From Shinella kummerowiae (GTDB lineage: Bacteria; Pseudomonadota; Alphaproteobacteria; Rhizobiales; Rhizobiaceae): a stretch of DNA of 64,000 nt. Shown here piece by piece: positions 1 through 64,000 of the stretch (positions within the stretch are counted from its first letter, which is position 1; the number at the start of each line of letters is the position of its first letter). The stretch covers positions 62,001-126,000 of the forward strand of contig NZ_WUMK01000005.1 in the NCBI RefSeq assembly GCF_009827055.1, read 5' to 3'. The position numbers and the translations under genes are program-made. Below the pieces are notes generated by a model that was not told the origin of the DNA, made no database searches, and worked only from the letters and a program-made list of their open reading frames with translations.

Positions 1-10
1 GGACCCGTTC

Positions 11-1339
11 ATGAGCTATCACAACCCCTATACCCCGCCGCGCAAGTCAGCGACCTTCGACGATTACACGCTCGCCGAAATCCGCCGCGCCGCGGCGACC
101 GGCATCTATGATATCAGAGGCGCCGGCACCAAGCGGAAGGTTCCGCATTTCGACGACCTGTTGTTCCTCGGCGCCTCGATCTCGCGTTATCCGCTCGAAG
201 GTTACCGCGAGAAATGCGACACCTCCGTCGTGCTCGGCGCGCGCCACGCCAAGAAGCCGATCGTCCTGAAGACGCCGATCACCATCGCCGGCATGAGCTT
301 TGGCGCGCTTTCCGGCAATGCCAAGGAAGCGCTCGGCCGCGGGGCCACCATCGCCGGAACATCGACAACCACCGGTGACGGTGGCATGACGGACGAAGAG
401 CGCGGTCATTCACAGACGTTGGTCTATCAGTATCTTCCGTCGCGCTACGGCATGAACCCGCGGGACCTGCGCCGCGCCGATGCCATCGAGATCGTTGTCG
501 GCCAGGGGGCCAAGCCCGGCGGTGGCGGCATGCTGCTCGGCCAGAAGATTTCCGACCGCGTCGCCAACATGCGCAACCTGCCCAAGGGCATCGACCAGCG
601 CTCGGCCTGCCGTCATCCCGACTGGACCGGCCCGGACGATCTCGAAATCAAGATCATGGAGCTGCGCGAAATCACCGACTGGGAAAAGCCCATCTATGTG
701 AAGGTCGGCGGCGCACGGCCCTATTACGACACGGCGCTCGCCGTGAAGGCAGGCGCCGACGTCGTCGTGCTCGATGGTATGCAGGGCGGCACCGCGGCGA
801 CACAGGACGTGTTCATCGAGAATGTCGGCATGCCGACGCTGGCTTGCATCCGCCCCGCCGTCCAGGCGCTGCAGGATCTCGGCATGCATCGCAAGGTGCA
901 GCTGATCATCTCGGGCGGCATCCGGTCCGGCGCCGACGTGGCCAAGGCGCTTGCGCTCGGGGCCGACGCGGTTGCCATCGGCACCGCAGCGCTGGTCGCC
1001 ATCGGTGATAACGATCCGCACTGGGAAGAGGAATACCAGAAGCTCGGAACGACGGCCGGCGCCTATGACGACTGGCACGAAGGCAAGGACCCGGCCGGTA
1101 TTACCACGCAGGATCCGGAGCTTTCCCAACGTCTCGATCCGGTCACGGCCGGTCGCCGTCTTGCCAACTATCTCAAGGTGATGACGCTCGAAGCCCAGAC
1201 CATCGCGCGCGCTTGCGGCAAGAACCATCTCCACAATCTGGAGCCGGAGGACCTCGTCGCCCTGACGATCGAGGCATCTGCCATGGCGCAGGTGCCGCTT
1301 GCCGGCACAAGCTGGATCCCCGGCAAGGGAGGCTTCTGA
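11..1339 (+). CDS. mgsC: N-methylglutamate synthase subunit C (glutamate synthase large-subunit-like)
   Basis: The 442-residue protein is an FMN-dependent glutamate-synthase-fold enzyme. It keeps the GltS-like core: GMSFGALS at residues 94-101, TTTGDGGM at 119-126, GQGAKPGGGG at 164-173 and a glycine-rich phosphate-binding stretch near 300-325. By family knowledge such stand-alone proteins are subunit C of N-methylglutamate synthase, or the related GlxD, and make N-methylglutamate from methylamine and glutamate. I prefer MgsC because gmaS follows directly and dimethylamine and trimethylamine oxidation genes lie downstream. Subunits A and B are expected just off the left edge, so this is probably the tail of an operon that begins outside the window. 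The GlxD alternative remains possible, since rhizobia also carry glxABCD-glnT operons. Confidence 0.85.
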   Translation: MSYHNPYTPPRKSATFDDYTLAEIRRAAATGIYDIRGAGTKRKVPHFDDLLFLGASISRYPLEGYREKCDTSVVLGARHAKKPIVLKTPITIAGMSFGALSGNAKEALGRGATIAGTSTTTGDGGMTDEERGHSQTLVYQYLPSRYGMNPRDLRRADAIEIVVGQGAKPGGGGMLLGQKISDRVANMRNLPKGIDQRSACRHPDWTGPDDLEIKIMELREITDWEKPIYVKVGGARPYYDTALAVKAGADVVVLDGMQGGTAATQDVFIENVGMPTLACIRPAVQALQDLGMHRKVQLIISGGIRSGADVAKALALGADAVAIGTAALVAIGDNDPHWEEEYQKLGTTAGAYDDWHEGKDPAGITTQDPELSQRLDPVTAGRRLANYLKVMTLEAQTIARACGKNHLHNLEPEDLVALTIEASAMAQVPLAGTSWIPGKGGF

Positions 1340-1427
1340 CCCGCATAAAACTTCGGCCGCGTCTGATCTCCCAAGCCAGCGCGGCCATTTCTTGAAAAAG
1401 TGTCTGATAATCCAAAAGGGGAACACA

Positions 1428-2735
1428 GTGACACTCGATCTTGCTACCTTTGCCAAGGACCGTGGCATCAAATATTTCATGATCAGCTATACCGACCTGT
1501 TCGGCGGCCAGCGGGCAAAGCTTGTTCCGGCCGAGGCAATCGCCGATATGCAGAAGGACGGTGCGGGCTTTGCGGGCTTTGCCACCTGGCTCGATCTGAC
1601 GCCCGCCCATCCCGATCTCTTTGCCCTCCCGGATGCGTCTTCGGTCATCCAGTTGCCGTGGAAGAAGGATGTCGCCTGGGTCGCCGCCGATTGCGTGATG
1701 GACGACCAGCCGGTGGACCAGGCGCCGCGCGTCATGCTGAAGCGATTGATCGCCGAAGCTGCCAAGGAAGGTCTTCGCGTCAAGACCGGCGTCGAGCCGG
1801 AATTCTTCCTGATCGCGCCGGATGGCGGCAAGATTTCCGATGAGTTCGATACCGCCGAAAAACCCTGCTACGACCAGCAGGCCGTGATGCGCCGCTATGA
1901 CGTGATCGCCGAAATCTGCGATTACATGCTGGAACTGGGGTGGAAGCCCTACCAGAACGACCACGAGGACGCGAACGGTCAGTTCGAGATGAACTGGGAA
2001 TATGACGACGCGCTGCAGACGGCCGACAAACATTCCTTCTTCAAGTTCATGGTGAAGACGGTCGCCGAGAAACACGGCCTTCGCGCCACCTTCATGCCCA
2101 AGCCCTTCAAGGGCCTGACCGGCAACGGTTGCCACGCGCATATCTCCGTCTGGGATGTGGAAGGCAAGACCAATGCCTTTGCCGACAAAAACATGCCGTT
2201 TGGCCTTTCCGCCAAGGGCAAGACCTTCCTCGGCGGCATCATGAAACATGCCTCGGCGCTTGCCGCGGTGACCAATCCGACGGTCAATTCCTACAAGCGC
2301 ATCAACGCACCGCGCACCATCTCCGGCGCGACCTGGGCGCCGAATACGGTGACGTGGACCGGCAACAACCGCACGCACATGGTCCGCGTTCCGGGTCCGG
2401 GGCGGTTCGAACTGCGCCTGCCGGACGGCGCCGTCAATCCGTACCTGCTGCAGGCCATCATCATCGCAGCCGGTCTCAACGGCATCCGTACGAATGCCGA
2501 TCCTGGCCGCCACTACGACATCGACATGTACAAGGAAGGCCACACCGTCACCGACGCACCGCGCCTGCCCCTGAACCTGCTCGATGCGCTCAGGGAATAC
2601 GACAAGGACGAGGACCTGAAGGCCACGCTCGGCAAGAGTTTCTCCAGCGCCTACCTGAAGCTCAAACATCAGGAATGGAATGCTTACGCGTCGCATTTCA
2701 CGGAATGGGAGCGGCAGACGACGCTCGATATCTGA
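1428..2735 (+). CDS. gmaS: gamma-glutamylmethylamide synthetase (GlnT-type glutamine synthetase)
   Basis: This glutamine-synthetase-family protein of 435 residues would ligate methylamine to glutamate with ATP, forming gamma-glutamylmethylamide, the first step of the N-methylglutamate route. The catalytic domain is recognisable from the glutamate-binding stretch GNGCHAHISVW and from the NSYKR and RVPGPGRFELRLPD blocks. The chosen start is GTG at 1428, because AGGGG lies about ten bases upstream and the N-terminus MTLDLATFAKDRGIKYFM fits the family. The longer open frame upstream overlaps mgsC. Placement 3' of mgsC and 5' of one-carbon folate genes supports a methylamine role. A plain GlnT glutamine synthetase cannot be excluded from sequence alone. 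Confidence 0.85.
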   Translation: MTLDLATFAKDRGIKYFMISYTDLFGGQRAKLVPAEAIADMQKDGAGFAGFATWLDLTPAHPDLFALPDASSVIQLPWKKDVAWVAADCVMDDQPVDQAPRVMLKRLIAEAAKEGLRVKTGVEPEFFLIAPDGGKISDEFDTAEKPCYDQQAVMRRYDVIAEICDYMLELGWKPYQNDHEDANGQFEMNWEYDDALQTADKHSFFKFMVKTVAEKHGLRATFMPKPFKGLTGNGCHAHISVWDVEGKTNAFADKNMPFGLSAKGKTFLGGIMKHASALAAVTNPTVNSYKRINAPRTISGATWAPNTVTWTGNNRTHMVRVPGPGRFELRLPDGAVNPYLLQAIIIAAGLNGIRTNADPGRHYDIDMYKEGHTVTDAPRLPLNLLDALREYDKDEDLKATLGKSFSSAYLKLKHQEWNAYASHFTEWERQTTLDI

Positions 2736-2793
2736 GGGTGCCGTTTCGCAAAAGAGACGCCCCTTCGGCAATCGTTTGACCGGGAAAGAACCG

Positions 2794-3678
2794 ATGAAAA
2801 GCCACGTCCTGACAGTATCGTGCCAATCGACCCGCGGCATCGTTGCCGCGATCACCGGCTACCTCGCCGAGAAGGGGTGTTACATCTCCGACAGTTCGCA
2901 GTTCGACGACCTGGAGACCGGCCTGTTCTTCATGCGCCTCACCTTCCTCAGCCAGGAAGGCGTTTCGGAGGAGGACATCAAGCAGGGCTTCACTCCGGTC
3001 GCCAAGCCCTTCGGCATGACCTATCGCTTCAACGACAGCGACGAGCGCATGAAGGTGCTGCTGATGGTGTCGCGCTTCGGCCATTGCCTGAACGACCTGC
3101 TCTACCGCTGGAAGATCGGCGCGTTGCCGATCGACATCGTCGGCGTCGTCTCCAACCACTTCGATTACCAGAAGGTCATCGTCAACCACGACATCCCCTT
3201 CCACCACATCAAGGTGACGAAGGAGAACAAGCCGCAGGCCGAGGCGCGGCTGATGGAGGTGGTGGAGCAGTCCGGTGCCGAACTGATCGTGCTCGCCCGC
3301 TACATGCAGGTGCTGTCGGATGCGGTGTGCAAGAAGATGTCGGGTCGGATCATCAACATCCACCACTCGTTCCTGCCGTCGTTCAAGGGCGCCAACCCGT
3401 ACAAGCAGGCGTTCGAGCGCGGCGTGAAGCTGATTGGTGCTACGGCGCACTATGTCACGGAGGATCTCGACGAGGGTCCGATCATCGAGCAGGACGTGGC
3501 GCGGATCACGCATGCGCAGTCGGCGGAGGACTATGTGTCGATCGGCCGTGACGTGGAGAGCCAGGTGCTTGCCCGCGCGGTGCATGCGCATATCCACCAT
3601 CGCACCTTCATGAACGGCAACAAGACCATCGTCTTCCCGCCGAGCCCCGGCTCCTACGCCTCCGAGCGCATGGGTTGA
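2794..3678 (+). CDS. purU: Formyltetrahydrofolate deformylase
   Basis: PurU hydrolyses 10-formyl-THF to formate and THF. The 294-residue product has an N-terminal ACT-type regulatory domain (about residues 5-80) and a C-terminal formyltransferase-fold domain. The latter carries the catalytic block INIHHSFLPSFKGANPY and the downstream THYVxxxLDEGPII-like segment, seen here as TAHYVTEDLDEGPIIEQD. ATG 2794 gives the standard length; the longer frame reads back into gmaS. It sits three bases upstream of folD. In a cluster whose demethylation steps release formaldehyde that loads THF, PurU would regenerate free THF by discharging C1 units as formate. Confidence 0.93.
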   Translation: MKSHVLTVSCQSTRGIVAAITGYLAEKGCYISDSSQFDDLETGLFFMRLTFLSQEGVSEEDIKQGFTPVAKPFGMTYRFNDSDERMKVLLMVSRFGHCLNDLLYRWKIGALPIDIVGVVSNHFDYQKVIVNHDIPFHHIKVTKENKPQAEARLMEVVEQSGAELIVLARYMQVLSDAVCKKMSGRIINIHHSFLPSFKGANPYKQAFERGVKLIGATAHYVTEDLDEGPIIEQDVARITHAQSAEDYVSIGRDVESQVLARAVHAHIHHRTFMNGNKTIVFPPSPGSYASERMG

Positions 3679-3681
3679 ACC

Positions 3682-4587
3682 ATGGCGGGTGCAACACGCG
3701 TTGACGGGAAGAAAGTCGCGGCGTCGATGATCGAGGCTGTGAAGGCTACGACCTCGGCACTCGAGGAGGAGGCAGGCGTAAAAACCGGCCTTGCGGTCGT
3801 CATCGTCGGCGACGATCCGGCGAGCCATACCTATGTCGGCGCCAAGGGTCGGCTGGCCAAGGAATGCGGCTTCAACTCCACCCAGCACACGTTGCCGGAG
3901 GAGACCACACAAGGTGATCTCGCACGCTTGGTGGCTTCGCTGAACGCGGATCCCGCCGTGCACGGCATCCTGGTGCAGCTGCCCCTGCCAAAACATCTCG
4001 ACGCGGAGGCGATCATCCAGTCGATCCGGCCGGAGAAGGACGTCGATGGCCTGCATGTCGTCAATGCCGGCAAGCTTGCGACCGGCGACCTGGCAACGGG
4101 TCTGATCTCGTGCACGCCGGCGGGCGCCATGCGTCTCGTACGCTCCATCCATGGCGAGGACCTAGCGGGCCTCGCCGCCGTCGTCATCGGTCGCTCCAAC
4201 CTGTTCGGCAAGCCGATGGGGCAATTGCTGCTCCATGCCAACGCGACGGTGACGATTGCGCATTCGCGCACAAAGGATCTCGCCGGTGTCTGCCGCAACG
4301 CGGATATCCTCGTTGCCGCCGTCGGTCGCGCGGAAATGGTGAAAGCCGGCTGGGTGAAGCCGGGCGCGACCGTCATCGATGTCGGCATCAACCGCGTCGA
4401 TGTGGCGGGAGGCGGCGAGGGCAAGAGCCGTCTGGTAGGCGATGTCGCTTACGACGAGGTTTCGGAAGTCGCTGGTGCCATCACTCCGGTTCCGGGCGGA
4501 GTGGGGCCGATGACCATTGCCATGCTGATGGCCAATACGGTGACAGCGGCCTATCGCGCATGCGGTCGTGAACCGCTACGGTTCTAA
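3682..4587 (+). CDS. folD: Bifunctional methylene-THF dehydrogenase / methenyl-THF cyclohydrolase
   Basis: FolD converts 5,10-methylene-THF to 10-formyl-THF with NADP+. The 301-residue protein shows the catalytic YVGAKGR segment (YxxxK pattern), the folate-site block VQLPLPKHL followed by PEKDVDGLH, the nucleotide-binding [16 protein letters not shown], and the C-terminal [11 protein letters not shown] signature. It lies three bases after purU and 110 bases before dmmD. Together FolD and PurU form an oxidation path for the methyl groups taken off TMAO and dimethylamine. A second, biosynthetic folD may exist elsewhere; this copy looks dedicated to the cluster by position. Confidence 0.95.
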
Positions 4588-4696
4588 ACAGGGCTGGAGC
4601 GCAATGGTGATTACTGAGTTTAACACCTTGCGAGTTTGATCGGCGGCGATATACTCAGGAAATAAATATTCCGCAAAAGAAAATGGGAACGAGGAT

Positions 4697-5830
4697 ATGA
4701 GTCTTAGCTGGCGTTTTTCCGCCCTTGCAGACCGGCATCGGGCACTGGGATCGAACCTCGAGGACTGGAGCGGCATGGGAACCGCCTGGACCTATGACAA
4801 GGACATCTATGAAGAGCATATCGCCGTGCGCACCAAGGCCGGCATCATGGATGTGTCGGGCCTGAAAAAGGTTCATCTCGTCGGCCCGCATGCCATCGCC
4901 ATTCTCGAATACATCACCACCCGCGACATGACGAAGGTCTATCCCGGTAAGTCGGTCTATGCCTGCATGCTCAACGAGCGCGGCCATTTCACCGATGATT
5001 GCATCGTCTATCGAACCGGCCCGAATTCCTGGATGCTGGTGCATGGCTCCGGCTCCGGCTTCGAGGAAATCGTCAAGCAGGCGCAGGGCCGCAATTGCGC
5101 GGTGCTGTTCGATGACGACCTGCACGACCTGTCGCTGCAGGGGCCGCTTGCCGTCGATTATCTCGAAAAATACGTGCCCGGCATCCGCGACCTCAAATAT
5201 TTCCACCACATGCAGACGACGCTGTTCGGCGCCCCGGTGATGATCTCGCGCACCGGCTATACCGGCGAGCGCGGCTACGAAATCTTCGTGCGCGGCCAGG
5301 ATGCCGGCATGGTCTGGGACCGGATCGTCGACGAAGGCAGGGCGATGGGTATCATCCCCGTCTGTTTCAGCGTTCTCGACATGCTGCGCGTCGAAAGCTA
5401 CCTGCTGTTCTACCCCTACGACAATTCGCAGATGTACCCCTTCGCCAACGAGCAGCCCGGCGACAGCCTGTGGGAACTCGGCCTCGATTTCACCGTCAGC
5501 CCCGGCAAGACCGGTTTTCGCGGTGCCGAGGAACATGCGCGCCTCAAGGGCAAGGAACGCTTCAAGATCTTCGGCCTGCTGGTCGAGGCCGATGGACCGA
5601 CCGACCTCGGCGACGAGGTCTGGGCCGGCGACAAGAAGGTGGGTGTCATCACCTGCCCGTCCTATTCGAAGCTGACCAACCGCTCGATGGCGATCATGCG
5701 CGTCGACGTCCCCTATGCCGTGCAAGGCACCAAGCTCGAAGTGAAGGGCAAGACGGTCAACGCGCCTGCCATCGCCCATACGATCACCTTCGACGATCCG
5801 AAGAAGACGAAACGGACGGCGCAAGGCTGA
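4697..5830 (+). CDS. dmmD: GcvT-like THF-dependent subunit of dimethylamine monooxygenase cluster
   Basis: The 377-residue protein belongs to the aminomethyltransferase (GcvT/YgfZ) family that binds tetrahydrofolate. Family blocks include SLQGPLAVDYLEK, SRTGYTGERGYEIF and GLDFTVSPGKTGFRG. It has no FAD domain, unlike sarcosine or dimethylglycine dehydrogenases. The four genes from here match the order dmmD-A-B-C described for dimethylamine monooxygenase in marine alphaproteobacteria. By analogy the protein would accept formaldehyde released on dimethylamine demethylation onto THF, feeding folD and purU immediately upstream. The ATG is preceded by GAGGAT. It could also act as a general aminomethyltransferase, so the name rests mainly on context. 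Confidence 0.8.
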   Translation: MSLSWRFSALADRHRALGSNLEDWSGMGTAWTYDKDIYEEHIAVRTKAGIMDVSGLKKVHLVGPHAIAILEYITTRDMTKVYPGKSVYACMLNERGHFTDDCIVYRTGPNSWMLVHGSGSGFEEIVKQAQGRNCAVLFDDDLHDLSLQGPLAVDYLEKYVPGIRDLKYFHHMQTTLFGAPVMISRTGYTGERGYEIFVRGQDAGMVWDRIVDEGRAMGIIPVCFSVLDMLRVESYLLFYPYDNSQMYPFANEQPGDSLWELGLDFTVSPGKTGFRGAEEHARLKGKERFKIFGLLVEADGPTDLGDEVWAGDKKVGVITCPSYSKLTNRSMAIMRVDVPYAVQGTKLEVKGKTVNAPAIAHTITFDDPKKTKRTAQG

Positions 5831-5840
5831 GGATATCGGC

Positions 5841-6446
5841 ATGCTCGTACAAGGGATCAAAAGCAGGCCGGAATATAAGGGGCTCGACATTGATCCCCAT
5901 GCCAAACGCCACCTCTTCGTCCTTGAGGGCGAAGGGGCGCAGGCACTGATCGACGAGGTCGGGGCCAAGGGCCGCGACTTCCTGGCAAAGTCGGAAATCC
6001 TCTATCTGGCGGCGGGCGCGGCCCCCAAGGCCTATGACGTAACGCTTTCGGCGCTCTCGCCGGATGTTTTCTGGCAGGCCTCAACACTTCAACCACTTCT
6101 GTTCCGCCTGCGTGCCTGTCTTGAGCAGGCCCGCATGGGAACGCGGCTCTCCATCGCCGGCACCGAGGGCTTCATCGGCCAGATCATGCAGGTGGCGATC
6201 GAATACGGCATCGACTACCATTCGATCCACACCGAACATCGCGGCTCGATGGCGCGCCGGGTGCAATGCGTGCACTGCAAGGGCATCACCGACAATGTGA
6301 CGACCAGCCCCTTTCCCTGCAGTCATTGCGGACTGCCGCTTCTGGTGCGCGACCATTACTCCAGGCGGCTTGGCGCCTTCCAGGGCGTCAATATCGATGC
6401 AGAAGAACCGGGTACAGCCCCAGAACCTGAGGAGATGTTCCCGTGA
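5841..6446 (+). CDS. dmmA: Dimethylamine monooxygenase small subunit (DmmA-like)
   Basis: This 201-residue protein resembles the small DmmA-like component of the haem-dependent N-demethylase. The N-terminal half has no named motif. The C-terminal part carries two CxxC pairs (C143/C146 and C160/C163) that look like a zinc-ribbon or rubredoxin-like knuckle. A conserved-looking DHYSRRLGAFQGVNID segment follows, and then an acidic tail. It starts 10 bases after dmmD and its stop overlaps the GTG start of dmmB, so the subunits are translationally coupled. The assignment depends on gene order plus the Cys pattern. Whether the cysteines bind zinc or iron cannot be told from sequence. Confidence 0.75.
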   Translation: MLVQGIKSRPEYKGLDIDPHAKRHLFVLEGEGAQALIDEVGAKGRDFLAKSEILYLAAGAAPKAYDVTLSALSPDVFWQASTLQPLLFRLRACLEQARMGTRLSIAGTEGFIGQIMQVAIEYGIDYHSIHTEHRGSMARRVQCVHCKGITDNVTTSPFPCSHCGLPLLVRDHYSRRLGAFQGVNIDAEEPGTAPEPEEMFP

Positions 6447-7408
6447 GCCTCAATACCGACATGCCTGTCCGGGTTGCGGCGGTGACGCAGGTGACCGATC
6501 TCGTCAAGCGCTTTCGCTTCGAACGCCTGGACGGTCACCCCATGCCGTTTTTTTCCGGCGGCGCCCATGTCGTCGTCTCGATGAACGACAACGGCCTGTT
6601 GCGCCGCAATCCCTATTCGCTGATGTCCAACCCCGACGACAACAGCGCCTATGAAATCAGCGTGCTCCGGGTTCCGAATTCCCGCGGCGGCTCGATCTTC
6701 ATGCACGAACAGGTCCGCCCCGGCGATCAGCTGACCGTCAGCCAGCCGGTCAACCTCTTCGCGCCGGATCATCGCGGCCGCAAGCACATCCTGATTGCCG
6801 GCGGCATCGGCATCACGCCGTTCATCGCCATGATGGAACAGTTCAGCCGCGACAACATCGCCTTCGAACTGCACTACGCCATCCGCTCGCGCTCGCACGG
6901 CGCCTACTGGCAGCAACTGCTCGATCGCTATGGTCCGCGGCGCATCAAGATCTATGTCGACGAGGAAAAGACATTCATCCCCGTCGCCGAGATTGCCGAC
7001 AACCAGCCGCTCGGCACGCATCTTTATGTCTGTGGGCCGGCCGGCATGATCGATGGCGTGCTGATGACGGGGCTGAAAGCCGGCTGGCCGAAGGAAAACT
7101 TGCATTCGGAGCGGTTCCTTGCGCCGCCTGCCGGCCTGCCGTTCCAGGTCTTCCTCGAAAGATCCAACATCCACATGACCGTGGGCGAGCACCAGAGCAT
7201 CCTGGAAGCGGCGGAGGCCCATGGCTGCGATGCCCCTTACATGTGTCGCGGCGGTGCCTGCGGCCAGTGCGAGACGGAAGTGCTCTCCTGTGATGGCACG
7301 CTGCAGCACAACGATATCTACCTGTCGGACGAGGAAAAGGCGTCCGGCAAGAAGGTCATGATCTGCGTGTCGCGGTTCAAGGGCCAGCAACTCGTTCTTC
7401 AATTGTAG
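6443..7408 (+). CDS. dmmB: Dimethylamine monooxygenase reductase, FNR-type with C-terminal [2Fe-2S]
   Basis: This 321-residue phthalate-dioxygenase-reductase-type flavoprotein has RRNPYSL (flavin site, residues 54-60), GGIGITPF (NAD(P)H site, 120-127) and CGPAGM (197-202). It ends in a plant-type ferredoxin domain with C268, C273, C276 and C308 as [2Fe-2S] ligands. It would pass electrons from NAD(P)H to the haem oxygenase component encoded by dmmC. The start is GTG 6443, with GAGGAG eight bases upstream and a four-base overlap with the dmmA stop. The domain order (flavin, nucleotide, ferredoxin) is typical of oxygenase reductases, and the neighbourhood fixes the partner. Confidence 0.9.
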   Translation: MSLNTDMPVRVAAVTQVTDLVKRFRFERLDGHPMPFFSGGAHVVVSMNDNGLLRRNPYSLMSNPDDNSAYEISVLRVPNSRGGSIFMHEQVRPGDQLTVSQPVNLFAPDHRGRKHILIAGGIGITPFIAMMEQFSRDNIAFELHYAIRSRSHGAYWQQLLDRYGPRRIKIYVDEEKTFIPVAEIADNQPLGTHLYVCGPAGMIDGVLMTGLKAGWPKENLHSERFLAPPAGLPFQVFLERSNIHMTVGEHQSILEAAEAHGCDAPYMCRGGACGQCETEVLSCDGTLQHNDIYLSDEEKASGKKVMICVSRFKGQQLVLQL

Positions 7409-7426
7409 TTTAAGGGGACCGGACAG

Positions 7427-8467
7427 ATGACCATCACGTTCAGGAGCGAAACGTTCCGCGACGACTTCACCTTCCGCAACAGCCTCTACAACATCAAACG
7501 CTTTCCCTTCCCCTTCGATCGTGACGAATACATGTATTCGGTCAACATGGAGCCGCATATCCGCGGCAAGGCGGACAGCGTTTTCGAAAACCTGATCGAT
7601 GTCGACGAGCACTATGTCGCCGAGATGCAGGACCGAGCGCTGGTGCTCAAGGAGGACCCGCTGCGCTGCCAGGCGCTGCCGCATATGATGACGGCGCAAT
7701 GGGACGTGCTCGAGCTTCTGATGGAGCATCAGGCGCAGGACTATCCTGAGCACTTCACACTCGAAAAGAACGGCGACCGCTGGCGCTGGGTCAACCGGCC
7801 CATGGGCATCGACGACACCTTCACCTTCGGCGATGCGGCAACACTTCCCTATCCGCCGATGGAATATATTACCCGGCAGGCGCAGGGGGATTTCTGCATC
7901 GTCGACCAGCGCGACAACAATCTCTGGATGGATGCCGGCATGGTCACCACCCAGGCCGACTGGTCGTTGGATTTCGACATCGGCATGAATTTCATGGAAT
8001 GGCATGGTCCCGTGCCGCTTGCCCACCAAATCGGCGTGTTCGACCGGGCGCTGAAATTCCTGCTCAACCTGCAGCAGGGCAAGCCGACCCGCCGCCTCAA
8101 CTGGACAATGACGGTCAATCCGCGGCTCGATACATCTCCGGAAAACTATCACAAATGGGGACCGGATCGCACGACCGTCACGCCGGAGAATGTCGGTGAC
8201 AAGATGCACCTGCGCGTCGAATTGCAGAGCCTATGGCGTCTGCCGCGGTCCAACGCCATCCTCTTCGTCATTCGCTGCTACCTGATCAGCCTGAGTGAAC
8301 TGGTGACCGTCCCCAAATGGGGCCGCCGCCTGCCGCGCGTGCTGAAAAGCCTGCCGCCGGAGATCGCCGATTACAAAGGCCTGACCCGCAACCGCCCGAT
8401 CATGATCGACTGGCTGGCGAAGTATGACGACGGGGCGCCGACGAGTGCGGGGATTTATCCGGATTGA
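7427..8467 (+). CDS. dmmC: Haem-dependent oxidative N-demethylase subunit (DUF3445/HODM family)
   Basis: The 346-residue protein matches the DUF3445 (haem-dependent oxidative N-demethylase, alpha-subunit-like) family by its overall pattern. Characteristic stretches include DEHYVAEMQDRA, FTFGDAATLPYPP, ITRQAQGDFCIVDQR and the long LRVELQSLWRLPRSNAILFVIR block near the C-terminus. Members use a PAS-like fold to hold haem and oxidatively demethylate dimethylamine to methylamine plus formaldehyde. It lies 18 bases after dmmB and is followed 45 bases later by tmm. I cannot identify the haem ligand with certainty. Subunit lettering follows the published dmmDABC order. Confidence 0.83.
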   Translation: MTITFRSETFRDDFTFRNSLYNIKRFPFPFDRDEYMYSVNMEPHIRGKADSVFENLIDVDEHYVAEMQDRALVLKEDPLRCQALPHMMTAQWDVLELLMEHQAQDYPEHFTLEKNGDRWRWVNRPMGIDDTFTFGDAATLPYPPMEYITRQAQGDFCIVDQRDNNLWMDAGMVTTQADWSLDFDIGMNFMEWHGPVPLAHQIGVFDRALKFLLNLQQGKPTRRLNWTMTVNPRLDTSPENYHKWGPDRTTVTPENVGDKMHLRVELQSLWRLPRSNAILFVIRCYLISLSELVTVPKWGRRLPRVLKSLPPEIADYKGLTRNRPIMIDWLAKYDDGAPTSAGIYPD

Positions 8468-8512
8468 TGGTCTCCGCAAAGCTTACAACGACATAAAAGG
8501 GAACAGACAAAT

Positions 8513-9850
8513 ATGACCAGAGTAGCCGTCATCGGCGCGGGGCCTTCGGGTCTTGCCCAATTGAGAGCCTTCCAGTCCGCCGCCCAGAAGGGTGCGGAAA
8601 TCCCCGAAGTGGTCTGCTTCGAAAAGCAGGCCGATTGGGGCGGGTTGTGGAACTACACCTGGCGCACCGGGCTCGATGAATATGGCGAGCCGGTCCATGG
8701 CAGCATGTACCGCTATCTCTGGTCGAACGGTCCCAAGGAATGCCTGGAATTTGCCGACTATTCCTTCGAGGAGCATTTTGGCAAGCCGATCGGCTCCTAC
8801 CCACCCCGCGCCGTGCTGTGGGACTACATCAAGGGCCGTGTCGAAAAGGCCGATGTGCGCAAGTGGGTTCGCTTCTCGACCCCGGTCCGCATGGTGCGGT
8901 TCGACGAGGCGACCAAGAAATTTACGGTGACGGCGCACAATCGCGTCGAGGATCGGATGTATGACGAGGAATTCGACTATGTCGTCGTCGCCTCCGGCCA
9001 CTTCTCGACGCCGAACGTTCCCTATTTCGAAGGCGTGAAAACCTTCGGCGGCCGCGTGCTGCACGCCCATGATTTCCGCGATGCGCTGGAGTTCAAGGAC
9101 AAGGACGTATTGATCGTCGGCCGCAGCTATTCTGCCGAGGACATCGGTTCGCAGTGCTGGAAATACGGAGCGAAATCGGTGACCACGAGCTACCGCTCCA
9201 AGCCGATGGGCTTCAAGTGGCCGGAGCGTTTCGAGGAGCGGCCGCTGTTGCAAAAGCTCGTCAACAAGACGGCTCATTTCGCCGACGGATCGACCAAGGA
9301 GGTCGATGCGCTGATCCTCTGCACCGGCTATCTTCACCACTTCCCGTTCCTGCCGGACGACCTGCGCCTGAAGACCGCGAACCGCCTGTGGTCCGACAGC
9401 CTCTACAAGGGCGTCGTCTACGAGGACAATCCGCAGCTGATGTATATCGGCATGCAGGACCAGTTTTATACTTTCAACATGTTCGACGCCCAGGCCTGGT
9501 ACGCCCGCGACGTCATCATGGGCCGCATCGGCCTGCCCTCGAAGGAGGAAATGAAGGCGCATTTCGACAAATGGCGCGCCCGCGAGGAAACGCTCGAGGA
9601 TGCCGAGCAGATGATCTGGTTCCAGGGCGACTACGTCATCGAACTACTGGAGGATACCGACTATCCGAAGTTCGATGTCGAGGGCACCAACAAGACCTTC
9701 ATGGAATGGGAGCACCACAAGGCCGAGAACATCATGGGCTTCCGCGACAACGCCTACAAATCGCTGATGACCGGCACGATGGCGCCCAAACATCATACGC
9801 CCTGGCTGGAGGCGATGGACGATACGCTCGAGGTCTATCTGAAAAACTGA
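8513..9850 (+). CDS. tmm: Trimethylamine monooxygenase (flavin-containing monooxygenase)
   Basis: Tmm is a class B flavin monooxygenase that oxidises trimethylamine to TMAO using NADPH and O2. The 445-residue product has the FAD motif GAGPSG at residues 8-13, the FMO signature [11 protein letters not shown] at 178-188 (FxGxxxHxxxF) and the NADPH site GRSYSAED at 203-210. The [20 protein letters not shown] region and the overall length match bacterial Tmm rather than Baeyer-Villiger enzymes. It is the last gene of the dmmDABC-tmm run and is followed by a hairpin at 9872-9899. Related FMOs act on other amines, but the linked tdm gene makes trimethylamine the natural substrate. Confidence 0.93.
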
Positions 9851-9871
9851 TCTCCGGCTCGCGACGACAAA

Positions 9872-9899
9872 GCCGAAGGCCACGTCCCTGGTCTTCGGC
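9872..9899 (+). terminator. Rho-independent-type hairpin after tmm
   Basis: GCCGAAG at 9872-9878 pairs with CTTCGGC at 9893-9899, with an inner CC/GG pairing and a short loop. The run CATACTTTTAAG follows, so the U-tract is short. It probably ends the dmm-tmm transcript ahead of the PAS gene. Confidence 0.6.
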
Positions 9900-9978
9900 C
9901 CATACTTTTAAGTAACGGGATATCACCCAAGCCGATCAATATTCCTCTTCTCCGCACTCCAGCAATCGCCAGGTTTCC

Positions 9979-10578
9979 ATGGATTTTCTGAGCAGCGTTC
10001 TCGGTCGCATGAATGGTTTTCTGTATCGATGCCGGGCGGACGAGCATTACACGATGCTGGAGATGACCGACGGCATCCAGCGGATCTTTGGCTATCCCGT
10101 CGACGAGATCGTCGGCAATCGTGTGCGCACCTTCACCTCCATCATGTGCGAGGAAGACGTGCCGGCGATGGACGAGGTGGTCGGCAAAGCGTTGGAAGGT
10201 CGCACCGACTGGACGCTGGAGTACCGCATCCGCCACAACAAGGGTCACTATCTCTGGGTCACGGAAACCGGCGGTGGTGTCTGGGGCGCTGATGGGGAAC
10301 TGCTCTATCTCGAAGGCAGCATCGTCAACATCGAGTCCCTCTACCAGCGCATCGACGAACAGACCGCCGACATGCGCGCGACCGCGTCACGAACCGCCGA
10401 GATCCTGCATTCCCTGCGCTCCCTGAAACTGCTCGCCGTCAACGCCGGCATCGAGGCGGCGCGGGCCGGCACGGCCGGTGCCGGCTTCGCCGTCCTCGCC
10501 TCGGAAATGCGTGCGCTTGCCAATGATTCCGAAGCGGTCGCCCGGCAGATTGCGACGGCACGGGGCAAGTCGAGTTAA
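9979..10578 (+). CDS. Soluble PAS protein with truncated chemoreceptor signalling hairpin
   Basis: The 199-residue protein has no membrane segment. Residues about 10-115 form a PAS-3 type fold (IFGYPVDEIVG, then EYRIRHNKGHYLWVTETGGG). A short helix leads into a remnant of the methyl-accepting chemotaxis signalling tip (LLAVNAGIEAARAG, GAGFAVLASEMRALA). Normal receptors have hundreds of residues of coiled coil; here only the CheA/CheW-contacting hairpin region survives and the protein stops soon after. It sits between tmm and the convergent tdm gene, leaving only 27 bases to the tdm stop. It could be a minimal cytoplasmic receptor, or a PAS protein that modulates chemotaxis or amine gene expression. 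The function is inferred from domain content only. Confidence 0.75.
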   Translation: MDFLSSVLGRMNGFLYRCRADEHYTMLEMTDGIQRIFGYPVDEIVGNRVRTFTSIMCEEDVPAMDEVVGKALEGRTDWTLEYRIRHNKGHYLWVTETGGGVWGADGELLYLEGSIVNIESLYQRIDEQTADMRATASRTAEILHSLRSLKLLAVNAGIEAARAGTAGAGFAVLASEMRALANDSEAVARQIATARGKSS

Positions 10579-10605
10579 TCCTCTGCGGCGACCAAACCCG
10601 CGAAG

Positions 10606-12975
10606 TCAGGATCGCGGCTTGAGCTTCTGCGGATCGTAGTGCGCAAACGGCACGATCTTCGCCGGCAGCCGCTTCTGCTGGCCGTCGAGTTTGCCGATTT
10701 CCACGTTGGTGCCGATCTCCGAATGCAGGGCATCCATCCGGGCCAGCGCGATCGTCTTCCTCAGGAGCGGCGACCGCGTCGAGCTCGTCACGACGCCAAC
10801 CTGTGCGCGGCCGATATGCACCGTGTCGCCATGGCCGACGGCGTCGTTGGCGTCGATATCGAGGCCGACCAGCTTGTAGCGCGGGTTTTCCTTGCGCTTG
10901 ATCAGCGCCTCGCGGCCGATGAAGTCCTCGGTCTTCGACTTCAGAGGGACGGTGAAGCCGATGCCGGCCTCGAAGGGATCGGTCTGGTCGGAGAAGTCGT
11001 AATGGGCAAATACCAGCCCCGCTTCGATGCGCACCATGTCGAGCGCTTCCAGCCCCATCGGCTTCAGTCCATGCTTCTGGCCGGCCTCCCAGACGGCATC
11101 GAACACCGCAAGGGCATCCTTGGGATGACAGAAGATCTCGTAGCCGAGTTCGCCCGTATAGCCGGTACGTGAGACGACGACCGGTGCGCCTTCAAAATGA
11201 CCGATGCGGCCGACGGCGAAGCGGAACCATTCGAGTTCGCCGATCGACGGCTGCGCCGGTGCTGTCCAGATGATCTCCTTGATGATCTCGCGGCTCTTCG
11301 GCCCCTGGACGGCGAGGTTGTGCATCTGGTCGGTGGACGACCGCACCCAGGCCTTGTAGCCCATTTTCTCCGCCTGCTCGCGCAGCCAGATGCCGCTGAC
11401 ATCATCGCCACCGATCCAGCGGAAATTGTTCGCGCCCAGCCGGAACACCGTGCCGTCGTCGATCATGCCGCCATTCTCGTAGCACATGGCCGTGTAGACC
11501 ACCTGCCCGGGCGAGAGCTTACGGATATCGCGGGTCACGCAATATTGCAGCAACGCCTCCGCATCCGGCCCCGTCACCTCGAATTTGCGCAGCGGGGAGA
11601 GATCCATCACCACGGCGTTTTCACGGCAGGCCCAGTACTCCTCGATCGGCCCCTCGTTGTTGAAGCGGTTGGGCAGCCAGTAGCCGCGATATTCCACATG
11701 GTTGCGGGTCAGGCCGGAGAAGCGTGGATGGAAGGCGGTTTCCTGGGTCATTTCGGGCTCTGCATCGGGGGTCATTCGGATGGCGACGGCGCGCGAGAAT
11801 GTCTCTTTGTCCGAATAGGTGCGGACATGGATATCGGTCGGATCCCAGCCGTTCGCCGCATCGATATCGTCCGGGCAGGACGACGAGACGCAGACGAGAT
11901 CGGTCAGCGCGCGCATCAACACATAATCGCCCGGCCGCGACCAGGGTTCGTCGAGATAGAGCTGGTTATGATGGTCGACATTGGTGTTGTAGAAATAGTT
12001 GAGCGCTTCCCAGCCCTTGCGCGGCGCAATGCCATAAGGGGCCAGCGCATGGTTGAAATTATCCGTGCAGTTGACATGCCCCGGATAACCCATGTCGTCG
12101 TAGTAGCGCGAATTGCAGGCGGTGGCGAAGGCATCGTGTCGCCCGACCGTATCCTGCACGATCTCCACCAGCGGCTCGAAATCCCGGTCGAACGCTTTCG
12201 ATGGCAGCCCCGGCATCGGGTAACTGCGCCCGAGAAGCGTGCGTGTCACCGTCGCATCGAGCGCGAGATCCAGCCCCTTGTCGACCTTGCGGGCGGAAAA
12301 GGCCTGGAAATCCGTGCATTGCCGGCCTGAAACGTCGATGACCTGAATGAACTCGCCGGCCCGCACGAAATAGGCGGAGGCGCGGGCCGCTGGAATGCGC
12401 AGGTCCTGGATCGGATCGGCCATCGGTTCCGGCAGCATGTCCGCATAGGCCCGTTCGATTGTGGAGCGGGCGACGCGCAGTTCGAGCGCCGTTGCGGTGT
12501 TCTGTGCTTCCGCGTCCATCGGTGGCGCCGGAGCTGCGACGATCAGCATGCCGTCGAGTGCTATCGCCAACTCTGCCGAAGCCCCTGGCGACGAGCTTTC
12601 ACCGAACAGCACCAGCGCCTGTGCGTTTGCGGGGTCGACATTGCGCCGCTTCAACGCGGCGAGTGTCCGCCGTGCGCTGTCTTCGTCCCGTCCGAGGATC
12701 TCCAGAAGCCCGTCCGCGGGCCGCGAAAAGGCTGCGCCCAAACCGGCTGCGTTGAACCGGCCGCTGGCATCGACGAAGCTCACTTCGCAGAGCTGCCCGC
12801 CTTCGACATCCTTGATGGTGACGCGGTCGCCGGCAGCGACCTTCACCACTGTGGTGCCCCGCCCCTTGACGCGGTAGCGCTCGACGCCGGCCGGTAGCGC
12901 CGGAATACCCGGCCGCAGAATGGTGCTTGCTCTTGGCGGCACCAGGGTGCCTGCAAAACGTCCGGACGTATCCAT
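10606..12975 (-). CDS. tdm: Trimethylamine N-oxide demethylase (aldolase)
   Basis: Tdm splits TMAO into dimethylamine and formaldehyde and passes the formaldehyde to THF. The 789-residue protein is a fusion. The N-terminal DUF1989 domain has cysteines at about 220, 287 and 303, the last two in CNSRYYDDMGYPGHVNC, as candidate zinc ligands. The C-terminal GcvT-type THF domain (after about residue 400) has AVQGPKSREIIKE and SRTGYTGELGYEIF. I start at ATG 12975 because GGGAG lies five bases upstream; the open frame extends to a TTG at 13038 without a ribosome site. The gene converges with the PAS protein gene and is divergent from the APC permease. This step links tmm to dmmDABC. Confidence 0.93.
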   Translation of the reverse strand: MDTSGRFAGTLVPPRASTILRPGIPALPAGVERYRVKGRGTTVVKVAAGDRVTIKDVEGGQLCEVSFVDASGRFNAAGLGAAFSRPADGLLEILGRDEDSARRTLAALKRRNVDPANAQALVLFGESSSPGASAELAIALDGMLIVAAPAPPMDAEAQNTATALELRVARSTIERAYADMLPEPMADPIQDLRIPAARASAYFVRAGEFIQVIDVSGRQCTDFQAFSARKVDKGLDLALDATVTRTLLGRSYPMPGLPSKAFDRDFEPLVEIVQDTVGRHDAFATACNSRYYDDMGYPGHVNCTDNFNHALAPYGIAPRKGWEALNYFYNTNVDHHNQLYLDEPWSRPGDYVLMRALTDLVCVSSSCPDDIDAANGWDPTDIHVRTYSDKETFSRAVAIRMTPDAEPEMTQETAFHPRFSGLTRNHVEYRGYWLPNRFNNEGPIEEYWACRENAVVMDLSPLRKFEVTGPDAEALLQYCVTRDIRKLSPGQVVYTAMCYENGGMIDDGTVFRLGANNFRWIGGDDVSGIWLREQAEKMGYKAWVRSSTDQMHNLAVQGPKSREIIKEIIWTAPAQPSIGELEWFRFAVGRIGHFEGAPVVVSRTGYTGELGYEIFCHPKDALAVFDAVWEAGQKHGLKPMGLEALDMVRIEAGLVFAHYDFSDQTDPFEAGIGFTVPLKSKTEDFIGREALIKRKENPRYKLVGLDIDANDAVGHGDTVHIGRAQVGVVTSSTRSPLLRKTIALARMDALHSEIGTNVEIGKLDGQQKRLPAKIVPFAHYDPQKLKPRS

Positions 12976-13266
12976 CTCAGCTCCCGCCCCGCGCACAATC
13001 GTTTCGATGCCCGGAAGGGCCGCGTTGTGCACCGGCAATATGGCAAAACTATCCTACGGGAGGCCCCGGAAAGTAAAGAGAGACTTGACCGAGAAGAAAA
13101 AAAATTCACTATGAGAATAAGTTGCGGCCGCGAAATGGACGACGGGAACAGGTGGTGACACTGCGAAAACGCAGGCGCCATCCAGCGAAGAAGCCGCAGC
13201 GAGAACCATCATAATGGGGACGCGCGCAAACGCGCTTCACGGCAAAACTGGTCGAGGAGACTGTTT
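12976..13266. promoter_or_regulatory. Divergent promoter region between tdm and the APC permease
   Basis: These 291 bases contain no credible gene. On the + strand TTGACC at 13085-13090 and an AT-rich TATGAG-like hexamer near 13110 could be a sigma70-type promoter for the permease. An A-rich tract (13097-13106) lies between them. A perfect GCGCG-CAAA-CGCGC hairpin occupies 13222-13235, just before the permease ribosome site, and could affect its translation. No clear operator for a known amine regulator was seen. Confidence 0.4.
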
Positions 13267-15051
13267 ATGGCATCTATCGTTGAAACCGAGGGATCGGCGG
13301 CCTCGGGCACGGGGCTGATTCGTGCGCTGGACTGGAAAGGGGCATTCTGGGTCGCCGCCGGCGTGCCCCCACTCGTGCTGTTTTCCATCGGCGGCATTGC
13401 AGGCACGACAGGCAAGCTCGCCTTCGTGGTCTGGATCATTTCCATGGTGATGGGCTTCCTGCAATCCTTCACCTACGCCGAAATCGCCGGCATGTTCGGC
13501 AACAAATCGGGTGGCGCCTCGATCTACGGCGCCACCGCCTGGTTGCGCTACTCGAAATTCATCGCGCCGCTCTCGGTGTGGTGCAACTGGTTCGCCTGGT
13601 CGCCGGTGCTGTCGCTCGGCTGCGCCATCGCGGCGGGTTACATCCTCAATGCCCTGTTTCCCATTCCCGGCGCCACGTCGCCTGCCGTCATGGAATGGGT
13701 CACGGCCAATATGGCAACGCTGACGGCCGAAAGCCCGCGCGTCGTCGAATGGCTCGCCGCCAATGCCGGCAAGACGCCGCAGGACGCTATCTCCGCCCTG
13801 CTGTCGGCCGATGCGGTTGCGGCCTTGACGCCTGCCATCCGCAACTGGTCGCTGGTCACCTTCGACATTCCCTTCCTCGCCACGGCAAACCTGAACGCCA
13901 CTTTCGTCATCGGCGGCATCCTGATGCTGATCATCTTCGCGATCCAGCATCGCGGCATCCAGGGAACGGCGAACGTTCAGAAATGGCTCGCGCTCATCGT
14001 TCTGCTGCCGCTGCTGGTCATCGGCCTCTACCCGATCTTCTCCGGCCAGATCGACAGCGCCAACGTTACCAATCTTGTTCCCCCGACAGCCGGCTATTCC
14101 GGCATCGATGGCGTGTGGAGCAATGGCGGCTGGACGCTGTTCCTCGGTGGTCTCTATATCGCCGCCTGGTCGACCTACGGCTTTGAAACCGCCGTCTGCT
14201 ATACCCGCGAATTGAAGAACCCCAAGACCGACACGTTCAAGGCGATCTTCTATTCCGGCCTTCTCTGCTGCCTATTCTTCTTCCTCATTCCCTTCACCTT
14301 CCAGGGCGTTCTCGGCCATGCGGGCATGCTCGCCCCCGGCATCGTCGATGGCACGGGTGTCGCGGAAGCCTTGGCCAGCCTCGTCCATGGCGGTCAGATC
14401 ATCACGCAGATCCTCGTCCTCCTGATGATCATGGCGCTGTTCCTCGCCATCATGACCGCAATGGCCGGCTCTTCGCGCACCCTCTACCAGGGCTCGAAGG
14501 ACGGCTGGCTGCCGAAGTACCTTGATCACGTCAACGAACACGGCGCGCCGACCCGCGCCATGTGGACCGATTTCGGCTTCAACCTTATCCTGCTTGCCAT
14601 CGCCTCCGACGTGGCCGGCTACTTCTTCGTTTTGGCCGTCTCCAATGTCGGCTACATCATCTTCAACTTCCTCAACCTCAATGCCGGCTGGATCCACCGC
14701 ATGGATTCCGGCCATATCCCGCGCCCCTGGAAAGCACCGACCTGGCTGATCGGCCTCAATACCGTGCTTGCCTTCGTCAACGCGCTGTTCCTCGGCGCCG
14801 GCGCGAAAGTCTGGGGCTATTCCAACGCGCTCTGGGTCGGCTTCATCTTCGCCGCCCTCATCCTGCCGGTCTTCGCCTATCGCCACTATGTGCGCGACGG
14901 CGGAAAATTCCCGGTGGGCGCCATGGAGGACCTCGGCCTCGTCGGCCAGGATCTGGGCGTCAAGAGAGCGGGCATCCTGCCCTATGCAGCGCTTGCCGCC
15001 GGCCTTGCCGTCGTTCTCGCCGCAAACGCCTACTTCCAGCTCCCGGCCTGA
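13267..15051 (+). CDS. APC-superfamily permease, candidate methylated-amine transporter
   Basis: The 594-residue protein is an amino acid/polyamine/organocation-type permease with about 12-14 hydrophobic segments. The first pair carries FSIGGIAGTTGK, where APC carriers bind the substrate backbone. Residues roughly 135-200 form a long hydrophilic insert between membrane segments, which is unusual for the family. It is divergent from tdm and follows an ATG with GGAG upstream (gaggagactgttt). TMAO uptake is often done by the ABC system TmoXWV, which is absent from this window. I therefore infer that this carrier imports trimethylamine, TMAO or another cluster substrate, but the specificity is not readable from sequence. 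Confidence 0.75.
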   Translation: MASIVETEGSAASGTGLIRALDWKGAFWVAAGVPPLVLFSIGGIAGTTGKLAFVVWIISMVMGFLQSFTYAEIAGMFGNKSGGASIYGATAWLRYSKFIAPLSVWCNWFAWSPVLSLGCAIAAGYILNALFPIPGATSPAVMEWVTANMATLTAESPRVVEWLAANAGKTPQDAISALLSADAVAALTPAIRNWSLVTFDIPFLATANLNATFVIGGILMLIIFAIQHRGIQGTANVQKWLALIVLLPLLVIGLYPIFSGQIDSANVTNLVPPTAGYSGIDGVWSNGGWTLFLGGLYIAAWSTYGFETAVCYTRELKNPKTDTFKAIFYSGLLCCLFFFLIPFTFQGVLGHAGMLAPGIVDGTGVAEALASLVHGGQIITQILVLLMIMALFLAIMTAMAGSSRTLYQGSKDGWLPKYLDHVNEHGAPTRAMWTDFGFNLILLAIASDVAGYFFVLAVSNVGYIIFNFLNLNAGWIHRMDSGHIPRPWKAPTWLIGLNTVLAFVNALFLGAGAKVWGYSNALWVGFIFAALILPVFAYRHYVRDGGKFPVGAMEDLGLVGQDLGVKRAGILPYAALAAGLAVVLAANAYFQLPA

Positions 15052-15059
15052 CCGGATAG

Positions 15060-16559
<1,500 letters not shown>

Positions 16560-16579
16560 CGTCGCATCCTCGAAAAGCA

Positions 16580-16603
16580 CAAGACCGGCATGCGCCGGTC
16601 TTG
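16580..16603 (+). terminator. Perfect 10-bp hairpin after gdhA
   Basis: CAAGACCGGC at 16580-16589 and GCCGGTCTTG at 16594-16603 pair perfectly around ATGC. The downstream sequence is not a T-run, so termination may be Rho-assisted. The following 130 bases to the DUF2200 gene show nothing further. Confidence 0.65.
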
Positions 16604-16737
16604 TCGCGCTTATGTAGCGCTCACGCAGCATCGCTGCAGGTTTGTTTCCGGCTCAACGGTCTCGCGGCAGATCGGCGTCGCTCTCAATGCCGATGTCGGT
16701 CAGGGCCACCTTTCGAATGAAAGCTGGTCGTTAGAAA

Positions 16738-17091
16738 TCACGCCTCTCGCAGAATTCTATCCATCGCCTTCCCCTTGGCCAATTCGTCGACGAGCTTATC
16801 CAGATAGCGGATTTCTCGCATGGTTGGCTCCTCGATATCTTCAACGCGGACGCCGCAAACCACACCCTTGATCAGGGCGCGCGAGGGGTTGAGCCTCGGC
16901 GCGTCCGAGAAGAAGGTCTCGAAGTCAACTTTTTGGTCGAGCTGTGCTTCCAGTCCCGCCTGATCGTGGCCCGTCAGCCAGCAGATGATCTGATCGACCT
17001 CCGCTTTTGTGCGTCCCTTTCTCTCTGCCTTTGCAACGTAGAGCGGGTAAACGCTCGCGAAGCTGGTCGTATAGATCCTGTGTTTTTCCAT
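16738..17091 (-). CDS. DUF2200 family protein
   Basis: The 117-residue protein matches the DUF2200 pattern: [19 protein letters not shown] at the start, then a [17 protein letters not shown] block, then [19 protein letters not shown]. These proteins are small, soluble and of unknown function, common in proteobacteria and Bacteroidetes. The start ATG is certain from this conserved N-terminus. It lies on the minus strand, downstream of the AraC-type regulator and 107 bases from it, so the two may be co-transcribed. No functional prediction is warranted. Confidence 0.85.
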
Positions 17092-17198
17092 GGTGTCCTG
17101 TTCCTTGCCTGCTCGCGAACGGAGGCGGTCCCTAGCCGATTTGACACCGGAACCACCCGGCGATCAATCGAACGCTCTGTCTTTCAGCCGACACATGG

Positions 17199-18263
17199 TC
17201 ACGCGCTTTGCGCCGTCGTTGCCCGGCGAAAGGCCGCCGGGCTCTTTGCCGTCCATTTCCGGAAGGCGCGATGGAAGGCGCTGGGTTCGGAGAAGCCGAG
17301 GCGTGTGGCGATCTCGCCGACCCCGAGCGCCGTCGTTTGCAGCATCTCGACTGCGAGGTCGCGGCGGATTTCATCGCGGATTGCCGCGTAGTTCTGGCCT
17401 TCCGCATGCAGGCGGTGCCTGAGGGTCGAAGGCGACAGGCGCATCTGCTCGGCCAGATCCTCGAATGTGCCCCAAGACGTGGGGGGCACCTGCCGCAGTC
17501 GCTTGCGGATGCTGGTGGCGAGGCCCGCGTCATAACGGTAACGCACGAGGATGTTGGCCGGCGCGTTGCGCAGGAACTGCTTCAGCGCCTGTTCGCTGCG
17601 CGCTACGGGAAGCTTCAGGAGCGAAGCATCGAATGCAAGCCGGCTGACCGGTTGCGAGAAGCGCACCGGCGCGCCGAAGAAAAGGCGGTAGTCTGTGCCG
17701 TGGTCGGGTTCTGCGCAGCGAAAGTCGACCATGCGAAGGGGAATGCGGCGCCCGATGAGCCAGCATGCGATGCCATGCAGCAGGATCCAATATGTTCGGT
17801 AGGCAAAGGCGGAGCGCGACTGTGCCCGGTCTGTCAGCACGATCTGGGCCAGCCCGTCGGTGACGTCGAGGTGTCCGGTCGGGTCCTCCAGCACGACGTT
17901 CAAAAACCGCAGCGCGCGCCGCAGCGCCTGGTCGAGGGTCCTGGCGTGCAGGACGCAGTGGCAGAGCAGGGTGAAACTGCCACGCCGCATTGGCCTGCCG
18001 CCCATGCCGAAGAATTCGTCGTCTATTTCCGCCGCGATCGCCAGCCACAACGCACCATAGCTTTCGGCGGAAACCGGCGCATCGATCCGGGCGGGCAGCC
18101 CGATATCCGCCAGCACCCGTTCCGGCGCCTTCCCGTGCCGTTTCAGGCAATCGGTGGCCTCTTCCACGAAGGAGGGGGATATCATCCGCCGTCCGGTTTC
18201 CGTCATCGTCATGTCCTGCAAGATGTGGTAAAACTGGCCGATCGTTCGAGACGATTTGGTCAT
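17199..18263 (-). CDS. AraC-family transcriptional regulator, likely of the branched-chain amino acid operon
   Basis: The 354-residue protein has an N-terminal ligand-sensing domain of the type seen in OruR/ArgR-like AraC regulators (about residues 20-210, with GGRPMRRGSFTLLCHC). A C-terminal AraC DNA-binding domain follows, with two helix-turn-helix units; the signature GVGEIATRLGFSEPSAFHRAFRKW marks the second. I place the start at ATG 18263, though no clear ribosome site is visible there and the frame stays open to 18569; ATG 18212 is an alternative. It is divergent from the bkd operon with about 140 bases between, so it probably controls that operon in response to a branched-chain acid or derivative. 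That link is positional inference. Confidence 0.85.
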   Translation of the reverse strand: MTKSSRTIGQFYHILQDMTMTETGRRMISPSFVEEATDCLKRHGKAPERVLADIGLPARIDAPVSAESYGALWLAIAAEIDDEFFGMGGRPMRRGSFTLLCHCVLHARTLDQALRRALRFLNVVLEDPTGHLDVTDGLAQIVLTDRAQSRSAFAYRTYWILLHGIACWLIGRRIPLRMVDFRCAEPDHGTDYRLFFGAPVRFSQPVSRLAFDASLLKLPVARSEQALKQFLRNAPANILVRYRYDAGLATSIRKRLRQVPPTSWGTFEDLAEQMRLSPSTLRHRLHAEGQNYAAIRDEIRRDLAVEMLQTTALGVGEIATRLGFSEPSAFHRAFRKWTAKSPAAFRRATTAQSA

Positions 18264-18402
18264 CGCATGCAATATCGCGTCGTCATAGACTAAGGCAAGA
18301 CGGACGGGGCAATCGCCCTGCCGGAGGAATGTAGCTCTGGGAGGACTGCATGACGCTTCGAGCCGACCCCGCCGAAATGCAATGTGCTGGAGGTGGGCGA
18401 CC

Positions 18403-19170
18403 ATGTTGATCCGCGGTAAGACGTTCGTCGTCACCGGTGGCGGTTCGGGCCTCGGCGCAGCGGTGGCGCGCATGCTGGCAGGCGAGGGCGCGAATGTCCT
18501 GATCGCCGACATCAACGCCGATGCCGGCGCCGGTATCGTCAGCGAGCTTGGAACGGGCGCAGCCTTCATCCAGACCGATGTGACTCAGGAGAAGGACGCT
18601 CAAGCGGCCATCGACATGGCGCTGGATCGCTTCGGCCATCTGCATGGCCTGGTCAATTGCGCCGGCGTCGCGCCCGGCGAAAAGGTGCTCGGGCGCGATG
18701 GGCCGCACCGGCTCGACAGCTTTGCCCGCACGATCGCCATCAATCTCGTCGGCACGTTCAACATGACCCGGCTCGCTGCCGCGGCAATCGAAAAGCAGGA
18801 ACCGGGGGCGGATGGCGAGCGGGGCATTATTGTGAGCACGGCCTCGGTTGCGGCCTTCGACGGCCAGATCGGTCAGGCGGCCTATGCGGCCTCGAAGGGC
18901 GGCGTCGCAGCGATGACGCTGCCGATTGCCCGCGAACTGGCCCGCTTCGGCATTCGGGTGGTGACCATCGCGCCGGGGATTTTCCAGACGCCGATGATGG
19001 CCGGCATGCCGCAGGAAGTGCAGGATTCGCTGGGGCGGAGCGTGCCGTTTCCGCCGCGCCTCGGAAAGCCGGCGGAATTCGCCGCATTGGTGCGCCATAT
19101 CTGTGAGAACGTCATGCTGAATGGTGAGATCATCCGCCTCGACGGTGCGTTGCGCATGGCGCCGCGCTGA
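18403..19170 (+). CDS. SDR 3-hydroxyacyl-CoA dehydrogenase (HSD17B10-like)
   Basis: The 255-residue classical short-chain dehydrogenase has [10 protein letters not shown] for NAD binding, an aspartate after beta-2 (LIADIN) indicating NAD(H), NCAG, and the catalytic YAASK. The stretch [14 protein letters not shown] and the ending [14 protein letters not shown] match the type-2 3-hydroxyacyl-CoA dehydrogenase family. That family oxidises 2-methyl-3-hydroxybutyryl-CoA in isoleucine breakdown. ATG 18403 has GGAGG nine bases upstream; an upstream ATG in the frame lacks this. It is the first gene of the operon, followed by thiolase and acyl-CoA dehydrogenase, which together form the isoleucine branch. 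Confidence 0.85.
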
Positions 19171-19196
19171 AGGGGGCCGTTGGGAGGTTTGATGTG

Positions 19197-20381
19197 ATGC
19201 TACAGGATCCCATCGTCATCGTCGGCTCGGCCCGCACCCCGATGGGTGGCTTCCAGGGCGACCTGAAGGATGCCACCGCACCGGAACTCGGTGCGAGCGC
19301 GATTCGTGCCGCGCTCGACCGCAGCGGCGTTGCTGCGGATGCCATCGAGGAGACGGTTTTTGGCTGCGTGCTGCCGGCCGGCCAGGGGCAGGCACCCGCC
19401 CGGCAGGCCGCGATCGGTGCCGGCCTGTCGTTCGCCGTCGGCGCCACAACCGTCAACAAGATGTGCGGCTCGGGCATGAAGGCCGTCATGCTGGCGCACG
19501 ATCTCATCGCCGCCGGCAGCGCCTCGATCGCCGTCGCCGGCGGAATGGAGAGCATGACGAATGCGCCCTACCTGCTTGACCGGGCCCGTGGCGGCTACCG
19601 GCTCGGGCACGGCCGCGTCATCGATCACATGTTCCTGGATGGTCTGGAAGACGCCTATGACAAGGGGCGCCTGATGGGCACCTTTGCCGAGGATTGTGCC
19701 GAGGCCTATCAGTTCACCCGTTCCGCGCAGGACGACTACGCCGTCACATCCCTGACCCGCGCCCGCGCTGCGATCGAGACCGGCGCCTTCGATGCCGAGA
19801 TCGTTCCCGTCACCGTGAAGGCAGGGCGGTCCGAGACGGTCGTCAATCGCGATGAGCAGCCGGGCAAAGCCAAGCCGGAGAAGATCCCGACGTTGAAGCC
19901 GGCCTTCCGCGAAGGGGGAACGGTGACCGCAGCGAACGCCTCCTCGATCTCCGATGGCGCTGCCGCACTGGTGTTGATGCGGCGTTCCCAGGCCGAGCGC
20001 GAGGGCGTTACGCCGCTTGCCACCATCGTTGGCCATGCCACGCACGCGCAGGCACCCAATCTCTTCGCGACCGCGCCGATCGGCGCGCTGCGCAGGCTCA
20101 GTGAGCGCACCGGCTGGACCCTGAAGGATGTCGACCTGTTCGAGATCAACGAGGCCTTTGCCGTTGTCGCCATGGCGGCGATGCGCGACCTCGATCTGCC
20201 GCATGACAAGGTCAATGTGCATGGCGGGGCCTGCGCCCTCGGCCATCCGATCGGTGCGTCCGGCGCTCGGGTGCTCGTCACCCTGCTGGCCGCCCTTGAG
20301 CGATACGGCATGAGGCGCGGCATGGCGACACTCTGCATCGGCGGCGGCGAGGCGACGGCGGTGGCGATCGAGCGACACTGA
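19197..20381 (+). CDS. Acetyl-CoA acyltransferase (thiolase)
   Basis: This degradative-type thiolase would cleave 2-methylacetoacetyl-CoA to acetyl-CoA and propionyl-CoA at the end of isoleucine breakdown. It has the nucleophilic cysteine block [12 protein letters not shown] (C about 89), [11 protein letters not shown], the histidine motif [16 protein letters not shown] and the second cysteine loop CIGGGEATA. At 394 residues it has the normal length. A GTG at 19194 directly precedes the ATG used here; GGGAGG is upstream of both. Substrate choice between acetoacetyl-CoA and branched acyl-CoA comes from operon context only. Confidence 0.92.
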
Positions 20382-20406
20382 ACGGTTTCGGGGAGGAGAC
20401 CGGACG

Positions 20407-21534
20407 ATGATCCTGACGGAACAGCAGACCCAGATCCGCGACATGGCGCGCGATTTCGCCCGCGAGCGGCTGGCGCCCGGTGCGGCTGAGCGCGACGCGG
20501 AGAGCCGCTTCCCTCGCGAGGAACTGAAGGAGATGGGCGAGCTCGGCTTCCTCGGCATGCTCGTGCCCGAAGCCTATGGCGGCTCGGAGACGGGCACGAT
20601 CGCCTATGCCGTCGCGCTGGAGGAGATCGCTGCCGGGGACGGCCCTTGCTCGACCATCATGAGCGTGCACAGTTCCGTCGGCTGCGTGCCGATCCTGAAA
20701 TATGGCACCGAGGAACAGAAGCAGCGCTTCCTGCCGAAGCTGGCATCCGGCGAATGCATCGGCGGCTTTGCCCTGACTGAGCCGCAGGCCGGGTCTGATG
20801 CATCTAACCTGAAGACCCGCGCTCGCCGCGATGGCGATCACTATGTCATCGACGGCGCGAAACAGTTCATCACATCGGGCAAGAACGGTAACGTCATCAT
20901 CGTCTTCGCCGTGACCGATCCTGACGCCGGCAAGAAGGGTATCTCCGCCTTCATCGTGCCGACGGACACGCCCGGCTATGAAGTCGTGCGCGTGGAGCAG
21001 AAACTTGGCCTGCATGCGTCCGACACCTGCCAGATCGCCTTCAGCAATATGCGCATCCCTGCCGATCACCGGCTTGGCGCGGAGGGTGAGGGCTACAGGA
21101 TTGCCCTGTCGAACCTCGAAGGCGGGCGCATCGGCATTGCCGCGCAATCCGTCGGCATGGCGCGTGCGGCATTCGAGGCGGCGCGCGACTATGCCCGCGA
21201 GCGCACGGCCTTCGGATCGCTGATCATCGAGCACCAGGCCGTGGCCTTCCGGCTCGCCGACATGGCGACGCAGATCGAGGTGGCGCGCCAGATGGTGCTG
21301 CATGCGGCGCAGTTGAAGGAGGAGGGCCAGCCCTGCCTCACGGAAGCGTCGATGGCCAAGCTGTTCGCCTCGGAAATGGCCGAGAAGGTCTGTTCCGATG
21401 CGATCCAGATCCATGGTGGGTATGGCTACATGGCGGATTATCCAGTTGAGCGCATCTACCGCGATGTCCGCATCTGCCAGATCTACGAGGGAACGAGCGA
21501 CGTCCAGCGCATCGTCATCGCGCGCAATTTGTAA
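20407..21534 (+). CDS. Acyl-CoA dehydrogenase, short/branched-chain type
   Basis: This 375-residue FAD enzyme introduces the 2,3 double bond in acyl-CoA. Visible features are [16 protein letters not shown] (flavin and substrate contact), [30 protein letters not shown], and the catalytic glutamate in [16 protein letters not shown] near the C-terminus. The glutamate position is that of short-chain and isobutyryl/2-methylbutyryl dehydrogenases rather than isovaleryl enzymes. In this operon it would act on isobutyryl-CoA and 2-methylbutyryl-CoA released by the bkd complex. It starts 25 bases after thiolase and is followed by bkdA1. Confidence 0.92.
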
Positions 21535-22830
<1,296 letters not shown>

Positions 22831-22831
22831 C

Positions 22832-23845
22832 ATGGCAAGAATGACGATGATCGAGGCCGTGCGCAGCGCCATGGACGTTTCGATGGGGCGTGACGACAAT
22901 GTCGTCGTCTTCGGCGAGGACGTCGGCTATTTCGGCGGCGTTTTTCGTGCGACGCAGGGGCTTCAAGCAAAATACGGCAAGACCCGCTGCTTTGACGCGC
23001 CGATCAATGAATCGGGCATCCTCGGCACGGCGATCGGCATGGCGGCCTACGGCCTGAAGCCCTGCGTCGAAATCCAGTTCGCCGACTATATGTATCCGGC
23101 CTATGACCAGATCACCCAGGAGGCGGCGCGTATCCGCTATCGCTCCAACGGCGATTTCACCTGCCCGATCGTCGTGCGCATGCCGACCGGTGGCGGCATT
23201 TTTGGCGGACAGACGCACAGCCAGAGCCCCGAAGCGCTGTTCACCCACGTTTGCGGACTGAAGGTGATCGTGCCCTCCAACCCTTACGACGCCAAGGGCC
23301 TACTGATCGCGGCGATCGAGGATCCGGACCCGGTGATGTTCCTCGAACCCAAGCGGCTCTATAACGGCCCCTTCGACGGCCACCACGAGAAGCCGGTGAC
23401 GCCCTGGTCGAAACACGATCTCGGCGAGGTGCCGGAGGGGCACTATACGATCCCCATCGGCAAGGCGGAAATCCGTAGACCCGGCGATGCGGTCACTGTC
23501 GTCGCTTATGGCACGATGGTGCATGTGGCGCTTGCCGCCGCCGAGGAAACGGGGATCGACGCCGAGGTGATCGACCTGCGCAGCCTCCTGCCGCTCGATC
23601 TCGATACCATCGTCCAATCGGTGAAGAAGACGGGCCGTTGCGTCGTGGTGCATGAAGCGACGCTCACCTCCGGCTTCGGCGGTGAGGTCGTTTCACTGGT
23701 TCAGGAGCACTGCTTCTACCATCTCGAAGCGCCGATGGTGCGCGTGACCGGTTGGGACACGCCCTATCCGCACGCGCAGGAATGGGACTATTTTCCAGGC
23801 CCCGCCCGCGTTGGCCGGGCGCTCAAAGAAGTGATGGAGGGCTGA
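22832..23845 (+). CDS. bkdA2: Branched-chain 2-oxoacid dehydrogenase E1 beta subunit
   Basis: The 337-residue beta subunit forms the E1 heterotetramer with BkdA1. It has the conserved VFGEDVGYFGGVFRATQGL start region, DAPINESGILGTAIGMA, and VRMPTGGGIFGGQTHSQSPE, with the C-terminal transketolase-like domain containing VIDLRSLLPLDLDTI. ATG 22832 lies one base after the alpha-subunit stop codon, indicating coupled translation. The larger open frame from 22721 runs inside bkdA1 and is not used. All residues expected at the subunit interface region appear intact by eye. Confidence 0.95.
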   Translation: MARMTMIEAVRSAMDVSMGRDDNVVVFGEDVGYFGGVFRATQGLQAKYGKTRCFDAPINESGILGTAIGMAAYGLKPCVEIQFADYMYPAYDQITQEAARIRYRSNGDFTCPIVVRMPTGGGIFGGQTHSQSPEALFTHVCGLKVIVPSNPYDAKGLLIAAIEDPDPVMFLEPKRLYNGPFDGHHEKPVTPWSKHDLGEVPEGHYTIPIGKAEIRRPGDAVTVVAYGTMVHVALAAAEETGIDAEVIDLRSLLPLDLDTIVQSVKKTGRCVVVHEATLTSGFGGEVVSLVQEHCFYHLEAPMVRVTGWDTPYPHAQEWDYFPGPARVGRALKEVMEG

Positions 23846-23847
23846 GG

Positions 23848-25125
23848 ATGGGCGAGTTCGTCATCAAGATGCCCGATGTGGGCGAAGGTGTCGCCGAGGC
23901 CGAACTGGTCGAATGGCACGTCAAGCCGGGCGATCCGGTGCGCGAGGACATGGTGCTGGCCGCCGTGATGACCGACAAGGCGACCGTGGAGATACCCTCT
24001 CCGGTCGACGGGGTCGTGCTCTGGCTCGGCGCCGACATCGGCGACATTGTCGCCGTCAAGGCGCCGTTGCTGCGCATCGCGGTCGCGGGAGAGGGCGAGG
24101 CGGCGGTCGAAGAGGTCTTGCCCGCGGCGACGGAGCCGCTTGCGAAGGCCGAACCGGTTGTCAGCAAGCCAGTCGAAGCGAAGCCGGTAGCCGAAGCAAA
24201 AGTCGTGGAACCGGAAAAGCCGGTCGGGCGTCCTGCGGTCCGTGAGCCGGTGGAGCGGCCGCTGGCGTCGCCTGCCGTCCGGTTGCGGGCCCAGGAGGCG
24301 GGTGTCGATCTTCGCCAGGTGTCGGCCACCGGCCCGGCTGGTCGCATTACCCATGACGACCTCGACCAGTTTGTTGCGCGCGGTGCGCAGCCCGTAGCCG
24401 TTCCGGCCGGCCTTGCCCGCAAGACCACCACGGAAGACATCAAAATCACGGGCCTGCGCCGCCGCATCGCGGAAAAAATGCGGCTTGCCAGCGCGCGCAT
24501 TCCCCATATCACCTATGTCGAGGAGGTGGATGTCACCGATCTCGAGGACCTGCGCGCGACCATGAACGCAGGCCGCAAACCCGATCAGCCGAAGCTGACC
24601 ATCCTGCCCTTCCTGATGCGGGCGCTGGTCAAGACGCTTGGGGAGCAGCCGGGTGTCAACGCCACCTTCGACGACGATGCCGGTGTCGTCACCCGGTACA
24701 GTGCTGTCCATATCGGCATTGCCACGCAGACGCCGTCTGGCCTGATGGTGCCCGTGGTGCGCCATGCCGAGGCCCGGTCGATCTGGGACAGTGCCGCCGA
24801 ACTCACGCGCCTCTCCGATGCCGCCCGCAACGGCACGGCCGCGCGTGAAGAGCTGTCGGGATCCACGATCACCATCACCTCGCTTGGCGCTCTCGGCGGC
24901 ATCGTCACGACGCCGATCATCAACCACCCGGAAGTGGCGATCGTTGGCGTCAACAAGATCCTGACGCGCCCCGTCTGGGACGGCACCCAGTTCATTCCGC
25001 GCAAGATCATGAACCTGTCGTCGAGCTTCGACCACCGGATCGTCGACGGCTGGGATGCGGCGGTCTTCGTTCAGCGGATCAAGGCGCTCATCGAAACCCC
25101 CGCACTGATCTTCATCGAAGGCTAA
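23848..25125 (+). CDS. bkdB: Dihydrolipoyl transacylase E2 of branched-chain complex
   Basis: The 425-residue E2 core has one N-terminal lipoyl domain (MPDVGEGVAEAELVEW, lipoylated lysine in MTDKATVEIPSP), a long Ala/Pro/Glu/Val-rich linker, a peripheral-subunit-binding domain (SPAVRLRAQEAGVDLRQV) and a C-terminal catalytic domain. The active-site block at the end is SSSFDHRIVDGWDAA, with the expected histidine and aspartate. The start follows the E1 beta stop by two bases. It transfers the branched acyl group to CoA. The single lipoyl domain agrees with Bkd rather than with multi-lipoyl pyruvate E2. Confidence 0.95.
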   Translation: MGEFVIKMPDVGEGVAEAELVEWHVKPGDPVREDMVLAAVMTDKATVEIPSPVDGVVLWLGADIGDIVAVKAPLLRIAVAGEGEAAVEEVLPAATEPLAKAEPVVSKPVEAKPVAEAKVVEPEKPVGRPAVREPVERPLASPAVRLRAQEAGVDLRQVSATGPAGRITHDDLDQFVARGAQPVAVPAGLARKTTTEDIKITGLRRRIAEKMRLASARIPHITYVEEVDVTDLEDLRATMNAGRKPDQPKLTILPFLMRALVKTLGEQPGVNATFDDDAGVVTRYSAVHIGIATQTPSGLMVPVVRHAEARSIWDSAAELTRLSDAARNGTAAREELSGSTITITSLGALGGIVTTPIINHPEVAIVGVNKILTRPVWDGTQFIPRKIMNLSSSFDHRIVDGWDAAVFVQRIKALIETPALIFIEG

Positions 25126-25129
25126 TGGC

Positions 25130-26518
25130 ATGAAAGAGATCGTCTGTAAGCTCCTCGTCATTGGCGCCGGTCCCGGCGGCTATATCTGCGCCATCCGCGC
25201 CGGACAGCTCGGCGTTGACACGGTGATCGTCGAAATGACCAAGGCCGGCGGCACTTGCCTGAACGTCGGCTGCATCCCCTCCAAGGCGCTGATCCATGCG
25301 GCCGAGGAGTTCGACAAGGTCCGTCATATGGCGAGCCACAATGCGCTCGGCATCACGGTCGAGGCACCGAAACTCGACCTCGCCCAGACTATCCGCTGGA
25401 AGGACGGTATCGTCGGGCGGTTGAACAGCGGCGTGCTCGGTCTGCTGCGCAAGGCCAAGGTCAAGATCGTGCATGGGCGGGCTCGGTTCCGCGATGGCAA
25501 GACCGTCGAGGTGGAGACCGAGACCGGGACCCAGGTCATCCGTGCCGAAACGGTTGTCATCGCGACCGGCTCCGAGCCGGTCGCGCTGCCGTCGCTGCCC
25601 TTCGGCGGCGCGGTCCTCTCGTCCACGGAGGCACTGTCGCTTGCCAGCGTTCCAAAAACGCTCGCCGTCGTGGGTGGCGGCTATATCGGTCTGGAACTCG
25701 GCACTGCCTTTGCCAAGATGGGTGCACAGGTGACGGTGGTCGAGGCAATGGCGCAGATCCTGCCGCAATATGACGCTGACCTCGTCAAGCCGGTCGCCAA
25801 GCGCCTGAACGACCTTGGCGTGCGCGTCATGACCGGGGCAAAGGCCAAGGGTTACGCCGGGGAGGCGCTGGAGATCGAGACATCTTCCGGCAAGGGGGAG
25901 CGGATTGCCGCGGACAAGGTGCTCGTCACCGTCGGGCGCAAGCCGCGCACCGAGGGGTGGGGCCTTGAGGAACTCGACCTCGATCGTGTCGGCCGCTTCA
26001 TCCGCATCGATGAACGTTGCCGAACCTCCATGCGCGGTGTTTACGCGATCGGTGACGTCACCGGCGAGCCGATGCTGGCGCACCGCGCCATGGCGCAGGG
26101 CGAAATGGTGGCGGAGATCGTTGCCGGCCGCAAGCGCACCTGGGACAAACGCGCCATCCCGGCCGTCTGCTTTACCGATCCCGAGATCGTCACCGCGGGC
26201 CTCTCGCCCGATGAAGCCCGCGCCCAGGGTTATGAAGTCCGCGTCGGTCTGTTTCCCTTCAATGCCAATGGGCGCGCCATGACAACCCAGTCTGAAGATG
26301 GTTTCGTGCGCGCCGTGGCGCGTGCGGATACCAACCTCGTGCTCGGCCTGCAGGCCGTCGGCGCCGGAGTATCCGAACTCTCCAGCAGCTTCTCGCTGGC
26401 GCTTGAAATGGGTGCACGGCTGGAAGACATCGCCGGCACCATCCACGCGCATCCGACCCGCAGCGAAGGCCTGCAAGAAGCCGCATTGAAAGCCCTTGGC
26501 CATGCCCTCCACATCTGA
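25130..26518 (+). CDS. lpdV: Dihydrolipoyl dehydrogenase E3
   Basis: This 462-residue FAD/NAD disulfide oxidoreductase reoxidises the lipoyl group of BkdB. It has GAGPGGYICAIRAGQLG (FAD), the redox disulfide GGTCLNVGCIPSK, VVGGGYIGLELGTAF (NAD), GDVTGEPMLAHRA and the C-terminal interface motif IHAHPTRSEGLQEAAL with the catalytic His/Glu pair. It starts four bases after bkdB, and its end overlaps the next gene by 17 bases. Position within the operon makes it the LpdV-type E3 rather than the housekeeping copy. Confidence 0.95.
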   Translation: MKEIVCKLLVIGAGPGGYICAIRAGQLGVDTVIVEMTKAGGTCLNVGCIPSKALIHAAEEFDKVRHMASHNALGITVEAPKLDLAQTIRWKDGIVGRLNSGVLGLLRKAKVKIVHGRARFRDGKTVEVETETGTQVIRAETVVIATGSEPVALPSLPFGGAVLSSTEALSLASVPKTLAVVGGGYIGLELGTAFAKMGAQVTVVEAMAQILPQYDADLVKPVAKRLNDLGVRVMTGAKAKGYAGEALEIETSSGKGERIAADKVLVTVGRKPRTEGWGLEELDLDRVGRFIRIDERCRTSMRGVYAIGDVTGEPMLAHRAMAQGEMVAEIVAGRKRTWDKRAIPAVCFTDPEIVTAGLSPDEARAQGYEVRVGLFPFNANGRAMTTQSEDGFVRAVARADTNLVLGLQAVGAGVSELSSSFSLALEMGARLEDIAGTIHAHPTRSEGLQEAALKALGHALHI

Positions 26519-27620
26519 CGCCGCAAAACCGCTCGATGCTGCCCCTCAGCCGCAGACCCTCATCGGCCACACCGGCACACTTGGGCGGATCCGGCTCAAT
26601 CGACCGAAGGCGCTCAACAGCCTGACCCTTTCCATGGTCCGGGATATCGAGAAGGCGCTGGACGTCTTCGAAGCCGATCCGGAGGTCGCCGCCGTGCTCA
26701 TCTCCGGCGAGGGGGAGCGCGGATTGTGCGCCGGTGGCGACATCCGCATGATCTACGATGGCGGCAAGGCGGGTTCGCAGGAGCCCGTCGACTTCTGGCG
26801 TGAGGAGTACCGCATGAATGCGCGCCTCCGCTGGCTCGAAAAACCCTATATCGCCTTCATGGACGGCATCGTCATGGGGGGCGGCGTCGGGGTTTCGGTC
26901 TTTGGCAGCCATCGCGTGGTCACGGAAAGGACGCGGTTCGCCATGCCGGAAACCGGCATCGGTTTTTTCCCGGATGTCGGCGCCTCGTGGTTCCTTACGC
27001 GCCAGCAGAATGAGCTCGGCACCTTTGCCGCCTTGACCGGCGAACAGTTGACAGCGGGTGACGTCATTGCTTTCGGGCTTGCCGATAGTTACGTCCCTTC
27101 CGATAGCCTTCCGGCATTGGCCGAAAAGCTGTCCAGCCTGCCGGCACCCGCCTCGCGGGCCGATGTCTCGGCCACGATTGCCGCCTTCGCAAATCCGCCG
27201 CCACCAGCAGAGATGGCTGCGCAGCAGCCGCTGATCGATCGTCTTTTTGCCTTCGACACGGTTGAGGAAATCCTCGATGCACTCGCGCAGGATGGATCGA
27301 GCTTTGCGGAAAGGACACTGGGCGTCTTGCGGACGAAATCGCCGCTCAGCCTGAAGGTAACGTTGCGCCTGCTTCGCCTCGGGCGTCGGGAAAACACGCT
27401 CGAGGCGTGCCTGGAACGGGAGTTCGCCGCCACGGCGGCCGTGCTGCGCAGCCACGATTTCTATGAAGGTGTCCGGGCCGCGGTTGTCGACAAGGACCGC
27501 AATCCGCAATGGCGGCCGGTCCACGTTGGCGACGTGACCGACCAGGACGTCGCTGCCTTCTTCAAGCCATCGGCAAAGCCGCTCTTTGCGGGAGATGCAG
27601 GGAAAGGAGAACGCAGATGA
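26502..27620 (+). CDS. 3-hydroxyisobutyryl-CoA hydrolase
   Basis: This crotonase-fold enzyme hydrolyses 3-hydroxyisobutyryl-CoA in valine breakdown. Family marks are SGEGERGLCAGGDIRMIYDG and the MDGIVMGGGVGVSVFGSHRV oxyanion region. The acid MPETGIGFFPDVGASWFL is the block that distinguishes the hydrolase from ordinary enoyl-CoA hydratases, and the length is 372 residues from ATG 26502. The start lies inside the end of lpdV. An earlier in-frame TTG adds two residues. I see no separate enoyl-CoA hydratase in the operon, so that step must come from elsewhere. Confidence 0.9.
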   Translation: MPSTSDAAKPLDAAPQPQTLIGHTGTLGRIRLNRPKALNSLTLSMVRDIEKALDVFEADPEVAAVLISGEGERGLCAGGDIRMIYDGGKAGSQEPVDFWREEYRMNARLRWLEKPYIAFMDGIVMGGGVGVSVFGSHRVVTERTRFAMPETGIGFFPDVGASWFLTRQQNELGTFAALTGEQLTAGDVIAFGLADSYVPSDSLPALAEKLSSLPAPASRADVSATIAAFANPPPPAEMAAQQPLIDRLFAFDTVEEILDALAQDGSSFAERTLGVLRTKSPLSLKVTLRLLRLGRRENTLEACLEREFAATAAVLRSHDFYEGVRAAVVDKDRNPQWRPVHVGDVTDQDVAAFFKPSAKPLFAGDAGKGERR

Positions 27621-28513
27621 ACACCATCGCATTCATTGGCCTCGGTCACATGGGTGGTCCCATGGCCGCCAACCTTGCGAAAGCCGGTCATGCGGTGCGC
27701 GGTTTCGACCTGTCGCCCGCCTCGCTCGACCTCGCCCGGGCGAGCGGCGTCTCGACCGCAGGGTCGGTCGCCGAGGTGGTTTCCGGGGCCGACCTTGTGA
27801 TCACGATGCTGCCGGCCGGTACGCATGTGCTTGCAGTCTGGCAGGAGCTGGTCGCCATCGTGCCGTCTGGCACGCTGCTCATCGATTGCTCCACCATCGA
27901 CATGGACAGCGCCCGCAAGGCCCATGCGCTGGCCGAGGCGCATGCGTGCCCCGCGCTCGATGCACCGGTTTCCGGTGGCACGGGTGGCGCTTCGGCCGGC
28001 ACGCTGACCTTCATGGTGGGGGGCGATGCGGCGGTGTTTGCTGGTGCAAGGCCGGTTTTCGAGGCGATGGGCAAGAAGATCATCCATTGCGGCGACGCAT
28101 CTGCCGGCCAAGCGGCAAAGATCTGCAACAACATGATCCTCGGTATCAGCATGATCGCCGTGGGCGAAGCCTTCGTGCTCGGCGAACGGCTCGGCCTGTC
28201 GCATCAGGCGCTGTTCGACGTTGCCTCCGTCTCGTCGGGCCAGTGCTGGTCGCTGACCACCTATTGCCCGGTACCAGGCCCCGTCCCGACCTCGCCCGCC
28301 AATCACGCATACCAACCCGGCTTCGCAGCGGCATTGATGTTGAAGGACCTAAAGCTTTCGCAGGCGGCGGCGGAAGACACCGGTGCCCTGACGCCGCTCG
28401 GCGCCAAGGCCGCGCTGCTCTATCAGCTCTTTTCCGACGAGGGGTTTGGTGCACAGGATTTTTCAAGCATTATCAATATGTTGCGGGATAAATCGGTCGT
28501 AGTCGCTGAATAG
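27617..28513 (+). CDS. mmsB: 3-hydroxyisobutyrate dehydrogenase
   Basis: The 298-residue NAD-dependent dehydrogenase oxidises 3-hydroxyisobutyrate to methylmalonate semialdehyde. It shows IAFIGLGHMGGPMAANLAKAG at the NAD site, the substrate block DAPVSGGTGGASAGTL, and the catalytic lysine in GQAAKICNNM. Its ATG overlaps the hydrolase stop (ATGA), with AAAGGAG upstream. It is the last gene of the operon. The next enzyme, methylmalonate semialdehyde dehydrogenase (mmsA), is not in the window. Confidence 0.93.
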   Translation: MNTIAFIGLGHMGGPMAANLAKAGHAVRGFDLSPASLDLARASGVSTAGSVAEVVSGADLVITMLPAGTHVLAVWQELVAIVPSGTLLIDCSTIDMDSARKAHALAEAHACPALDAPVSGGTGGASAGTLTFMVGGDAAVFAGARPVFEAMGKKIIHCGDASAGQAAKICNNMILGISMIAVGEAFVLGERLGLSHQALFDVASVSSGQCWSLTTYCPVPGPVPTSPANHAYQPGFAAALMLKDLKLSQAAAEDTGALTPLGAKAALLYQLFSDEGFGAQDFSSIINMLRDKSVVVAE

Positions 28514-28584
28514 AATCGTATCGTCGCCCGCGGCTGGGTCTATATCCTAGAGACATCAATGAAACGCTGCGGGCGATCCGCCCT

Positions 28585-28881
28585 CTAGCCGCGCTGAACC
28601 GTCAGGAAAAGAGCGACAATCAGCAGCACGAACAGTCCGGCCGCCGCAGCCACGATGCCCAGCAGAGCGAACCATGTCCGCACATTGCCCAGGCTTGGCC
28701 GCTGGCCGTCAGCATTCTTCGTGCCGAGAAACGCCAACGCTCCAAGGACGACCGGCGTCCCTCCACCAACAAACATCGCCATGGAGCCTTCAGGAGCGCT
28801 GGTTCGCCAGATCATGCCGAACAGGTAGATGCCGGCGATCGTTCCGACGATCAAAGAAGCCAATATGAGAAGAATGCGCAT
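28585..28881 (-). CDS. Small membrane protein of unknown function
   Basis: A 98-residue protein with three predicted membrane helices: residues about 3-25 (LLILASLIVGTIAGIYLFGM), 37-55, and 70-95 (FALLGIVAAAAGLFVLLIVA). The loop between the second and third helices is hydrophilic. I use ATG 28881, because the conserved part between this gene and its remnant at 35198-35248 begins there; the open frame extends to 28965. It is convergent with mmsB. I do not recognise a family. The N-terminal 17 codons and the upstream region are repeated at 35198-35320. Confidence 0.6.
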   Translation of the reverse strand: MRILLILASLIVGTIAGIYLFGMIWRTSAPEGSMAMFVGGGTPVVLGALAFLGTKNADGQRPSLGNVRTWFALLGIVAAAAGLFVLLIVALFLTVQRG

Positions 28882-28953
28882 CGTGTGCCTTTCGCCAAGG
28901 CAGAAATTGTAAGCGATTCTCGGCCTGTCGCCCGGCTGTTCGACATCGACGCC
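28831..28953 (+). repeat. Left copy of a 123-bp imperfect direct repeat
   Basis: This segment matches 35198-35320 without gaps; by eye 104 of 123 positions agree. It contains the first 17 codons (minus strand) of the small membrane-protein gene and about 70 bases upstream of it. The first 24 bases are identical in the two copies. Between the repeats lie about 6.2 kb carrying the RidA/TRAP/amidase/LysR genes. Confidence 0.85.
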
Positions 28954-29055
28954 GATGATCTCCACGGAATTCGCTTCAGCAGCGATGTGGAAGGGATGAT
29001 ATGGTGTATCGGACCGCTATCGAACAGATCGCGATGACCTGCCACGAGGGATGAC

Positions 29056-29316
29056 GTGTCCGCACCAATTCACTGCTTCGAGATTCCCAAAGACACTTGG
29101 TACGCGACAATCGCCGCATTGAGGGACGACGGATGGCGTCTCGAAAAGGGTGGCGGTCTCGATCATGCGTGGGCGGTGCTTGAACGGGACGGCATGCGCG
29201 TCGAGATGGAATACGACATCTGGCAAGAGGGCGAGATGGTTGTCGCGGCAGCGGATGCCGCGAAATTGAAAGCCTGTTTGCCGGCGGCCATTCTCGTGAA
29301 ACTGGGATTGTTTTGA
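29056..29316 (+). CDS. Small hypothetical protein
   Basis: The 86-residue soluble protein starts at GTG 29056, with GAGGG seven bases upstream. It reads as an alpha/beta domain with several aromatic and acidic residues (DGWRLEKGGGLDHAWAVLERDGMRVEMEYDIW). No known motif is recognised. It is the first gene inside the repeat-bounded cassette and points the same way as ridA, but 238 bases separate them. The even third-position GC bias and plausible start favour a real gene. No function is proposed. Confidence 0.6.
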   Translation: MSAPIHCFEIPKDTWYATIAALRDDGWRLEKGGGLDHAWAVLERDGMRVEMEYDIWQEGEMVVAAADAAKLKACLPAAILVKLGLF

Positions 29317-29554
29317 CCGGCGAGGCGCCTCGATTTAGCCTCGGATTCCAGCCGTCTTTTTTGACGCGATGCTGTGGTGCCGAGCAGAAGCACCGTTGGA
29401 ATCGCCAGGTATCGTGATGAGCGACGGCCGGTGCGGCCTGTGCCGGCACGGCCAGCCCCTTGCACGGGGCTTGGGATGAAACGTATGCAACGATACCGTT
29501 GTCGCCGCCGAGGCGCGCAGGCGGCGTTTTACATATCCCCGCGAGGCCATAGTC
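29317..29554. other. Gene-free stretch with GC-rich inverted repeats before ridA
   Basis: No credible gene is seen. A short perfect hairpin AGCCCC-TTGCAC-GGGGCT lies at 29454-29471, next to a GC-rich run (29425-29452) with GCCGG/CCGGC pairing potential. These could be a terminator for the preceding gene or leader structure of ridA. I could not match any known riboswitch. Confidence 0.3.
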
Positions 29555-29947
29555 ATGAAACACGAAATCATTGAAATCCCTGTCATTTCTGATGCCATTC
29601 GCAAACTTGGCGCGCCGACTTCGGCTTTGACGCGGGTTGGCGGGTTGCTTTACACCTGCGGCATGCCGCCGATCGATCTCAAGACGGGTGCAATCGTCAA
29701 GGGAGACATGACCGCCCAGACGCGCGCCTGCATGGAAGCGCTCGCCTTCACGCTGCAGCACGCCGGTTCGTCGTTCGACAACGTCTTCAAATCACTGGTC
29801 TTTATCACCGACAACGATTTTGCCGCCGAGATGAATGCGGTCTATCGCGATTATTTTCCAAGCGGCTTTCCGGCCCGCAGTTGTGTGGCGATCAAGCCGT
29901 GGGCGCATTTCGATATCGAGATCGAGTGCATCGCGACCGTGGGCTGA
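29555..29947 (+). CDS. RidA family reactive-intermediate deaminase
   Basis: The 130-residue protein belongs to the RidA/YjgF/RutC family. These homotrimers hydrolyse enamine/imine intermediates such as 2-aminoacrylate or, for RutC, 3-aminoacrylate. The conserved arginine is in the block GFPARSCVAIKPW, preceded by NVFKSLVFITDNDFAAEMNAVYRDYF, and the N-terminal AGGLLYTCGMPPID-like strand is present. GAGG lies eight bases before the ATG. Its place before a TRAP carboxylate transporter and an M20 amidase suggests a dedicated role in that catabolic path rather than general housekeeping. Confidence 0.9.
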   Translation: MKHEIIEIPVISDAIRKLGAPTSALTRVGGLLYTCGMPPIDLKTGAIVKGDMTAQTRACMEALAFTLQHAGSSFDNVFKSLVFITDNDFAAEMNAVYRDYFPSGFPARSCVAIKPWAHFDIEIECIATVG

Positions 29948-30080
29948 TGCGGTTTGCGCACAGGAAATCGCTGGCGCTCCCATAAGTGGACGCAATGTTT
30001 GCCATTGAGCCCGGCTATTTGCGTTGCGAGAACCATGGCCGCCTAATGTGCCCAGAATAAACGCAACGAATGAGGGTGCT

Positions 30081-31079
30081 ATGAAACTGGGCATATCGAA
30101 TTTTTCGCGCGGCCTGGCCGCAACGGTGATCGCTGGCGTGATCGGCCTTTCCGCGCCATCGGCCGCCTTGGCCGAGACGACGATCCGCCTCGGCCATGTG
30201 CTTGCCGACACGCATAGCTGGAACAAGGCCTCTGTGGATTTTGCGAAGGACGTTGCGGAAAAGACCGAAGGCCGCGTCAAGATCGAGATCTACCCTTCCG
30301 GCCAGCTCGGCACGGAGAAGGAAGTCATCGAAGGCATGCAGATCGGCACCATTCAGGGTGGCCTGATCGGCAGCGGTTCGTTCCAGTTCGTCGAACCGAA
30401 GTTCGGCGTCATCGAGATGCCCTATGCCTGGACCAGCCGCGAACAGGCTTTCGCCGCCCTCGATGGCAAGCTGGGCACGACGCTGGCCGATCTCCTGCGC
30501 CCGAAGGGCATCGAGGTTCTCGCCTGGTGGGAGAACGGCTTCCGCAACATCACCAACAACAAACATCCGATCGTCAAGCCGGCCGACCTTGCCGGCATCA
30601 AGATCCGCGTCACGCCGGACAAGGTGCGCCTCGCGACCTTCGAAGCGCTTGGCGCGCAGCCGGCGCCGCTGGCCTTCGGCGAGCTCTACTCGGCTCTGCA
30701 GCAGGGCGTGTTCGACGCGCAGGAAAACCCGCTGTCGATCATCGACGCCTCGTCTTTCTACGAAGTGCAGAAATACGTCTCGATGACCGGCCACATCTGG
30801 GGTGCCGCGTGCCTGACGGTGTCGAGCACGACTTGGGCGCAGATTTCGCCCGAGGATCAGGCCATCGTCAAGGAAGCCGCCGTCAAGTGGGGTAATGTGC
30901 AGCGCCAGATGGTCGCCGACAACGAGGTCGCGCTGATCGAGAAACTGAAGTCGAAGGGCATGCAGTTCAACGAGGTGGACAAGGCCGCCTTCGTTGAAGC
31001 GCTGAAGCCGATCTGGGAAAGCGAGAAGGACGTCTTCGGTCCTGAACTGCTCGAGGTCATGGACAGCTACCGCAAGTAA
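30081..31079 (+). CDS. TRAP transporter substrate-binding protein (DctP family), system 1
   Basis: A 332-residue periplasmic solute-binding protein with a Sec signal peptide (about residues 1-29, ending PSAALAE). The family core TTIRLGHVLADTHSWNK, then GIKIRVTPDKVRLATFEALGAQP, includes the arginine that usually clamps the ligand carboxylate, and FGELYSALQQGVFDAQENP is typical of DctP. ATG 30081 has GAGGG upstream; an in-frame TTG at 30024 does not. The ligand is unknown; the neighbouring amidase and RidA suggest a carboxylate bearing an amide or ureido group. Two hairpins separate this gene from the membrane-subunit genes. Confidence 0.92.
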   Translation: MKLGISNFSRGLAATVIAGVIGLSAPSAALAETTIRLGHVLADTHSWNKASVDFAKDVAEKTEGRVKIEIYPSGQLGTEKEVIEGMQIGTIQGGLIGSGSFQFVEPKFGVIEMPYAWTSREQAFAALDGKLGTTLADLLRPKGIEVLAWWENGFRNITNNKHPIVKPADLAGIKIRVTPDKVRLATFEALGAQPAPLAFGELYSALQQGVFDAQENPLSIIDASSFYEVQKYVSMTGHIWGAACLTVSSTTWAQISPEDQAIVKEAAVKWGNVQRQMVADNEVALIEKLKSKGMQFNEVDKAAFVEALKPIWESEKDVFGPELLEVMDSYRK

Positions 31080-31086
31080 CGTGTTC

Positions 31087-31134
31087 ATCCCGTCCGCCAA
31101 ACGCGGGCGGGATTTCTTTGCCCGCTCGGCGGGC
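31087..31134 (+). terminator. Tandem hairpins between dctP and dctQ of system 1
   Basis: The first hairpin pairs 31087-31097 with 31103-31113 over 11 bases including one G-U pair, followed by TTTCTTTG. The second pairs GCCCGC (31120-31125) with GCGGGC (31129-31134) around TCG. They begin seven bases after the dctP stop. The likely effect is partial termination or mRNA 3'-end protection, so that the binding protein is made in excess over the membrane subunits. Confidence 0.7.
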
Positions 31135-31168
31135 AAATCACGTTCTCATCAACATCAGCGAGGCTGCC

Positions 31169-31645
31169 ATGCAAAACGGGCCAATACCGCGTTCGCGGAT
31201 TTCCAATGCCATCGACAGTGTAGCCGGCGTCCTCGGTGGCCTGGGCATCGCCACCTTCACCGCCATCATCGTCTACGTCGTCATCTGCCGCTACGCATTT
31301 TCCTTCACACCGCGCTGGTCGGAGGAAGTCCCGCGCCTGCTGCTCGTCTGGGTGACGTTCATCGGCGCGGTTTCCGCCTTCATCCGCAACACGCATCTTT
31401 GCGCCGGCCTGACGGATCTGATGGTCAAGCCCGGCCGGTTCCGGTCGTTCGTGGCCCTTCTCGCGCGGCTCGCGTCGCTCCTGTTCCTGATCGTCGTGTT
31501 CTGGTCCGGATGGCAGATCACCGCGTTGACTTGGTCGCATGAGACGACCGTTCTGAGCTGGCCTGCCGGGCTCTCCTATCTGGCGCTTCCAGTTACCGCT
31601 GTCGCCGCTTTTGTTGCTCTCGTTGCCGCGGAGTTGCGCAAATGA
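31169..31645 (+). CDS. TRAP transporter small membrane subunit (DctQ), system 1
   Basis: The 158-residue DctQ protein has four hydrophobic segments and the family stretches RYAFSFTPRWSEEVPRLLLVWVTFIGA and GLSYLALPVTAVAAFVALV. It pairs with DctM to form the sodium-driven carrier. ATG 31169 follows GCGAGG. Its last four bases overlap the dctM start (ATGA). Confidence 0.9.
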   Translation: MQNGPIPRSRISNAIDSVAGVLGGLGIATFTAIIVYVVICRYAFSFTPRWSEEVPRLLLVWVTFIGAVSAFIRNTHLCAGLTDLMVKPGRFRSFVALLARLASLLFLIVVFWSGWQITALTWSHETTVLSWPAGLSYLALPVTAVAAFVALVAAELRK

Positions 31646-32922
31646 GTCTCGCACTCCTCGTTCTTTTTGCCGTTTTCGTCCTCCTGCTCTTGATCGATGC
31701 GCCGATCGTGATCGCGCTTGCGCTCTCGTCGGTCGCCTATCTGCTGGTCGGCGATGCGCTGCCGGTGATGGTGGTTGCGCAGCGCATGGTCGCGGGCATC
31801 GACAGCTTCACGCTGCTTGCCATCCCGCTGTTCCTGCTCGCCGGCCTGCTGATGGTTCATGGCGGCCTGGCGCCAAGGATCGTCAATCTCTGCGCGGCGG
31901 TTGTCGGGCAGCGCACGGGTGGTCTTGCCATCGTGATGATCGCCGCCTGCATGATGTTCGGCTCGCTCTCCGGATCCGGTGTCGCCGACGTGGTGGCCAT
32001 TGGCTCCATGCTTCTGCCGGCCATGAAGGAGCGCGGCTACCATCCGGGCTTCTCGGCCGCCGGCCTTGGCTGCGCCGGTTCACTCGGCACGGTCATTCCG
32101 CCGTCGATCGTGCTCATCGTGTACGGTACGGCGACCGGCACCTCGATCGGTCAGCTCTTCATCCATTCCATCGGTCCCGGCATCCTGCTCGGCTTGGGCC
32201 TGATGGTCGTGGCATGGTGGATTTCCCGCAAGAACGGCTGGAAGGGCGGCGAGCCGTTCAGCTGGGGCCGTCTCGGCGAGGCCCTGCGCGAATCCGTGCT
32301 CGCCCTGCTTGCGCCCGTCATTATCGTCGGTGGCATTCGCTTCGGCATCTTCACACCGACGGAAGCGGCGGGTGTCGGCGTCGCCTACGCGTTGCTGGTT
32401 GGTCTCTTCGTCTATCGCAAGCTGACATTCTCCAAGGTTTTCAGCTTGTTGCGCGACACGACGGAAATGAGCGGTTCGATCCTCATCGTTATCGCGGCGG
32501 CCTCGGTTTTCGGCTGGATCCTGACGGTCGAGCAGGTCCCGCAGCTCGTGGTCAATGCCATCACCGGCGCGACCGAGAGCGCCACGATCGCGCTCATGTT
32601 GATGATGGTCGCCGTGCTCGTGCTCGGCACCTTCATGGAATCGATCGCCATCATTCTCATTCTGGCACCGGTCTTCCTGCCGGTCCTCCGGGTCTATGAG
32701 ATCGACCCGGTCTATTTCGGCGTGCTGCTGACCATCAACCTGGCGATCGGCGCCAACACGCCGCCGCTCGGCATCGACCTGATGGCGGCATGCCGCACCG
32801 GCGGCATCCCGATGTCGGCCTCCTTCCGCTACCTGCTGCCGTTCATCGGCGTCATGACGTTCGTCATGTTCCTGTTCGTTCTCTTCCCGGGCCTGATGAC
32901 GCTGATGTCCTTCGGCATGTGA
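31642..32922 (+). CDS. TRAP transporter large permease subunit (DctM), system 1
   Basis: The 426-residue protein has the elevator-type DctM architecture with many hydrophobic segments. Typical blocks are LFLLAGLLMVHGGLAPRIV, GSGVADVVAIGSMLLPAM, SLGTVIPPSIVLIVYG and FTPTEAAGVGVAYALLVG, plus NLAIGANTPPLGIDL near the C-terminus. It is of normal length, in contrast to the tailed DctM of system 2. It is translationally coupled to dctQ and is followed by the amidase gene after 36 bases. Confidence 0.93.
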   Translation: MSLALLVLFAVFVLLLLIDAPIVIALALSSVAYLLVGDALPVMVVAQRMVAGIDSFTLLAIPLFLLAGLLMVHGGLAPRIVNLCAAVVGQRTGGLAIVMIAACMMFGSLSGSGVADVVAIGSMLLPAMKERGYHPGFSAAGLGCAGSLGTVIPPSIVLIVYGTATGTSIGQLFIHSIGPGILLGLGLMVVAWWISRKNGWKGGEPFSWGRLGEALRESVLALLAPVIIVGGIRFGIFTPTEAAGVGVAYALLVGLFVYRKLTFSKVFSLLRDTTEMSGSILIVIAAASVFGWILTVEQVPQLVVNAITGATESATIALMLMMVAVLVLGTFMESIAIILILAPVFLPVLRVYEIDPVYFGVLLTINLAIGANTPPLGIDLMAACRTGGIPMSASFRYLLPFIGVMTFVMFLFVLFPGLMTLMSFGM

Positions 32923-32958
32923 AGCGCTTCGTCTGCAATCGCATTTGAAAGGTGAACC

Positions 32959-34203
32959 ATGTCGTTCGCACAAGATACCCGCGTCAATATCGATCGTTTC
33001 TGGTCGACGATCGAAAGCTCCGCCGAGATCGGCAAGGGGCGGCCGGGCGGCCTCGCCCGTCTCACGCTGACGGATGACGATCGCCGGATGCGCGACATGT
33101 TCGTCAGCTGGTGCCGGGATGCCGGCCTCAGCGTCGAGATCGACGAACTCGGCAATATCTTCGGCCGGCGCGAGGGACTTGACCCCTCGCTCCCACCCAT
33201 CCTGATCGGCAGCCATCTCGACACGCAGATCAATGGCGGCCGCTTCGATGGCATTGCCGGCGTGCTTGCCGGGCTCGAAGTGGTGCGTACGTTGAACGAT
33301 GCCGGCCATGTCACCCGCCGGCCCATTGTCGTTGTCGACTGGACGAACGAAGAGGGGGCACGCTTCTCTCCGCCGATGGTCGCCTCCGGCTGTTTCGTCG
33401 GCGCCTATGACGTGGATTGGGTGAAGGACCTCATTTCCGACGACGGCGCGCGTTTCGGTGCCGAACTTGCGCGCATCGGCTACGATGGCAACAAGCCCTG
33501 CCGCGCCGGCGAGATCGATGCCTATTACGAGCTGCATATCGAGCAGGGCCCGATCCTCGACCTCGAAAAGCGCGATGTCGGTGTGGTGACGGGCGGTTAC
33601 CCGAGCTACGGCATGCGGGTGCGCTTCACCGGCAAGACGGCTCATACCGGCCCGACGCCGATGGACCTGCGCCGCAATGCGCTGGTCGCCGGCGCCCGCT
33701 GGCTGACGGCCGTGGACGATATCGGCTGGGATTTCGCAGTCGGTGACGGCAAGGCGACGGGTGCGCGGCTTGCGGCCTGGCCGAACAAGCCGGGCATCCT
33801 GTCCGACACCGCCCAGGCGATCTGCGACGTTCGTCATCCCGATCCCGCGACGGCGCGGGTCATGGGCGAAAAAATGCGCCGCGCGGTCTTTGAGAGTGCG
33901 GCCCGCGCCGGCTGCGATGCGGTCATCGAGGACGAATGGTTCTGGGGCGGCGACATCTTCGACCATGCGATGGTGGATGGTATCCGCGCCCAGGCCGTGC
34001 GGATGGACTACGACTGGCGCGATATCCAGTCCCAGGCGGGACATGACGCCTATTTCCTTGCCCGGCATTGCCCGACGGCGATGATCTTCACGCCCTGCAA
34101 GGGCGGCATCACCCACAACAATGAGGAGGATTGCGATCCCGACGATCTCGCGCCCGGTCTCAATGTCCTGCTACACGCCGTCGTGGCGCGCGCCGACCGC
34201 TGA
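32959..34203 (+). CDS. Zn-dependent M20-family hydantoinase/carbamoylase-type amidase
   Basis: The 414-residue enzyme is of the carbamoylase/allantoate-amidohydrolase group. The two-metal site is marked by GSHLDTQINGGRFDGIAG, DWTNEEGARFSP and LHIEQGPILD. The dimerisation domain has FTGKTAHTGPTPMDLRRNAL, and SQAGHDAYFLA supplies the distal histidine. Members hydrolyse N-carbamoyl-amino acids, beta-ureidopropionate, ureidoglycine or allantoate, and releasing CO2 and ammonia is common. Substrate cannot be fixed from sequence. It follows dctM closely and is presumably co-transcribed with the TRAP genes, so the imported compound is probably its substrate. Confidence 0.9.
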   Translation: MSFAQDTRVNIDRFWSTIESSAEIGKGRPGGLARLTLTDDDRRMRDMFVSWCRDAGLSVEIDELGNIFGRREGLDPSLPPILIGSHLDTQINGGRFDGIAGVLAGLEVVRTLNDAGHVTRRPIVVVDWTNEEGARFSPPMVASGCFVGAYDVDWVKDLISDDGARFGAELARIGYDGNKPCRAGEIDAYYELHIEQGPILDLEKRDVGVVTGGYPSYGMRVRFTGKTAHTGPTPMDLRRNALVAGARWLTAVDDIGWDFAVGDGKATGARLAAWPNKPGILSDTAQAICDVRHPDPATARVMGEKMRRAVFESAARAGCDAVIEDEWFWGGDIFDHAMVDGIRAQAVRMDYDWRDIQSQAGHDAYFLARHCPTAMIFTPCKGGITHNNEEDCDPDDLAPGLNVLLHAVVARADR

Positions 34204-34209
34204 TGGAGC

Positions 34210-34232
34210 GAGGGTGCCGAACTGGCACCCTC
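34210..34232. terminator. Bidirectional hairpin between convergent amidase and LysR genes
   Basis: GAGGGTGCC (34210-34218) pairs perfectly with GGCACCCTC (34224-34232) around GAACT. It overlaps the last bases of the minus-strand LysR gene, so it can serve both convergent transcripts. Confidence 0.65.
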
Positions 34233-35151
34233 AATGCATGTCGGGATAGAGGGCGCGCAGTTCCTGCATCAGGTCGATGAAATGCTGCTCGGCGCGGGAA
34301 TACGCGCAGTCGGGATGCGTCACCAGGAAGACGTCGGCGCCGAGCGGATAGCCTTTGATTTCCAGCGGCCAGAGTAGGCCGTTCGCCACCTCGTCATGCA
34401 CCGCCGTCAGCGGCAGGATGCCGATGCCGAGCCCGGCGACGATCATGCGCCGCACTTCCTCGAGATTGGGGCTTTGCCCGCTGATCCGCTCGCCGAGGCC
34501 GAGGCTCTGGCTGAGCACCGACATGGGTTCTAGGCCCAATCCTTCGGTGGCGCAGGTGAAGGACACGAAGGATTCCTGGCGCAATTCCCGCTTTTCCACT
34601 TCCTTCCGGCCGAAGAAGGGATGTTCCGCGCCGCAATAGACGCTGAACTCCTCGCGAAACAGCAAGTCGCAGCTCAGGCTGAAGACGGGACGTGCAAGCA
34701 GGCAGAGGCCTATGCCGCACTTCTCCGTCTGGATCCGCTTGATCGTGTCCTGGCTGTTCTGGACCTCCATGATCCAGGTCACGGACGGATAGCGCTGGTG
34801 GTAGAGGCGCAGCGTCTCGTTGATGAGGGGCGATTCCAGATTGGAGATGATCTGGATGCGCACCTCGCCGAATTCTTCGACGGTCCTTTCCTGCGTGAGG
34901 TGGCCGATGCGTTCCACGGCGCGGAAAATCTCGCCGCACTCCTCGTAAACCTTCTGCCCCCGGGCCGTCAGCTCGAACTTCCGGCTGCCGCGAAGCACGA
35001 GCTGGCACGCCAGCTGTTCCTCCAGCCGTTGCAGCGCCTGGCTCACCGATGGTTGGCTCATGTTCAGCCGCGCCGCTGCACGCGTGAGGCTACGCTCCTC
35101 GGCGATCATGAAGAACGACCGCAGGAGATTGAGATTGAGATCCGTCAACAT
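34231..35151 (-). CDS. LysR-family transcriptional regulator of the RidA/TRAP cassette
   Basis: The 306-residue protein has an N-terminal winged helix-turn-helix (AAARLNMSQPSVSQALQRLEEQLACQL) and a periplasmic-binding-protein-like effector domain. It converges with the amidase gene and closes the repeat-bounded cassette. Its promoter region borders the right direct repeat at 35198, so any operator for it may be built from repeat sequence. It most likely senses the TRAP 1 substrate or a product of the amidase. No TTG- or T-N11-A-type operator was clear upstream of ridA. Confidence 0.9.
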   Translation of the reverse strand: MLTDLNLNLLRSFFMIAEERSLTRAAARLNMSQPSVSQALQRLEEQLACQLVLRGSRKFELTARGQKVYEECGEIFRAVERIGHLTQERTVEEFGEVRIQIISNLESPLINETLRLYHQRYPSVTWIMEVQNSQDTIKRIQTEKCGIGLCLLARPVFSLSCDLLFREEFSVYCGAEHPFFGRKEVEKRELRQESFVSFTCATEGLGLEPMSVLSQSLGLGERISGQSPNLEEVRRMIVAGLGIGILPLTAVHDEVANGLLWPLEIKGYPLGADVFLVTHPDCAYSRAEQHFIDLMQELRALYPDMH

Positions 35152-35197
35152 GGTGACTGTTTAACCGGGAAGCGCTCGTTCGACAATTCTTTGACTG

Positions 35198-35248
35198 GCC
35201 GGCGATCGTTCCGACGATCAAGGAGGCGAGTATGAGAAGCATGCGCAT
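35198..35248 (-). pseudogene. Truncated 5' remnant of the small membrane-protein gene
   Basis: From ATG 35248 on the minus strand the first 17 codons read MRMLLILASLIVGTIAG. They differ from the intact gene (28585-28881) at one residue in that stretch, then diverge abruptly at the repeat edge (35198). The remaining three-quarters of the gene is missing. This supports a recombination or duplication event at the cassette boundary. Confidence 0.75.
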
Positions 35249-35320
35249 CGCGTGCCTTTCGCCGCGGCGGCATTTGTAAGCCATTCTTCGCCGGTCGCCC
35301 GGATGTTCGGCATTGACGTC
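35198..35320 (+). repeat. Right copy of the 123-bp imperfect direct repeat
   Basis: It matches 28831-28953 in the same orientation, about 85% by eye with no gaps. The left edge is sharp: the 24 bases from 35198 are identical to the left copy, while bases just before 35198 are unrelated. The right edge fades after about 35320. It contains the truncated membrane-protein start and its upstream region. Confidence 0.85.
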
Positions 35321-35419
35321 AAGAATTTGGTATCGAGCCTTTTCGCGATTTTGTTAGCCCTGCCGCTCAGCTTGGTGGGGTGCACGAAGACCCACATCAG
35401 CGGCACCGTTGTCTGGTGA
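35303..35419 (+). CDS. Possible 38-residue lipoprotein
   Basis: A short frame from ATG 35303 encodes a basic/hydrophobic leader with a lipobox-like LVGC (cysteine at residue 27), followed by only eleven residues ending GTVVW. The layout resembles a lipoprotein signal followed by a truncated mature part. The same frame stays open for more than 30 codons after the TGA, so a nonsense mutation or degraded gene is as likely as a real small protein. No ribosome site is evident. The rest of the 35320-35528 gap shows nothing else. Confidence 0.25.
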   Translation: MFGIDVKNLVSSLFAILLALPLSLVGCTKTHISGTVVW

Positions 35420-35528
35420 TGCGAAGGCTCCTACTATAAACGCCAAAGTGACTGCTACCTCGTCCTCGTGGGCTTGATAGCTGGTCGGGAGACCTTCAAC
35501 GCCTGCCGTGGCCGCCTAGGGGGCGCTT

Positions 35529-35984
35529 GTGAGCACACCGCCGATTATCAGCGACCTTGCGGTCATCGTCCAAACATCTCTTGCACCGGTCTTTTTGTTG
35601 GCCGGCACTGCAGGCTTTGTCAGCATCTATACCACTCGCCTCGGGAAAGTATCGGATCGGCTTAACGAGATCGCCGATCGCGGGCAGCCGCAAAGCCCTA
35701 TGCTCCGGTTGCAGCTCGCCTATCTACGGCGAAGGGCACTTGCGCTTGAAGCAGCGGTAGCGCTTGGCGTGGTTGCTGGCATTTGCACGGGCGGCGCAAT
35801 CTTAAACCTGCTCGCCGGCGCTCTTGCCGTCGAATTGCGCCAGGAAAACCTCTTCTGGTATTTTGGAGGGGCCATCGTCTCGCTCATTGGATCCCTCGGT
35901 GCATTTTTGTTTGAACTGGTGGTCGCCGGGCGAAACATGTTGCGGCAGATGCGAATGGACCAGGACACCGTTGACGAGGAGTGA
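35529..35984 (+). CDS. DUF2721 family membrane protein
   Basis: The 151-residue protein matches DUF2721: a first helix with LAVIVQTSLAPVFLLAGTAGF, the basic stretch TRLGKVSDRLNEI, then two further helices near residues 70-95 and 108-130. Function of the family is unknown. GTG 35529 follows AGGGGGC and begins exactly at the conserved N-terminus, and 35557 would truncate the first helix. The 211 bases after it, before the histidine kinase, contain no recognisable feature. Confidence 0.85.
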   Translation: MSTPPIISDLAVIVQTSLAPVFLLAGTAGFVSIYTTRLGKVSDRLNEIADRGQPQSPMLRLQLAYLRRRALALEAAVALGVVAGICTGGAILNLLAGALAVELRQENLFWYFGGAIVSLIGSLGAFLFELVVAGRNMLRQMRMDQDTVDEE

Positions 35985-36195
35985 TCACTCGCGTTTCCCC
36001 TGAGCTGTCGATGACCCCTCCACAATACCACTCCTGTTTTCGAATGACGGCGAAAGCGGATTTTCTCTTTACGAGACCGGTGCAATCGCTCGATATACCA
36101 GCGAAGTGTTGGAGAGGCCGAGATTTCCAGCATCAAACGCCCTACACCGGCCCGCAGGCCGCCCGGATCGTGTGGCAACAATTTCGGGGAGTGCC

Positions 36196-37587
36196 GTGAA
36201 CCTTCGCCATCAGATCGTCGCGCTTGCGATCGTCCCGCTCGTTATTGCAATCCTCACCATCACCGCCTTTATCACCTGGCAGGCGGCCAGCCTTGCCCAG
36301 AGCAGCATCGACACGTTCGAGCGCAACATGCTGAAGGCGAAGGAAACCGAGCTACTCAACCTCACCAATCTCGCCCGTTCGGCGATCGAAGAGGTCTATG
36401 CGTCGGCGGATGCCAATGACGAGGCCGCCAAGGATCGCGTTCGCAGCATCCTAACGTCGCTCGACTACGGCAAGGACGGCTACTTCTTCGTCTACGATTA
36501 CGATGGCAACAACGTCGTCCACCCGCGCCAGACCTTCCGGCCGGGACACAACTGGCTCGACCTGACCGACCCCGACGGCAACCAGGTGATCGCCAATCTG
36601 ATCCGCAAGGCGAAGGAAGGCGGCGGGCTGTACCAGTACAAATGGGAAAAGCCGTCGTCGGGAACGATGGCCGACAAGCTGTCCTTCGCCATGGGGCTCG
36701 ACAAGTGGCAGTGGATGCTGGGAACCGGCGTCTATCTTGATGACGTCTTCGCCCAGACGGCGGCGGCGAAGGCGGACCTGCGCGAAAAGATCGGCCACAC
36801 CTTCCTCGTCGTCGCGTTCATTGCCGTGCCCGCCGTCATGGTGGTCTTCGCCACCTGCATGCTGGTCACGCTACGCGAGCGGCGCATGGCCGACGGCAAG
36901 CTCAAGGCGTTGACGCAACGCATCATCGACACGCAGGAAGAAGAGCGCGCACGGCTCGCCCGCGAACTGCATGACGGCATATCGCAGAACCTTGTCGGCG
37001 TGCGTTATGCCATTGATCTTGCCGGCCGGAAGGTCCGAAACCACACCGATGATGCCTCCGGCGCCATCGACAAGGGGGTGGAGGCGCTGAACGGCGCGAT
37101 CAAGGAGGTTCGCCGGCTGTCGCACGATCTGCGGCCGCCTGCGCTCGACGACCTCGGCCTGACCGCGGCCCTGACGGCGCTGAGCAACCATTTTTCCGAA
37201 CGGACCGGGATCCGCACCGTGCTGGCCGCCGATGCCGGCAAGGACAGGCTGAAACCCGAGGCGAGCACCGCGCTTTATCGCGTGGCGCAGGAAGCGCTGA
37301 ACAATATCGAGCGCCATTCCGGTGCCCGCGAGGTGCAGATAAAGCTCTGGAGCGCCCGCGGACGCATGCGCATGACGGTCGCCGACAACGGCAACGGTTT
37401 TGAAGAAAACGCTGGCGGAGCCCGGGATGGTCACCAAGGGGGGCTCGGCCTTCGTAACATGCAGGAGCGCATGGCGCATTTCGGCGGCCTTCTGATGGTC
37501 AAAAGTTCACCGGATGGAACGGTACTGACTGCGATGATGCCGCTTTCGGCCAATATCAGCGTGGAAAAACGGACGAAAGCCGCATGA
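36196..37587 (+). CDS. Cache-domain sensor histidine kinase (HisKA_3 type)
   Basis: The 463-residue kinase has one helix near residues 10-33, then a periplasmic single-Cache domain (about 45-180) with GKDGYFFVYDYDGNNVVHP and the GTGVYLDDV end. A second helix (about 200-222) follows. The HisKA_3 phosphoacceptor is in RARLARELHDGISQNLVG, and the ATPase domain has QEALNNIERHSGA, VADNGNGF and GGLGLRNMQERM. GTG 36196 with GGGGAG upstream fits the topology; the earlier start adds a proline-rich stretch with no counterpart. Cache domains of this form often bind small carboxylates, and the adjacent TRAP system makes sensing of its substrate likely. Confidence 0.92.
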   Translation: MNLRHQIVALAIVPLVIAILTITAFITWQAASLAQSSIDTFERNMLKAKETELLNLTNLARSAIEEVYASADANDEAAKDRVRSILTSLDYGKDGYFFVYDYDGNNVVHPRQTFRPGHNWLDLTDPDGNQVIANLIRKAKEGGGLYQYKWEKPSSGTMADKLSFAMGLDKWQWMLGTGVYLDDVFAQTAAAKADLREKIGHTFLVVAFIAVPAVMVVFATCMLVTLRERRMADGKLKALTQRIIDTQEEERARLARELHDGISQNLVGVRYAIDLAGRKVRNHTDDASGAIDKGVEALNGAIKEVRRLSHDLRPPALDDLGLTAALTALSNHFSERTGIRTVLAADAGKDRLKPEASTALYRVAQEALNNIERHSGAREVQIKLWSARGRMRMTVADNGNGFEENAGGARDGHQGGLGLRNMQERMAHFGGLLMVKSSPDGTVLTAMMPLSANISVEKRTKAA

Positions 37588-38228
37588 ACGAGGTCAAGCC
37601 GATCAAGGTTGTCCTCATCGACAACCACCCGCTGGTTCTCGACGGCCTTCGCGCCGTGCTTGAAACCTTCCCGCACATAGAGGTCGTCGGCACGGCGGGA
37701 CTGGCGCTGACGGGGCTGGAGGTCGCGATCAAGACCAATCCTGCGGTGGTGCTGATCGATATCAACATGCCGAAACTCAGCGGCATCGAAGCCATCGAAC
37801 TGTTCAAGGCGAAACTGCCGGACTGCCGCATCGTGATGCTGTCCATGCATGATAGCCGCGAGTACATATCGGCGTCGGTGCTGCACGGCGCGTCGGGCTA
37901 TATCCTCAAGGATGTCTCGACCGACGAGATCGTCACGGCCATCGAGACCGTTGCCGCAGGGCGGACTTATTTCTCGTCCGGCGTTTCCGATGTTCTTCTC
38001 GAGCGCAGGCCGAACGAGCCGGCCAACCCGCTGACCACCCGCGAGCACGACGTGCTGACGCTATTGGCATCCGGCAAGAGCAACCGCGAGATCGCCCAGT
38101 CGCTTTCCCTTTCCGAGGCGACGGTCGAAACACATCGCAAGAACATCAAGAAGAAGCTCGGAATTTCCACGACCGCCGGCCTCATTCGCTACGCGATCGA
38201 CAGCGGTTTTAGTGCCGCAGACAACTGA
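37584..38228 (+). CDS. NarL/FixJ-type response regulator
   Basis: The 214-residue protein has a receiver domain with the phospho-aspartate in VVLIDINMPKLSG and a C-terminal LuxR-type helix-turn-helix (LTTREHDVLTLLASGKSNREIAQSLSLSEATVETHRKNI). The start overlaps the kinase stop by four bases (ATGA), so the two are a cognate pair. Its likely target is the TRAP operon that begins 130 bases downstream. A strong terminator follows the gene, so the TRAP genes need their own promoter. Confidence 0.93.
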   Translation: MNEVKPIKVVLIDNHPLVLDGLRAVLETFPHIEVVGTAGLALTGLEVAIKTNPAVVLIDINMPKLSGIEAIELFKAKLPDCRIVMLSMHDSREYISASVLHGASGYILKDVSTDEIVTAIETVAAGRTYFSSGVSDVLLERRPNEPANPLTTREHDVLTLLASGKSNREIAQSLSLSEATVETHRKNIKKKLGISTTAGLIRYAIDSGFSAADN

Positions 38229-38234
38229 AACCGG

Positions 38235-38258
38235 CGCCTACCCACTACTGGGTAGGCG
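38235..38258 (+). terminator. Rho-independent terminator after the response regulator
   Basis: CGCCTACCC (38235-38243) pairs perfectly with GGGTAGGCG (38250-38258) around ACTACT, followed by GTTTTATTT. This is one of the clearest terminators in the window. Confidence 0.85.
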
Positions 38259-38358
38259 GTTTTATTTGACGATCCCGGCCATCTTGTTCCCCTCATAAGG
38301 ACACCATACGACTTCCCGCGACGGCCGGCGGAGGGTGCCGGCTGGGGAGGAATTCATC

Positions 38359-38907
38359 ATGTCCGGCCTATTGTCGCTGTCGCGCGCCATCGACGCGCTC
38401 AACACGTTTATTGGAAAATCGGTGTCGTGGCTGTTGCTGGTCGCGGTGCTGATCAGTGCCGTCAATGCGGTCACGCGCAAGCTGTTCAACCTGAGTTCCA
38501 ACGCCTGGCTGGAAGCGCAGTGGTATCTGTTCTCCGCCGTCTTCCTGATCGCGGCCGCCTATACGCTGCTGAGCAGCGAGCATGTGAAGGTCGACCTGGT
38601 CTATGGCCACCTGCCGCGCAAGGCGCAGCTCTGGGTCGAGATCATCGGCACGCTCTTCTTCCTGTTCCCCTTCTGCCTGATCACGATCTACCTCTCCTGG
38701 CCCATCGTGATGTCCAAGTTCGCCAGCGGCGAGGTGTCGAACAACACTGGCGGTCTGCTTCTCTGGCCGGTCTGGGCGCTGATCCCCATCGGCTTTGGCC
38801 TGCTGACGCTGCAAGGCGCTTCCGAGCTGATCAAGCGCATCGCGATCCTGCGCGGCGACATGCCCGACGCGGTGGCCCTTGCCGACGCCGAAGCCCAGAC
38901 GCTCTAA
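38359..38907 (+). CDS. TRAP transporter small membrane subunit (DctQ), system 2
   Basis: The 182-residue DctQ protein has four hydrophobic segments and the family block EAQWYLFSAVFLIAAAYTLLSSEHVKVDLVYG. ATG 38359 follows GGGGAGGAATTC at good spacing. The composition is that of the 2-oxoacid/mannitol-type TRAP group, matching its large-subunit neighbour. It is the first gene of the second TRAP operon, ordered Q-M-P rather than the P-Q-M order of system 1. Confidence 0.9.
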   Translation: MSGLLSLSRAIDALNTFIGKSVSWLLLVAVLISAVNAVTRKLFNLSSNAWLEAQWYLFSAVFLIAAAYTLLSSEHVKVDLVYGHLPRKAQLWVEIIGTLFFLFPFCLITIYLSWPIVMSKFASGEVSNNTGGLLLWPVWALIPIGFGLLTLQGASELIKRIAILRGDMPDAVALADAEAQTL

Positions 38908-38925
38908 CGCCAGGAACCCGATCCC

Positions 38926-40497
38926 ATGTTTGCTTTCTTCGCGGAAAATCTCGCGCCCATCATGTTTCTGTCGCTGATCGTCGTGCTGTTGATGGGCTAT
39001 CCCGTCGCCTTTGCACTGGCCTTCGTCGGCTTCGTCTTCGGCTTCATCGGCATCGAAATGGGCCTTCTGCCAATCAACCTTTTCGGCGCGGTGCCGGACC
39101 GAATCTTCGGTCAGATGTCGAACGAAACGTTGCTCGCCATTCCCTTCTTCACCTTCATGGGGCTTATCCTGGAGCGAAGTGGTATGGCGGAGGACCTTCT
39201 GGATACGATCGGCCAGCTGTTCGGCCCGATCCGTGGCGGGCTTGCCTTCGCGGTCATCTTCGTCGGCGCCATCCTTGCTGCCACCACCGGCGTTGTCGCC
39301 GCTTCGGTCATCTCGATGGGCCTGATCTCGCTGCCGATCATGCTGCGCTACGGCTATGACCGGCGCGTGGCAGCCGGTACGATCGCAGCGTCGGGGACGC
39401 TCGCGCAGATCATCCCGCCCAGCCTGGTGCTGATCATTCTTGCCGATCAGCTTGGCCGCTCGGTCGGTGACATGTACAAGGGCGCGCTGGTGCCTGGCCT
39501 GCTGCTCGTCGCGATCTATGCGGGCTATATCATCCTCATGTCCTACCTGCGGCCCGCGAGCGTTCCGGCGCTGCCGCCGGAGGCCCGCACGCTGCGCGGC
39601 TGGAAGCTTGCCCGCAAGGTGGTCACCTCGCTCGTGCCGCCGCTCGTGCTGATCTTCCTGGTGCTCGGCACCATCTTTATCGGCCTTGCGACACCCACCG
39701 AAGGCGGCGCCATGGGTGCGGTCGGCGCGCTCATTCTGGCTGCGGGCAACCGTCGTCTCGATCTCACCATGATCAAGTCGGCGCTCTACGCGACGGCAAA
39801 GCTCTCATCCTTCGTGATCTTCATCCTGCTCGGCGCGCGCGTCTTCTCGCTGACCTTCTACGGCGTCGACGGCCATATCTGGGTCGAGCACCTGATGACC
39901 TCGATCCCCGGCGGGGAAATAGGCTTCCTCATCGTCGCCAACCTGCTGGTCTTCTTCCTGGCCTTCTTCCTCGATTATTTCGAGCTGGCCTTCATCATCA
40001 TCCCGCTTCTGGCGCCGGTCGCCGATGCGCTCGGCATCGATCTCATCTGGTTCGGCGTGATGCTGGCGATCAACATGCAGACCTCGTTCATGCATCCGCC
40101 CTTCGGCTTCTCACTGTTCTACCTCCGCTCCGTGGCACCCAACCGGGCCTACAAGGACAGGGTGACGGGCGCGACGATCCAGCCGGTGACCTCGGGCCAG
40201 ATCTACATGGGCGCCCTGCCGTTCCTCGGAATCCAGCTGTTCATGGTCGCCGTCGTCGTGGCGTTCCCGGGCCTCGTCACCCACTACAAGTCCGGCCATG
40301 CAGCGGTCGATCCCGCGGCAATCAAGCTGAACGTGCCGATGCCCGGTGCGGAGGGTGAGAACCCGTTCGGAACGCCGACGCAGCCCTTCGGCGCCCCGGA
40401 ATCGTCCGATGGCAATTCGACGCCGTCCTTCGGAACGGACACCCCGGAATTCGGTTCGCCGCAGCCAAGCTTCGGCCAGCCCGCACAGTCCAACTGA
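38926..40497 (+). CDS. TRAP transporter large permease subunit (DctM), system 2, with FG-motif tail
   Basis: The 523-residue protein has a normal DctM membrane part up to about residue 455, with blocks such as PFFTFMGLILERSGMAEDLLDT, IIPPSLVLIILADQLG, LATPTEGGAMGAVGALIL and NMQTSFMHPPFGFSLFYLR. After the last helix there is a hydrophilic extension of about 60 residues rich in Pro, Ser, Thr and Asn. It holds five phenylalanine-glycine units (PFG, PFG, SFG, EFG, SFG) at regular short spacing. The tail is not part of the family fold. Codon usage in the tail looks like the rest of the gene. Confidence 0.92.
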   Translation: MFAFFAENLAPIMFLSLIVVLLMGYPVAFALAFVGFVFGFIGIEMGLLPINLFGAVPDRIFGQMSNETLLAIPFFTFMGLILERSGMAEDLLDTIGQLFGPIRGGLAFAVIFVGAILAATTGVVAASVISMGLISLPIMLRYGYDRRVAAGTIAASGTLAQIIPPSLVLIILADQLGRSVGDMYKGALVPGLLLVAIYAGYIILMSYLRPASVPALPPEARTLRGWKLARKVVTSLVPPLVLIFLVLGTIFIGLATPTEGGAMGAVGALILAAGNRRLDLTMIKSALYATAKLSSFVIFILLGARVFSLTFYGVDGHIWVEHLMTSIPGGEIGFLIVANLLVFFLAFFLDYFELAFIIIPLLAPVADALGIDLIWFGVMLAINMQTSFMHPPFGFSLFYLRSVAPNRAYKDRVTGATIQPVTSGQIYMGALPFLGIQLFMVAVVVAFPGLVTHYKSGHAAVDPAAIKLNVPMPGAEGENPFGTPTQPFGAPESSDGNSTPSFGTDTPEFGSPQPSFGQPAQSN

Positions 40498-40508
40498 CCC
40501 CAACCAAC

Positions 40509-40539
40509 GGCCCGAGCGGGCATCCATACCCGCCGGGCC
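40509..40539 (+). terminator. Hairpin between dctM and dctP of system 2
   Basis: GGCCCG-A-GCGGG (40509-40520) pairs with CCCGC-CGGGCC (40529-40539), perfect except for one bulged A at 40515. It lacks a T-run. As in system 1 it sits at the boundary between membrane-subunit and binding-protein genes, so it may stabilise or limit transcripts to adjust subunit ratios. Confidence 0.5.
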
Positions 40540-40563
40540 ACGCAGCCACCTGAGGAGGAAACG

Positions 40564-41679
40564 ATGACTGACATTTTGAACCGCCGCAACTTTTTGACCA
40601 AGGGCGCACTCGGCGGCGCCGCAGCGGTCGCCGGCGCATCGCTTGCCGCGCCCGCCATCGCCCAGGAACTGCCGACCCTGAAATGGCGTCTGACGTCGGG
40701 TTTCCCGAACAACCTCGACACCATCTATGGCGGCGCCGTCGTCATGGCCGAAGCGCTGTCGAAGATGACCGAGGGCAAGTTCCAGATCCAGGTCTTCCAG
40801 GCGGGCGAACTGGTGCCCGGCCCGCAGGCGATCGATGCGGTACAGAGCAACACCGTGGAAATCGCCCATACCTGCGGCTACTATTTCACCGGCAAGAACC
40901 CGACCTTCGCGATCGGTTCGACGATCCCCTTCGGTCTCAACGCCCGCCAGCAGAACGCCTGGCTCTACCATGGCGGCGGCAACGAGCTTTATGACGAGTT
41001 CCTGTCGGAATATGGCATTGTCGGCAAGCCGGGCGGTGGCACCGGCGCGCAGATGGGTGGCTGGTTCCGCAATGAAATCAAGTCGGTTGATGACCTCAAG
41101 GGCATCAAGATGCGCATTGCGGGCGTCGCCGGCGAGGTCATGTCGCGCCTCGGCGTGGTGCCACAGCAGCTTCCGGGCGGCGACATCTATCCGGCGCTGG
41201 AACGCGGCACGATCGATGCGGCCGAATGGGTCGGTCCCTATGACGACGAACGCCTCGGCTTCTACCAGATCGCCCCCTACTACTACTATCCGGCCTATTG
41301 GGAAGGCGGGCTGACGATCCACTTCTTCATCAACAAGGCGCAGTACGAGGCGTTGCCGGAAGCCTACAAGGTGGCGCTCGACACCGCCTGCAAGGCTGCC
41401 AACATCAACATGCAGGCGCTGTACGACGTGAAGAACACGGCGGCGATCCGCTCGCTGGTCGGCAAGGGCGTCAACCTGCGCCCGATGCCGCGCGACGTGA
41501 TGGACGCCGCCTACAAGGCGACCTTCGAGCTATACGCCGAATACAGCGAGAAACATCCGGCCTGGGCGAAGATCTATCCGGCCTGGAAGAAGTTCCGGGA
41601 TGAGTCCTTCGAATGGTTCCGCGTCGCCGAATACAGCTACGACAGCTACATGTATGCTGCGCAGGCCTCAGGCAAATAA
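40564..41679 (+). CDS. TRAP binding protein (DctP family, 2-oxoacid/TakP-like), system 2
   Basis: The 371-residue protein begins with a twin-arginine-type leader (NRRNFLTKGALGGAAAVAG, cleavage near AIAQE), so it is probably exported folded by Tat. The mature part has QVFQAGELVPGPQAIDAVQ, AHTCGYYFTGKNPTFA, and GIKMRIAGVAGEVMSRLGVVP, with AAEWVGPYDDERLGFYQIAPYYYYPAYWEGG near the site. These blocks are like the TakP group that binds 2-oxoacids through a bound cation. A Sec pathway is not excluded. Together with the upstream kinase pair it forms a sensing and uptake unit. Confidence 0.9.
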   Translation: MTDILNRRNFLTKGALGGAAAVAGASLAAPAIAQELPTLKWRLTSGFPNNLDTIYGGAVVMAEALSKMTEGKFQIQVFQAGELVPGPQAIDAVQSNTVEIAHTCGYYFTGKNPTFAIGSTIPFGLNARQQNAWLYHGGGNELYDEFLSEYGIVGKPGGGTGAQMGGWFRNEIKSVDDLKGIKMRIAGVAGEVMSRLGVVPQQLPGGDIYPALERGTIDAAEWVGPYDDERLGFYQIAPYYYYPAYWEGGLTIHFFINKAQYEALPEAYKVALDTACKAANINMQALYDVKNTAAIRSLVGKGVNLRPMPRDVMDAAYKATFELYAEYSEKHPAWAKIYPAWKKFRDESFEWFRVAEYSYDSYMYAAQASGK

Positions 41680-41688
41680 AACCCTCGA

Positions 41689-41716
41689 CGGCGCGAGGCG
41701 ATACTGCCTTGCGCCG
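41689..41716 (+). terminator. Hairpin after dctP of system 2
   Basis: CGGCGC-G-AGGC (41689-41699) pairs with GCCT-T-GCGCCG (41706-41716) with one internal G/T position. A second inverted repeat, AGGAACC (41766-41772) with GGTTCCT (41790-41796), lies further on. The 160 bases to the next gene hold no open frame with good coding character. Confidence 0.5.
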
Positions 41717-41881
41717 CCGAAACTGAACTTGCGCGGACCGCCGGGCGGCGCCGGCATGCGCCAGTAGGAACCTCCGGTACAGCCGGTGCGGTTCCTTGCC
41801 CTCCGGGTCATCGATAATGTGATGGGTTTGGACCTGCACTCATGGTACGAGGCGGTCTGAACAACACAATGAGATGTCCCA

Positions 41882-42556
41882 ATGCTTCCTTGGATTGAGC
41901 TGGATCGTGCAACCATTCCCGGCGATGGCGGTGCGTTGCGTTTGAAGCGGCGGGGCAGCGAGTTCTCCATCATGCTCGGTGCGACGGAGCTGATGAACAG
42001 CCGGCTGAGCGGCTCGGAAGAGGCGCTGGCGACGCTTGGCTGCGAGCGCATTGCCGGTCGGAAAGGCGCCAGCGTCTTGATCGGCGGCCTCGGTATGGGG
42101 TTCACGCTGCGCGCCGCCCTCGGCGCGCTGGCCGACGACGCCCATGTCGTCGTCGCGGAACTCGTTCCGGCGATTGTCGATTGGGCGCGCGGACCTATGG
42201 CGGATCTCCACAATGGCACGCTCGATGATCCGCGCGTCAAGATCCATGTCGGCGATGTCGGCGCGTTGATCCGGTCGACGAAGGCCGCCTACGATGCCAT
42301 CCTGCTGGATGTCGACAACGGTCCCGATGGCCTGACACGCGCCTCCAACGACAGCCTGTACGACCACAACGGCCTCCGCGCCGCCAAATCCGCCCTGCGC
42401 GCCGGCGGCGTACTGGGTGTCTGGTCATCCGCCCCGGACGATGCTTTCACACGCCGGCTGCGCGACGTCGGCTTCGCCACCGACGAGGTGAGAGTGCGCG
42501 CCAACGGCAAGCGCGGCGGTGCCCGCCATGTCCTGTGGATGGCGACCAAAGGCTAG
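41882..42556 (+). CDS. Spermidine-synthase-like SAM-fold protein
   Basis: The 224-residue protein has the Rossmann fold of aminopropyltransferases: VLIGGLGMGFTLRAAL (motif I), VVVAELVPAIVDWARG, and DAILLDVDNGPDGL. It lacks the N-terminal beta-barrel domain of true spermidine synthases and is about 60 residues shorter. It is called spermidine-synthase-like in many genomes without proven activity. The ATG at 41882 is preceded by only a weak ribosome site. It is isolated between the TRAP operon and the convergent epimerase gene. A methyltransferase role is as likely as polyamine synthesis. Confidence 0.75.
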   Translation: MLPWIELDRATIPGDGGALRLKRRGSEFSIMLGATELMNSRLSGSEEALATLGCERIAGRKGASVLIGGLGMGFTLRAALGALADDAHVVVAELVPAIVDWARGPMADLHNGTLDDPRVKIHVGDVGALIRSTKAAYDAILLDVDNGPDGLTRASNDSLYDHNGLRAAKSALRAGGVLGVWSSAPDDAFTRRLRDVGFATDEVRVRANGKRGGARHVLWMATKG

Positions 42557-42639
42557 CCTGTCCGAAGGGGGGGCGTCGCCCGCAAGCTGGCCACCATGAC
42601 CGGCGCGGCGGCGGCCTGATACAAAAAGCGCTTTGTTGG

Positions 42640-43521
42640 CTAGGAAGAAACTTTCCGGCAGAGAAGGACAACCTTTCCTGCAAGCTGCTCCCCGCGGGCG
42701 AGGGTGGAAAGTCCACCACTTTTCTGTTGCTGGTGGGCATTGGGAAGGTGAGTCATCGGTTCAAAGCAAAAGAAGCTGCTTTCCGCCGATGGGGAATAGA
42801 GCACGAAATACTTGAAATTGCTGTCTGCGTCGATGGAAAGCGCCATTCCTGTTTCCGGCCATTCGATGGTGGCCCTGCCATTCCATCCGTCAAGCGCGTT
42901 GTTTATCCAGTCTGCCGGTAGCTGGGCGCCGGATGCAAAATTCATATCTGGCGGAACCGGTCCGGGACTGCCCGGCAGATGATGTTCTCGTTCGCTCCAA
43001 TGGTTTGCAGCTTCTGCGAAAAGGCGCGTTTCCGGGGTGCGCGGGAAGTATGGGTGGAAGCCCAAGCCATAGGGAAGCGCGCGGCTCGCCCGATTGGTGA
43101 CCGTCAGAGATAAACTCAGGCGGTCGTCGCCGAGGGCAATGGTCTGCGTCGTCTCATAGGCGAAAGGTGTGGTGTTGCTTGCCTCCTGCGCATAGCAAAA
43201 CACGATCTCCCAGCGGGTCTGCCGGAGGATCGACCAGCGTTTAAGCCAGCCATCACCGTGCAAGACAAGCGGATCTGCTGTATTTGGCGCCAGCACATAG
43301 GTCTGCCCTTCGAAATGGAAGCTGTTGTTCTCGATGCGGTTGCCGAAAGGAATGAGAGGGAAGCAGGCTTCGGCGCCGAGAACATGTGACGCAAGACCCG
43401 GCGAAGGCGTTGGTGCAAGGATCGGGACGCCGTGCCAATGGGCCGAGAGGATGGCGCCGCCGAGCGGGCTCACATCGACGATGAGCCCGTTCCTTTCAAG
43501 GCGGATGACATCCTCCGGCAT
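42640..43521 (-). CDS. Aldose 1-epimerase family protein
   Basis: The 293-residue mutarotase-fold enzyme would interconvert sugar anomers. It has IPFGNRIENNSFHFEG, LHGDGWLKRW (the catalytic histidine region) and the LPYGLGFHPYFP block, where the second histidine sits. The gene starts four bases after the araH stop codon, so it belongs to the araFGH operon. It likely supplies the anomer used by the sugar dehydrogenase at 48022, or equilibrates imported arabinose. Confidence 0.88.
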   Translation of the reverse strand: MPEDVIRLERNGLIVDVSPLGGAILSAHWHGVPILAPTPSPGLASHVLGAEACFPLIPFGNRIENNSFHFEGQTYVLAPNTADPLVLHGDGWLKRWSILRQTRWEIVFCYAQEASNTTPFAYETTQTIALGDDRLSLSLTVTNRASRALPYGLGFHPYFPRTPETRLFAEAANHWSEREHHLPGSPGPVPPDMNFASGAQLPADWINNALDGWNGRATIEWPETGMALSIDADSNFKYFVLYSPSAESSFFCFEPMTHLPNAHQQQKSGGLSTLARGEQLAGKVVLLCRKVSS

Positions 43522-43525
43522 GGGA

Positions 43526-44476
43526 TCAGGTGCGCCGGCCGGCGGCGGCGGAGCGCAGATTGTCGAGCAGCACGGCGAGCAGCAGGATCAGGCCGCGCAC
43601 GACATATTGGTAGAAGGCCTGGATGTTGAGCAAGTTCATGACGTTTTCGGCAATGCCCATGATCAGCACGCCGACGATGACCCCTGTCATCGCCGCCCGG
43701 CCGCCGGCAAGCGACACGCCGCCGAGCACGCAGGCCGAGATAACCGAGAGCTCCAGGCCGGTCGCGGCATTCGGCTGGCCAGAGGTGATGCGCGAGGCGA
43801 GCAGCACGCCCGCGACGGCACAGACGAGGCCCTGCAGCGCGAAGATCCAGACGCGCATGTTGGAGACATTGACGCCGGCCAGACGCGAGGCTTCCGGATT
43901 GCCGCCGATCGCCAGCGTGTTCTTGCCGAAGACGGTGCGGTTCAAGATGAAACCGAAGACGATGAAGAAGGCGATCATGACCCAGATCGGCGTCGGGATG
44001 CCGAGGAATTTCGACAGTGCGAGCTGGTAGAAGCCGGGATCGTTGATGCCGACGGCGCGTCCGTCAGAGGCGATCAGGGCAAGGCCGCGCACGATCTGCA
44101 TGGTGGCGAGCGTGGTGATCAGCGCGTTGATGCGGAAGCGGGCGATCACCACGCCGTTGACGAGGCCGACGCCGCCGCCGCAGATGAGCGCGGCGATCAG
44201 GCCGATGAGGATCGAGCCCGAGGCATTCGAGGCCATGACGGCGACCATCCCGGAAAAGGCAACGGTCGAGCCGACCGACAGGTCGAAATCACGCGAGGCG
44301 AGGCAGAACATCATCGTGCAGGCGACGATGCCGATGGTGACGACCGACTGCAGCAAGCCGAGCATGTTGCGCTCGGTCAGGAAGTTGGGGACCGTCAGCG
44401 CCACGATGGCAAAGGCGACGGCGAAGATGACAACGAGGCCTTGCTCGCCGAGGAGGAGTTTTTTCAAAGACGTCAT
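43526..44476 (-). CDS. araH: Arabinose ABC transporter permease
   Basis: The 316-residue membrane protein is of the CUT2 (RbsC/AraH) permease class, with about eight to ten helices. Blocks such as SRDFDLSVGSTVAFSGM and GLVNGVVIARFRINALITTLATMQIVRGLA are typical, as is AIGGNPEASRLAGVNVSNM, the segment that contacts the ATPase. The start ATG 44476 overlaps the araG stop. The open frame continues 41 codons upstream but into araG. The length matches E. coli AraH. Confidence 0.9.
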   Translation of the reverse strand: MTSLKKLLLGEQGLVVIFAVAFAIVALTVPNFLTERNMLGLLQSVVTIGIVACTMMFCLASRDFDLSVGSTVAFSGMVAVMASNASGSILIGLIAALICGGGVGLVNGVVIARFRINALITTLATMQIVRGLALIASDGRAVGINDPGFYQLALSKFLGIPTPIWVMIAFFIVFGFILNRTVFGKNTLAIGGNPEASRLAGVNVSNMRVWIFALQGLVCAVAGVLLASRITSGQPNAATGLELSVISACVLGGVSLAGGRAAMTGVIVGVLIMGIAENVMNLLNIQAFYQYVVRGLILLLAVLLDNLRSAAAGRRT

Positions 44477-46005
44477 CGCGACTGGACCTGCTGGTTGGGG
44501 AGTTCGCTGGCGTTGGATACATCCGGAAGGGCGGCGGCGAGGATGCGGCGCTCGTCGAAATCGGCACGCTCGATATCCGCCGCAACCCGGCCCTCGCACA
44601 TCACCATGATGCGGTCGGTGATGCCCATCACCTCCGGCAGTTCGCTGGAGATGACGATGATTGCCATGCCTTGGCCGGCGAGCTCGTAGAGGATTTCGTA
44701 GATTTCCGACTTTGCGCCGACATCGATGCCGCGTGTCGGCTCGTCGATGATGAGGACTTTGACGCCCTGTTCTGAAAGCCAGCGGCCGAGGATGACCTTC
44801 TGCTGGTTGCCGCCGGAGAGGTTGATAATGTCCTGCTTGCGTGACGGCGTTCGAACGCGAAGTTTCGCGATGAAACGCTCAGCAAGCTCCGCCTCCTTCT
44901 TTGGCTGAAGAAGACCGAAGGGGGAGAAGTGGCGGCGCGAGGAGATCGCCATGTTCTCCTCGATATTGCGCCCCTGCACGATGCCATCGAATTTTCTGTC
45001 TTCCGGGCAAAGCACGATGCCAGAGCGAATGGATTGCGGTGGGCTGTCGGGCGTGACGGTCGCGCCATCGACCGTGACTGTGCCCTGCGCGCGGCTGTCC
45101 GCGCCATAGACCAGGCGCGCCATCTCGCTGCGACCGGCGCCGATCAGGCCGAAAAAGCCGAGGATTTCACCTTGGCGGACGTTAAAGCTGATCGGCGTGC
45201 GCAGCTTGCGGCCGGAAAGGTCCTTGACCTCCAGCCGTATGGCGCCGCGCTCGCGCGGGCGAAAACCCCAGATGTTGGAAATCTCGCGACCGACCATTTC
45301 GGCGATGATCTGGTCGCGCGTGACCTTGGCGATTTCCGGGTGATGCGCGGCAAGCTTGCCGTCGCGCAGCACGGTGAGGCTGTCGCACAGGCGGAAGATT
45401 TCGTCGAGACGGTGCGAGACGTAGAGGATGACCTTACCCTGTGCGCGCAGGCGGTCGATCAGGGTGAAAAGGATTTCGCTTTCGCGGGAGGAGAGCGAGG
45501 AGGTCGGCTCGTCGAGCGCGATGACGCGCGCATCGGCCATCACCGCCTTGGCGATCTCGACCATCTGGCGTTCGCCAATCGAAAGTGCCGCTACCTTGAC
45601 GGTCGGGTCGATGTCGATGCCGATATCCGCAAGCTTTTCCTTCACCACGCCGACAAGACGGGTGCGGTCGATCACGCCGGCCTTGCCGGGAAAGCGGCCG
45701 AGCCAGAGGTTTTCGGCGACCGTCAGCTCGGGCACGAGCTGGAGTTCCTGGTGGATGACAATGACGCCGGCCTCGAAGGCATCGCGCACCGAGCGGTAGT
45801 GCTGCAAATGGCCGTCGATGCGGATTTCACCGGTATCGGCCGACTGGTCGCCGGACAGCACGCGGATGAGGGTCGATTTGCCTGCGCCGTTTTCGCCCAT
45901 CAGGCCGTGGACGGCCCCCTTCTTCACGGAGAAGGAAACGTCGGCGAGCGCCTGCACGCCGGGATACCCCTTGGATATCGCCTTGAAGTCAAGAAAGTCC
46001 TGCAT
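44473..46005 (-). CDS. araG: Arabinose ABC transporter tandem ATPase
   Basis: The 510-residue protein has two ABC cassettes, as in all CUT2 sugar importers. The first has Walker A GENGAGKST and signature LSIGERQMVEIAKAV with Walker B ALDEPTSSL. The second has a degenerate Walker A (GLIGAGRSE), signature LSGGNQQKVILGRWL and Walker B IIDEPTRGIDVG. The pattern of one intact and one degenerate site is normal for the family. It is coupled to araH by a four-base overlap. Arabinose specificity comes from AraF. Confidence 0.93.
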   Translation of the reverse strand: MQDFLDFKAISKGYPGVQALADVSFSVKKGAVHGLMGENGAGKSTLIRVLSGDQSADTGEIRIDGHLQHYRSVRDAFEAGVIVIHQELQLVPELTVAENLWLGRFPGKAGVIDRTRLVGVVKEKLADIGIDIDPTVKVAALSIGERQMVEIAKAVMADARVIALDEPTSSLSSRESEILFTLIDRLRAQGKVILYVSHRLDEIFRLCDSLTVLRDGKLAAHHPEIAKVTRDQIIAEMVGREISNIWGFRPRERGAIRLEVKDLSGRKLRTPISFNVRQGEILGFFGLIGAGRSEMARLVYGADSRAQGTVTVDGATVTPDSPPQSIRSGIVLCPEDRKFDGIVQGRNIEENMAISSRRHFSPFGLLQPKKEAELAERFIAKLRVRTPSRKQDIINLSGGNQQKVILGRWLSEQGVKVLIIDEPTRGIDVGAKSEIYEILYELAGQGMAIIVISSELPEVMGITDRIMVMCEGRVAADIERADFDERRILAAALPDVSNASELPNQQVQSR

Positions 46006-46071
46006 GTCACCACCCCCAAAAGAGGCCCGGCGGCAGCACGCCGCCGGGTTGAAATCATCTTGGGAGGATGA

Positions 46072-47055
46072 TTATTCGATGCCGAGATCCTTGCGAACGG
46101 TCTCGTAGTTGTCGCGCAGCGCAACCTGGCCGGCGGTCAGGATCAGCTTTTCCGGTTCCTTGCCGTTGGCGACCCACTCATACATGTTGAGCGCGGTCTC
46201 ATAGCCGTGGCGCTTCGGCGAGATGATCACGGTGCCGAAGAAGCCGGTGGCAGTGGGCTTCTTGAACTCGTTGATCGCCGAATCTGCGCCGCCAATGCCC
46301 ACGCCGATCATGCTGTCGGCGGCAATGCCGACGCTTTCGGTCGCGCGAACGGCGCCGAGCACGGCTTCGTCATTGAGGCCGACGGCGACCCAATGCTTGA
46401 TGCCGGCATTCTTGTTGAGCACGACGGTTGCGGCGTTCAGCGCTGCTTCCGTGTCGGTCTTGGCCTGCGGGGCGTCAAAAATGTTGGCTTCCGGGAAGCC
46501 AGCCGCCTTCAGCACAGAAAGCGCGCCATCGACGCGGTCGACGGCGGTCGGCAGCTGGTCGTAGGACACGCGGATCGCGCCGACGTCCTTCATGTCCCAG
46601 CCGCGCTTCTTGATCTCGTCGACGATCGTCTGGCCGACGGCCTCGCCGATCTTGGTGGCCGAGATGCCCATATGGGCGACGTCTTCGATCGGGGTTCCAT
46701 CGGCATTGACCAGGCGGTCGTCGACGGTCATCAGCTTGAGGTCATTGGCGGCGGCCTTGGCGACGATGCCCGGCCCAAGCTTCACGTCCGGTGTGCAGAT
46801 GATGAAGCCCTGGACGCCCTGTGCGCCAAGATTGTCAATGGCCGACTGAACCTTCTCGCCGTCTTCCGCGCCGATCTTGACGAGGGTGAAGCCCTTCTCC
46901 TTGGCGGCGACGTCGGCGAATTTCCACTCGTCCTGGAACCACGGCTCTTCCGGCTGCTTGACGATGAAGCCGATCTTTATGTCGGCGGCGAAAGCGGAGG
47001 TGGCCGCGAACACGGCGACGGTGCCAGCCAGGATGGCTGCTTTGATAAAGCGCAT
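46072..47055 (-). CDS. araF: L-arabinose-binding periplasmic protein
   Basis: The 327-residue sugar-binding protein has a Sec signal peptide (about residues 1-23, ATSAFAA). The mature start KIGFIVKQPEEPWFQDEWKFAD closely resembles E. coli AraF, as do GFIICTPDVKLGPGIVAKA and KHWVAVGLNDEAVLGAVRATE. This similarity makes L-arabinose, or a related C4-configured sugar such as D-galactose or D-fucose, the probable ligand. The gene is divergent from the GntR regulator at 47240, with an inverted repeat between them. It heads the minus-strand araFGH-epimerase operon. Confidence 0.9.
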   Translation of the reverse strand: MRFIKAAILAGTVAVFAATSAFAADIKIGFIVKQPEEPWFQDEWKFADVAAKEKGFTLVKIGAEDGEKVQSAIDNLGAQGVQGFIICTPDVKLGPGIVAKAAANDLKLMTVDDRLVNADGTPIEDVAHMGISATKIGEAVGQTIVDEIKKRGWDMKDVGAIRVSYDQLPTAVDRVDGALSVLKAAGFPEANIFDAPQAKTDTEAALNAATVVLNKNAGIKHWVAVGLNDEAVLGAVRATESVGIAADSMIGVGIGGADSAINEFKKPTATGFFGTVIISPKRHGYETALNMYEWVANGKEPEKLILTAGQVALRDNYETVRKDLGIE

Positions 47056-47106
47056 TGTCTCTCTCCCAAATTAACTGCGCGTGCAGTGTGCTTTGGTGTA
47101 ATGTCT

Positions 47107-47160
47107 TTCATCATATTCGTCAATTGCGCTTGTATGATGAATTGAATATCAGTGTATGAT
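47107..47160. promoter_or_regulatory. Candidate operator between araF and the gntR gene
   Basis: TTCATCATA (47107-47115) and TATGATGAA (47133-47141) form a perfect 9-bp inverted repeat with a 17-bp spacer. A further TATGAT half-site is at 47155-47160, within TGTATGAT, which also occurs at 47131-47138. Half-sites are 22-23 bases apart, about two helical turns. It lies in the araF/gntR divergent region and is a good candidate site for the adjacent FadR-type repressor. Confidence 0.6.
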
Positions 47161-47239
47161 AGAGCTGGAGCCGAAAGCGAATCCGCGTCGTGCCATCGGG
47201 TGCGAACTGGTTTATGGATCGCTGAGCGTGGGATGGAGA

Positions 47240-48010
47240 ATGGTCGTGCAGGAACTGGGTGAAGGTTTGGGCGTGCCGGAAGGCGAGGGCGGCGTGCGCC
47301 GTCCGCGTGTGCAGAAGAACGTCACGCGGACGATCGCATCGGATATCTGCGCCGACATCTTCCCCGTCGGCGCCTTCCTGCCGACGGAAAACGAACTGGG
47401 CGCGCGCTACGGCGTCAGCCGCACGGTCATCCGGGAATCGCTGAAAATCCTCGAATCCAAGGGGCTCGTGCGGGGGCGGTCGCGTGTCGGCACCGTCGTC
47501 TGCGCCAAGGACGAGTGGAACATCCTGGATCAGCAGGTGCTGGAATGGATCGGTCCCCGCATTTTCGAACTTGACCTTTTGACCTGCGTGCTCGATGCGC
47601 GCCGCGCCATCGAGCCTTTTGCGGCGGAGTTCGCAGCCGCGCGGGCGACGGTGCAGGAGGTGGCGGAAATCGAGCGGGCCTGGGAGCGCATGCGCGACGC
47701 CGAGGGCGATCTCGAAGCGTTCACGCAGGCTGACGTCGCCTTCCATGCCGGCCTGCTGAAGGCCAGCCACAACCAGGTCTTCATGCAGCTTGCCAGCATC
47801 ATCCAGGCGGCGCTGGAGTTTTCGTTGCACGCCTCGAATGAGGCGGCGGATGCGCGGGACGAAGCGTTGGAAATCCACAAGCGGCTCGTCGAAGCCCTGC
47901 GCATGCGCGACAAGGCGGCGGCGCGCGAATGCTCGCATCGCATGCTCGATCTTGCGGCGCGAGATCTCGCCATCGCGGTCCGCAAGCATCCCGCAACCGG
48001 TGAACGCTGA
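47240..48010 (+). CDS. FadR-type GntR transcriptional regulator, arabinose region
   Basis: The 256-residue protein has an N-terminal GntR winged helix (FLPTENELGARYGVSRTVIRESLKILESKGLVRGRSRVGTVV, shown here only by outline) and an all-helical FCD effector domain with the metal-binding DVAFHAGLLKASHN. The frame opens at 47156; I favour ATG 47240, since GGAG lies near it and the extra upstream residues have no counterpart. It is divergent from araFGH and followed after 11 bases by a sugar dehydrogenase gene, so arabinose or arabonate is the probable effector. Confidence 0.88.
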   Translation: MVVQELGEGLGVPEGEGGVRRPRVQKNVTRTIASDICADIFPVGAFLPTENELGARYGVSRTVIRESLKILESKGLVRGRSRVGTVVCAKDEWNILDQQVLEWIGPRIFELDLLTCVLDARRAIEPFAAEFAAARATVQEVAEIERAWERMRDAEGDLEAFTQADVAFHAGLLKASHNQVFMQLASIIQAALEFSLHASNEAADARDEALEIHKRLVEALRMRDKAAARECSHRMLDLAARDLAIAVRKHPATGER

Positions 48011-48021
48011 GGAGATCGCAC

Positions 48022-48798
48022 ATGGCTGGACGTCTTCATGGCAAGCGGGTCATGGTCACCGGCGCGGCGCAGGGCATCGGCCTCGCCATCGCGGAAGTCT
48101 TCCTGGCGGAAGGGGCGAGCCTCTTCCTGATCGACCGAGACGGCGATCTGCTCGCCACGGAAGTCGAACGGCTTCGCGCGACGGGTGGCAAGGTAGGGCA
48201 TGCGACTGCTGACATCACGGATGCCGAGGCGATCAAACGGGCAGTCGCCGCGGCGACGCATGAAATCGGCCGGCTGAACGCGTTGGTCAACAATGCCGGT
48301 GCCAACGTCTTCTTCGAGCCGCTGAAACTCTCCGATGCCGATTGGGAGCGCTGCTTCGACATCAACCTCAAGGGTGCCTGGAACTGCAGCAAGGCCGTGC
48401 TGCCGGGCATGATCGAGGACGGCGGCGGCGTCATCCTCAACATCGCCTCGACGCACGCCTTCACCATCATCCCGCATACCTTCCCCTATCCGGTCGCCAA
48501 GCATGCGCTGCTCGGCATGACCAAGGCGCTCGGCCTCGAATATGCCGGGCAGGGCGTGCGTGTGAACGCGCTGGCACCCGGCTATGTGCGTACGCAGAAG
48601 GCCGTCGAATACTGGGAGAGTTTCCCGAATCCCGTCGCCGCGGAGGCGGCAACGATGAAACTCCATCCGGGCGGGCGCATCGCGATGCCGGAAGAGATCG
48701 CCAAGGCCGCGCTCTTCATGGTCTCGGACGAGTGCCCCTTCATGAATGCCACCTGCCTTACGGTCGATGGCGGCATGAGTGTCCTGCACCACCCCTGA
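48022..48798 (+). CDS. SDR sugar dehydrogenase, likely L-arabinose 1-dehydrogenase
   Basis: The 258-residue classical short-chain dehydrogenase has GAAQGIGLAIAE at the cofactor site, an acidic residue in FLIDRDG favouring NAD+, NNAG, and the catalytic YPVAK. It sits downstream of the FadR-type regulator and before the arabonate dehydratase, the position of the sugar-oxidising enzyme in non-phosphorylative L-arabinose pathways. The first step could instead use galactose or fucose, since such SDRs are often broad. No lactonase gene is visible between them, so lactone opening is either spontaneous or encoded elsewhere. Confidence 0.82.
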   Translation: MAGRLHGKRVMVTGAAQGIGLAIAEVFLAEGASLFLIDRDGDLLATEVERLRATGGKVGHATADITDAEAIKRAVAAATHEIGRLNALVNNAGANVFFEPLKLSDADWERCFDINLKGAWNCSKAVLPGMIEDGGGVILNIASTHAFTIIPHTFPYPVAKHALLGMTKALGLEYAGQGVRVNALAPGYVRTQKAVEYWESFPNPVAAEAATMKLHPGGRIAMPEEIAKAALFMVSDECPFMNATCLTVDGGMSVLHHP

Positions 48799-48829
48799 CC
48801 GTCTTCGGCAGGTCCTCTCTGCCCATCCG

Positions 48830-48859
48830 AAACCTCCGGCGATCCTTCGTCGGAGGTTT
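48830..48859 (+). terminator. Rho-independent terminator after the SDR gene
   Basis: AAACCTCCG (48830-48838) pairs with CGGAGGTTT (48851-48859) around a 12-base loop, followed by TTTCTTTATC. It splits the gntR-SDR transcript from the dehydratase operon. Confidence 0.8.
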
Positions 48860-48962
48860 TTCTTTATCTGCACTGCCCATTCTGCCGCTTGACCGAAAAT
48901 AACTCCGATTATATGAGAAAAATAAAGCCGGCTTGCTGGCATGCTTTGTTGGAGGAGTAAAA

Positions 48963-50678
48963 ATGTCCCGGAAATTACGGTCTCAGCATTGGTTCGGCGG
49001 GCTGGACAAGGATGCGTTCATTCACCGGAGCTGGATGAAGAACAACGGCCTGCCGGACGATGTCTTCGACGGGCGCCCGGTCATCGGCATCTGCAACACC
49101 TTCTCCGAACTCACCCCCTGCAACGCGCATTTCCGCGGTCTCATCGAGCACATCAAGGCGGGCGTGCTGGAGGCGGGCGGCCTGCCCGTGGAGTTCCCGG
49201 TTTTCTCGTGTGGTGAATCGAACCTGCGCCCGACCGCCATGCTCTTCCGCAACCTGGCCTCCATGGATGTCGAGGAGGCGATCCGCGGCAACCCGATCGA
49301 CGGCGTTGTGCTGATGGCCGGCTGCGACAAGACCACGCCGTCGCTCGTCATGGGGGCCGCGTCCTGCGATCTGCCCTCGATCGTCATTTCCGGCGGGCCA
49401 ATGCTGAACGGCCGCTTCCGCGGCCGCACCATCGGTTCGGGCACGGATGTCTGGAAGTTCTCCGAGGATGTGCGCGCCGGCGTGATGTCGCAGAAGGATT
49501 TCCAGGCGGCCGAAAGCGCCATGTCGCGCTCACCGGGTCACTGTATGACCATGGGCACGGCGTCCACCATGGCCTCCATAGTCGAGGCGCTAGGGCTTGC
49601 CCTCCCGGGCAACGCCGCCGTTCCTGCAGTCGATGCCGAGCGGGCCCGGTTGGCGCGGCTGACGGGCCGGCGCATCGTGGGCATGGTCGCGGAAGACCTG
49701 CGCCTGTCGAAGATTCTTACGCGTGCGGCCTTCGCCAACGCCATCCGCGTCAACGGCGCGGTCGGCGGCTCCACCAATGCAGTGGTCCACCTCCTGGCGA
49801 TCGCCGGCCGCACCGGCACGCCCTTGTCGCTCGATGATTGGGACCGGTTCGGCCGCGACGTGCCGACCATCCTCAATCTCATGCCCTCCGGCCGCTACCT
49901 GATGGAGGATTTCTACTATGCCGGCGGCCTGCCGGTCGTCATGAAGGAAATTGCCGATCTCCTCGACCTCGATGCTTTGACAGTCACTGGCAACAGCGTC
50001 GGCGCCAACATCGAGGGCGTCGAAAACTTCAACGATGACGTCATCCTGCCGCGTGACAGGCCCCTGACCGCAAGCGGGGGCATCGCCGTGCTGCGCGGCA
50101 ATCTCGCGCCGAGTGGCGCCATCATCAAGCCATCGGCGGCAACGCCGGCCCTGATGCAGCACCGCGGCCGCGCCGTGGTCTTCGAGACCATCGATCACTA
50201 CAAGGCGCGGGTTGATGATCCCGATCTCGATATCGACGAGACCTCGCTCATGGTTCTGAAGAACTGCGGCCCGAGGGGATATCCCGGCATGGCCGAGGTC
50301 GGCAACATGGCGCTGCCGCAAAAACTCCTGAAGAAGGGCGTGCGCGACATGGTGCGAATTTCCGATGCCCGCATGTCCGGCACGGCCTTCGGCACCGTTG
50401 TCCTGCACACGGCGCCGGAAGCGGCCGTCGGCGGCCCGCTGGCGCTGGTGCGCGATGGGGATTTTATCGAACTCGACGTCGCCGGCCGTCGGCTGCATCT
50501 CGATGTCGACGACGCTGAGCTTGCCTGCAGAAAGGCCGAATGGACGGCACCGGTGCCGGACATGACCCGTGGCTATCAGGGCCTCTATGTCGAGCGCGTC
50601 ATGCAGGCCGATACGGGGGCAGATCTTGATTTTCTCGTTGGGGGCAGCGGTCATGCTGTCCCTCGCGAGAGCCATTGA
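48963..50678 (+). CDS. L-arabonate dehydratase (IlvD/Edd family)
   Basis: The 571-residue enzyme removes water from L-arabonate to give 2-keto-3-deoxy-L-arabonate. It has three cysteines for an iron-sulfur cluster: C53 (in NTFSELTPCN), C121 (in GCDKTTPS) and C194 (in GHCMTMGTAS). Each is offset by six from the cysteines 59, 127 and 200 known in the Rhizobium leguminosarum arabonate dehydratase, which supports orthology. GGAGGAG precedes ATG 48963; the frame opens earlier at 48933. Specificity for arabonate rather than other sugar acids is an inference from this match and the araFGH neighbours. Confidence 0.9.
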   Translation: MSRKLRSQHWFGGLDKDAFIHRSWMKNNGLPDDVFDGRPVIGICNTFSELTPCNAHFRGLIEHIKAGVLEAGGLPVEFPVFSCGESNLRPTAMLFRNLASMDVEEAIRGNPIDGVVLMAGCDKTTPSLVMGAASCDLPSIVISGGPMLNGRFRGRTIGSGTDVWKFSEDVRAGVMSQKDFQAAESAMSRSPGHCMTMGTASTMASIVEALGLALPGNAAVPAVDAERARLARLTGRRIVGMVAEDLRLSKILTRAAFANAIRVNGAVGGSTNAVVHLLAIAGRTGTPLSLDDWDRFGRDVPTILNLMPSGRYLMEDFYYAGGLPVVMKEIADLLDLDALTVTGNSVGANIEGVENFNDDVILPRDRPLTASGGIAVLRGNLAPSGAIIKPSAATPALMQHRGRAVVFETIDHYKARVDDPDLDIDETSLMVLKNCGPRGYPGMAEVGNMALPQKLLKKGVRDMVRISDARMSGTAFGTVVLHTAPEAAVGGPLALVRDGDFIELDVAGRRLHLDVDDAELACRKAEWTAPVPDMTRGYQGLYVERVMQADTGADLDFLVGGSGHAVPRESH

Positions 50679-50685
50679 GGAGGCG

Positions 50686-51594
50686 ATGGTGAAGGATTTT
50701 CGCGTCGAAGACCTGCACGGCATCCATGCCATTCTCTACGCGCTGTTCGACGAGCAGGAGAAACTCAACCGCGCGGCGATGCGCCGGCAGACGGAAATCT
50801 GCCTGGCGAGCGGCGTGCACGGCATGGCCGCCCTTGGCCTCGCGACCGAGGCCTCCAAGCTCGACGAGGCCGAGCGCATGGCGATCATGGATTGGGTGGT
50901 CGAGGATACCGCCGGTCGCGTGCCCGTCGCGCTGACGATCTTCGGCGCGTCCGTCGAGGAACAGGTGCGTCAGGTGCGCCATGCGACGGCCGCCGGTGCC
51001 GACTGGCTGATCCTCCAGCCACCGATGGTCGGCCAATATTCTGCCGTCGAATATATCCGTTTCTTCGGCCGCGTCGCAGAAAGCACAGACCTGCCGCTCG
51101 CCATCCAGAACGCCCCGGCGCTGATGGGCCGGGGCCTCACGGCGACGGACATTCGCGATCTCGCGCACCAGCACCCAAACATCCGTCTTGTGAAGGGGGA
51201 GGGACCGGTCGTCGATATCGCCCACCTGATCGCGGTGACGGAGGGCCGGCTGCCGGTCTTCAACGGCCGGGCAGGGCTGGAGCTGCTGGAAAACCTGCGC
51301 ATCGGCTGCATTGGCCTGATCCTGGCGCCGGATTCCATCGACTATGCCGTGCGCGCCTATGAATTCTTCTGCGACGGCTGGGATGCGCATGCCGAGGAGG
51401 AGTATCGCCGCATGCTGCCGGGCGTCGTCTTCTCCATGCAGGGCATCGAGACCCTCATGTGCTACGGCAAGCGCTTGTTCGGTGAGCGCGCGGGCATCGC
51501 AATCCACGACCGGGCGCCCGCCGCGCGACCCACGTCGGTCGGTCTGGAAATGACCCGGCGCTATGCGAGCGCCCTGGGCGGCTTTCCCGAATAG
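50686..51594 (+). CDS. DapA-family 2-keto-3-deoxy-L-arabonate dehydratase or aldolase
   Basis: The 302-residue class I lyase fold protein has the Schiff-base lysine in IRLVKGEGP and the substrate-binding PPMVGQYSAVEYIRFFG stretch, as in KdgD/KDA-type enzymes. It begins eight bases after the dehydratase stop with GAGGAGG upstream of ATG 50686. It either dehydrates L-KDA to 2-oxoglutarate semialdehyde or splits it to pyruvate and glycolaldehyde. I cannot separate these from sequence. No 2-oxoglutarate semialdehyde dehydrogenase is in the window, which leaves both options open. Confidence 0.8.
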   Translation: MVKDFRVEDLHGIHAILYALFDEQEKLNRAAMRRQTEICLASGVHGMAALGLATEASKLDEAERMAIMDWVVEDTAGRVPVALTIFGASVEEQVRQVRHATAAGADWLILQPPMVGQYSAVEYIRFFGRVAESTDLPLAIQNAPALMGRGLTATDIRDLAHQHPNIRLVKGEGPVVDIAHLIAVTEGRLPVFNGRAGLELLENLRIGCIGLILAPDSIDYAVRAYEFFCDGWDAHAEEEYRRMLPGVVFSMQGIETLMCYGKRLFGERAGIAIHDRAPAARPTSVGLEMTRRYASALGGFPE

Positions 51595-51635
51595 GACGAA
51601 CCGTCTATGTACGAGGAAGACGAAGGGGAGGGTGC

Positions 51636-52334
51636 ATGAAGCCAATCGCTCGGGAAGATCGCGGCTTGCCAGCCCGTATTGCAGGCGATATCGGCCGGCG
51701 CATCACGCTGGGCGACCTGAAGGTCGGCGAGACCCTGCCGCGCGAGGCCGACATGCTGGCAGCCCTCGGCGTCAGCCGCACGACGTTGCGCGAGGCGTTG
51801 AAAATCCTGTCGACCAAGGGCTTCATCGAGGCGAAGCCGCGGCTCGGCACGCGGGTGCGGGCAGCGGAACACTGGAACACGCTCGATCCGGTCGTGCTGT
51901 CCTGGCAGGGCGATGCCGAAGACCAGGACGCGCTGGCCGAGGAGCTTTTTGAAATCCGCCTTTCAATCGAACCGCTTGCGGCACGCCTTGCCGCCCGTCG
52001 TGGTTCGGCCGCGCACCATGCGGCGATCCGTGCGGCCTTCCTGCGCATGGCGGAGGAGCAGACCGGCATCGATGCGGCGATCGAGGCCGATATCGATTTC
52101 CACCTTCAGATATTCCAGGCCGCCCGCAACCGTTTCCTGTTGCCCGTTTCCTCGGTCATCAGGGCCGCGCTTTCGATCAGTATTCCGAAGACCATGGCTG
52201 CCTCCGGCGGTTTCGGCCAGTCGCTCGCCCAGCACCGGGCGATCCTCGAAGCCATCGAACAGCGCGACGAGGAGGCCGCCTTCGCCGCCGCCACCACGCT
52301 CATCGCATCGACCTACAAACGGAACTTCAGTTAA
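51636..52334 (+). CDS. Second FadR-type GntR regulator in the arabinose module
   Basis: The 232-residue protein has a GntR winged helix (LPREADMLAALGVSRTTLREALKILSTKGFIEAKPRLG outline) and an FCD domain with the DIDFHLQIFQAARNRF metal motif. It follows the DapA-family gene by 41 bases and may be its last operon member. It is a separate paralogue of the regulator at 47240, not a recent duplicate judging by eye. It may respond to a different intermediate, for example KDA, or regulate a distant gene set. Confidence 0.88.
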   Translation: MKPIAREDRGLPARIAGDIGRRITLGDLKVGETLPREADMLAALGVSRTTLREALKILSTKGFIEAKPRLGTRVRAAEHWNTLDPVVLSWQGDAEDQDALAEELFEIRLSIEPLAARLAARRGSAAHHAAIRAAFLRMAEEQTGIDAAIEADIDFHLQIFQAARNRFLLPVSSVIRAALSISIPKTMAASGGFGQSLAQHRAILEAIEQRDEEAAFAAATTLIASTYKRNFS

Positions 52335-52361
52335 AGGGCACCACGTTCGTCACGGGGGAGG

Positions 52362-53243
52362 CTACGAACCGCCTTCCGCCCGCGAAAGCCGTCGTGCGAC
52401 GTCGAAAAATGCGCTGACGAGTTTGCCGTTGCTGCGCTCGCGCAGGCAGATCATTGCCTCGTCCATCAGCATTTCCGGGGCCTTGATGTGGATCGGCACA
52501 AGGCGGTTGTCCTGGCCGAATTCGGCGGAAGAGACGAAGCCGACGCCGCCGCCGGCCGCGACGATCTCGCGAACCGCCTCGCGTCCCTCTGCCTCGATGA
52601 GCGGTGTCAGGGTGACGCCGCATTGTTCGGCCATGGCCTCCAGCTTCTGGCGGGTTTTCGAACCGCGCTCGCGCAGAACGAGCGGGTGTTTGGCGAGTTC
52701 GGCGAACGAGACTTCCTTCTGATCGCCCAGTGGGTAGCCGCGGCTTGCGAAGGCGATGATCGGCGTGGAGTTGAGCTTCAGGATCTCGAAATCGCTGGAT
52801 TGCGGGATTTCGCCGAGAACACCGATATCCGCCTCGTAGGCGTGCAGGCTGGTGATGACGGTCTCCGTGTTGCCGGCATTAATCGAGACTTGCACGGACG
52901 GGTAGGCGCGGCGGAAGGCGGCGAGGATATGGAGCAGGTGATGGGCGGCGTCGGCGACGATCCGCAGTTTTCCAGCGCGCAGCGCCCGGGACTCCGAGAG
53001 CAGGTCAAGCGCCTGCTGCTCGACGTCGAACATGCGCCGGGTGATTTCCAGAAGCTGCTGGCCGGCCTGGGTCAGCGTTACCTGCTTCTTGTTGCGGTTG
53101 AAGAGGAGGACGTCATATTCCTCCTCGAGCTTGCGCACCTGATCGGAAACCGCGGGCTGTGTGAGGAAGAGCGCCTCCGCCGCGCGCGAAAAGCCGCCAT
53201 GAATGGCCACGTTGTGGAAGGCGCGAAGCTGGACATAGCGCAT
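52362..53243 (-). CDS. LysR-family regulator, likely of 2-aminoethylphosphonate genes
   Basis: The 293-residue protein has a LysR helix-turn-helix (GGFSRAAEALFLTQPAVSDQVRKLEEEYDVLLF outline) and a C-terminal effector domain with SINAGNTETVITSLHAYEADIG. ATG 53243 is preceded by AAAGGGGA at good spacing; an ATG at 53261 lacks a ribosome site. It is divergent from the Na/Pi transporter gene. The intervening DNA contains a perfect ATGAATTCAT palindrome and a CGAACGAT element that recurs before phnW and aepX. I infer it controls the phosphonate module, responding to the substrate rather than to phosphate starvation. Confidence 0.85.
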   Translation of the reverse strand: MRYVQLRAFHNVAIHGGFSRAAEALFLTQPAVSDQVRKLEEEYDVLLFNRNKKQVTLTQAGQQLLEITRRMFDVEQQALDLLSESRALRAGKLRIVADAAHHLLHILAAFRRAYPSVQVSINAGNTETVITSLHAYEADIGVLGEIPQSSDFEILKLNSTPIIAFASRGYPLGDQKEVSFAELAKHPLVLRERGSKTRQKLEAMAEQCGVTLTPLIEAEGREAVREIVAAGGGVGFVSSAEFGQDNRLVPIHIKAPEMLMDEAMICLRERSNGKLVSAFFDVARRLSRAEGGS

Positions 53244-53272
53244 GCCACCGTCCCCTTTCATAGGTTGAGATT

Positions 53273-53307
53273 ATGAATTCATTAAAACGAACGATTTGAT
53301 TTATGTA
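53273..53307. promoter_or_regulatory. LysR/Na-Pi divergent control region
   Basis: ATGAATTCAT at 53273-53282 is a perfect palindrome, flanked as TTATGAATTCATTAA, with a T-N-A spacing like LysR sites. CGAACGAT follows at 53288-53295, then TTTGATTTATGTA. The last element also appears, with a similar flank, upstream of phnW at 55044-55066. Confidence 0.5.
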
Positions 53308-53358
53308 AAGCGGCGCTGGATAGTTTTCGGATTCCCATCCCTGTCGCGGAGCGCGTCC

Positions 53359-55011
53359 ATGAACCTTCCGGCCGTCGCCCTTGAACTTGCCGCAGCCACT
53401 GTTCTGCTGCTCTATGCCGTCAGCCTTGTGAAAACGGGCGTCGAAACGGCCTGGGGAGACCTGGTCGCGCGCACGGTCGGGGGTGCCGGCGGCCGGCCGC
53501 GCGCGGCGATCTGCGGCTGCGTTGTGGCGATCGCCCTGCAAAGTTCGACGGCCGTCGCCATGCTAGCCGCCGGCTTTGCCATCAGCGGTGCGCTGGCGCT
53601 CGATGTTGGTCTGGCGGTGCTTCTCGGCGCCGATCTGGGCTCGGCGCTGGTCGTCAAGATCCTCTCCTTCGATCTGCATTGGCTGGGGCCGTTGCTGATT
53701 GCCGGCGGGGGGCTGCTGCATTTGAAGGCGCATACGCGCAAGGCCGTTGAAGCCGGGCGCGCCGTGCTCGGCATTGGCTTGCTGCTGCTGTCATTGCAGA
53801 TGATTGGCCATGCGACACTGCCGTTGGCGCAAAGTCCGCTCCTGCCGTCCGCAATCGCTTTCATCGGCAAGGATGCGTTGACGGTGATGATCCTCGCGGC
53901 CCTCTTTACCTGGGCCTTGCATTCAAGCGTTGCGGCAATCCTGCTCATCCTTACTTTCGCTGCGAAAGGGCTTGTGCCGCTCGAAGTCGGCATTCCGCTT
54001 ATCCTCGGCGTCAATCTCGGCGGTGGACTGATCGCGCTCTGGCTGACCCGCGGTCTGCCAGTGGAGGGCCGGCGCCTGCCATTGGGAAACCTTCTGTTCC
54101 GCGCCATGTTCAGTGCCATGATCTTTGCGGTGTTTTCGCTGCACGCGCCCTTCGACTGGCTTCCAGGCGGAACGGTCGCCGCCAGGTTGGTCAATCTGCA
54201 TGTGCTCTTCAACGCTGCGCTGGTCCTCATTGGCCTGTTGTCATGCGGATTGATGGCACGTTTCGTCAGGCTTCTTGCACCGAAGGCGGCGGGAGAGAGC
54301 GACCTGACCGCTCATGCCAGCGCGCTGGACGGTTCGCTCATTGACAAGCCGGCGCAGGCGCTCGCCGCGGCGGCGCGCGAAGTGCTGCATATGGGCAATT
54401 TGACGACCCGCATGCTGGAACCCGTCATGACGGTCATCCAGTCTCCCACACCCGAAGCGGTGAAAGCGCTTCGGCGCATCGATGGCGACATCCACCGGGC
54501 GCATAGTGAGATCAAGCTTTACATTGCCGCCGTCAATCGCGGCGTGCTGACAGACGAGCAATCCCGGCGCGGCATCGAGCTTACCGAAGCGGCGATCCAT
54601 CTGGAATATGCCGGCGACGTGGTGGCAAAGAGCCTTCTTCAGATCGCCGAGGAGCGGCTTGCCGGGGCCGGTGCCTTTTCGCTGGAGGGGTGGCGGGAAC
54701 TGATGCTGCTGCATGCTGCGGTGTTCTCCAATGTCCGGCTCGCAGCCAACCTGCTGGTCTCGCCCGATCCGATCATCGCGCGCGAGATGGTTCGGCAGAA
54801 GGAGCATGTCCGCCGCCTCGTCGATGACAGCAGCAAGAGCCATCTGGAGCGATTGCGGCAGGGGATCGCCGCAAGCATCCAGTCCAGTGACATGCATCTG
54901 GAAATCGTGCGGGCGTTGAAGGAGGTCAATTCACTGGTCACGACCATGGCCTATCCGCGCCTGTGCGAGACCGGCGATCTTCTGGAAAGCCGGCTGATCC
55001 CGGCAGCCTAG
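53359..55011 (+). CDS. Na+/phosphate cotransporter with PhoU-like domain
   Basis: The 550-residue PNaS-family protein has two inverted membrane repeats, with ALQSSTAVAML in the first and LHSSVAAILLI in the second. The usual QSS motif is replaced by HSS in the second repeat. From about residue 330 a cytoplasmic PhoU-like helical domain follows. ATG 53359 has GGAG nine bases upstream. Placement directly before phnW is notable: PhnA releases phosphate inside the cell, so this carrier may let excess phosphate leave or regulate its level. Uptake is the other possibility. Confidence 0.85.
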   Translation: MNLPAVALELAAATVLLLYAVSLVKTGVETAWGDLVARTVGGAGGRPRAAICGCVVAIALQSSTAVAMLAAGFAISGALALDVGLAVLLGADLGSALVVKILSFDLHWLGPLLIAGGGLLHLKAHTRKAVEAGRAVLGIGLLLLSLQMIGHATLPLAQSPLLPSAIAFIGKDALTVMILAALFTWALHSSVAAILLILTFAAKGLVPLEVGIPLILGVNLGGGLIALWLTRGLPVEGRRLPLGNLLFRAMFSAMIFAVFSLHAPFDWLPGGTVAARLVNLHVLFNAALVLIGLLSCGLMARFVRLLAPKAAGESDLTAHASALDGSLIDKPAQALAAAAREVLHMGNLTTRMLEPVMTVIQSPTPEAVKALRRIDGDIHRAHSEIKLYIAAVNRGVLTDEQSRRGIELTEAAIHLEYAGDVVAKSLLQIAEERLAGAGAFSLEGWRELMLLHAAVFSNVRLAANLLVSPDPIIAREMVRQKEHVRRLVDDSSKSHLERLRQGIAASIQSSDMHLEIVRALKEVNSLVTTMAYPRLCETGDLLESRLIPAA

Positions 55012-55028
55012 GAATATAAATTAAATCT

Positions 55029-55066
55029 ATCGTTCGATACAAAAGAACGATTTTACATATATGTAT
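55029..55066. promoter_or_regulatory. Candidate operator/promoter upstream of phnW
   Basis: ATCGTTC (55029-55035) and GAACGAT (55045-55051) form a perfect 7-bp inverted repeat with a 9-bp spacer. The sequence TTTTACATATATGTA follows. The element is shared with the LysR/Na-Pi region. Spacing fits a LysR-type dimer site. Confidence 0.55.
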
Positions 55067-55113
55067 TTCAACCGCATTGTCGTCCCCGGATAAGCCAAAC
55101 GTGAGGACGGACC

Positions 55114-56316
55114 ATGCCGAACACCGCTTCTGACAAAACGATCGCGCCGCTGGAATCGCCCAGGCTCGGTGAACCCTATCTCCTGACTCCCGGCCCACTG
55201 ACGACTGCTTACACCGTCAAGGAAGCGATGCTGAGGGACTGGGGGTCATGGGATGGTGATTTCCGGGCCATGACCAGCGACCTGCGCCATCAGCTCCTCG
55301 AGATTGCCGGTGACGCCAAGGGCGAGTTCGATTGTGTGCCGATGCAGGGCAGCGGTTCCTTCTCGGTCGAGGCGATGCTCGGCTCCTTCGTTCCGCGCGA
55401 CGGCAAGGTTCTAGTGTTGAGCAACGGCGCCTATGGCAAGCGCATCGCCCAGACGCTGTCCTATCTCGGCCGCGACCACGTGACGATCGACAAGGGCGAC
55501 TACATGCCGCCACGCGGCCCTGAAGTCGCCGCGGCACTCGATGCCGATCCGGCAATCACCCATGTCGTTGTCATCCATTGCGAAACCAGCTCCGGCATCC
55601 TCAACCCGCTGAAGGAAATTTCCGACACCGTCTATGCTCACGGCCGTAAATTGCTCGTCGATTCGATGAGTGCCTTCGGTGCCGTGCCGGCCGGCCTTGC
55701 CGATTTCCGCTACGAGGCCATCGTTTCCTCCGCCAACAAGTGCATCGAGGGTGTGCCGGGCTTCGGCTTCGTCATCGCCCGCAAGAGCGAGCTTGAAGCC
55801 GCCAAGGGCCGCAGCCATTCGCTCAGTCTCGATGTGCATGCCCAGTGGGACTACATGAACAAGACGGGCCAGTGGCGCTTCACGCCGCCGACCCATGTTG
55901 TTGCCGCCTTCCTGGAGGCCCTGCGCCTGCATCGCGAAGAGGGCGGCGTCGCCGCCCGCGGCGCGCGCTATGCCCGCAACCGCGATGTCATGGTGGCTGG
56001 CATGCGTGAAGCCGGGTTCGAAACGCTGCTTGCCGACCAGTGGCTATCGCCGATCATCGTCACCTTCTTCAGCCCGGCCCACCCGGCCTTCGCCTTCGAT
56101 CGTTTCTACAGCCTGATGAAGGACAAGGGTTTCATCATCTACCCAGGCAAGCTGACGGTCGTCGACAGTTTCCGCGTCGGCTGCATCGGCCGCATGGACG
56201 AGCATGTCATGCGCCGCGTGGTTGAGGCTGCCCGCTCGTCGCTGGCCGAAATGGGCGTCGATAGCGCCGCTCCGCCAGCCATCGCCCTTGAAGAACGCAG
56301 CCGTCTCGCCGCTTAA
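55114..56316 (+). CDS. phnW: 2-aminoethylphosphonate-pyruvate transaminase
   Basis: PhnW transfers the amino group of 2-aminoethylphosphonate to pyruvate, giving phosphonoacetaldehyde and alanine. The 400-residue protein has LTPGPLTTAYTVKEAML at the start, QGSGSFSVEAMLGSF, ETSSGILNPLKEI, the DSMSAFGA block and the PLP lysine in SSANKCIEG. The start is preceded by GAGGACGG. It is followed by phnA after six bases and phnY after ten, giving the phnWAY operon with phosphonoacetate, not phosphonoacetaldehyde hydrolysis, as the carbon-phosphorus cleavage route. Confidence 0.96.
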   Translation: MPNTASDKTIAPLESPRLGEPYLLTPGPLTTAYTVKEAMLRDWGSWDGDFRAMTSDLRHQLLEIAGDAKGEFDCVPMQGSGSFSVEAMLGSFVPRDGKVLVLSNGAYGKRIAQTLSYLGRDHVTIDKGDYMPPRGPEVAAALDADPAITHVVVIHCETSSGILNPLKEISDTVYAHGRKLLVDSMSAFGAVPAGLADFRYEAIVSSANKCIEGVPGFGFVIARKSELEAAKGRSHSLSLDVHAQWDYMNKTGQWRFTPPTHVVAAFLEALRLHREEGGVAARGARYARNRDVMVAGMREAGFETLLADQWLSPIIVTFFSPAHPAFAFDRFYSLMKDKGFIIYPGKLTVVDSFRVGCIGRMDEHVMRRVVEAARSSLAEMGVDSAAPPAIALEERSRLAA

Positions 56317-56322
56317 CGAAGA

Positions 56323-57597
56323 ATGGAACTTCCGATGAACCAGATGTCCACGATCACCGTCACCGCCAACCGGCGCACCTATCCCTGGCCGAACGTCCCG
56401 GCGATTGCCATCTGCCTGGACGGCTGCGAGCCGGCCTATCTCGACGAGGCCATCAAGGCGGGCCTGATGCCGACACTCGCGCGCATCCGCAAGACGGGCA
56501 CGGAAAGGACCGCGCTCAGCGTAATCCCGAGCTTTACCAACCCCAACAACCTCTCCATCGCCACCGGCCGGCCGCCTTCGATCCACGGCATCTGCGGCAA
56601 CTATCTCTACGAGCCGGCGACCGGCAAGGAAGTGATGATGAACGACCCGCGGTTCCTCCGCGCGCCAACCGTCTTCAAGGCCTTTTATGATGCCGGCGCC
56701 CGCGTTGCCGTGGTGACGGCCAAGGACAAGCTGCGGGCGTTGCTCGGTCATGGCCTGAAATTCGACGAAGGCCGTGCGGTCTGCTTCTCCTCCGAAAAAT
56801 CCGACACCTCGACCAAGGCGGAACACGGTATCGACAATGCGTCGGCCTGGCTCGGCCGCCCCGTGCCCGAAGTCTATTCCGCTGAGCTCTCGGAGTTCGT
56901 CTTTGCCGCGGGTGTCAAGCTCCTCAAGGAGTTCCGTCCGGACGTCATGTATCTGACGACCACCGATTATGTGCAGCACAAATATGCCCCGGGCGTGAAG
57001 CAGGCGAACGATTTCTACGAGATGTTCGACAAGTACCTGACCGAACTCGATGCCCTCGGTGCGGCGATCGTTGTCACCGCCGATCACGGCATGAAACCGA
57101 AGCACAAGGCGGACGGAACGCCCGACGTCATCTACGTGCAGGACCTGCTCGACCAATGGCTCGGCAAGGATGCGGCGCGTGTCATCCTGCCGATCACCGA
57201 TCCCTATGTCGTGCACCACGGCGCGCTCGGCTCGTTTGCCACGGCGTACCTGCCTGAGGGCACCGACAAGGAGGAGATCATCGAGCGGCTGCAGGCAATC
57301 GAGGGCATCGACGTCGTCCTGTCCCGCCCGGAAGCCTGCATCCGTTTCGAGCTGCCCGATGACCGCATCGGCGACATCGTGCTTGTCTCGTCGGAGAACA
57401 AGACCCTCGGCACCAGCGAGCATCGGCATGACCTTGCCGCCTTGAACGAGCCGCTGCGCTCGCACGGCGGCCTCACGGAGCAGGAAGTGCCCTTCATAGC
57501 CAACCGCACGCTGCCGGAGCTTTTGTCAGCTGGCACATTGCGCAATTTCGATGCTTTCTACTACGCGCTCGTCGCAGCCGCGCAGCCGGCAAAATAG
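56323..57597 (+). CDS. phnA: Phosphonoacetate hydrolase
   Basis: PhnA cleaves phosphonoacetate to acetate and phosphate in the alkaline-phosphatase superfamily. The 424-residue protein has [11 protein letters not shown], the nucleophile threonine in [13 protein letters not shown] (residue 72 here), [22 protein letters not shown] and VHHGALGS, all metal-site blocks. A second ATG at 56335, four codons in, would number the nucleophile 68 as in the Sinorhizobium enzyme, so that start is a real alternative. The order W-A-Y matches the rhizobial pathway. Confidence 0.95.
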
Positions 57598-57607
57598 GGA
57601 GCGAACA

Positions 57608-59062
57608 ATGACAAAGGTGGAAACGACATTCGCGATCCGTCACGAGCCGATGCGAATTGCCGGCAAAATGGTCGATACCGAAGGTGTGGTTGAGGTGCAC
57701 TACCCCTGGAACGATGCCGTCATCGGCACCGTTCCAGCCGGCAATGCGGAACACGCCCGCAGGGCTTTCGAGATCGCTGCCGCCTACCAGCCGAAGCTGA
57801 CGCGCTACGAGCGCCAGCGCATTCTCCTGAAGGCCGCCGAACTGCTGGTCGCCCGCAAGGAGGAGATTTCAGACCTCATCACGCTGGAGCTCGGTATTTC
57901 CAAGCAGGATTCCCTCTATGAGGTCGGGCGCGCCTTCGATGTGTTCACGCTGTCGGGCCAGATGTGCATCCATGACGATGGTGAAATCTTCTCCTGCGAC
58001 CTCACGCCCCACGGCAAGCAGCGCAAGATCTTCACCACCCGCGAGCCGTTGACCGCCATCTCGGCGATTACCCCCTTCAACCACCCGCTCAACATGGTGG
58101 CGCACAAGGTGGCGCCGGCAATCGCCACCAACAATTGCGTGGTGCTGAAGCCGACCGAGTTGACGCCGATGACGGCTTTGGTCCTCGCCGACATTCTCTA
58201 CGAGGCCGGCCTGCCGCCGGAAATGCTCTCCGTCGTCACGGGCTGGCCGAGCGATATCGGCATGGAAATGATCACCAACCCGAACTTCGATCTGATCACC
58301 TTCACCGGCAGCGTGCCGGTCGGCAAGCTGATCGCGACGCATGCGCATTACAAGCGCCAGATCCTTGAACTGGGCGGCAACGACCCGCTGATCATCCTCA
58401 ACGACCTGTCGGATGATGATCTCGCGCGAGCGGCAGACCTTGCGGTCGCGGGTGCCACGAAAAATTCCGGCCAGCGCTGCACGGCGGTCAAGCGCATCCT
58501 CTGCCAGGAGCGTGTGGCTGACCGCTTCGTGCCGCTCGTGCTGGAACGGGCGAAGAAGCTCAGGTTCGGCGATCCCATGGACCGGACGACGGACCTCGGC
58601 ACGGTCGTGCATGCCAAGGCTGCGGAAGTGTTCGAGCGCCGCGTGCACAAGGCGGCCGAGGAGGGCGCGCAGATTCTCTATGATCCCGGTCGGCGCGGTG
58701 CGCTGTTGCCACCTGTCGTCGTCGATCACGTTTCCCACGCGAGCGAGCTGGTGATGGAGGAGACCTTCGCGCCGATCATCCCGATCGTCCGCGCGCCGGA
58801 TGATGACGACGCGCTGATCGCGCTTTCGAATTCGACGGCCTTCGGCCTGTCCTCTGGGGTCTGCACCAACGACTTCCGCCGCATGCAGAAATACATTGCC
58901 GGTCTGAAGGTGGGAACGGTCAACATCTGGGAGGTGCCGGGCTACCGCATCGAGATGAGCCCCTTCGGCGGGATCAAGGATTCCGGCAACGGTTACAAGG
59001 AAGGCGTGATCGAAGCCATGAAGAGCTTCACCAATGTGAAAACCTTCTCCCTGCCCTGGTGA
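57608..59062 (+). CDS. phnY: Phosphonoacetaldehyde dehydrogenase
   Basis: PhnY oxidises phosphonoacetaldehyde to phosphonoacetate with NAD+. The 484-residue aldehyde dehydrogenase has the ELGGNDP glutamate at 254, catalytic cysteine 291 in GQRCTAVK and asparagine 157 in the ITPFNHPLN motif. The cysteine number agrees with Sinorhizobium PhnY. ATG 57608 begins ten bases after phnA; the earlier open frame overlaps phnA. It ends in a strong terminator, so the importer genes downstream form a separate transcript. Confidence 0.95.
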
Positions 59063-59098
59063 TCCGACGTCGTTCCCCCCGCGGGATCACCCATTCCG

Positions 59099-59119
59099 GG
59101 AGCCGCTTCGTGCGGCTCC
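59099..59119 (+). terminator. Rho-independent terminator after phnY
   Basis: GGAGCCGC (59099-59106) pairs with GCGGCTCC (59112-59119) around TTCGT, followed by TTTTTTATT. This is a textbook terminator closing phnWAY. Confidence 0.9.
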
Positions 59120-59210
59120 TTTTTTATTGCCTGAGCGTGGGGCAGGCCATGCCGATTGCGGTGGCAGACATTGCGTGCCTGCCTGTTTTAGTGGCAAAAA
59201 TCTATAGGTT

Positions 59211-59228
59211 TTATCTTTCGAATGATAA
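59211..59228. promoter_or_regulatory. Near-palindrome upstream of aepX
   Basis: TTATCTTTCGAATGATAA is an 18-bp palindrome with two mismatched positions. It contains CGAATGAT (59219-59226), which differs at one base from the CGAACGAT element near phnW and the Na/Pi gene. The surrounding 59180-59260 is AT-rich, in contrast to the rest of the window, as expected for a promoter. Nothing else was found between 59120 and 59358. Confidence 0.5.
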
Positions 59229-59358
59229 GAATAATAAATTTTACTTACTGAAAACCGATGCGCAGAATGCCTCCTGAAGCCGATCATACAAGGGCGACGC
59301 CTAGATCGCCCGCCGTGCTTCCCCGGTTTTTCCAGGCCTTCAGAGGAGATTTTCAATC

Positions 59359-60381
59359 ATGAACAAACGCATGCTGTTTTTGCTGGCCGGCGCCATGTCC
59401 GCCGTGCTTCCCGCCATTGCTTTCGCTGAAACCCAACTCACCGTCTATACCGCGGTCGAAGCCGTCGACCTCGACCGCTACAAGGCGACCTTCGAGAAAG
59501 CCCACCCCGATATCAAGATCAACTGGGTGCGCGACTCCACCGGTATCATGACCGCCAAGCTGCTTGCCGAAAAGGACAACCCGCAGGCCGACGTCGTCTG
59601 GGGCCTTGCCGCGACATCGCTGCTTCTCCTCAAGACCGAAGGCATGCTGGAGGCCTATGAGCCGAAGGATGTTGCGGCGCTGGACAAGAAGTTCGTCGAC
59701 AAGGATACGCCGCCGAGCTGGGTCGGCATGGACGCCTATGTCGCGGCGCTCTGCTACAACACCGTGGAAGGCGAGAAGCTCGGCCTCAAGGCGCCGACGA
59801 GCTGGGACGACCTGACCAAGCCGGAATACAAGGGCCATATCGTGATGCCGAACCCGGCCTCGTCAGGCACCGGTTTCCTCGACGTCTCGGGCTGGATGCA
59901 GATGTGGGGCGACGAGAAGGCCTGGTCCTTCATGGACAAGCTCCATGAGAACATTTCGGCCTACACGCATTCCGGCTCGAAACCCTGCAAGATGGCTGGT
60001 GCCGGCGAGGCCGTCATCGGCGTGTCGTTCGAGTTTCCGGGCGCCAAGGCCAAGAGCGCCGGTGCGCCGATTGACATCATCTTCCCGTCCGAAGGATCGG
60101 GCTGGGAAGCGGAGGCGACGGCCATCATCGCCGGAACGGCGAACCTCGATGCCGCCAAGACCCTGGTCGACTGGTCGGTCACCCGGGAAGCCAACGAGAT
60201 GTACAATGCGGGCTATGCCGTCGTTGCCTATCCCGGCGTCGCCAAGCAGGTCGAGCATCTGCCATCCGACATCGCCTCTAAGATGATCGACAACGACTTC
60301 GAATGGGCCGCGAACAACCGTGGCGCCATCCTCAAGGAATGGCAGAAGCGCTACGACGCGAAGTCGGAACCCAAGAGCTGA
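59359..60381 (+). CDS. aepX: 2-aminoethylphosphonate ABC transporter substrate-binding protein
   Basis: The 340-residue periplasmic binding protein has a Sec signal peptide (about residues 1-23, AIAFAE) and an iron/spermidine-type Fbp fold: TVYTAVEAVDLDRYKATFEKAHP, DVVWGLAATSLLLLKTEGMLE, and MPNPASSGTGFLDVSG. It belongs to the group known to bind 2-aminoethylphosphonate, called AepX or PhnS-like. GAGGAG-like sequence (agaggagatttt) precedes the ATG. The next two genes supply ATPase and permease, so substrate is assigned mainly from the linked phnWAY operon. Confidence 0.88.
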   Translation: MNKRMLFLLAGAMSAVLPAIAFAETQLTVYTAVEAVDLDRYKATFEKAHPDIKINWVRDSTGIMTAKLLAEKDNPQADVVWGLAATSLLLLKTEGMLEAYEPKDVAALDKKFVDKDTPPSWVGMDAYVAALCYNTVEGEKLGLKAPTSWDDLTKPEYKGHIVMPNPASSGTGFLDVSGWMQMWGDEKAWSFMDKLHENISAYTHSGSKPCKMAGAGEAVIGVSFEFPGAKAKSAGAPIDIIFPSEGSGWEAEATAIIAGTANLDAAKTLVDWSVTREANEMYNAGYAVVAYPGVAKQVEHLPSDIASKMIDNDFEWAANNRGAILKEWQKRYDAKSEPKS

Positions 60382-60463
60382 TTCTGATCGACCGGGCGGG
60401 GTGCGTTCGCACTCCGCCCTTCGCATTCTCGACCCATTGCCTGACAGCCAGCGGAGCTTGCAG

Positions 60464-61636
60464 ATGAGACATGCCATGTCGATCGAACCGACACCCGTAA
60501 GCAATGCCCGCGGCGCCGAAGAGGCGCATACGCCGTCGCCCTATCTGGAAATCACCGATCTCTGGAAAAGCTACGGCGATTTCGTTGCATTGCGCGACAT
60601 CTCGCTCACCATTGCGAAGGGCGAATTCATCTGTTTTCTCGGCCCGTCGGGCTGCGGCAAGACGACCCTGCTGCGGGCGATTGCCGGCCTTGATCTCCAG
60701 ACGCACGGCACCATCCTGCAAGGTAATCGCAATATCTCGACCCTGCCGGCGTCCCGGCGTGACTACGGCATCGTCTTCCAGTCCTATGCGCTCTTCCCGA
60801 ACCTGACCATCGAGCAGAACATTGCCTTTGGACTGGAAAATACGGGCCGCCCGAAACCGGAGATCGCCTCCCGCGTCGCCGAGCTTCTGGCAATGGTCGG
60901 TCTTTCGGCGCAGGGCAAGAAATATCCCGCCCAGCTTTCCGGCGGCCAGCAGCAGCGCATAGCACTTGCCCGCGCGATCGCGATTTCGCCTGGCCTGCTT
61001 CTGCTCGACGAGCCGCTTTCGGCGCTCGATGCAAAGGTGCGCGTGCACCTGCGCCACGAGATCAAGGCGCTGCAACGCAAGCTTGGCGTAACGACCATCA
61101 TGGTGACGCACGACCAGGAGGAAGCGCTTGCCATGGCCGACCGGATCGTCGTCATGAACCACGGAGTAATCGAACAGGTCGGCTCACCGACGGAAATATA
61201 CCGGCATCCCCGCACCCTGTTCGTTGCCGACTTCATCGGCGAGACCAACCAGTTTCCGGGCAAGGTGCTGCCGGATGGCCAGATCGAGATCGGTCATTCG
61301 GCCTTCTGTTGTGCGACGGAGGGCTTTGCGGCGGACGATATCGTGACAGCCGTTGTGCGTCCGGTCGATATCATCCCGCACGGCGCCGATGCGCATGCCG
61401 TCAACGCGGTCGACCGACCTGCGACGCCGCAGAACCTTATCGATGCCGAAGTGCGGGAGATGGAGTTCCTCGGCATGTTCTGGCGCACGCGACTGACCGC
61501 GCCACGGCTCGGTGAGCGTTCACTCGTCGCCGACTTCTCCGTCAATGCGGTCCGGCGCCTCAGCATCGAGACGGGTGCCGTCATCCAGGTGGAAATCCCC
61601 CGCGAACGCCTGCTGCTCTTTCCGAGAGGTGCGTGA
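60464..61636 (+). CDS. aepV: 2-aminoethylphosphonate ABC transporter ATPase
   Basis: The 390-residue ATPase has Walker A LGPSGCGKTTLLR, the Q-loop IVFQSYALFPNLT, signature LSGGQQQRIALARAI, Walker B LLLLDEPLSALDAK and the H-loop TIMVTHDQEEAL. A C-terminal TOBE-like domain of about 120 residues follows. ATG 60464 has GGAG upstream; the frame opens earlier inside aepX. The sequence and length suit the phosphonate/spermidine-type importers. Its stop overlaps the next gene start. Confidence 0.92.
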   Translation: MRHAMSIEPTPVSNARGAEEAHTPSPYLEITDLWKSYGDFVALRDISLTIAKGEFICFLGPSGCGKTTLLRAIAGLDLQTHGTILQGNRNISTLPASRRDYGIVFQSYALFPNLTIEQNIAFGLENTGRPKPEIASRVAELLAMVGLSAQGKKYPAQLSGGQQQRIALARAIAISPGLLLLDEPLSALDAKVRVHLRHEIKALQRKLGVTTIMVTHDQEEALAMADRIVVMNHGVIEQVGSPTEIYRHPRTLFVADFIGETNQFPGKVLPDGQIEIGHSAFCCATEGFAADDIVTAVVRPVDIIPHGADAHAVNAVDRPATPQNLIDAEVREMEFLGMFWRTRLTAPRLGERSLVADFSVNAVRRLSIETGAVIQVEIPRERLLLFPRGA

Positions 61637-61638
61637 GG

Positions 61639-63654
61639 ATGAACATCGATCTTGAAGCACCCTACCTGCCGCTCGTCGGAAAGCGACTGCGGCAGGAATC
61701 GTCCCGCGACGACCGCATCAAGCTCGGCCTGATGGCCGTGATCGGGCTCTATCTGGTCGTCGCCCTCGGTGCGCCGCTCTTCATCATGCTTTCGAAATCC
61801 CTATCGACCTACCGCTTTGATCTCGCCGCCTTCGAATTCCAGGTGAGCGACGAAACGGGCACGAACTGGGGCCCCGTCGTCGCCGCTGATGCGCTCAACC
61901 AGAAGCTCGGCGTCGTAACGGACGAAGAGCTTGTCAGCAGTTCCGATGGGCGCCTCGCTGCGACCAAGTTCTTCCCGGATTTCAGCTTCCGCAGCCCCGT
62001 GCATTACCGCATTCGTGGCACGACCGCCGATGCTGCCTTTCTCGCCGGCCCGACGCTGGAGAAGGGGACGGAATGGCGGGATTACGATTCCGGCACGTTC
62101 CGGCGTGTCGTGTTGCGGCCGGCGAGCAGCCTTGGTCTTGAAAACTTCAAGACCTATTTCTCGACCCCCGCCCTGGCTCGCTCCATCTACAATTCCGTGC
62201 TGATGGCGGCGATCAGCACCGTGGTGACGATCTCCGTTGCCTTCGCGCTCGCCTATGGGCTGACACGCAGCTGCATGCCGCTGAAAGGGCTTTTTCGTGG
62301 CATCCTGACGATCCCGATCCTCGTGCCGTCACTGCTACCGGGTATCGCGCTGGTCTATCTTTTCGGCAATCAGGGTGTCTTCAAAGATTGGCTGATGGGC
62401 TACTCCATCTATGGTCCGATCGGCATCGTGATCGGCTCGGTCTTCTTCACGCTGCCGCATGCCTTCCTCATCATCCTGACGGCGCTGTCCATTGCCGATG
62501 CGCGACACTACGAGGCCGCGACATCGCTGAAGGCCAGTAAATGGCGCACCTTCACCACCGTCACGGTGCCGGGCGCGCGGTTTGGCATCGTCTCCGCCGC
62601 CTTCGTCGTCTTCACACTGGTGATCACCGATTTCGGCCTGCCAAAGGTGATCGGCGGGCAATACAGCATGCTCGCCGTCGATATCTACAAGCAGGTGATC
62701 GGCCAGCAGAATTTCGAAATGGGGGCGGTGGTTTCCGTCATCCTGCTCGTGCCGGCAATCCTAGCCTTCGCCGTCGACCGGCGCATGCAGAAGCGGCAGG
62801 TGGCGCTGCTATCGGCTCGCGCCGTGCCCTATGCGCCAAAACCCAACGCCGGCATGGACAGAATCTGCTTCGGCTTCGCGTGCCTGGTCAGCCTCTTCAT
62901 CCTCGGCATGATTGCCATGTGCCAGATCGCGGCGCTCGTAAAATTCTGGCCCTATGACCTGACGCTGACGACGAAGAATTTTGCTTTCGACCTGATGGAT
63001 GGCGGCGGCTGGGCGGCCTATGGCAACTCGATCAAGCTGGCATTGCTGACGGCACTCTTCGGTTCGCTCGTCGTCTTCGCCGGCGCCTACATGGTGGAGA
63101 AGACGGATGGCTTCCGCTTCGGCCGCAGCCTCTTCCACTTCCTGGCGATGATGCCCATGGCTGTGCCGGGCATGGTGCTCGGCCTCGCCTACATCTTCTT
63201 TTTCAACAATCCCGCCAACCCGCTGAACTCGATCTACGGAACGATGGCGATCCTCGTGATCTGTACCGTGACGCATTTCTACACGGTCGCGCATCTGACG
63301 GCACTGACCGCGCTGAAGCAGATGGATCCGGAGTTTGAATCCGTCGCGTCCTCGCTGAAGCAGCCGTTCCACAGGCTGTTCTTCCGGGTCACTGTGCCGG
63401 TCTGCCTGCCGGCGATCCTCAACATCGCGATCTATCTGTTCGTCAACGCGATGACGACGGTCTCGGCGGTGGTCTTTCTCTACTCCACCGATACCAAGCT
63501 TGCATCAGTCGCCGTGCTCAACATGGATGATGCAGGCGATATCGCACCGGCAGCGGCGATGGGCATGATGATCTTCTACACCAATGTCGCCGCCAAGCTT
63601 GTCCACGCGCTGATCGCTCGTGGCCTGTTGGCGCGCACCCAGGCGTGGCGATAG
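61639..63654 (+). CDS. aepW: 2-aminoethylphosphonate ABC transporter permease, fused double domain
   Basis: The 671-residue protein contains two permease domains in one chain. Each has an EAA-type loop: YEAATSLKASKWRTFTTVTVPGARFG in the first and FESVASSLKQPFHRLFFRVTVPVCLP in the second. After the first helix there is a hydrophilic segment of about 120 residues (about 55-175), rich in charged and aromatic residues, before permease domain one. ATG 61639 has GAGAGG nine bases upstream; GTG 61633 overlapping the aepV stop is an alternative. A single fused permease is known in this importer class. Confidence 0.9.
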   Translation: MNIDLEAPYLPLVGKRLRQESSRDDRIKLGLMAVIGLYLVVALGAPLFIMLSKSLSTYRFDLAAFEFQVSDETGTNWGPVVAADALNQKLGVVTDEELVSSSDGRLAATKFFPDFSFRSPVHYRIRGTTADAAFLAGPTLEKGTEWRDYDSGTFRRVVLRPASSLGLENFKTYFSTPALARSIYNSVLMAAISTVVTISVAFALAYGLTRSCMPLKGLFRGILTIPILVPSLLPGIALVYLFGNQGVFKDWLMGYSIYGPIGIVIGSVFFTLPHAFLIILTALSIADARHYEAATSLKASKWRTFTTVTVPGARFGIVSAAFVVFTLVITDFGLPKVIGGQYSMLAVDIYKQVIGQQNFEMGAVVSVILLVPAILAFAVDRRMQKRQVALLSARAVPYAPKPNAGMDRICFGFACLVSLFILGMIAMCQIAALVKFWPYDLTLTTKNFAFDLMDGGGWAAYGNSIKLALLTALFGSLVVFAGAYMVEKTDGFRFGRSLFHFLAMMPMAVPGMVLGLAYIFFFNNPANPLNSIYGTMAILVICTVTHFYTVAHLTALTALKQMDPEFESVASSLKQPFHRLFFRVTVPVCLPAILNIAIYLFVNAMTTVSAVVFLYSTDTKLASVAVLNMDDAGDIAPAAAMGMMIFYTNVAAKLVHALIARGLLARTQAWR

Positions 63655-63754
63655 GAGTATCCCCACGATCCTGATCCGACCGCACGGCAGTCGTTCTTGC
63701 CACGCCGGGCAATCACGACTACCGTGGGGCAGGATTAGAAAAATTAAGGGCGAC

Positions 63755-64000
63755 ATGGCCTCCGCACACTTGCCGCTGAATTGGCTTCGGGCCTTCGAGG
63801 CCGCCGGGCGGCTCGGCACCTTCGCTGGCGCCGCCGCTGAGCTGAATGTCACGCCGTCCGCCGTCTCGCAGCACATCCGCGCGCTTGAAGGCAGGCTCGG
63901 CAAGGCGCTGTTCACACGGCATGCCAATGGCGTCAGGCTGACGGTTCCGGGGCGACGTTATGCCGAGGAGCTCGGCCTGGCCTTCGCGGCGATAGATGAA
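63755..64000 (+). CDS. LysR-family regulator, GcvA-like, cut by window edge
   Basis: The first 82 codons of a LysR gene from ATG 63755 are present. They include the helix-turn-helix LGTFAGAAAELNVTPSAVSQ and the wing HIRALEGRLGKALFTRH, of the GcvA subtype that starts LPLNWLRAFEAAGRLG. The rest lies beyond the window. It points the same way as aepXVW, 100 bases after it. It may regulate the phosphonate importer or an unseen gene set. Confidence 0.85.
   Translation, partial: MASAHLPLNWLRAFEAAGRLGTFAGAAAELNVTPSAVSQHIRALEGRLGKALFTRHANGVRLTVPGRRYAEELGLAFAAIDE

Follow-up and report, generated by a model that had tools for sequence, protein, structure and literature searches.

Between the genes for trimethylamine monooxygenase and trimethylamine N-oxide demethylase, an open reading frame with an ATG start (mini-chemoreceptor gene, 9979..10578, + strand) encodes a protein of 199 residues in which domain searches recognized a PAS domain and the tip of a chemoreceptor. 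We propose, giving the reading about an even chance of being right, that this protein is a soluble, non-adapting mini-chemoreceptor that takes a place in the receptor arrays and signals some effect of methylated-amine oxidation within the cytoplasm; cells may, in other words, steer by how well methylated amines are being digested. The window is the whole stretch of 64,000 nucleotides that was analyzed, and the name mini-receptor is used below for the protein and for its relatives of the same form.

Architecture of the mini-receptor

The PAS_3 domain (residues 28-114; 10060..10320, + strand) was recognized at E 3.1e-16, with 59.8 bits against a cut-off of 25.6, and a PAS fold was returned for it in the structural model, while the MCPsignal match (residues 150-193; 10426..10557, + strand) scored 47.2 bits against a cut-off of 34.6 and aligned only positions 50-93 of the 172 of the domain model. 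The signalling part amounts to about 80 residues and matches the hairpin tip alone, and among the 25 MCPsignal matches in the host genome this was the only one confined to the tip. Neither a transmembrane stretch (highest 19-residue Kyte-Doolittle mean 1.02) nor a Tsr-type methylation motif was found in the sequence, and no DNA-binding or enzymatic domain emerged from the domain and profile searches. The methylation (adaptation) helices are absent, the arms ending at the equivalents of Tsr residues ~344 and ~424 (with an offset of 226 to the Tsr numbering). The first reading of this DNA, made from the sequence only, had described a 199-residue PAS protein reduced to the hairpin tip and devoid of membrane and methylation helices, a description borne out by the PAS_3 and tip-limited MCPsignal matches and by the lack of a membrane stretch and of the motif. 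Since the methylation region that characterizes classical MCPs was not found, the protein is chemoreceptor-like rather than a full member of the MCPs. The length classes known for chemoreceptors, from 24H to 64H, are all longer than the mini-receptor arms of about five to six heptads.

The full-length structural model, built on 32 sequences, contained a confident PAS part (block means 86-94 for residues 11-120) with the standard PAS fold (Z ~16 to PAS structures), and residues 119-198 were modeled as one low-confidence helix (57-72). The model of the tip alone (residues 117-199) predicted a hairpin (10330..10572, + strand) of helices 118-162 and 164-198, its arms 45 and 35 residues long, with a mean pLDDT of 93 and an alignment of 49 sequences that included ordinary receptors (MCPs). 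Its best match was chain 6s1k_E, which is Tsr, the receptor of the E. coli core signalling unit (TMq 0.94, rmsd 0.9 A), and the span of the hairpin in Tsr numbers is close to the protein interaction region, residues 340-441 according to the available part of the source (PMC6954272). The predicted hairpin is supported by homology, and the full-length model gives it no independent support.

The PAS domain itself gave few indications on its ligand, as a sequence search of solved structures with the PAS alone returned only two generic PAS chains, and fold searches with the whole model were filled by PAS and LOV entries and uninformative in this respect. A flavin or haem state had initially been put forward as what the domain senses; such a cofactor found no support, because the RHPDM stretch of Aer, which we take to be an FAD-binding signature, is absent. 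An FAD-PAS of the Aer type was accordingly rejected, the window protein having CEEDV where E. coli Aer has RHPDM; a Trp aligns.

Family members and features of the tip

Among 44 named relatives, 41 join a PAS domain to a tip in a protein of 192-240 aa (L093, the shortest, is cut by the end of its contig) and three, of Hyphomicrobium type and 46-50% identical, consist of the PAS only at 140-151 aa, with no tip motif in the loci examined (L083, L087, and L089). In a search of 80 loci, those read among L107-L139 were tips of ordinary MCPs. Over 11 pairs of Rhizobiaceae orthologues, dN/dS lay between 0.04 and 0.18 in the PAS and between 0.005 and 0.22 in the tip, and both parts are under purifying selection. 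That the protein is the decayed remnant of a full-length chemoreceptor, as the mere ~80 residues left of the signalling domain might suggest, is scarcely credible and already contradicted by dN/dS ratios well below 1 in both halves, by the 41 relatives of the same architecture and size, and by a shared tip signature unlike that of full receptors; a decayed MCP fragment was therefore rejected on size conservation and dN/dS. A phage origin was likewise discarded, the phage collection having yielded nothing at E up to 1e-6.

The PAS subfamily (YRCRND...YTM) recurs in longer signalling frames across Pseudomonadota (L018, L026, L027, and L196), several of them GGDEF-like by eye. An even sample of 297 genomes of the order (hereafter the order draw) gave matches in 25 genomes, namely 16 with PAS plus tip (one of them, G111, without its 5' part), seven with the PAS in longer frames of 328-490 aa, of which four were read and three appeared GGDEF-like by eye, and two with tips of larger receptors (G085 and G059). 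Matches were found in 65 genomes of a second draw of 398, most of them PAS domains in frames of ~500-1700 aa, and some matches in its family f87 extended over both domains, PAS and tip, within frames of 336-493 aa. A 257-aa PAS-plus-tip frame of Sphingobium fuliginis (L106), 30% identical and with an ordinary QTN tip, may have arrived at this design independently, and its divergence kept it out of the family counts. Two more short proteins have a chemoreceptor tip at their end and no PAS-like N-terminal part (L147 8403-8840 and L152 7777-8526), the former in a Thalassobium genome devoid of Che proteins.

For the comparison of tip residues, 56 mini-receptor tips were collected with the motif NA-x-[IVLM]-EA, similar patterns having served in the 80-locus search, so that the conservation of N381, A382, E385, and A386 is partly by construction; about 20 of the 56 are close Rhizobiaceae kin. 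Of 50 distinct full-length tips, 44 had the QTN triplet at Tsr positions 374-376; none of the 56 mini-receptor tips had it, position 375 being L in 55 of them and position 376 K, R or S in 55. As this shared signature differs from that of full-length tips, the mini-receptor tips constitute, judged by their residues, a coherent subclass and not random truncations. Three strong contacts between receptor and CheW, R394, E402, and R404, are given in the accessible part of PMC6954272, and the window protein, with A, E, and R at these positions, keeps two of the three. Across the 56 tips, E402 was kept in 51, position 404 held R in 23 tips and K in 10, and only 14 had R at position 394; because R394 is mostly lost and QTN is absent, the packing of these receptors may differ from that of ordinary ones.

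Such features could also be those of an array modulator with no dedicated amine signal, whose short tip would insert between full receptors to tune or insulate their output and whose PAS would sense the general redox or energy state. The presence of the interaction tip together with the absence of the methylation region, the changed residues in the trimer-forming part and the recurrence of the PAS subfamily in longer, unrelated signalling frames all agree with this explanation, which we nonetheless regard as improbable, since it leaves unexplained the link to tmm, tdm and dmm genes and the co-occurrence with tdm presented below.

Surroundings of the gene in the window

The gene begins 128 nt after tmm, encoding trimethylamine monooxygenase (8513..9850, + strand; NF058570, 855 bits, cut-off 675), and is convergent with tdm, encoding trimethylamine N-oxide demethylase (10606..13038, - strand; NF053776, 1254 bits, cut-off 1100), whose coordinates are those of the open reading frame, inside which the true start may lie. 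With both flanks above the curated cut-offs, the initial placement of the gene between tmm and tdm stands. A TMAO permease gene, tmoP, follows (13267..15051, + strand; NF053774, 840 bits, cut-off 690), and the whole set sits behind an operon of the dimethylamine monooxygenase type (dmm). Domain matches and annotation identified there an aminomethyltransferase (GcvT-type) of the amine cluster (4697..5830, + strand), a homologue of a pRL11 protein annotated as DmmA family (5841..6446, + strand; tblastn and pRL11 annotation), a reductase with DmmA-like, FAD and 2Fe-2S domains (6443..7408, + strand; domain matches) and a HODM_asu-like protein of the dimethylamine monooxygenase operon (7427..8467, + strand; domain match, with a DUF3445 homologue in pRL11).

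RNA folding of the spacer between tmm and the mini-receptor gene revealed a terminator-like hairpin of 11 pairs (9872..9899, + strand), and stems of different sequence formed in the other five orthologous spacers folded. Since stems are formed by the tmm-to-mini-receptor spacers of all the orthologues folded, the mini-receptor gene is likely transcribed separately from tmm. A promoter scan around the gene, a kind of scan uninformative for rhizobia, returned 0 sites.

Linkage to methylated-amine genes

The survey of PAS-plus-short-MCP proteins beside tmm and tdm in other genomes, proposed along with the sequence-only reading, gave a positive outcome both in plasmids and in diverged alphaproteobacterial relatives. 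Nineteen of 20 close named orthologues (L060-L079, 71-91% identity) lie directly after tmm, 18 of these with tdm downstream and one (L070) on a contig that ends first; in the uncultured Rhizobium of L078 (10001-15674) the mini-receptor gene is instead convergent with the sarcosine oxidase genes soxG, soxA, and soxB. Plasmid records with a mini-receptor match at E up to 1e-20 numbered 98, of which 94 were from Rhizobium, and those with a Tmm match 139, of which 95 were from Rhizobium and 22 from Acinetobacter. Among the matches listed in both searches, the mini-receptor gene was seen by eye to follow tmm on the same strand at 103-216 nt in 32 of 32 records. No Acinetobacter was found among the 98 mini-receptor plasmids, though 22 plasmids of this genus carry tmm. 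In R. leguminosarum and R. etli plasmids, minCDE lies between the mini-receptor gene and tdm or directly after the mini-receptor gene (L140 12813-14690; L187 6814-8643; L188 3856-5661). On a plasmid of Burkholderia multivorans, genes for a TetR-type regulator and an aminotransferase flank one for a PAS protein of 40% identity (L186 8956-9636), with no tmm or tdm annotated in the stretch shown.

The diverged alphaproteobacterial members were 31 (34-46% identity; 15 from the locus search, 11 from the order draw, four from the family of Thalassobium and one from the 398-genome draw), and six of them, one a pseudogene, lie beside tmm/tdm or a dmm operon. The order tmm, mini-receptor, tdm was met in a groundwater proteobacterium (L080, met again as G478), the gene comes just after the dmm operon in Litoreibacter (L096) and G632 and just before it in G354 and Thalassobium (L097, the pseudogene), and in G117 tdm is no more than 3 kb away, on the far side of a full-length MCP gene; G632 and G478 come from the 398-genome draw, which was made without regard to amine genes. 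Assuming a rough 1% per genome, the chance of at least six linked members in 31 is ~6e-7, and with intact copies only (5 of 30) ~1e-5. The linked members are spread over at least four distinct positions in the tree, across well-supported branches (L078 being labeled there as amine-linked though it is beside sarcosine oxidase and not tmm, and L097, G354, and G632 being left out), and the link therefore arose repeatedly or is old and was often lost.

In the flanks examined of the other 25 members, some of them short (L091 and L093), tblastn with the window proteins found no homologue of tmm, tdm or dmm genes, and the neighbours of unlinked relatives were diverse by Pfam. A PAS-MCP gene is located 14 nt upstream of the Billgrantia copy, but adjacency to full MCP genes at two loci (Billgrantia and G117) is no more than chance could give.

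Co-occurrence with tdm

In the order draw, in which 65 of the 297 genomes have tdm, this gene was present in 15 of the 16 carriers of PAS plus tip versus 50 of the 281 other genomes, an association with p values of 4e-10 by genome, 6e-4 by genus and 0.006 by genus without the window's family; since Fisher tests ignore kinship, the values by genus are the more reliable ones. Matches were found in 82 of the 149 genomes of the family of Thalassobium; among the matches listed only five genomes had one spanning PAS and tip (one of them broken), all five among the 38 genomes with tdm (p 9e-4), and the other matches listed were tips, mostly in larger frames, behind which weaker short members may be hidden. 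In a partly overlapping set chosen by similarity, tdm was found in 16 of 20 alphaproteobacterial entries, and of the four without it L102 and G103 are one species and L091 has a HODM protein of the dmm type instead. Both PAS-only Hyphomicrobium genomes tested carried tdm, and none of the seven gammaproteobacterial carriers did.

The postulated link to the amine genes is upheld in so far as it recurs in diverged relatives and the mini-receptor co-occurs with tdm at the level of the genome, also among relatives not linked to it. Relatives are not restricted to amine clusters, for most of the 31 diverged members lie elsewhere and the seven gammaproteobacterial carriers have no tdm. The latter, together with the 25 of 31 relatives away from amine genes, would fit an independent chemoreceptor-like gene that came along with the amine cluster by chance. 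We deem this neutral neighbourhood very improbable in view of the linkage in at least four places of the tree, of the low chance of at least six linked members in 31, and of the co-occurrence with tdm by genus, with or without the window's family. That tmm, tdm, dmm, and sarcosine oxidase genes all occur as neighbours points to a signal they would have in common, for instance formaldehyde, the C1-folate flux or altered redox conditions, more than to any single amine.

Relation to the chemotaxis machinery

The genome of the window protein (G000) has seven CheW-domain matches. In the order draw CheW was present in 15 of 16 carriers versus 211 of 281 other genomes (p 0.07), and the mini-receptor was found in 14 of 45 genomes with both CheW and tdm, one of 181 with CheW and without tdm, one of 20 with tdm and without CheW and none of 51 with neither. 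Among tdm-bearing genomes its dependence on CheW reached p 0.018 by genome and vanished by genus (p 0.41). Within the family to which the window belongs, CheW and the mini-receptor are both missing from seven genomes of one genus that have tdm and both present in four of two other genera, a pattern that represents one or two events at most.

CheW was detected in 24 of the 27 genomes tested individually, the exceptions being G181, G312, and Thalassobium. Neither CheW nor CheA was matched in G181 (86% complete) and G312, where the copy is intact; both have full-length MCPs, and missing sequence is therefore the likely explanation. Thalassobium sp. R2A62 gave no match to CheA, CheW or a full-length MCP, and its copy beside the dmm operon (L097 10001-10600) is interrupted by an in-frame stop within the PAS and is altered in the tip. 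A broken copy in a genome without Che proteins is what dependence on arrays predicts, in one case, and the idea that the family works in genomes without these proteins was set aside for this reason, though it may still hold for other short tip proteins of that genome.

Besides metabolism-dependent chemotaxis, the sequence-only reading had envisaged a repurposed regulator of the amine genes, that is, a PAS-tip protein that acts through a partner outside the flagellar arrays and controls either the amine enzymes, in their expression or activity, or an alternative chemosensory pathway. The mini-receptor does travel with catabolic genes and not with che genes, its tips are devoid of QTN and mostly of R394, and other short tip proteins occur in a genome without CheA and CheW. 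On the other hand, it has no DNA-binding or enzymatic domain, CheW is found in most carriers while the Che-less Thalassobium copy is broken, and transcription of the TMA pathway in Ruegeria is assigned to TmaR and TmoR in the available part of PMC13390433, which says nothing of rhizobia. This non-taxis role appears to us unlikely, and we lean towards metabolism-dependent chemotaxis because 15 of 16 order-draw carriers have CheW and the copy of the Che-less genome is a pseudogene.

Proposed mode of action and known systems

According to the chemotactic reading, the PAS would sense a cytoplasmic consequence of methylated-amine oxidation, be it the redox state, formaldehyde or C1 flux, or the amine itself, and the helix that leaves it would lead straight into a hairpin equal to the protein-interaction region of ordinary receptors. 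Needing neither HAMP nor membrane or methylation helices, a mini-receptor dimer could then enter arrays of receptors, CheW, and CheA and bias the kinase. Adaptation of its own would be out of reach for a protein that has no methylation helices, and its neighbours in a mixed array could adapt in its place; in this scheme we infer the dimer, the array binding, the ligand, and the effect on swimming. More tentatively, and with somewhat less than even confidence, we suggest a minimal class of receptors made of one intracellular PAS and the interaction tip only, working in ordinary arrays without an adaptation region and dedicated in Alphaproteobacteria to methylated-amine catabolism, in which the sensor travels with the pathway and not with the che genes.

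The tip's Foldseek hits included two other soluble receptors, 3g67 of Thermotoga and YfmS of Bacillus, which differ from the mini-receptor in their longer chains (212-213 and 286 residues, respectively) and are not known to have a PAS of its kind. AerC of Azospirillum, the cytoplasmic PAS chemoreceptor to which Aer is a membrane-bound cousin, is also soluble and joins PAS to a tip, but it possesses a full signalling domain, whereas the mini-receptor has one PAS, no HAMP, and no methylation region. The available part of PMC13401364 describes two FAD-binding PAS domains in AerC and, in CetA/CetB of Campylobacter, another small separate PAS protein that feeds a chemosensory array. CetB is an isolated PAS relying on CetA, a form resembled by the Hyphomicrobium PAS-only relatives, while the mini-receptor carries its own tip. 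A sensory link to methylated amines, as proposed here, is provided by the amine-binding dCache_1AM receptors (PMC10104139, available part), in which Cache domains bind amines directly in place of a cytosolic PAS. TmaR and TmoR are, like the mini-receptor, encoded with methylated-amine genes (PMC13390433, same part), but are transcription regulators of the AraC and GntR types, and the mini-receptor has no DNA-binding domain. Full-text literature searches, read as titles and starts of abstracts, returned no description of a PAS-plus-tip protein beside tmm/tdm, which is weak evidence of absence as most subscription papers are outside their coverage.

The proposed role, if true, would show how little of a chemoreceptor suffices to enter an array, would offer a natural test of signalling without methylation, and would tie swimming behaviour to the way trimethylamine and TMAO are turned over in soil, in the rhizosphere, and at sea. 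Workable strains that carry the mini-receptor gene include R. johnstonii 3841 (as RL_RS32520) and R. etli CFN 42 (as RHE_RS34900), where its annotation says no more than PAS domain-containing protein.
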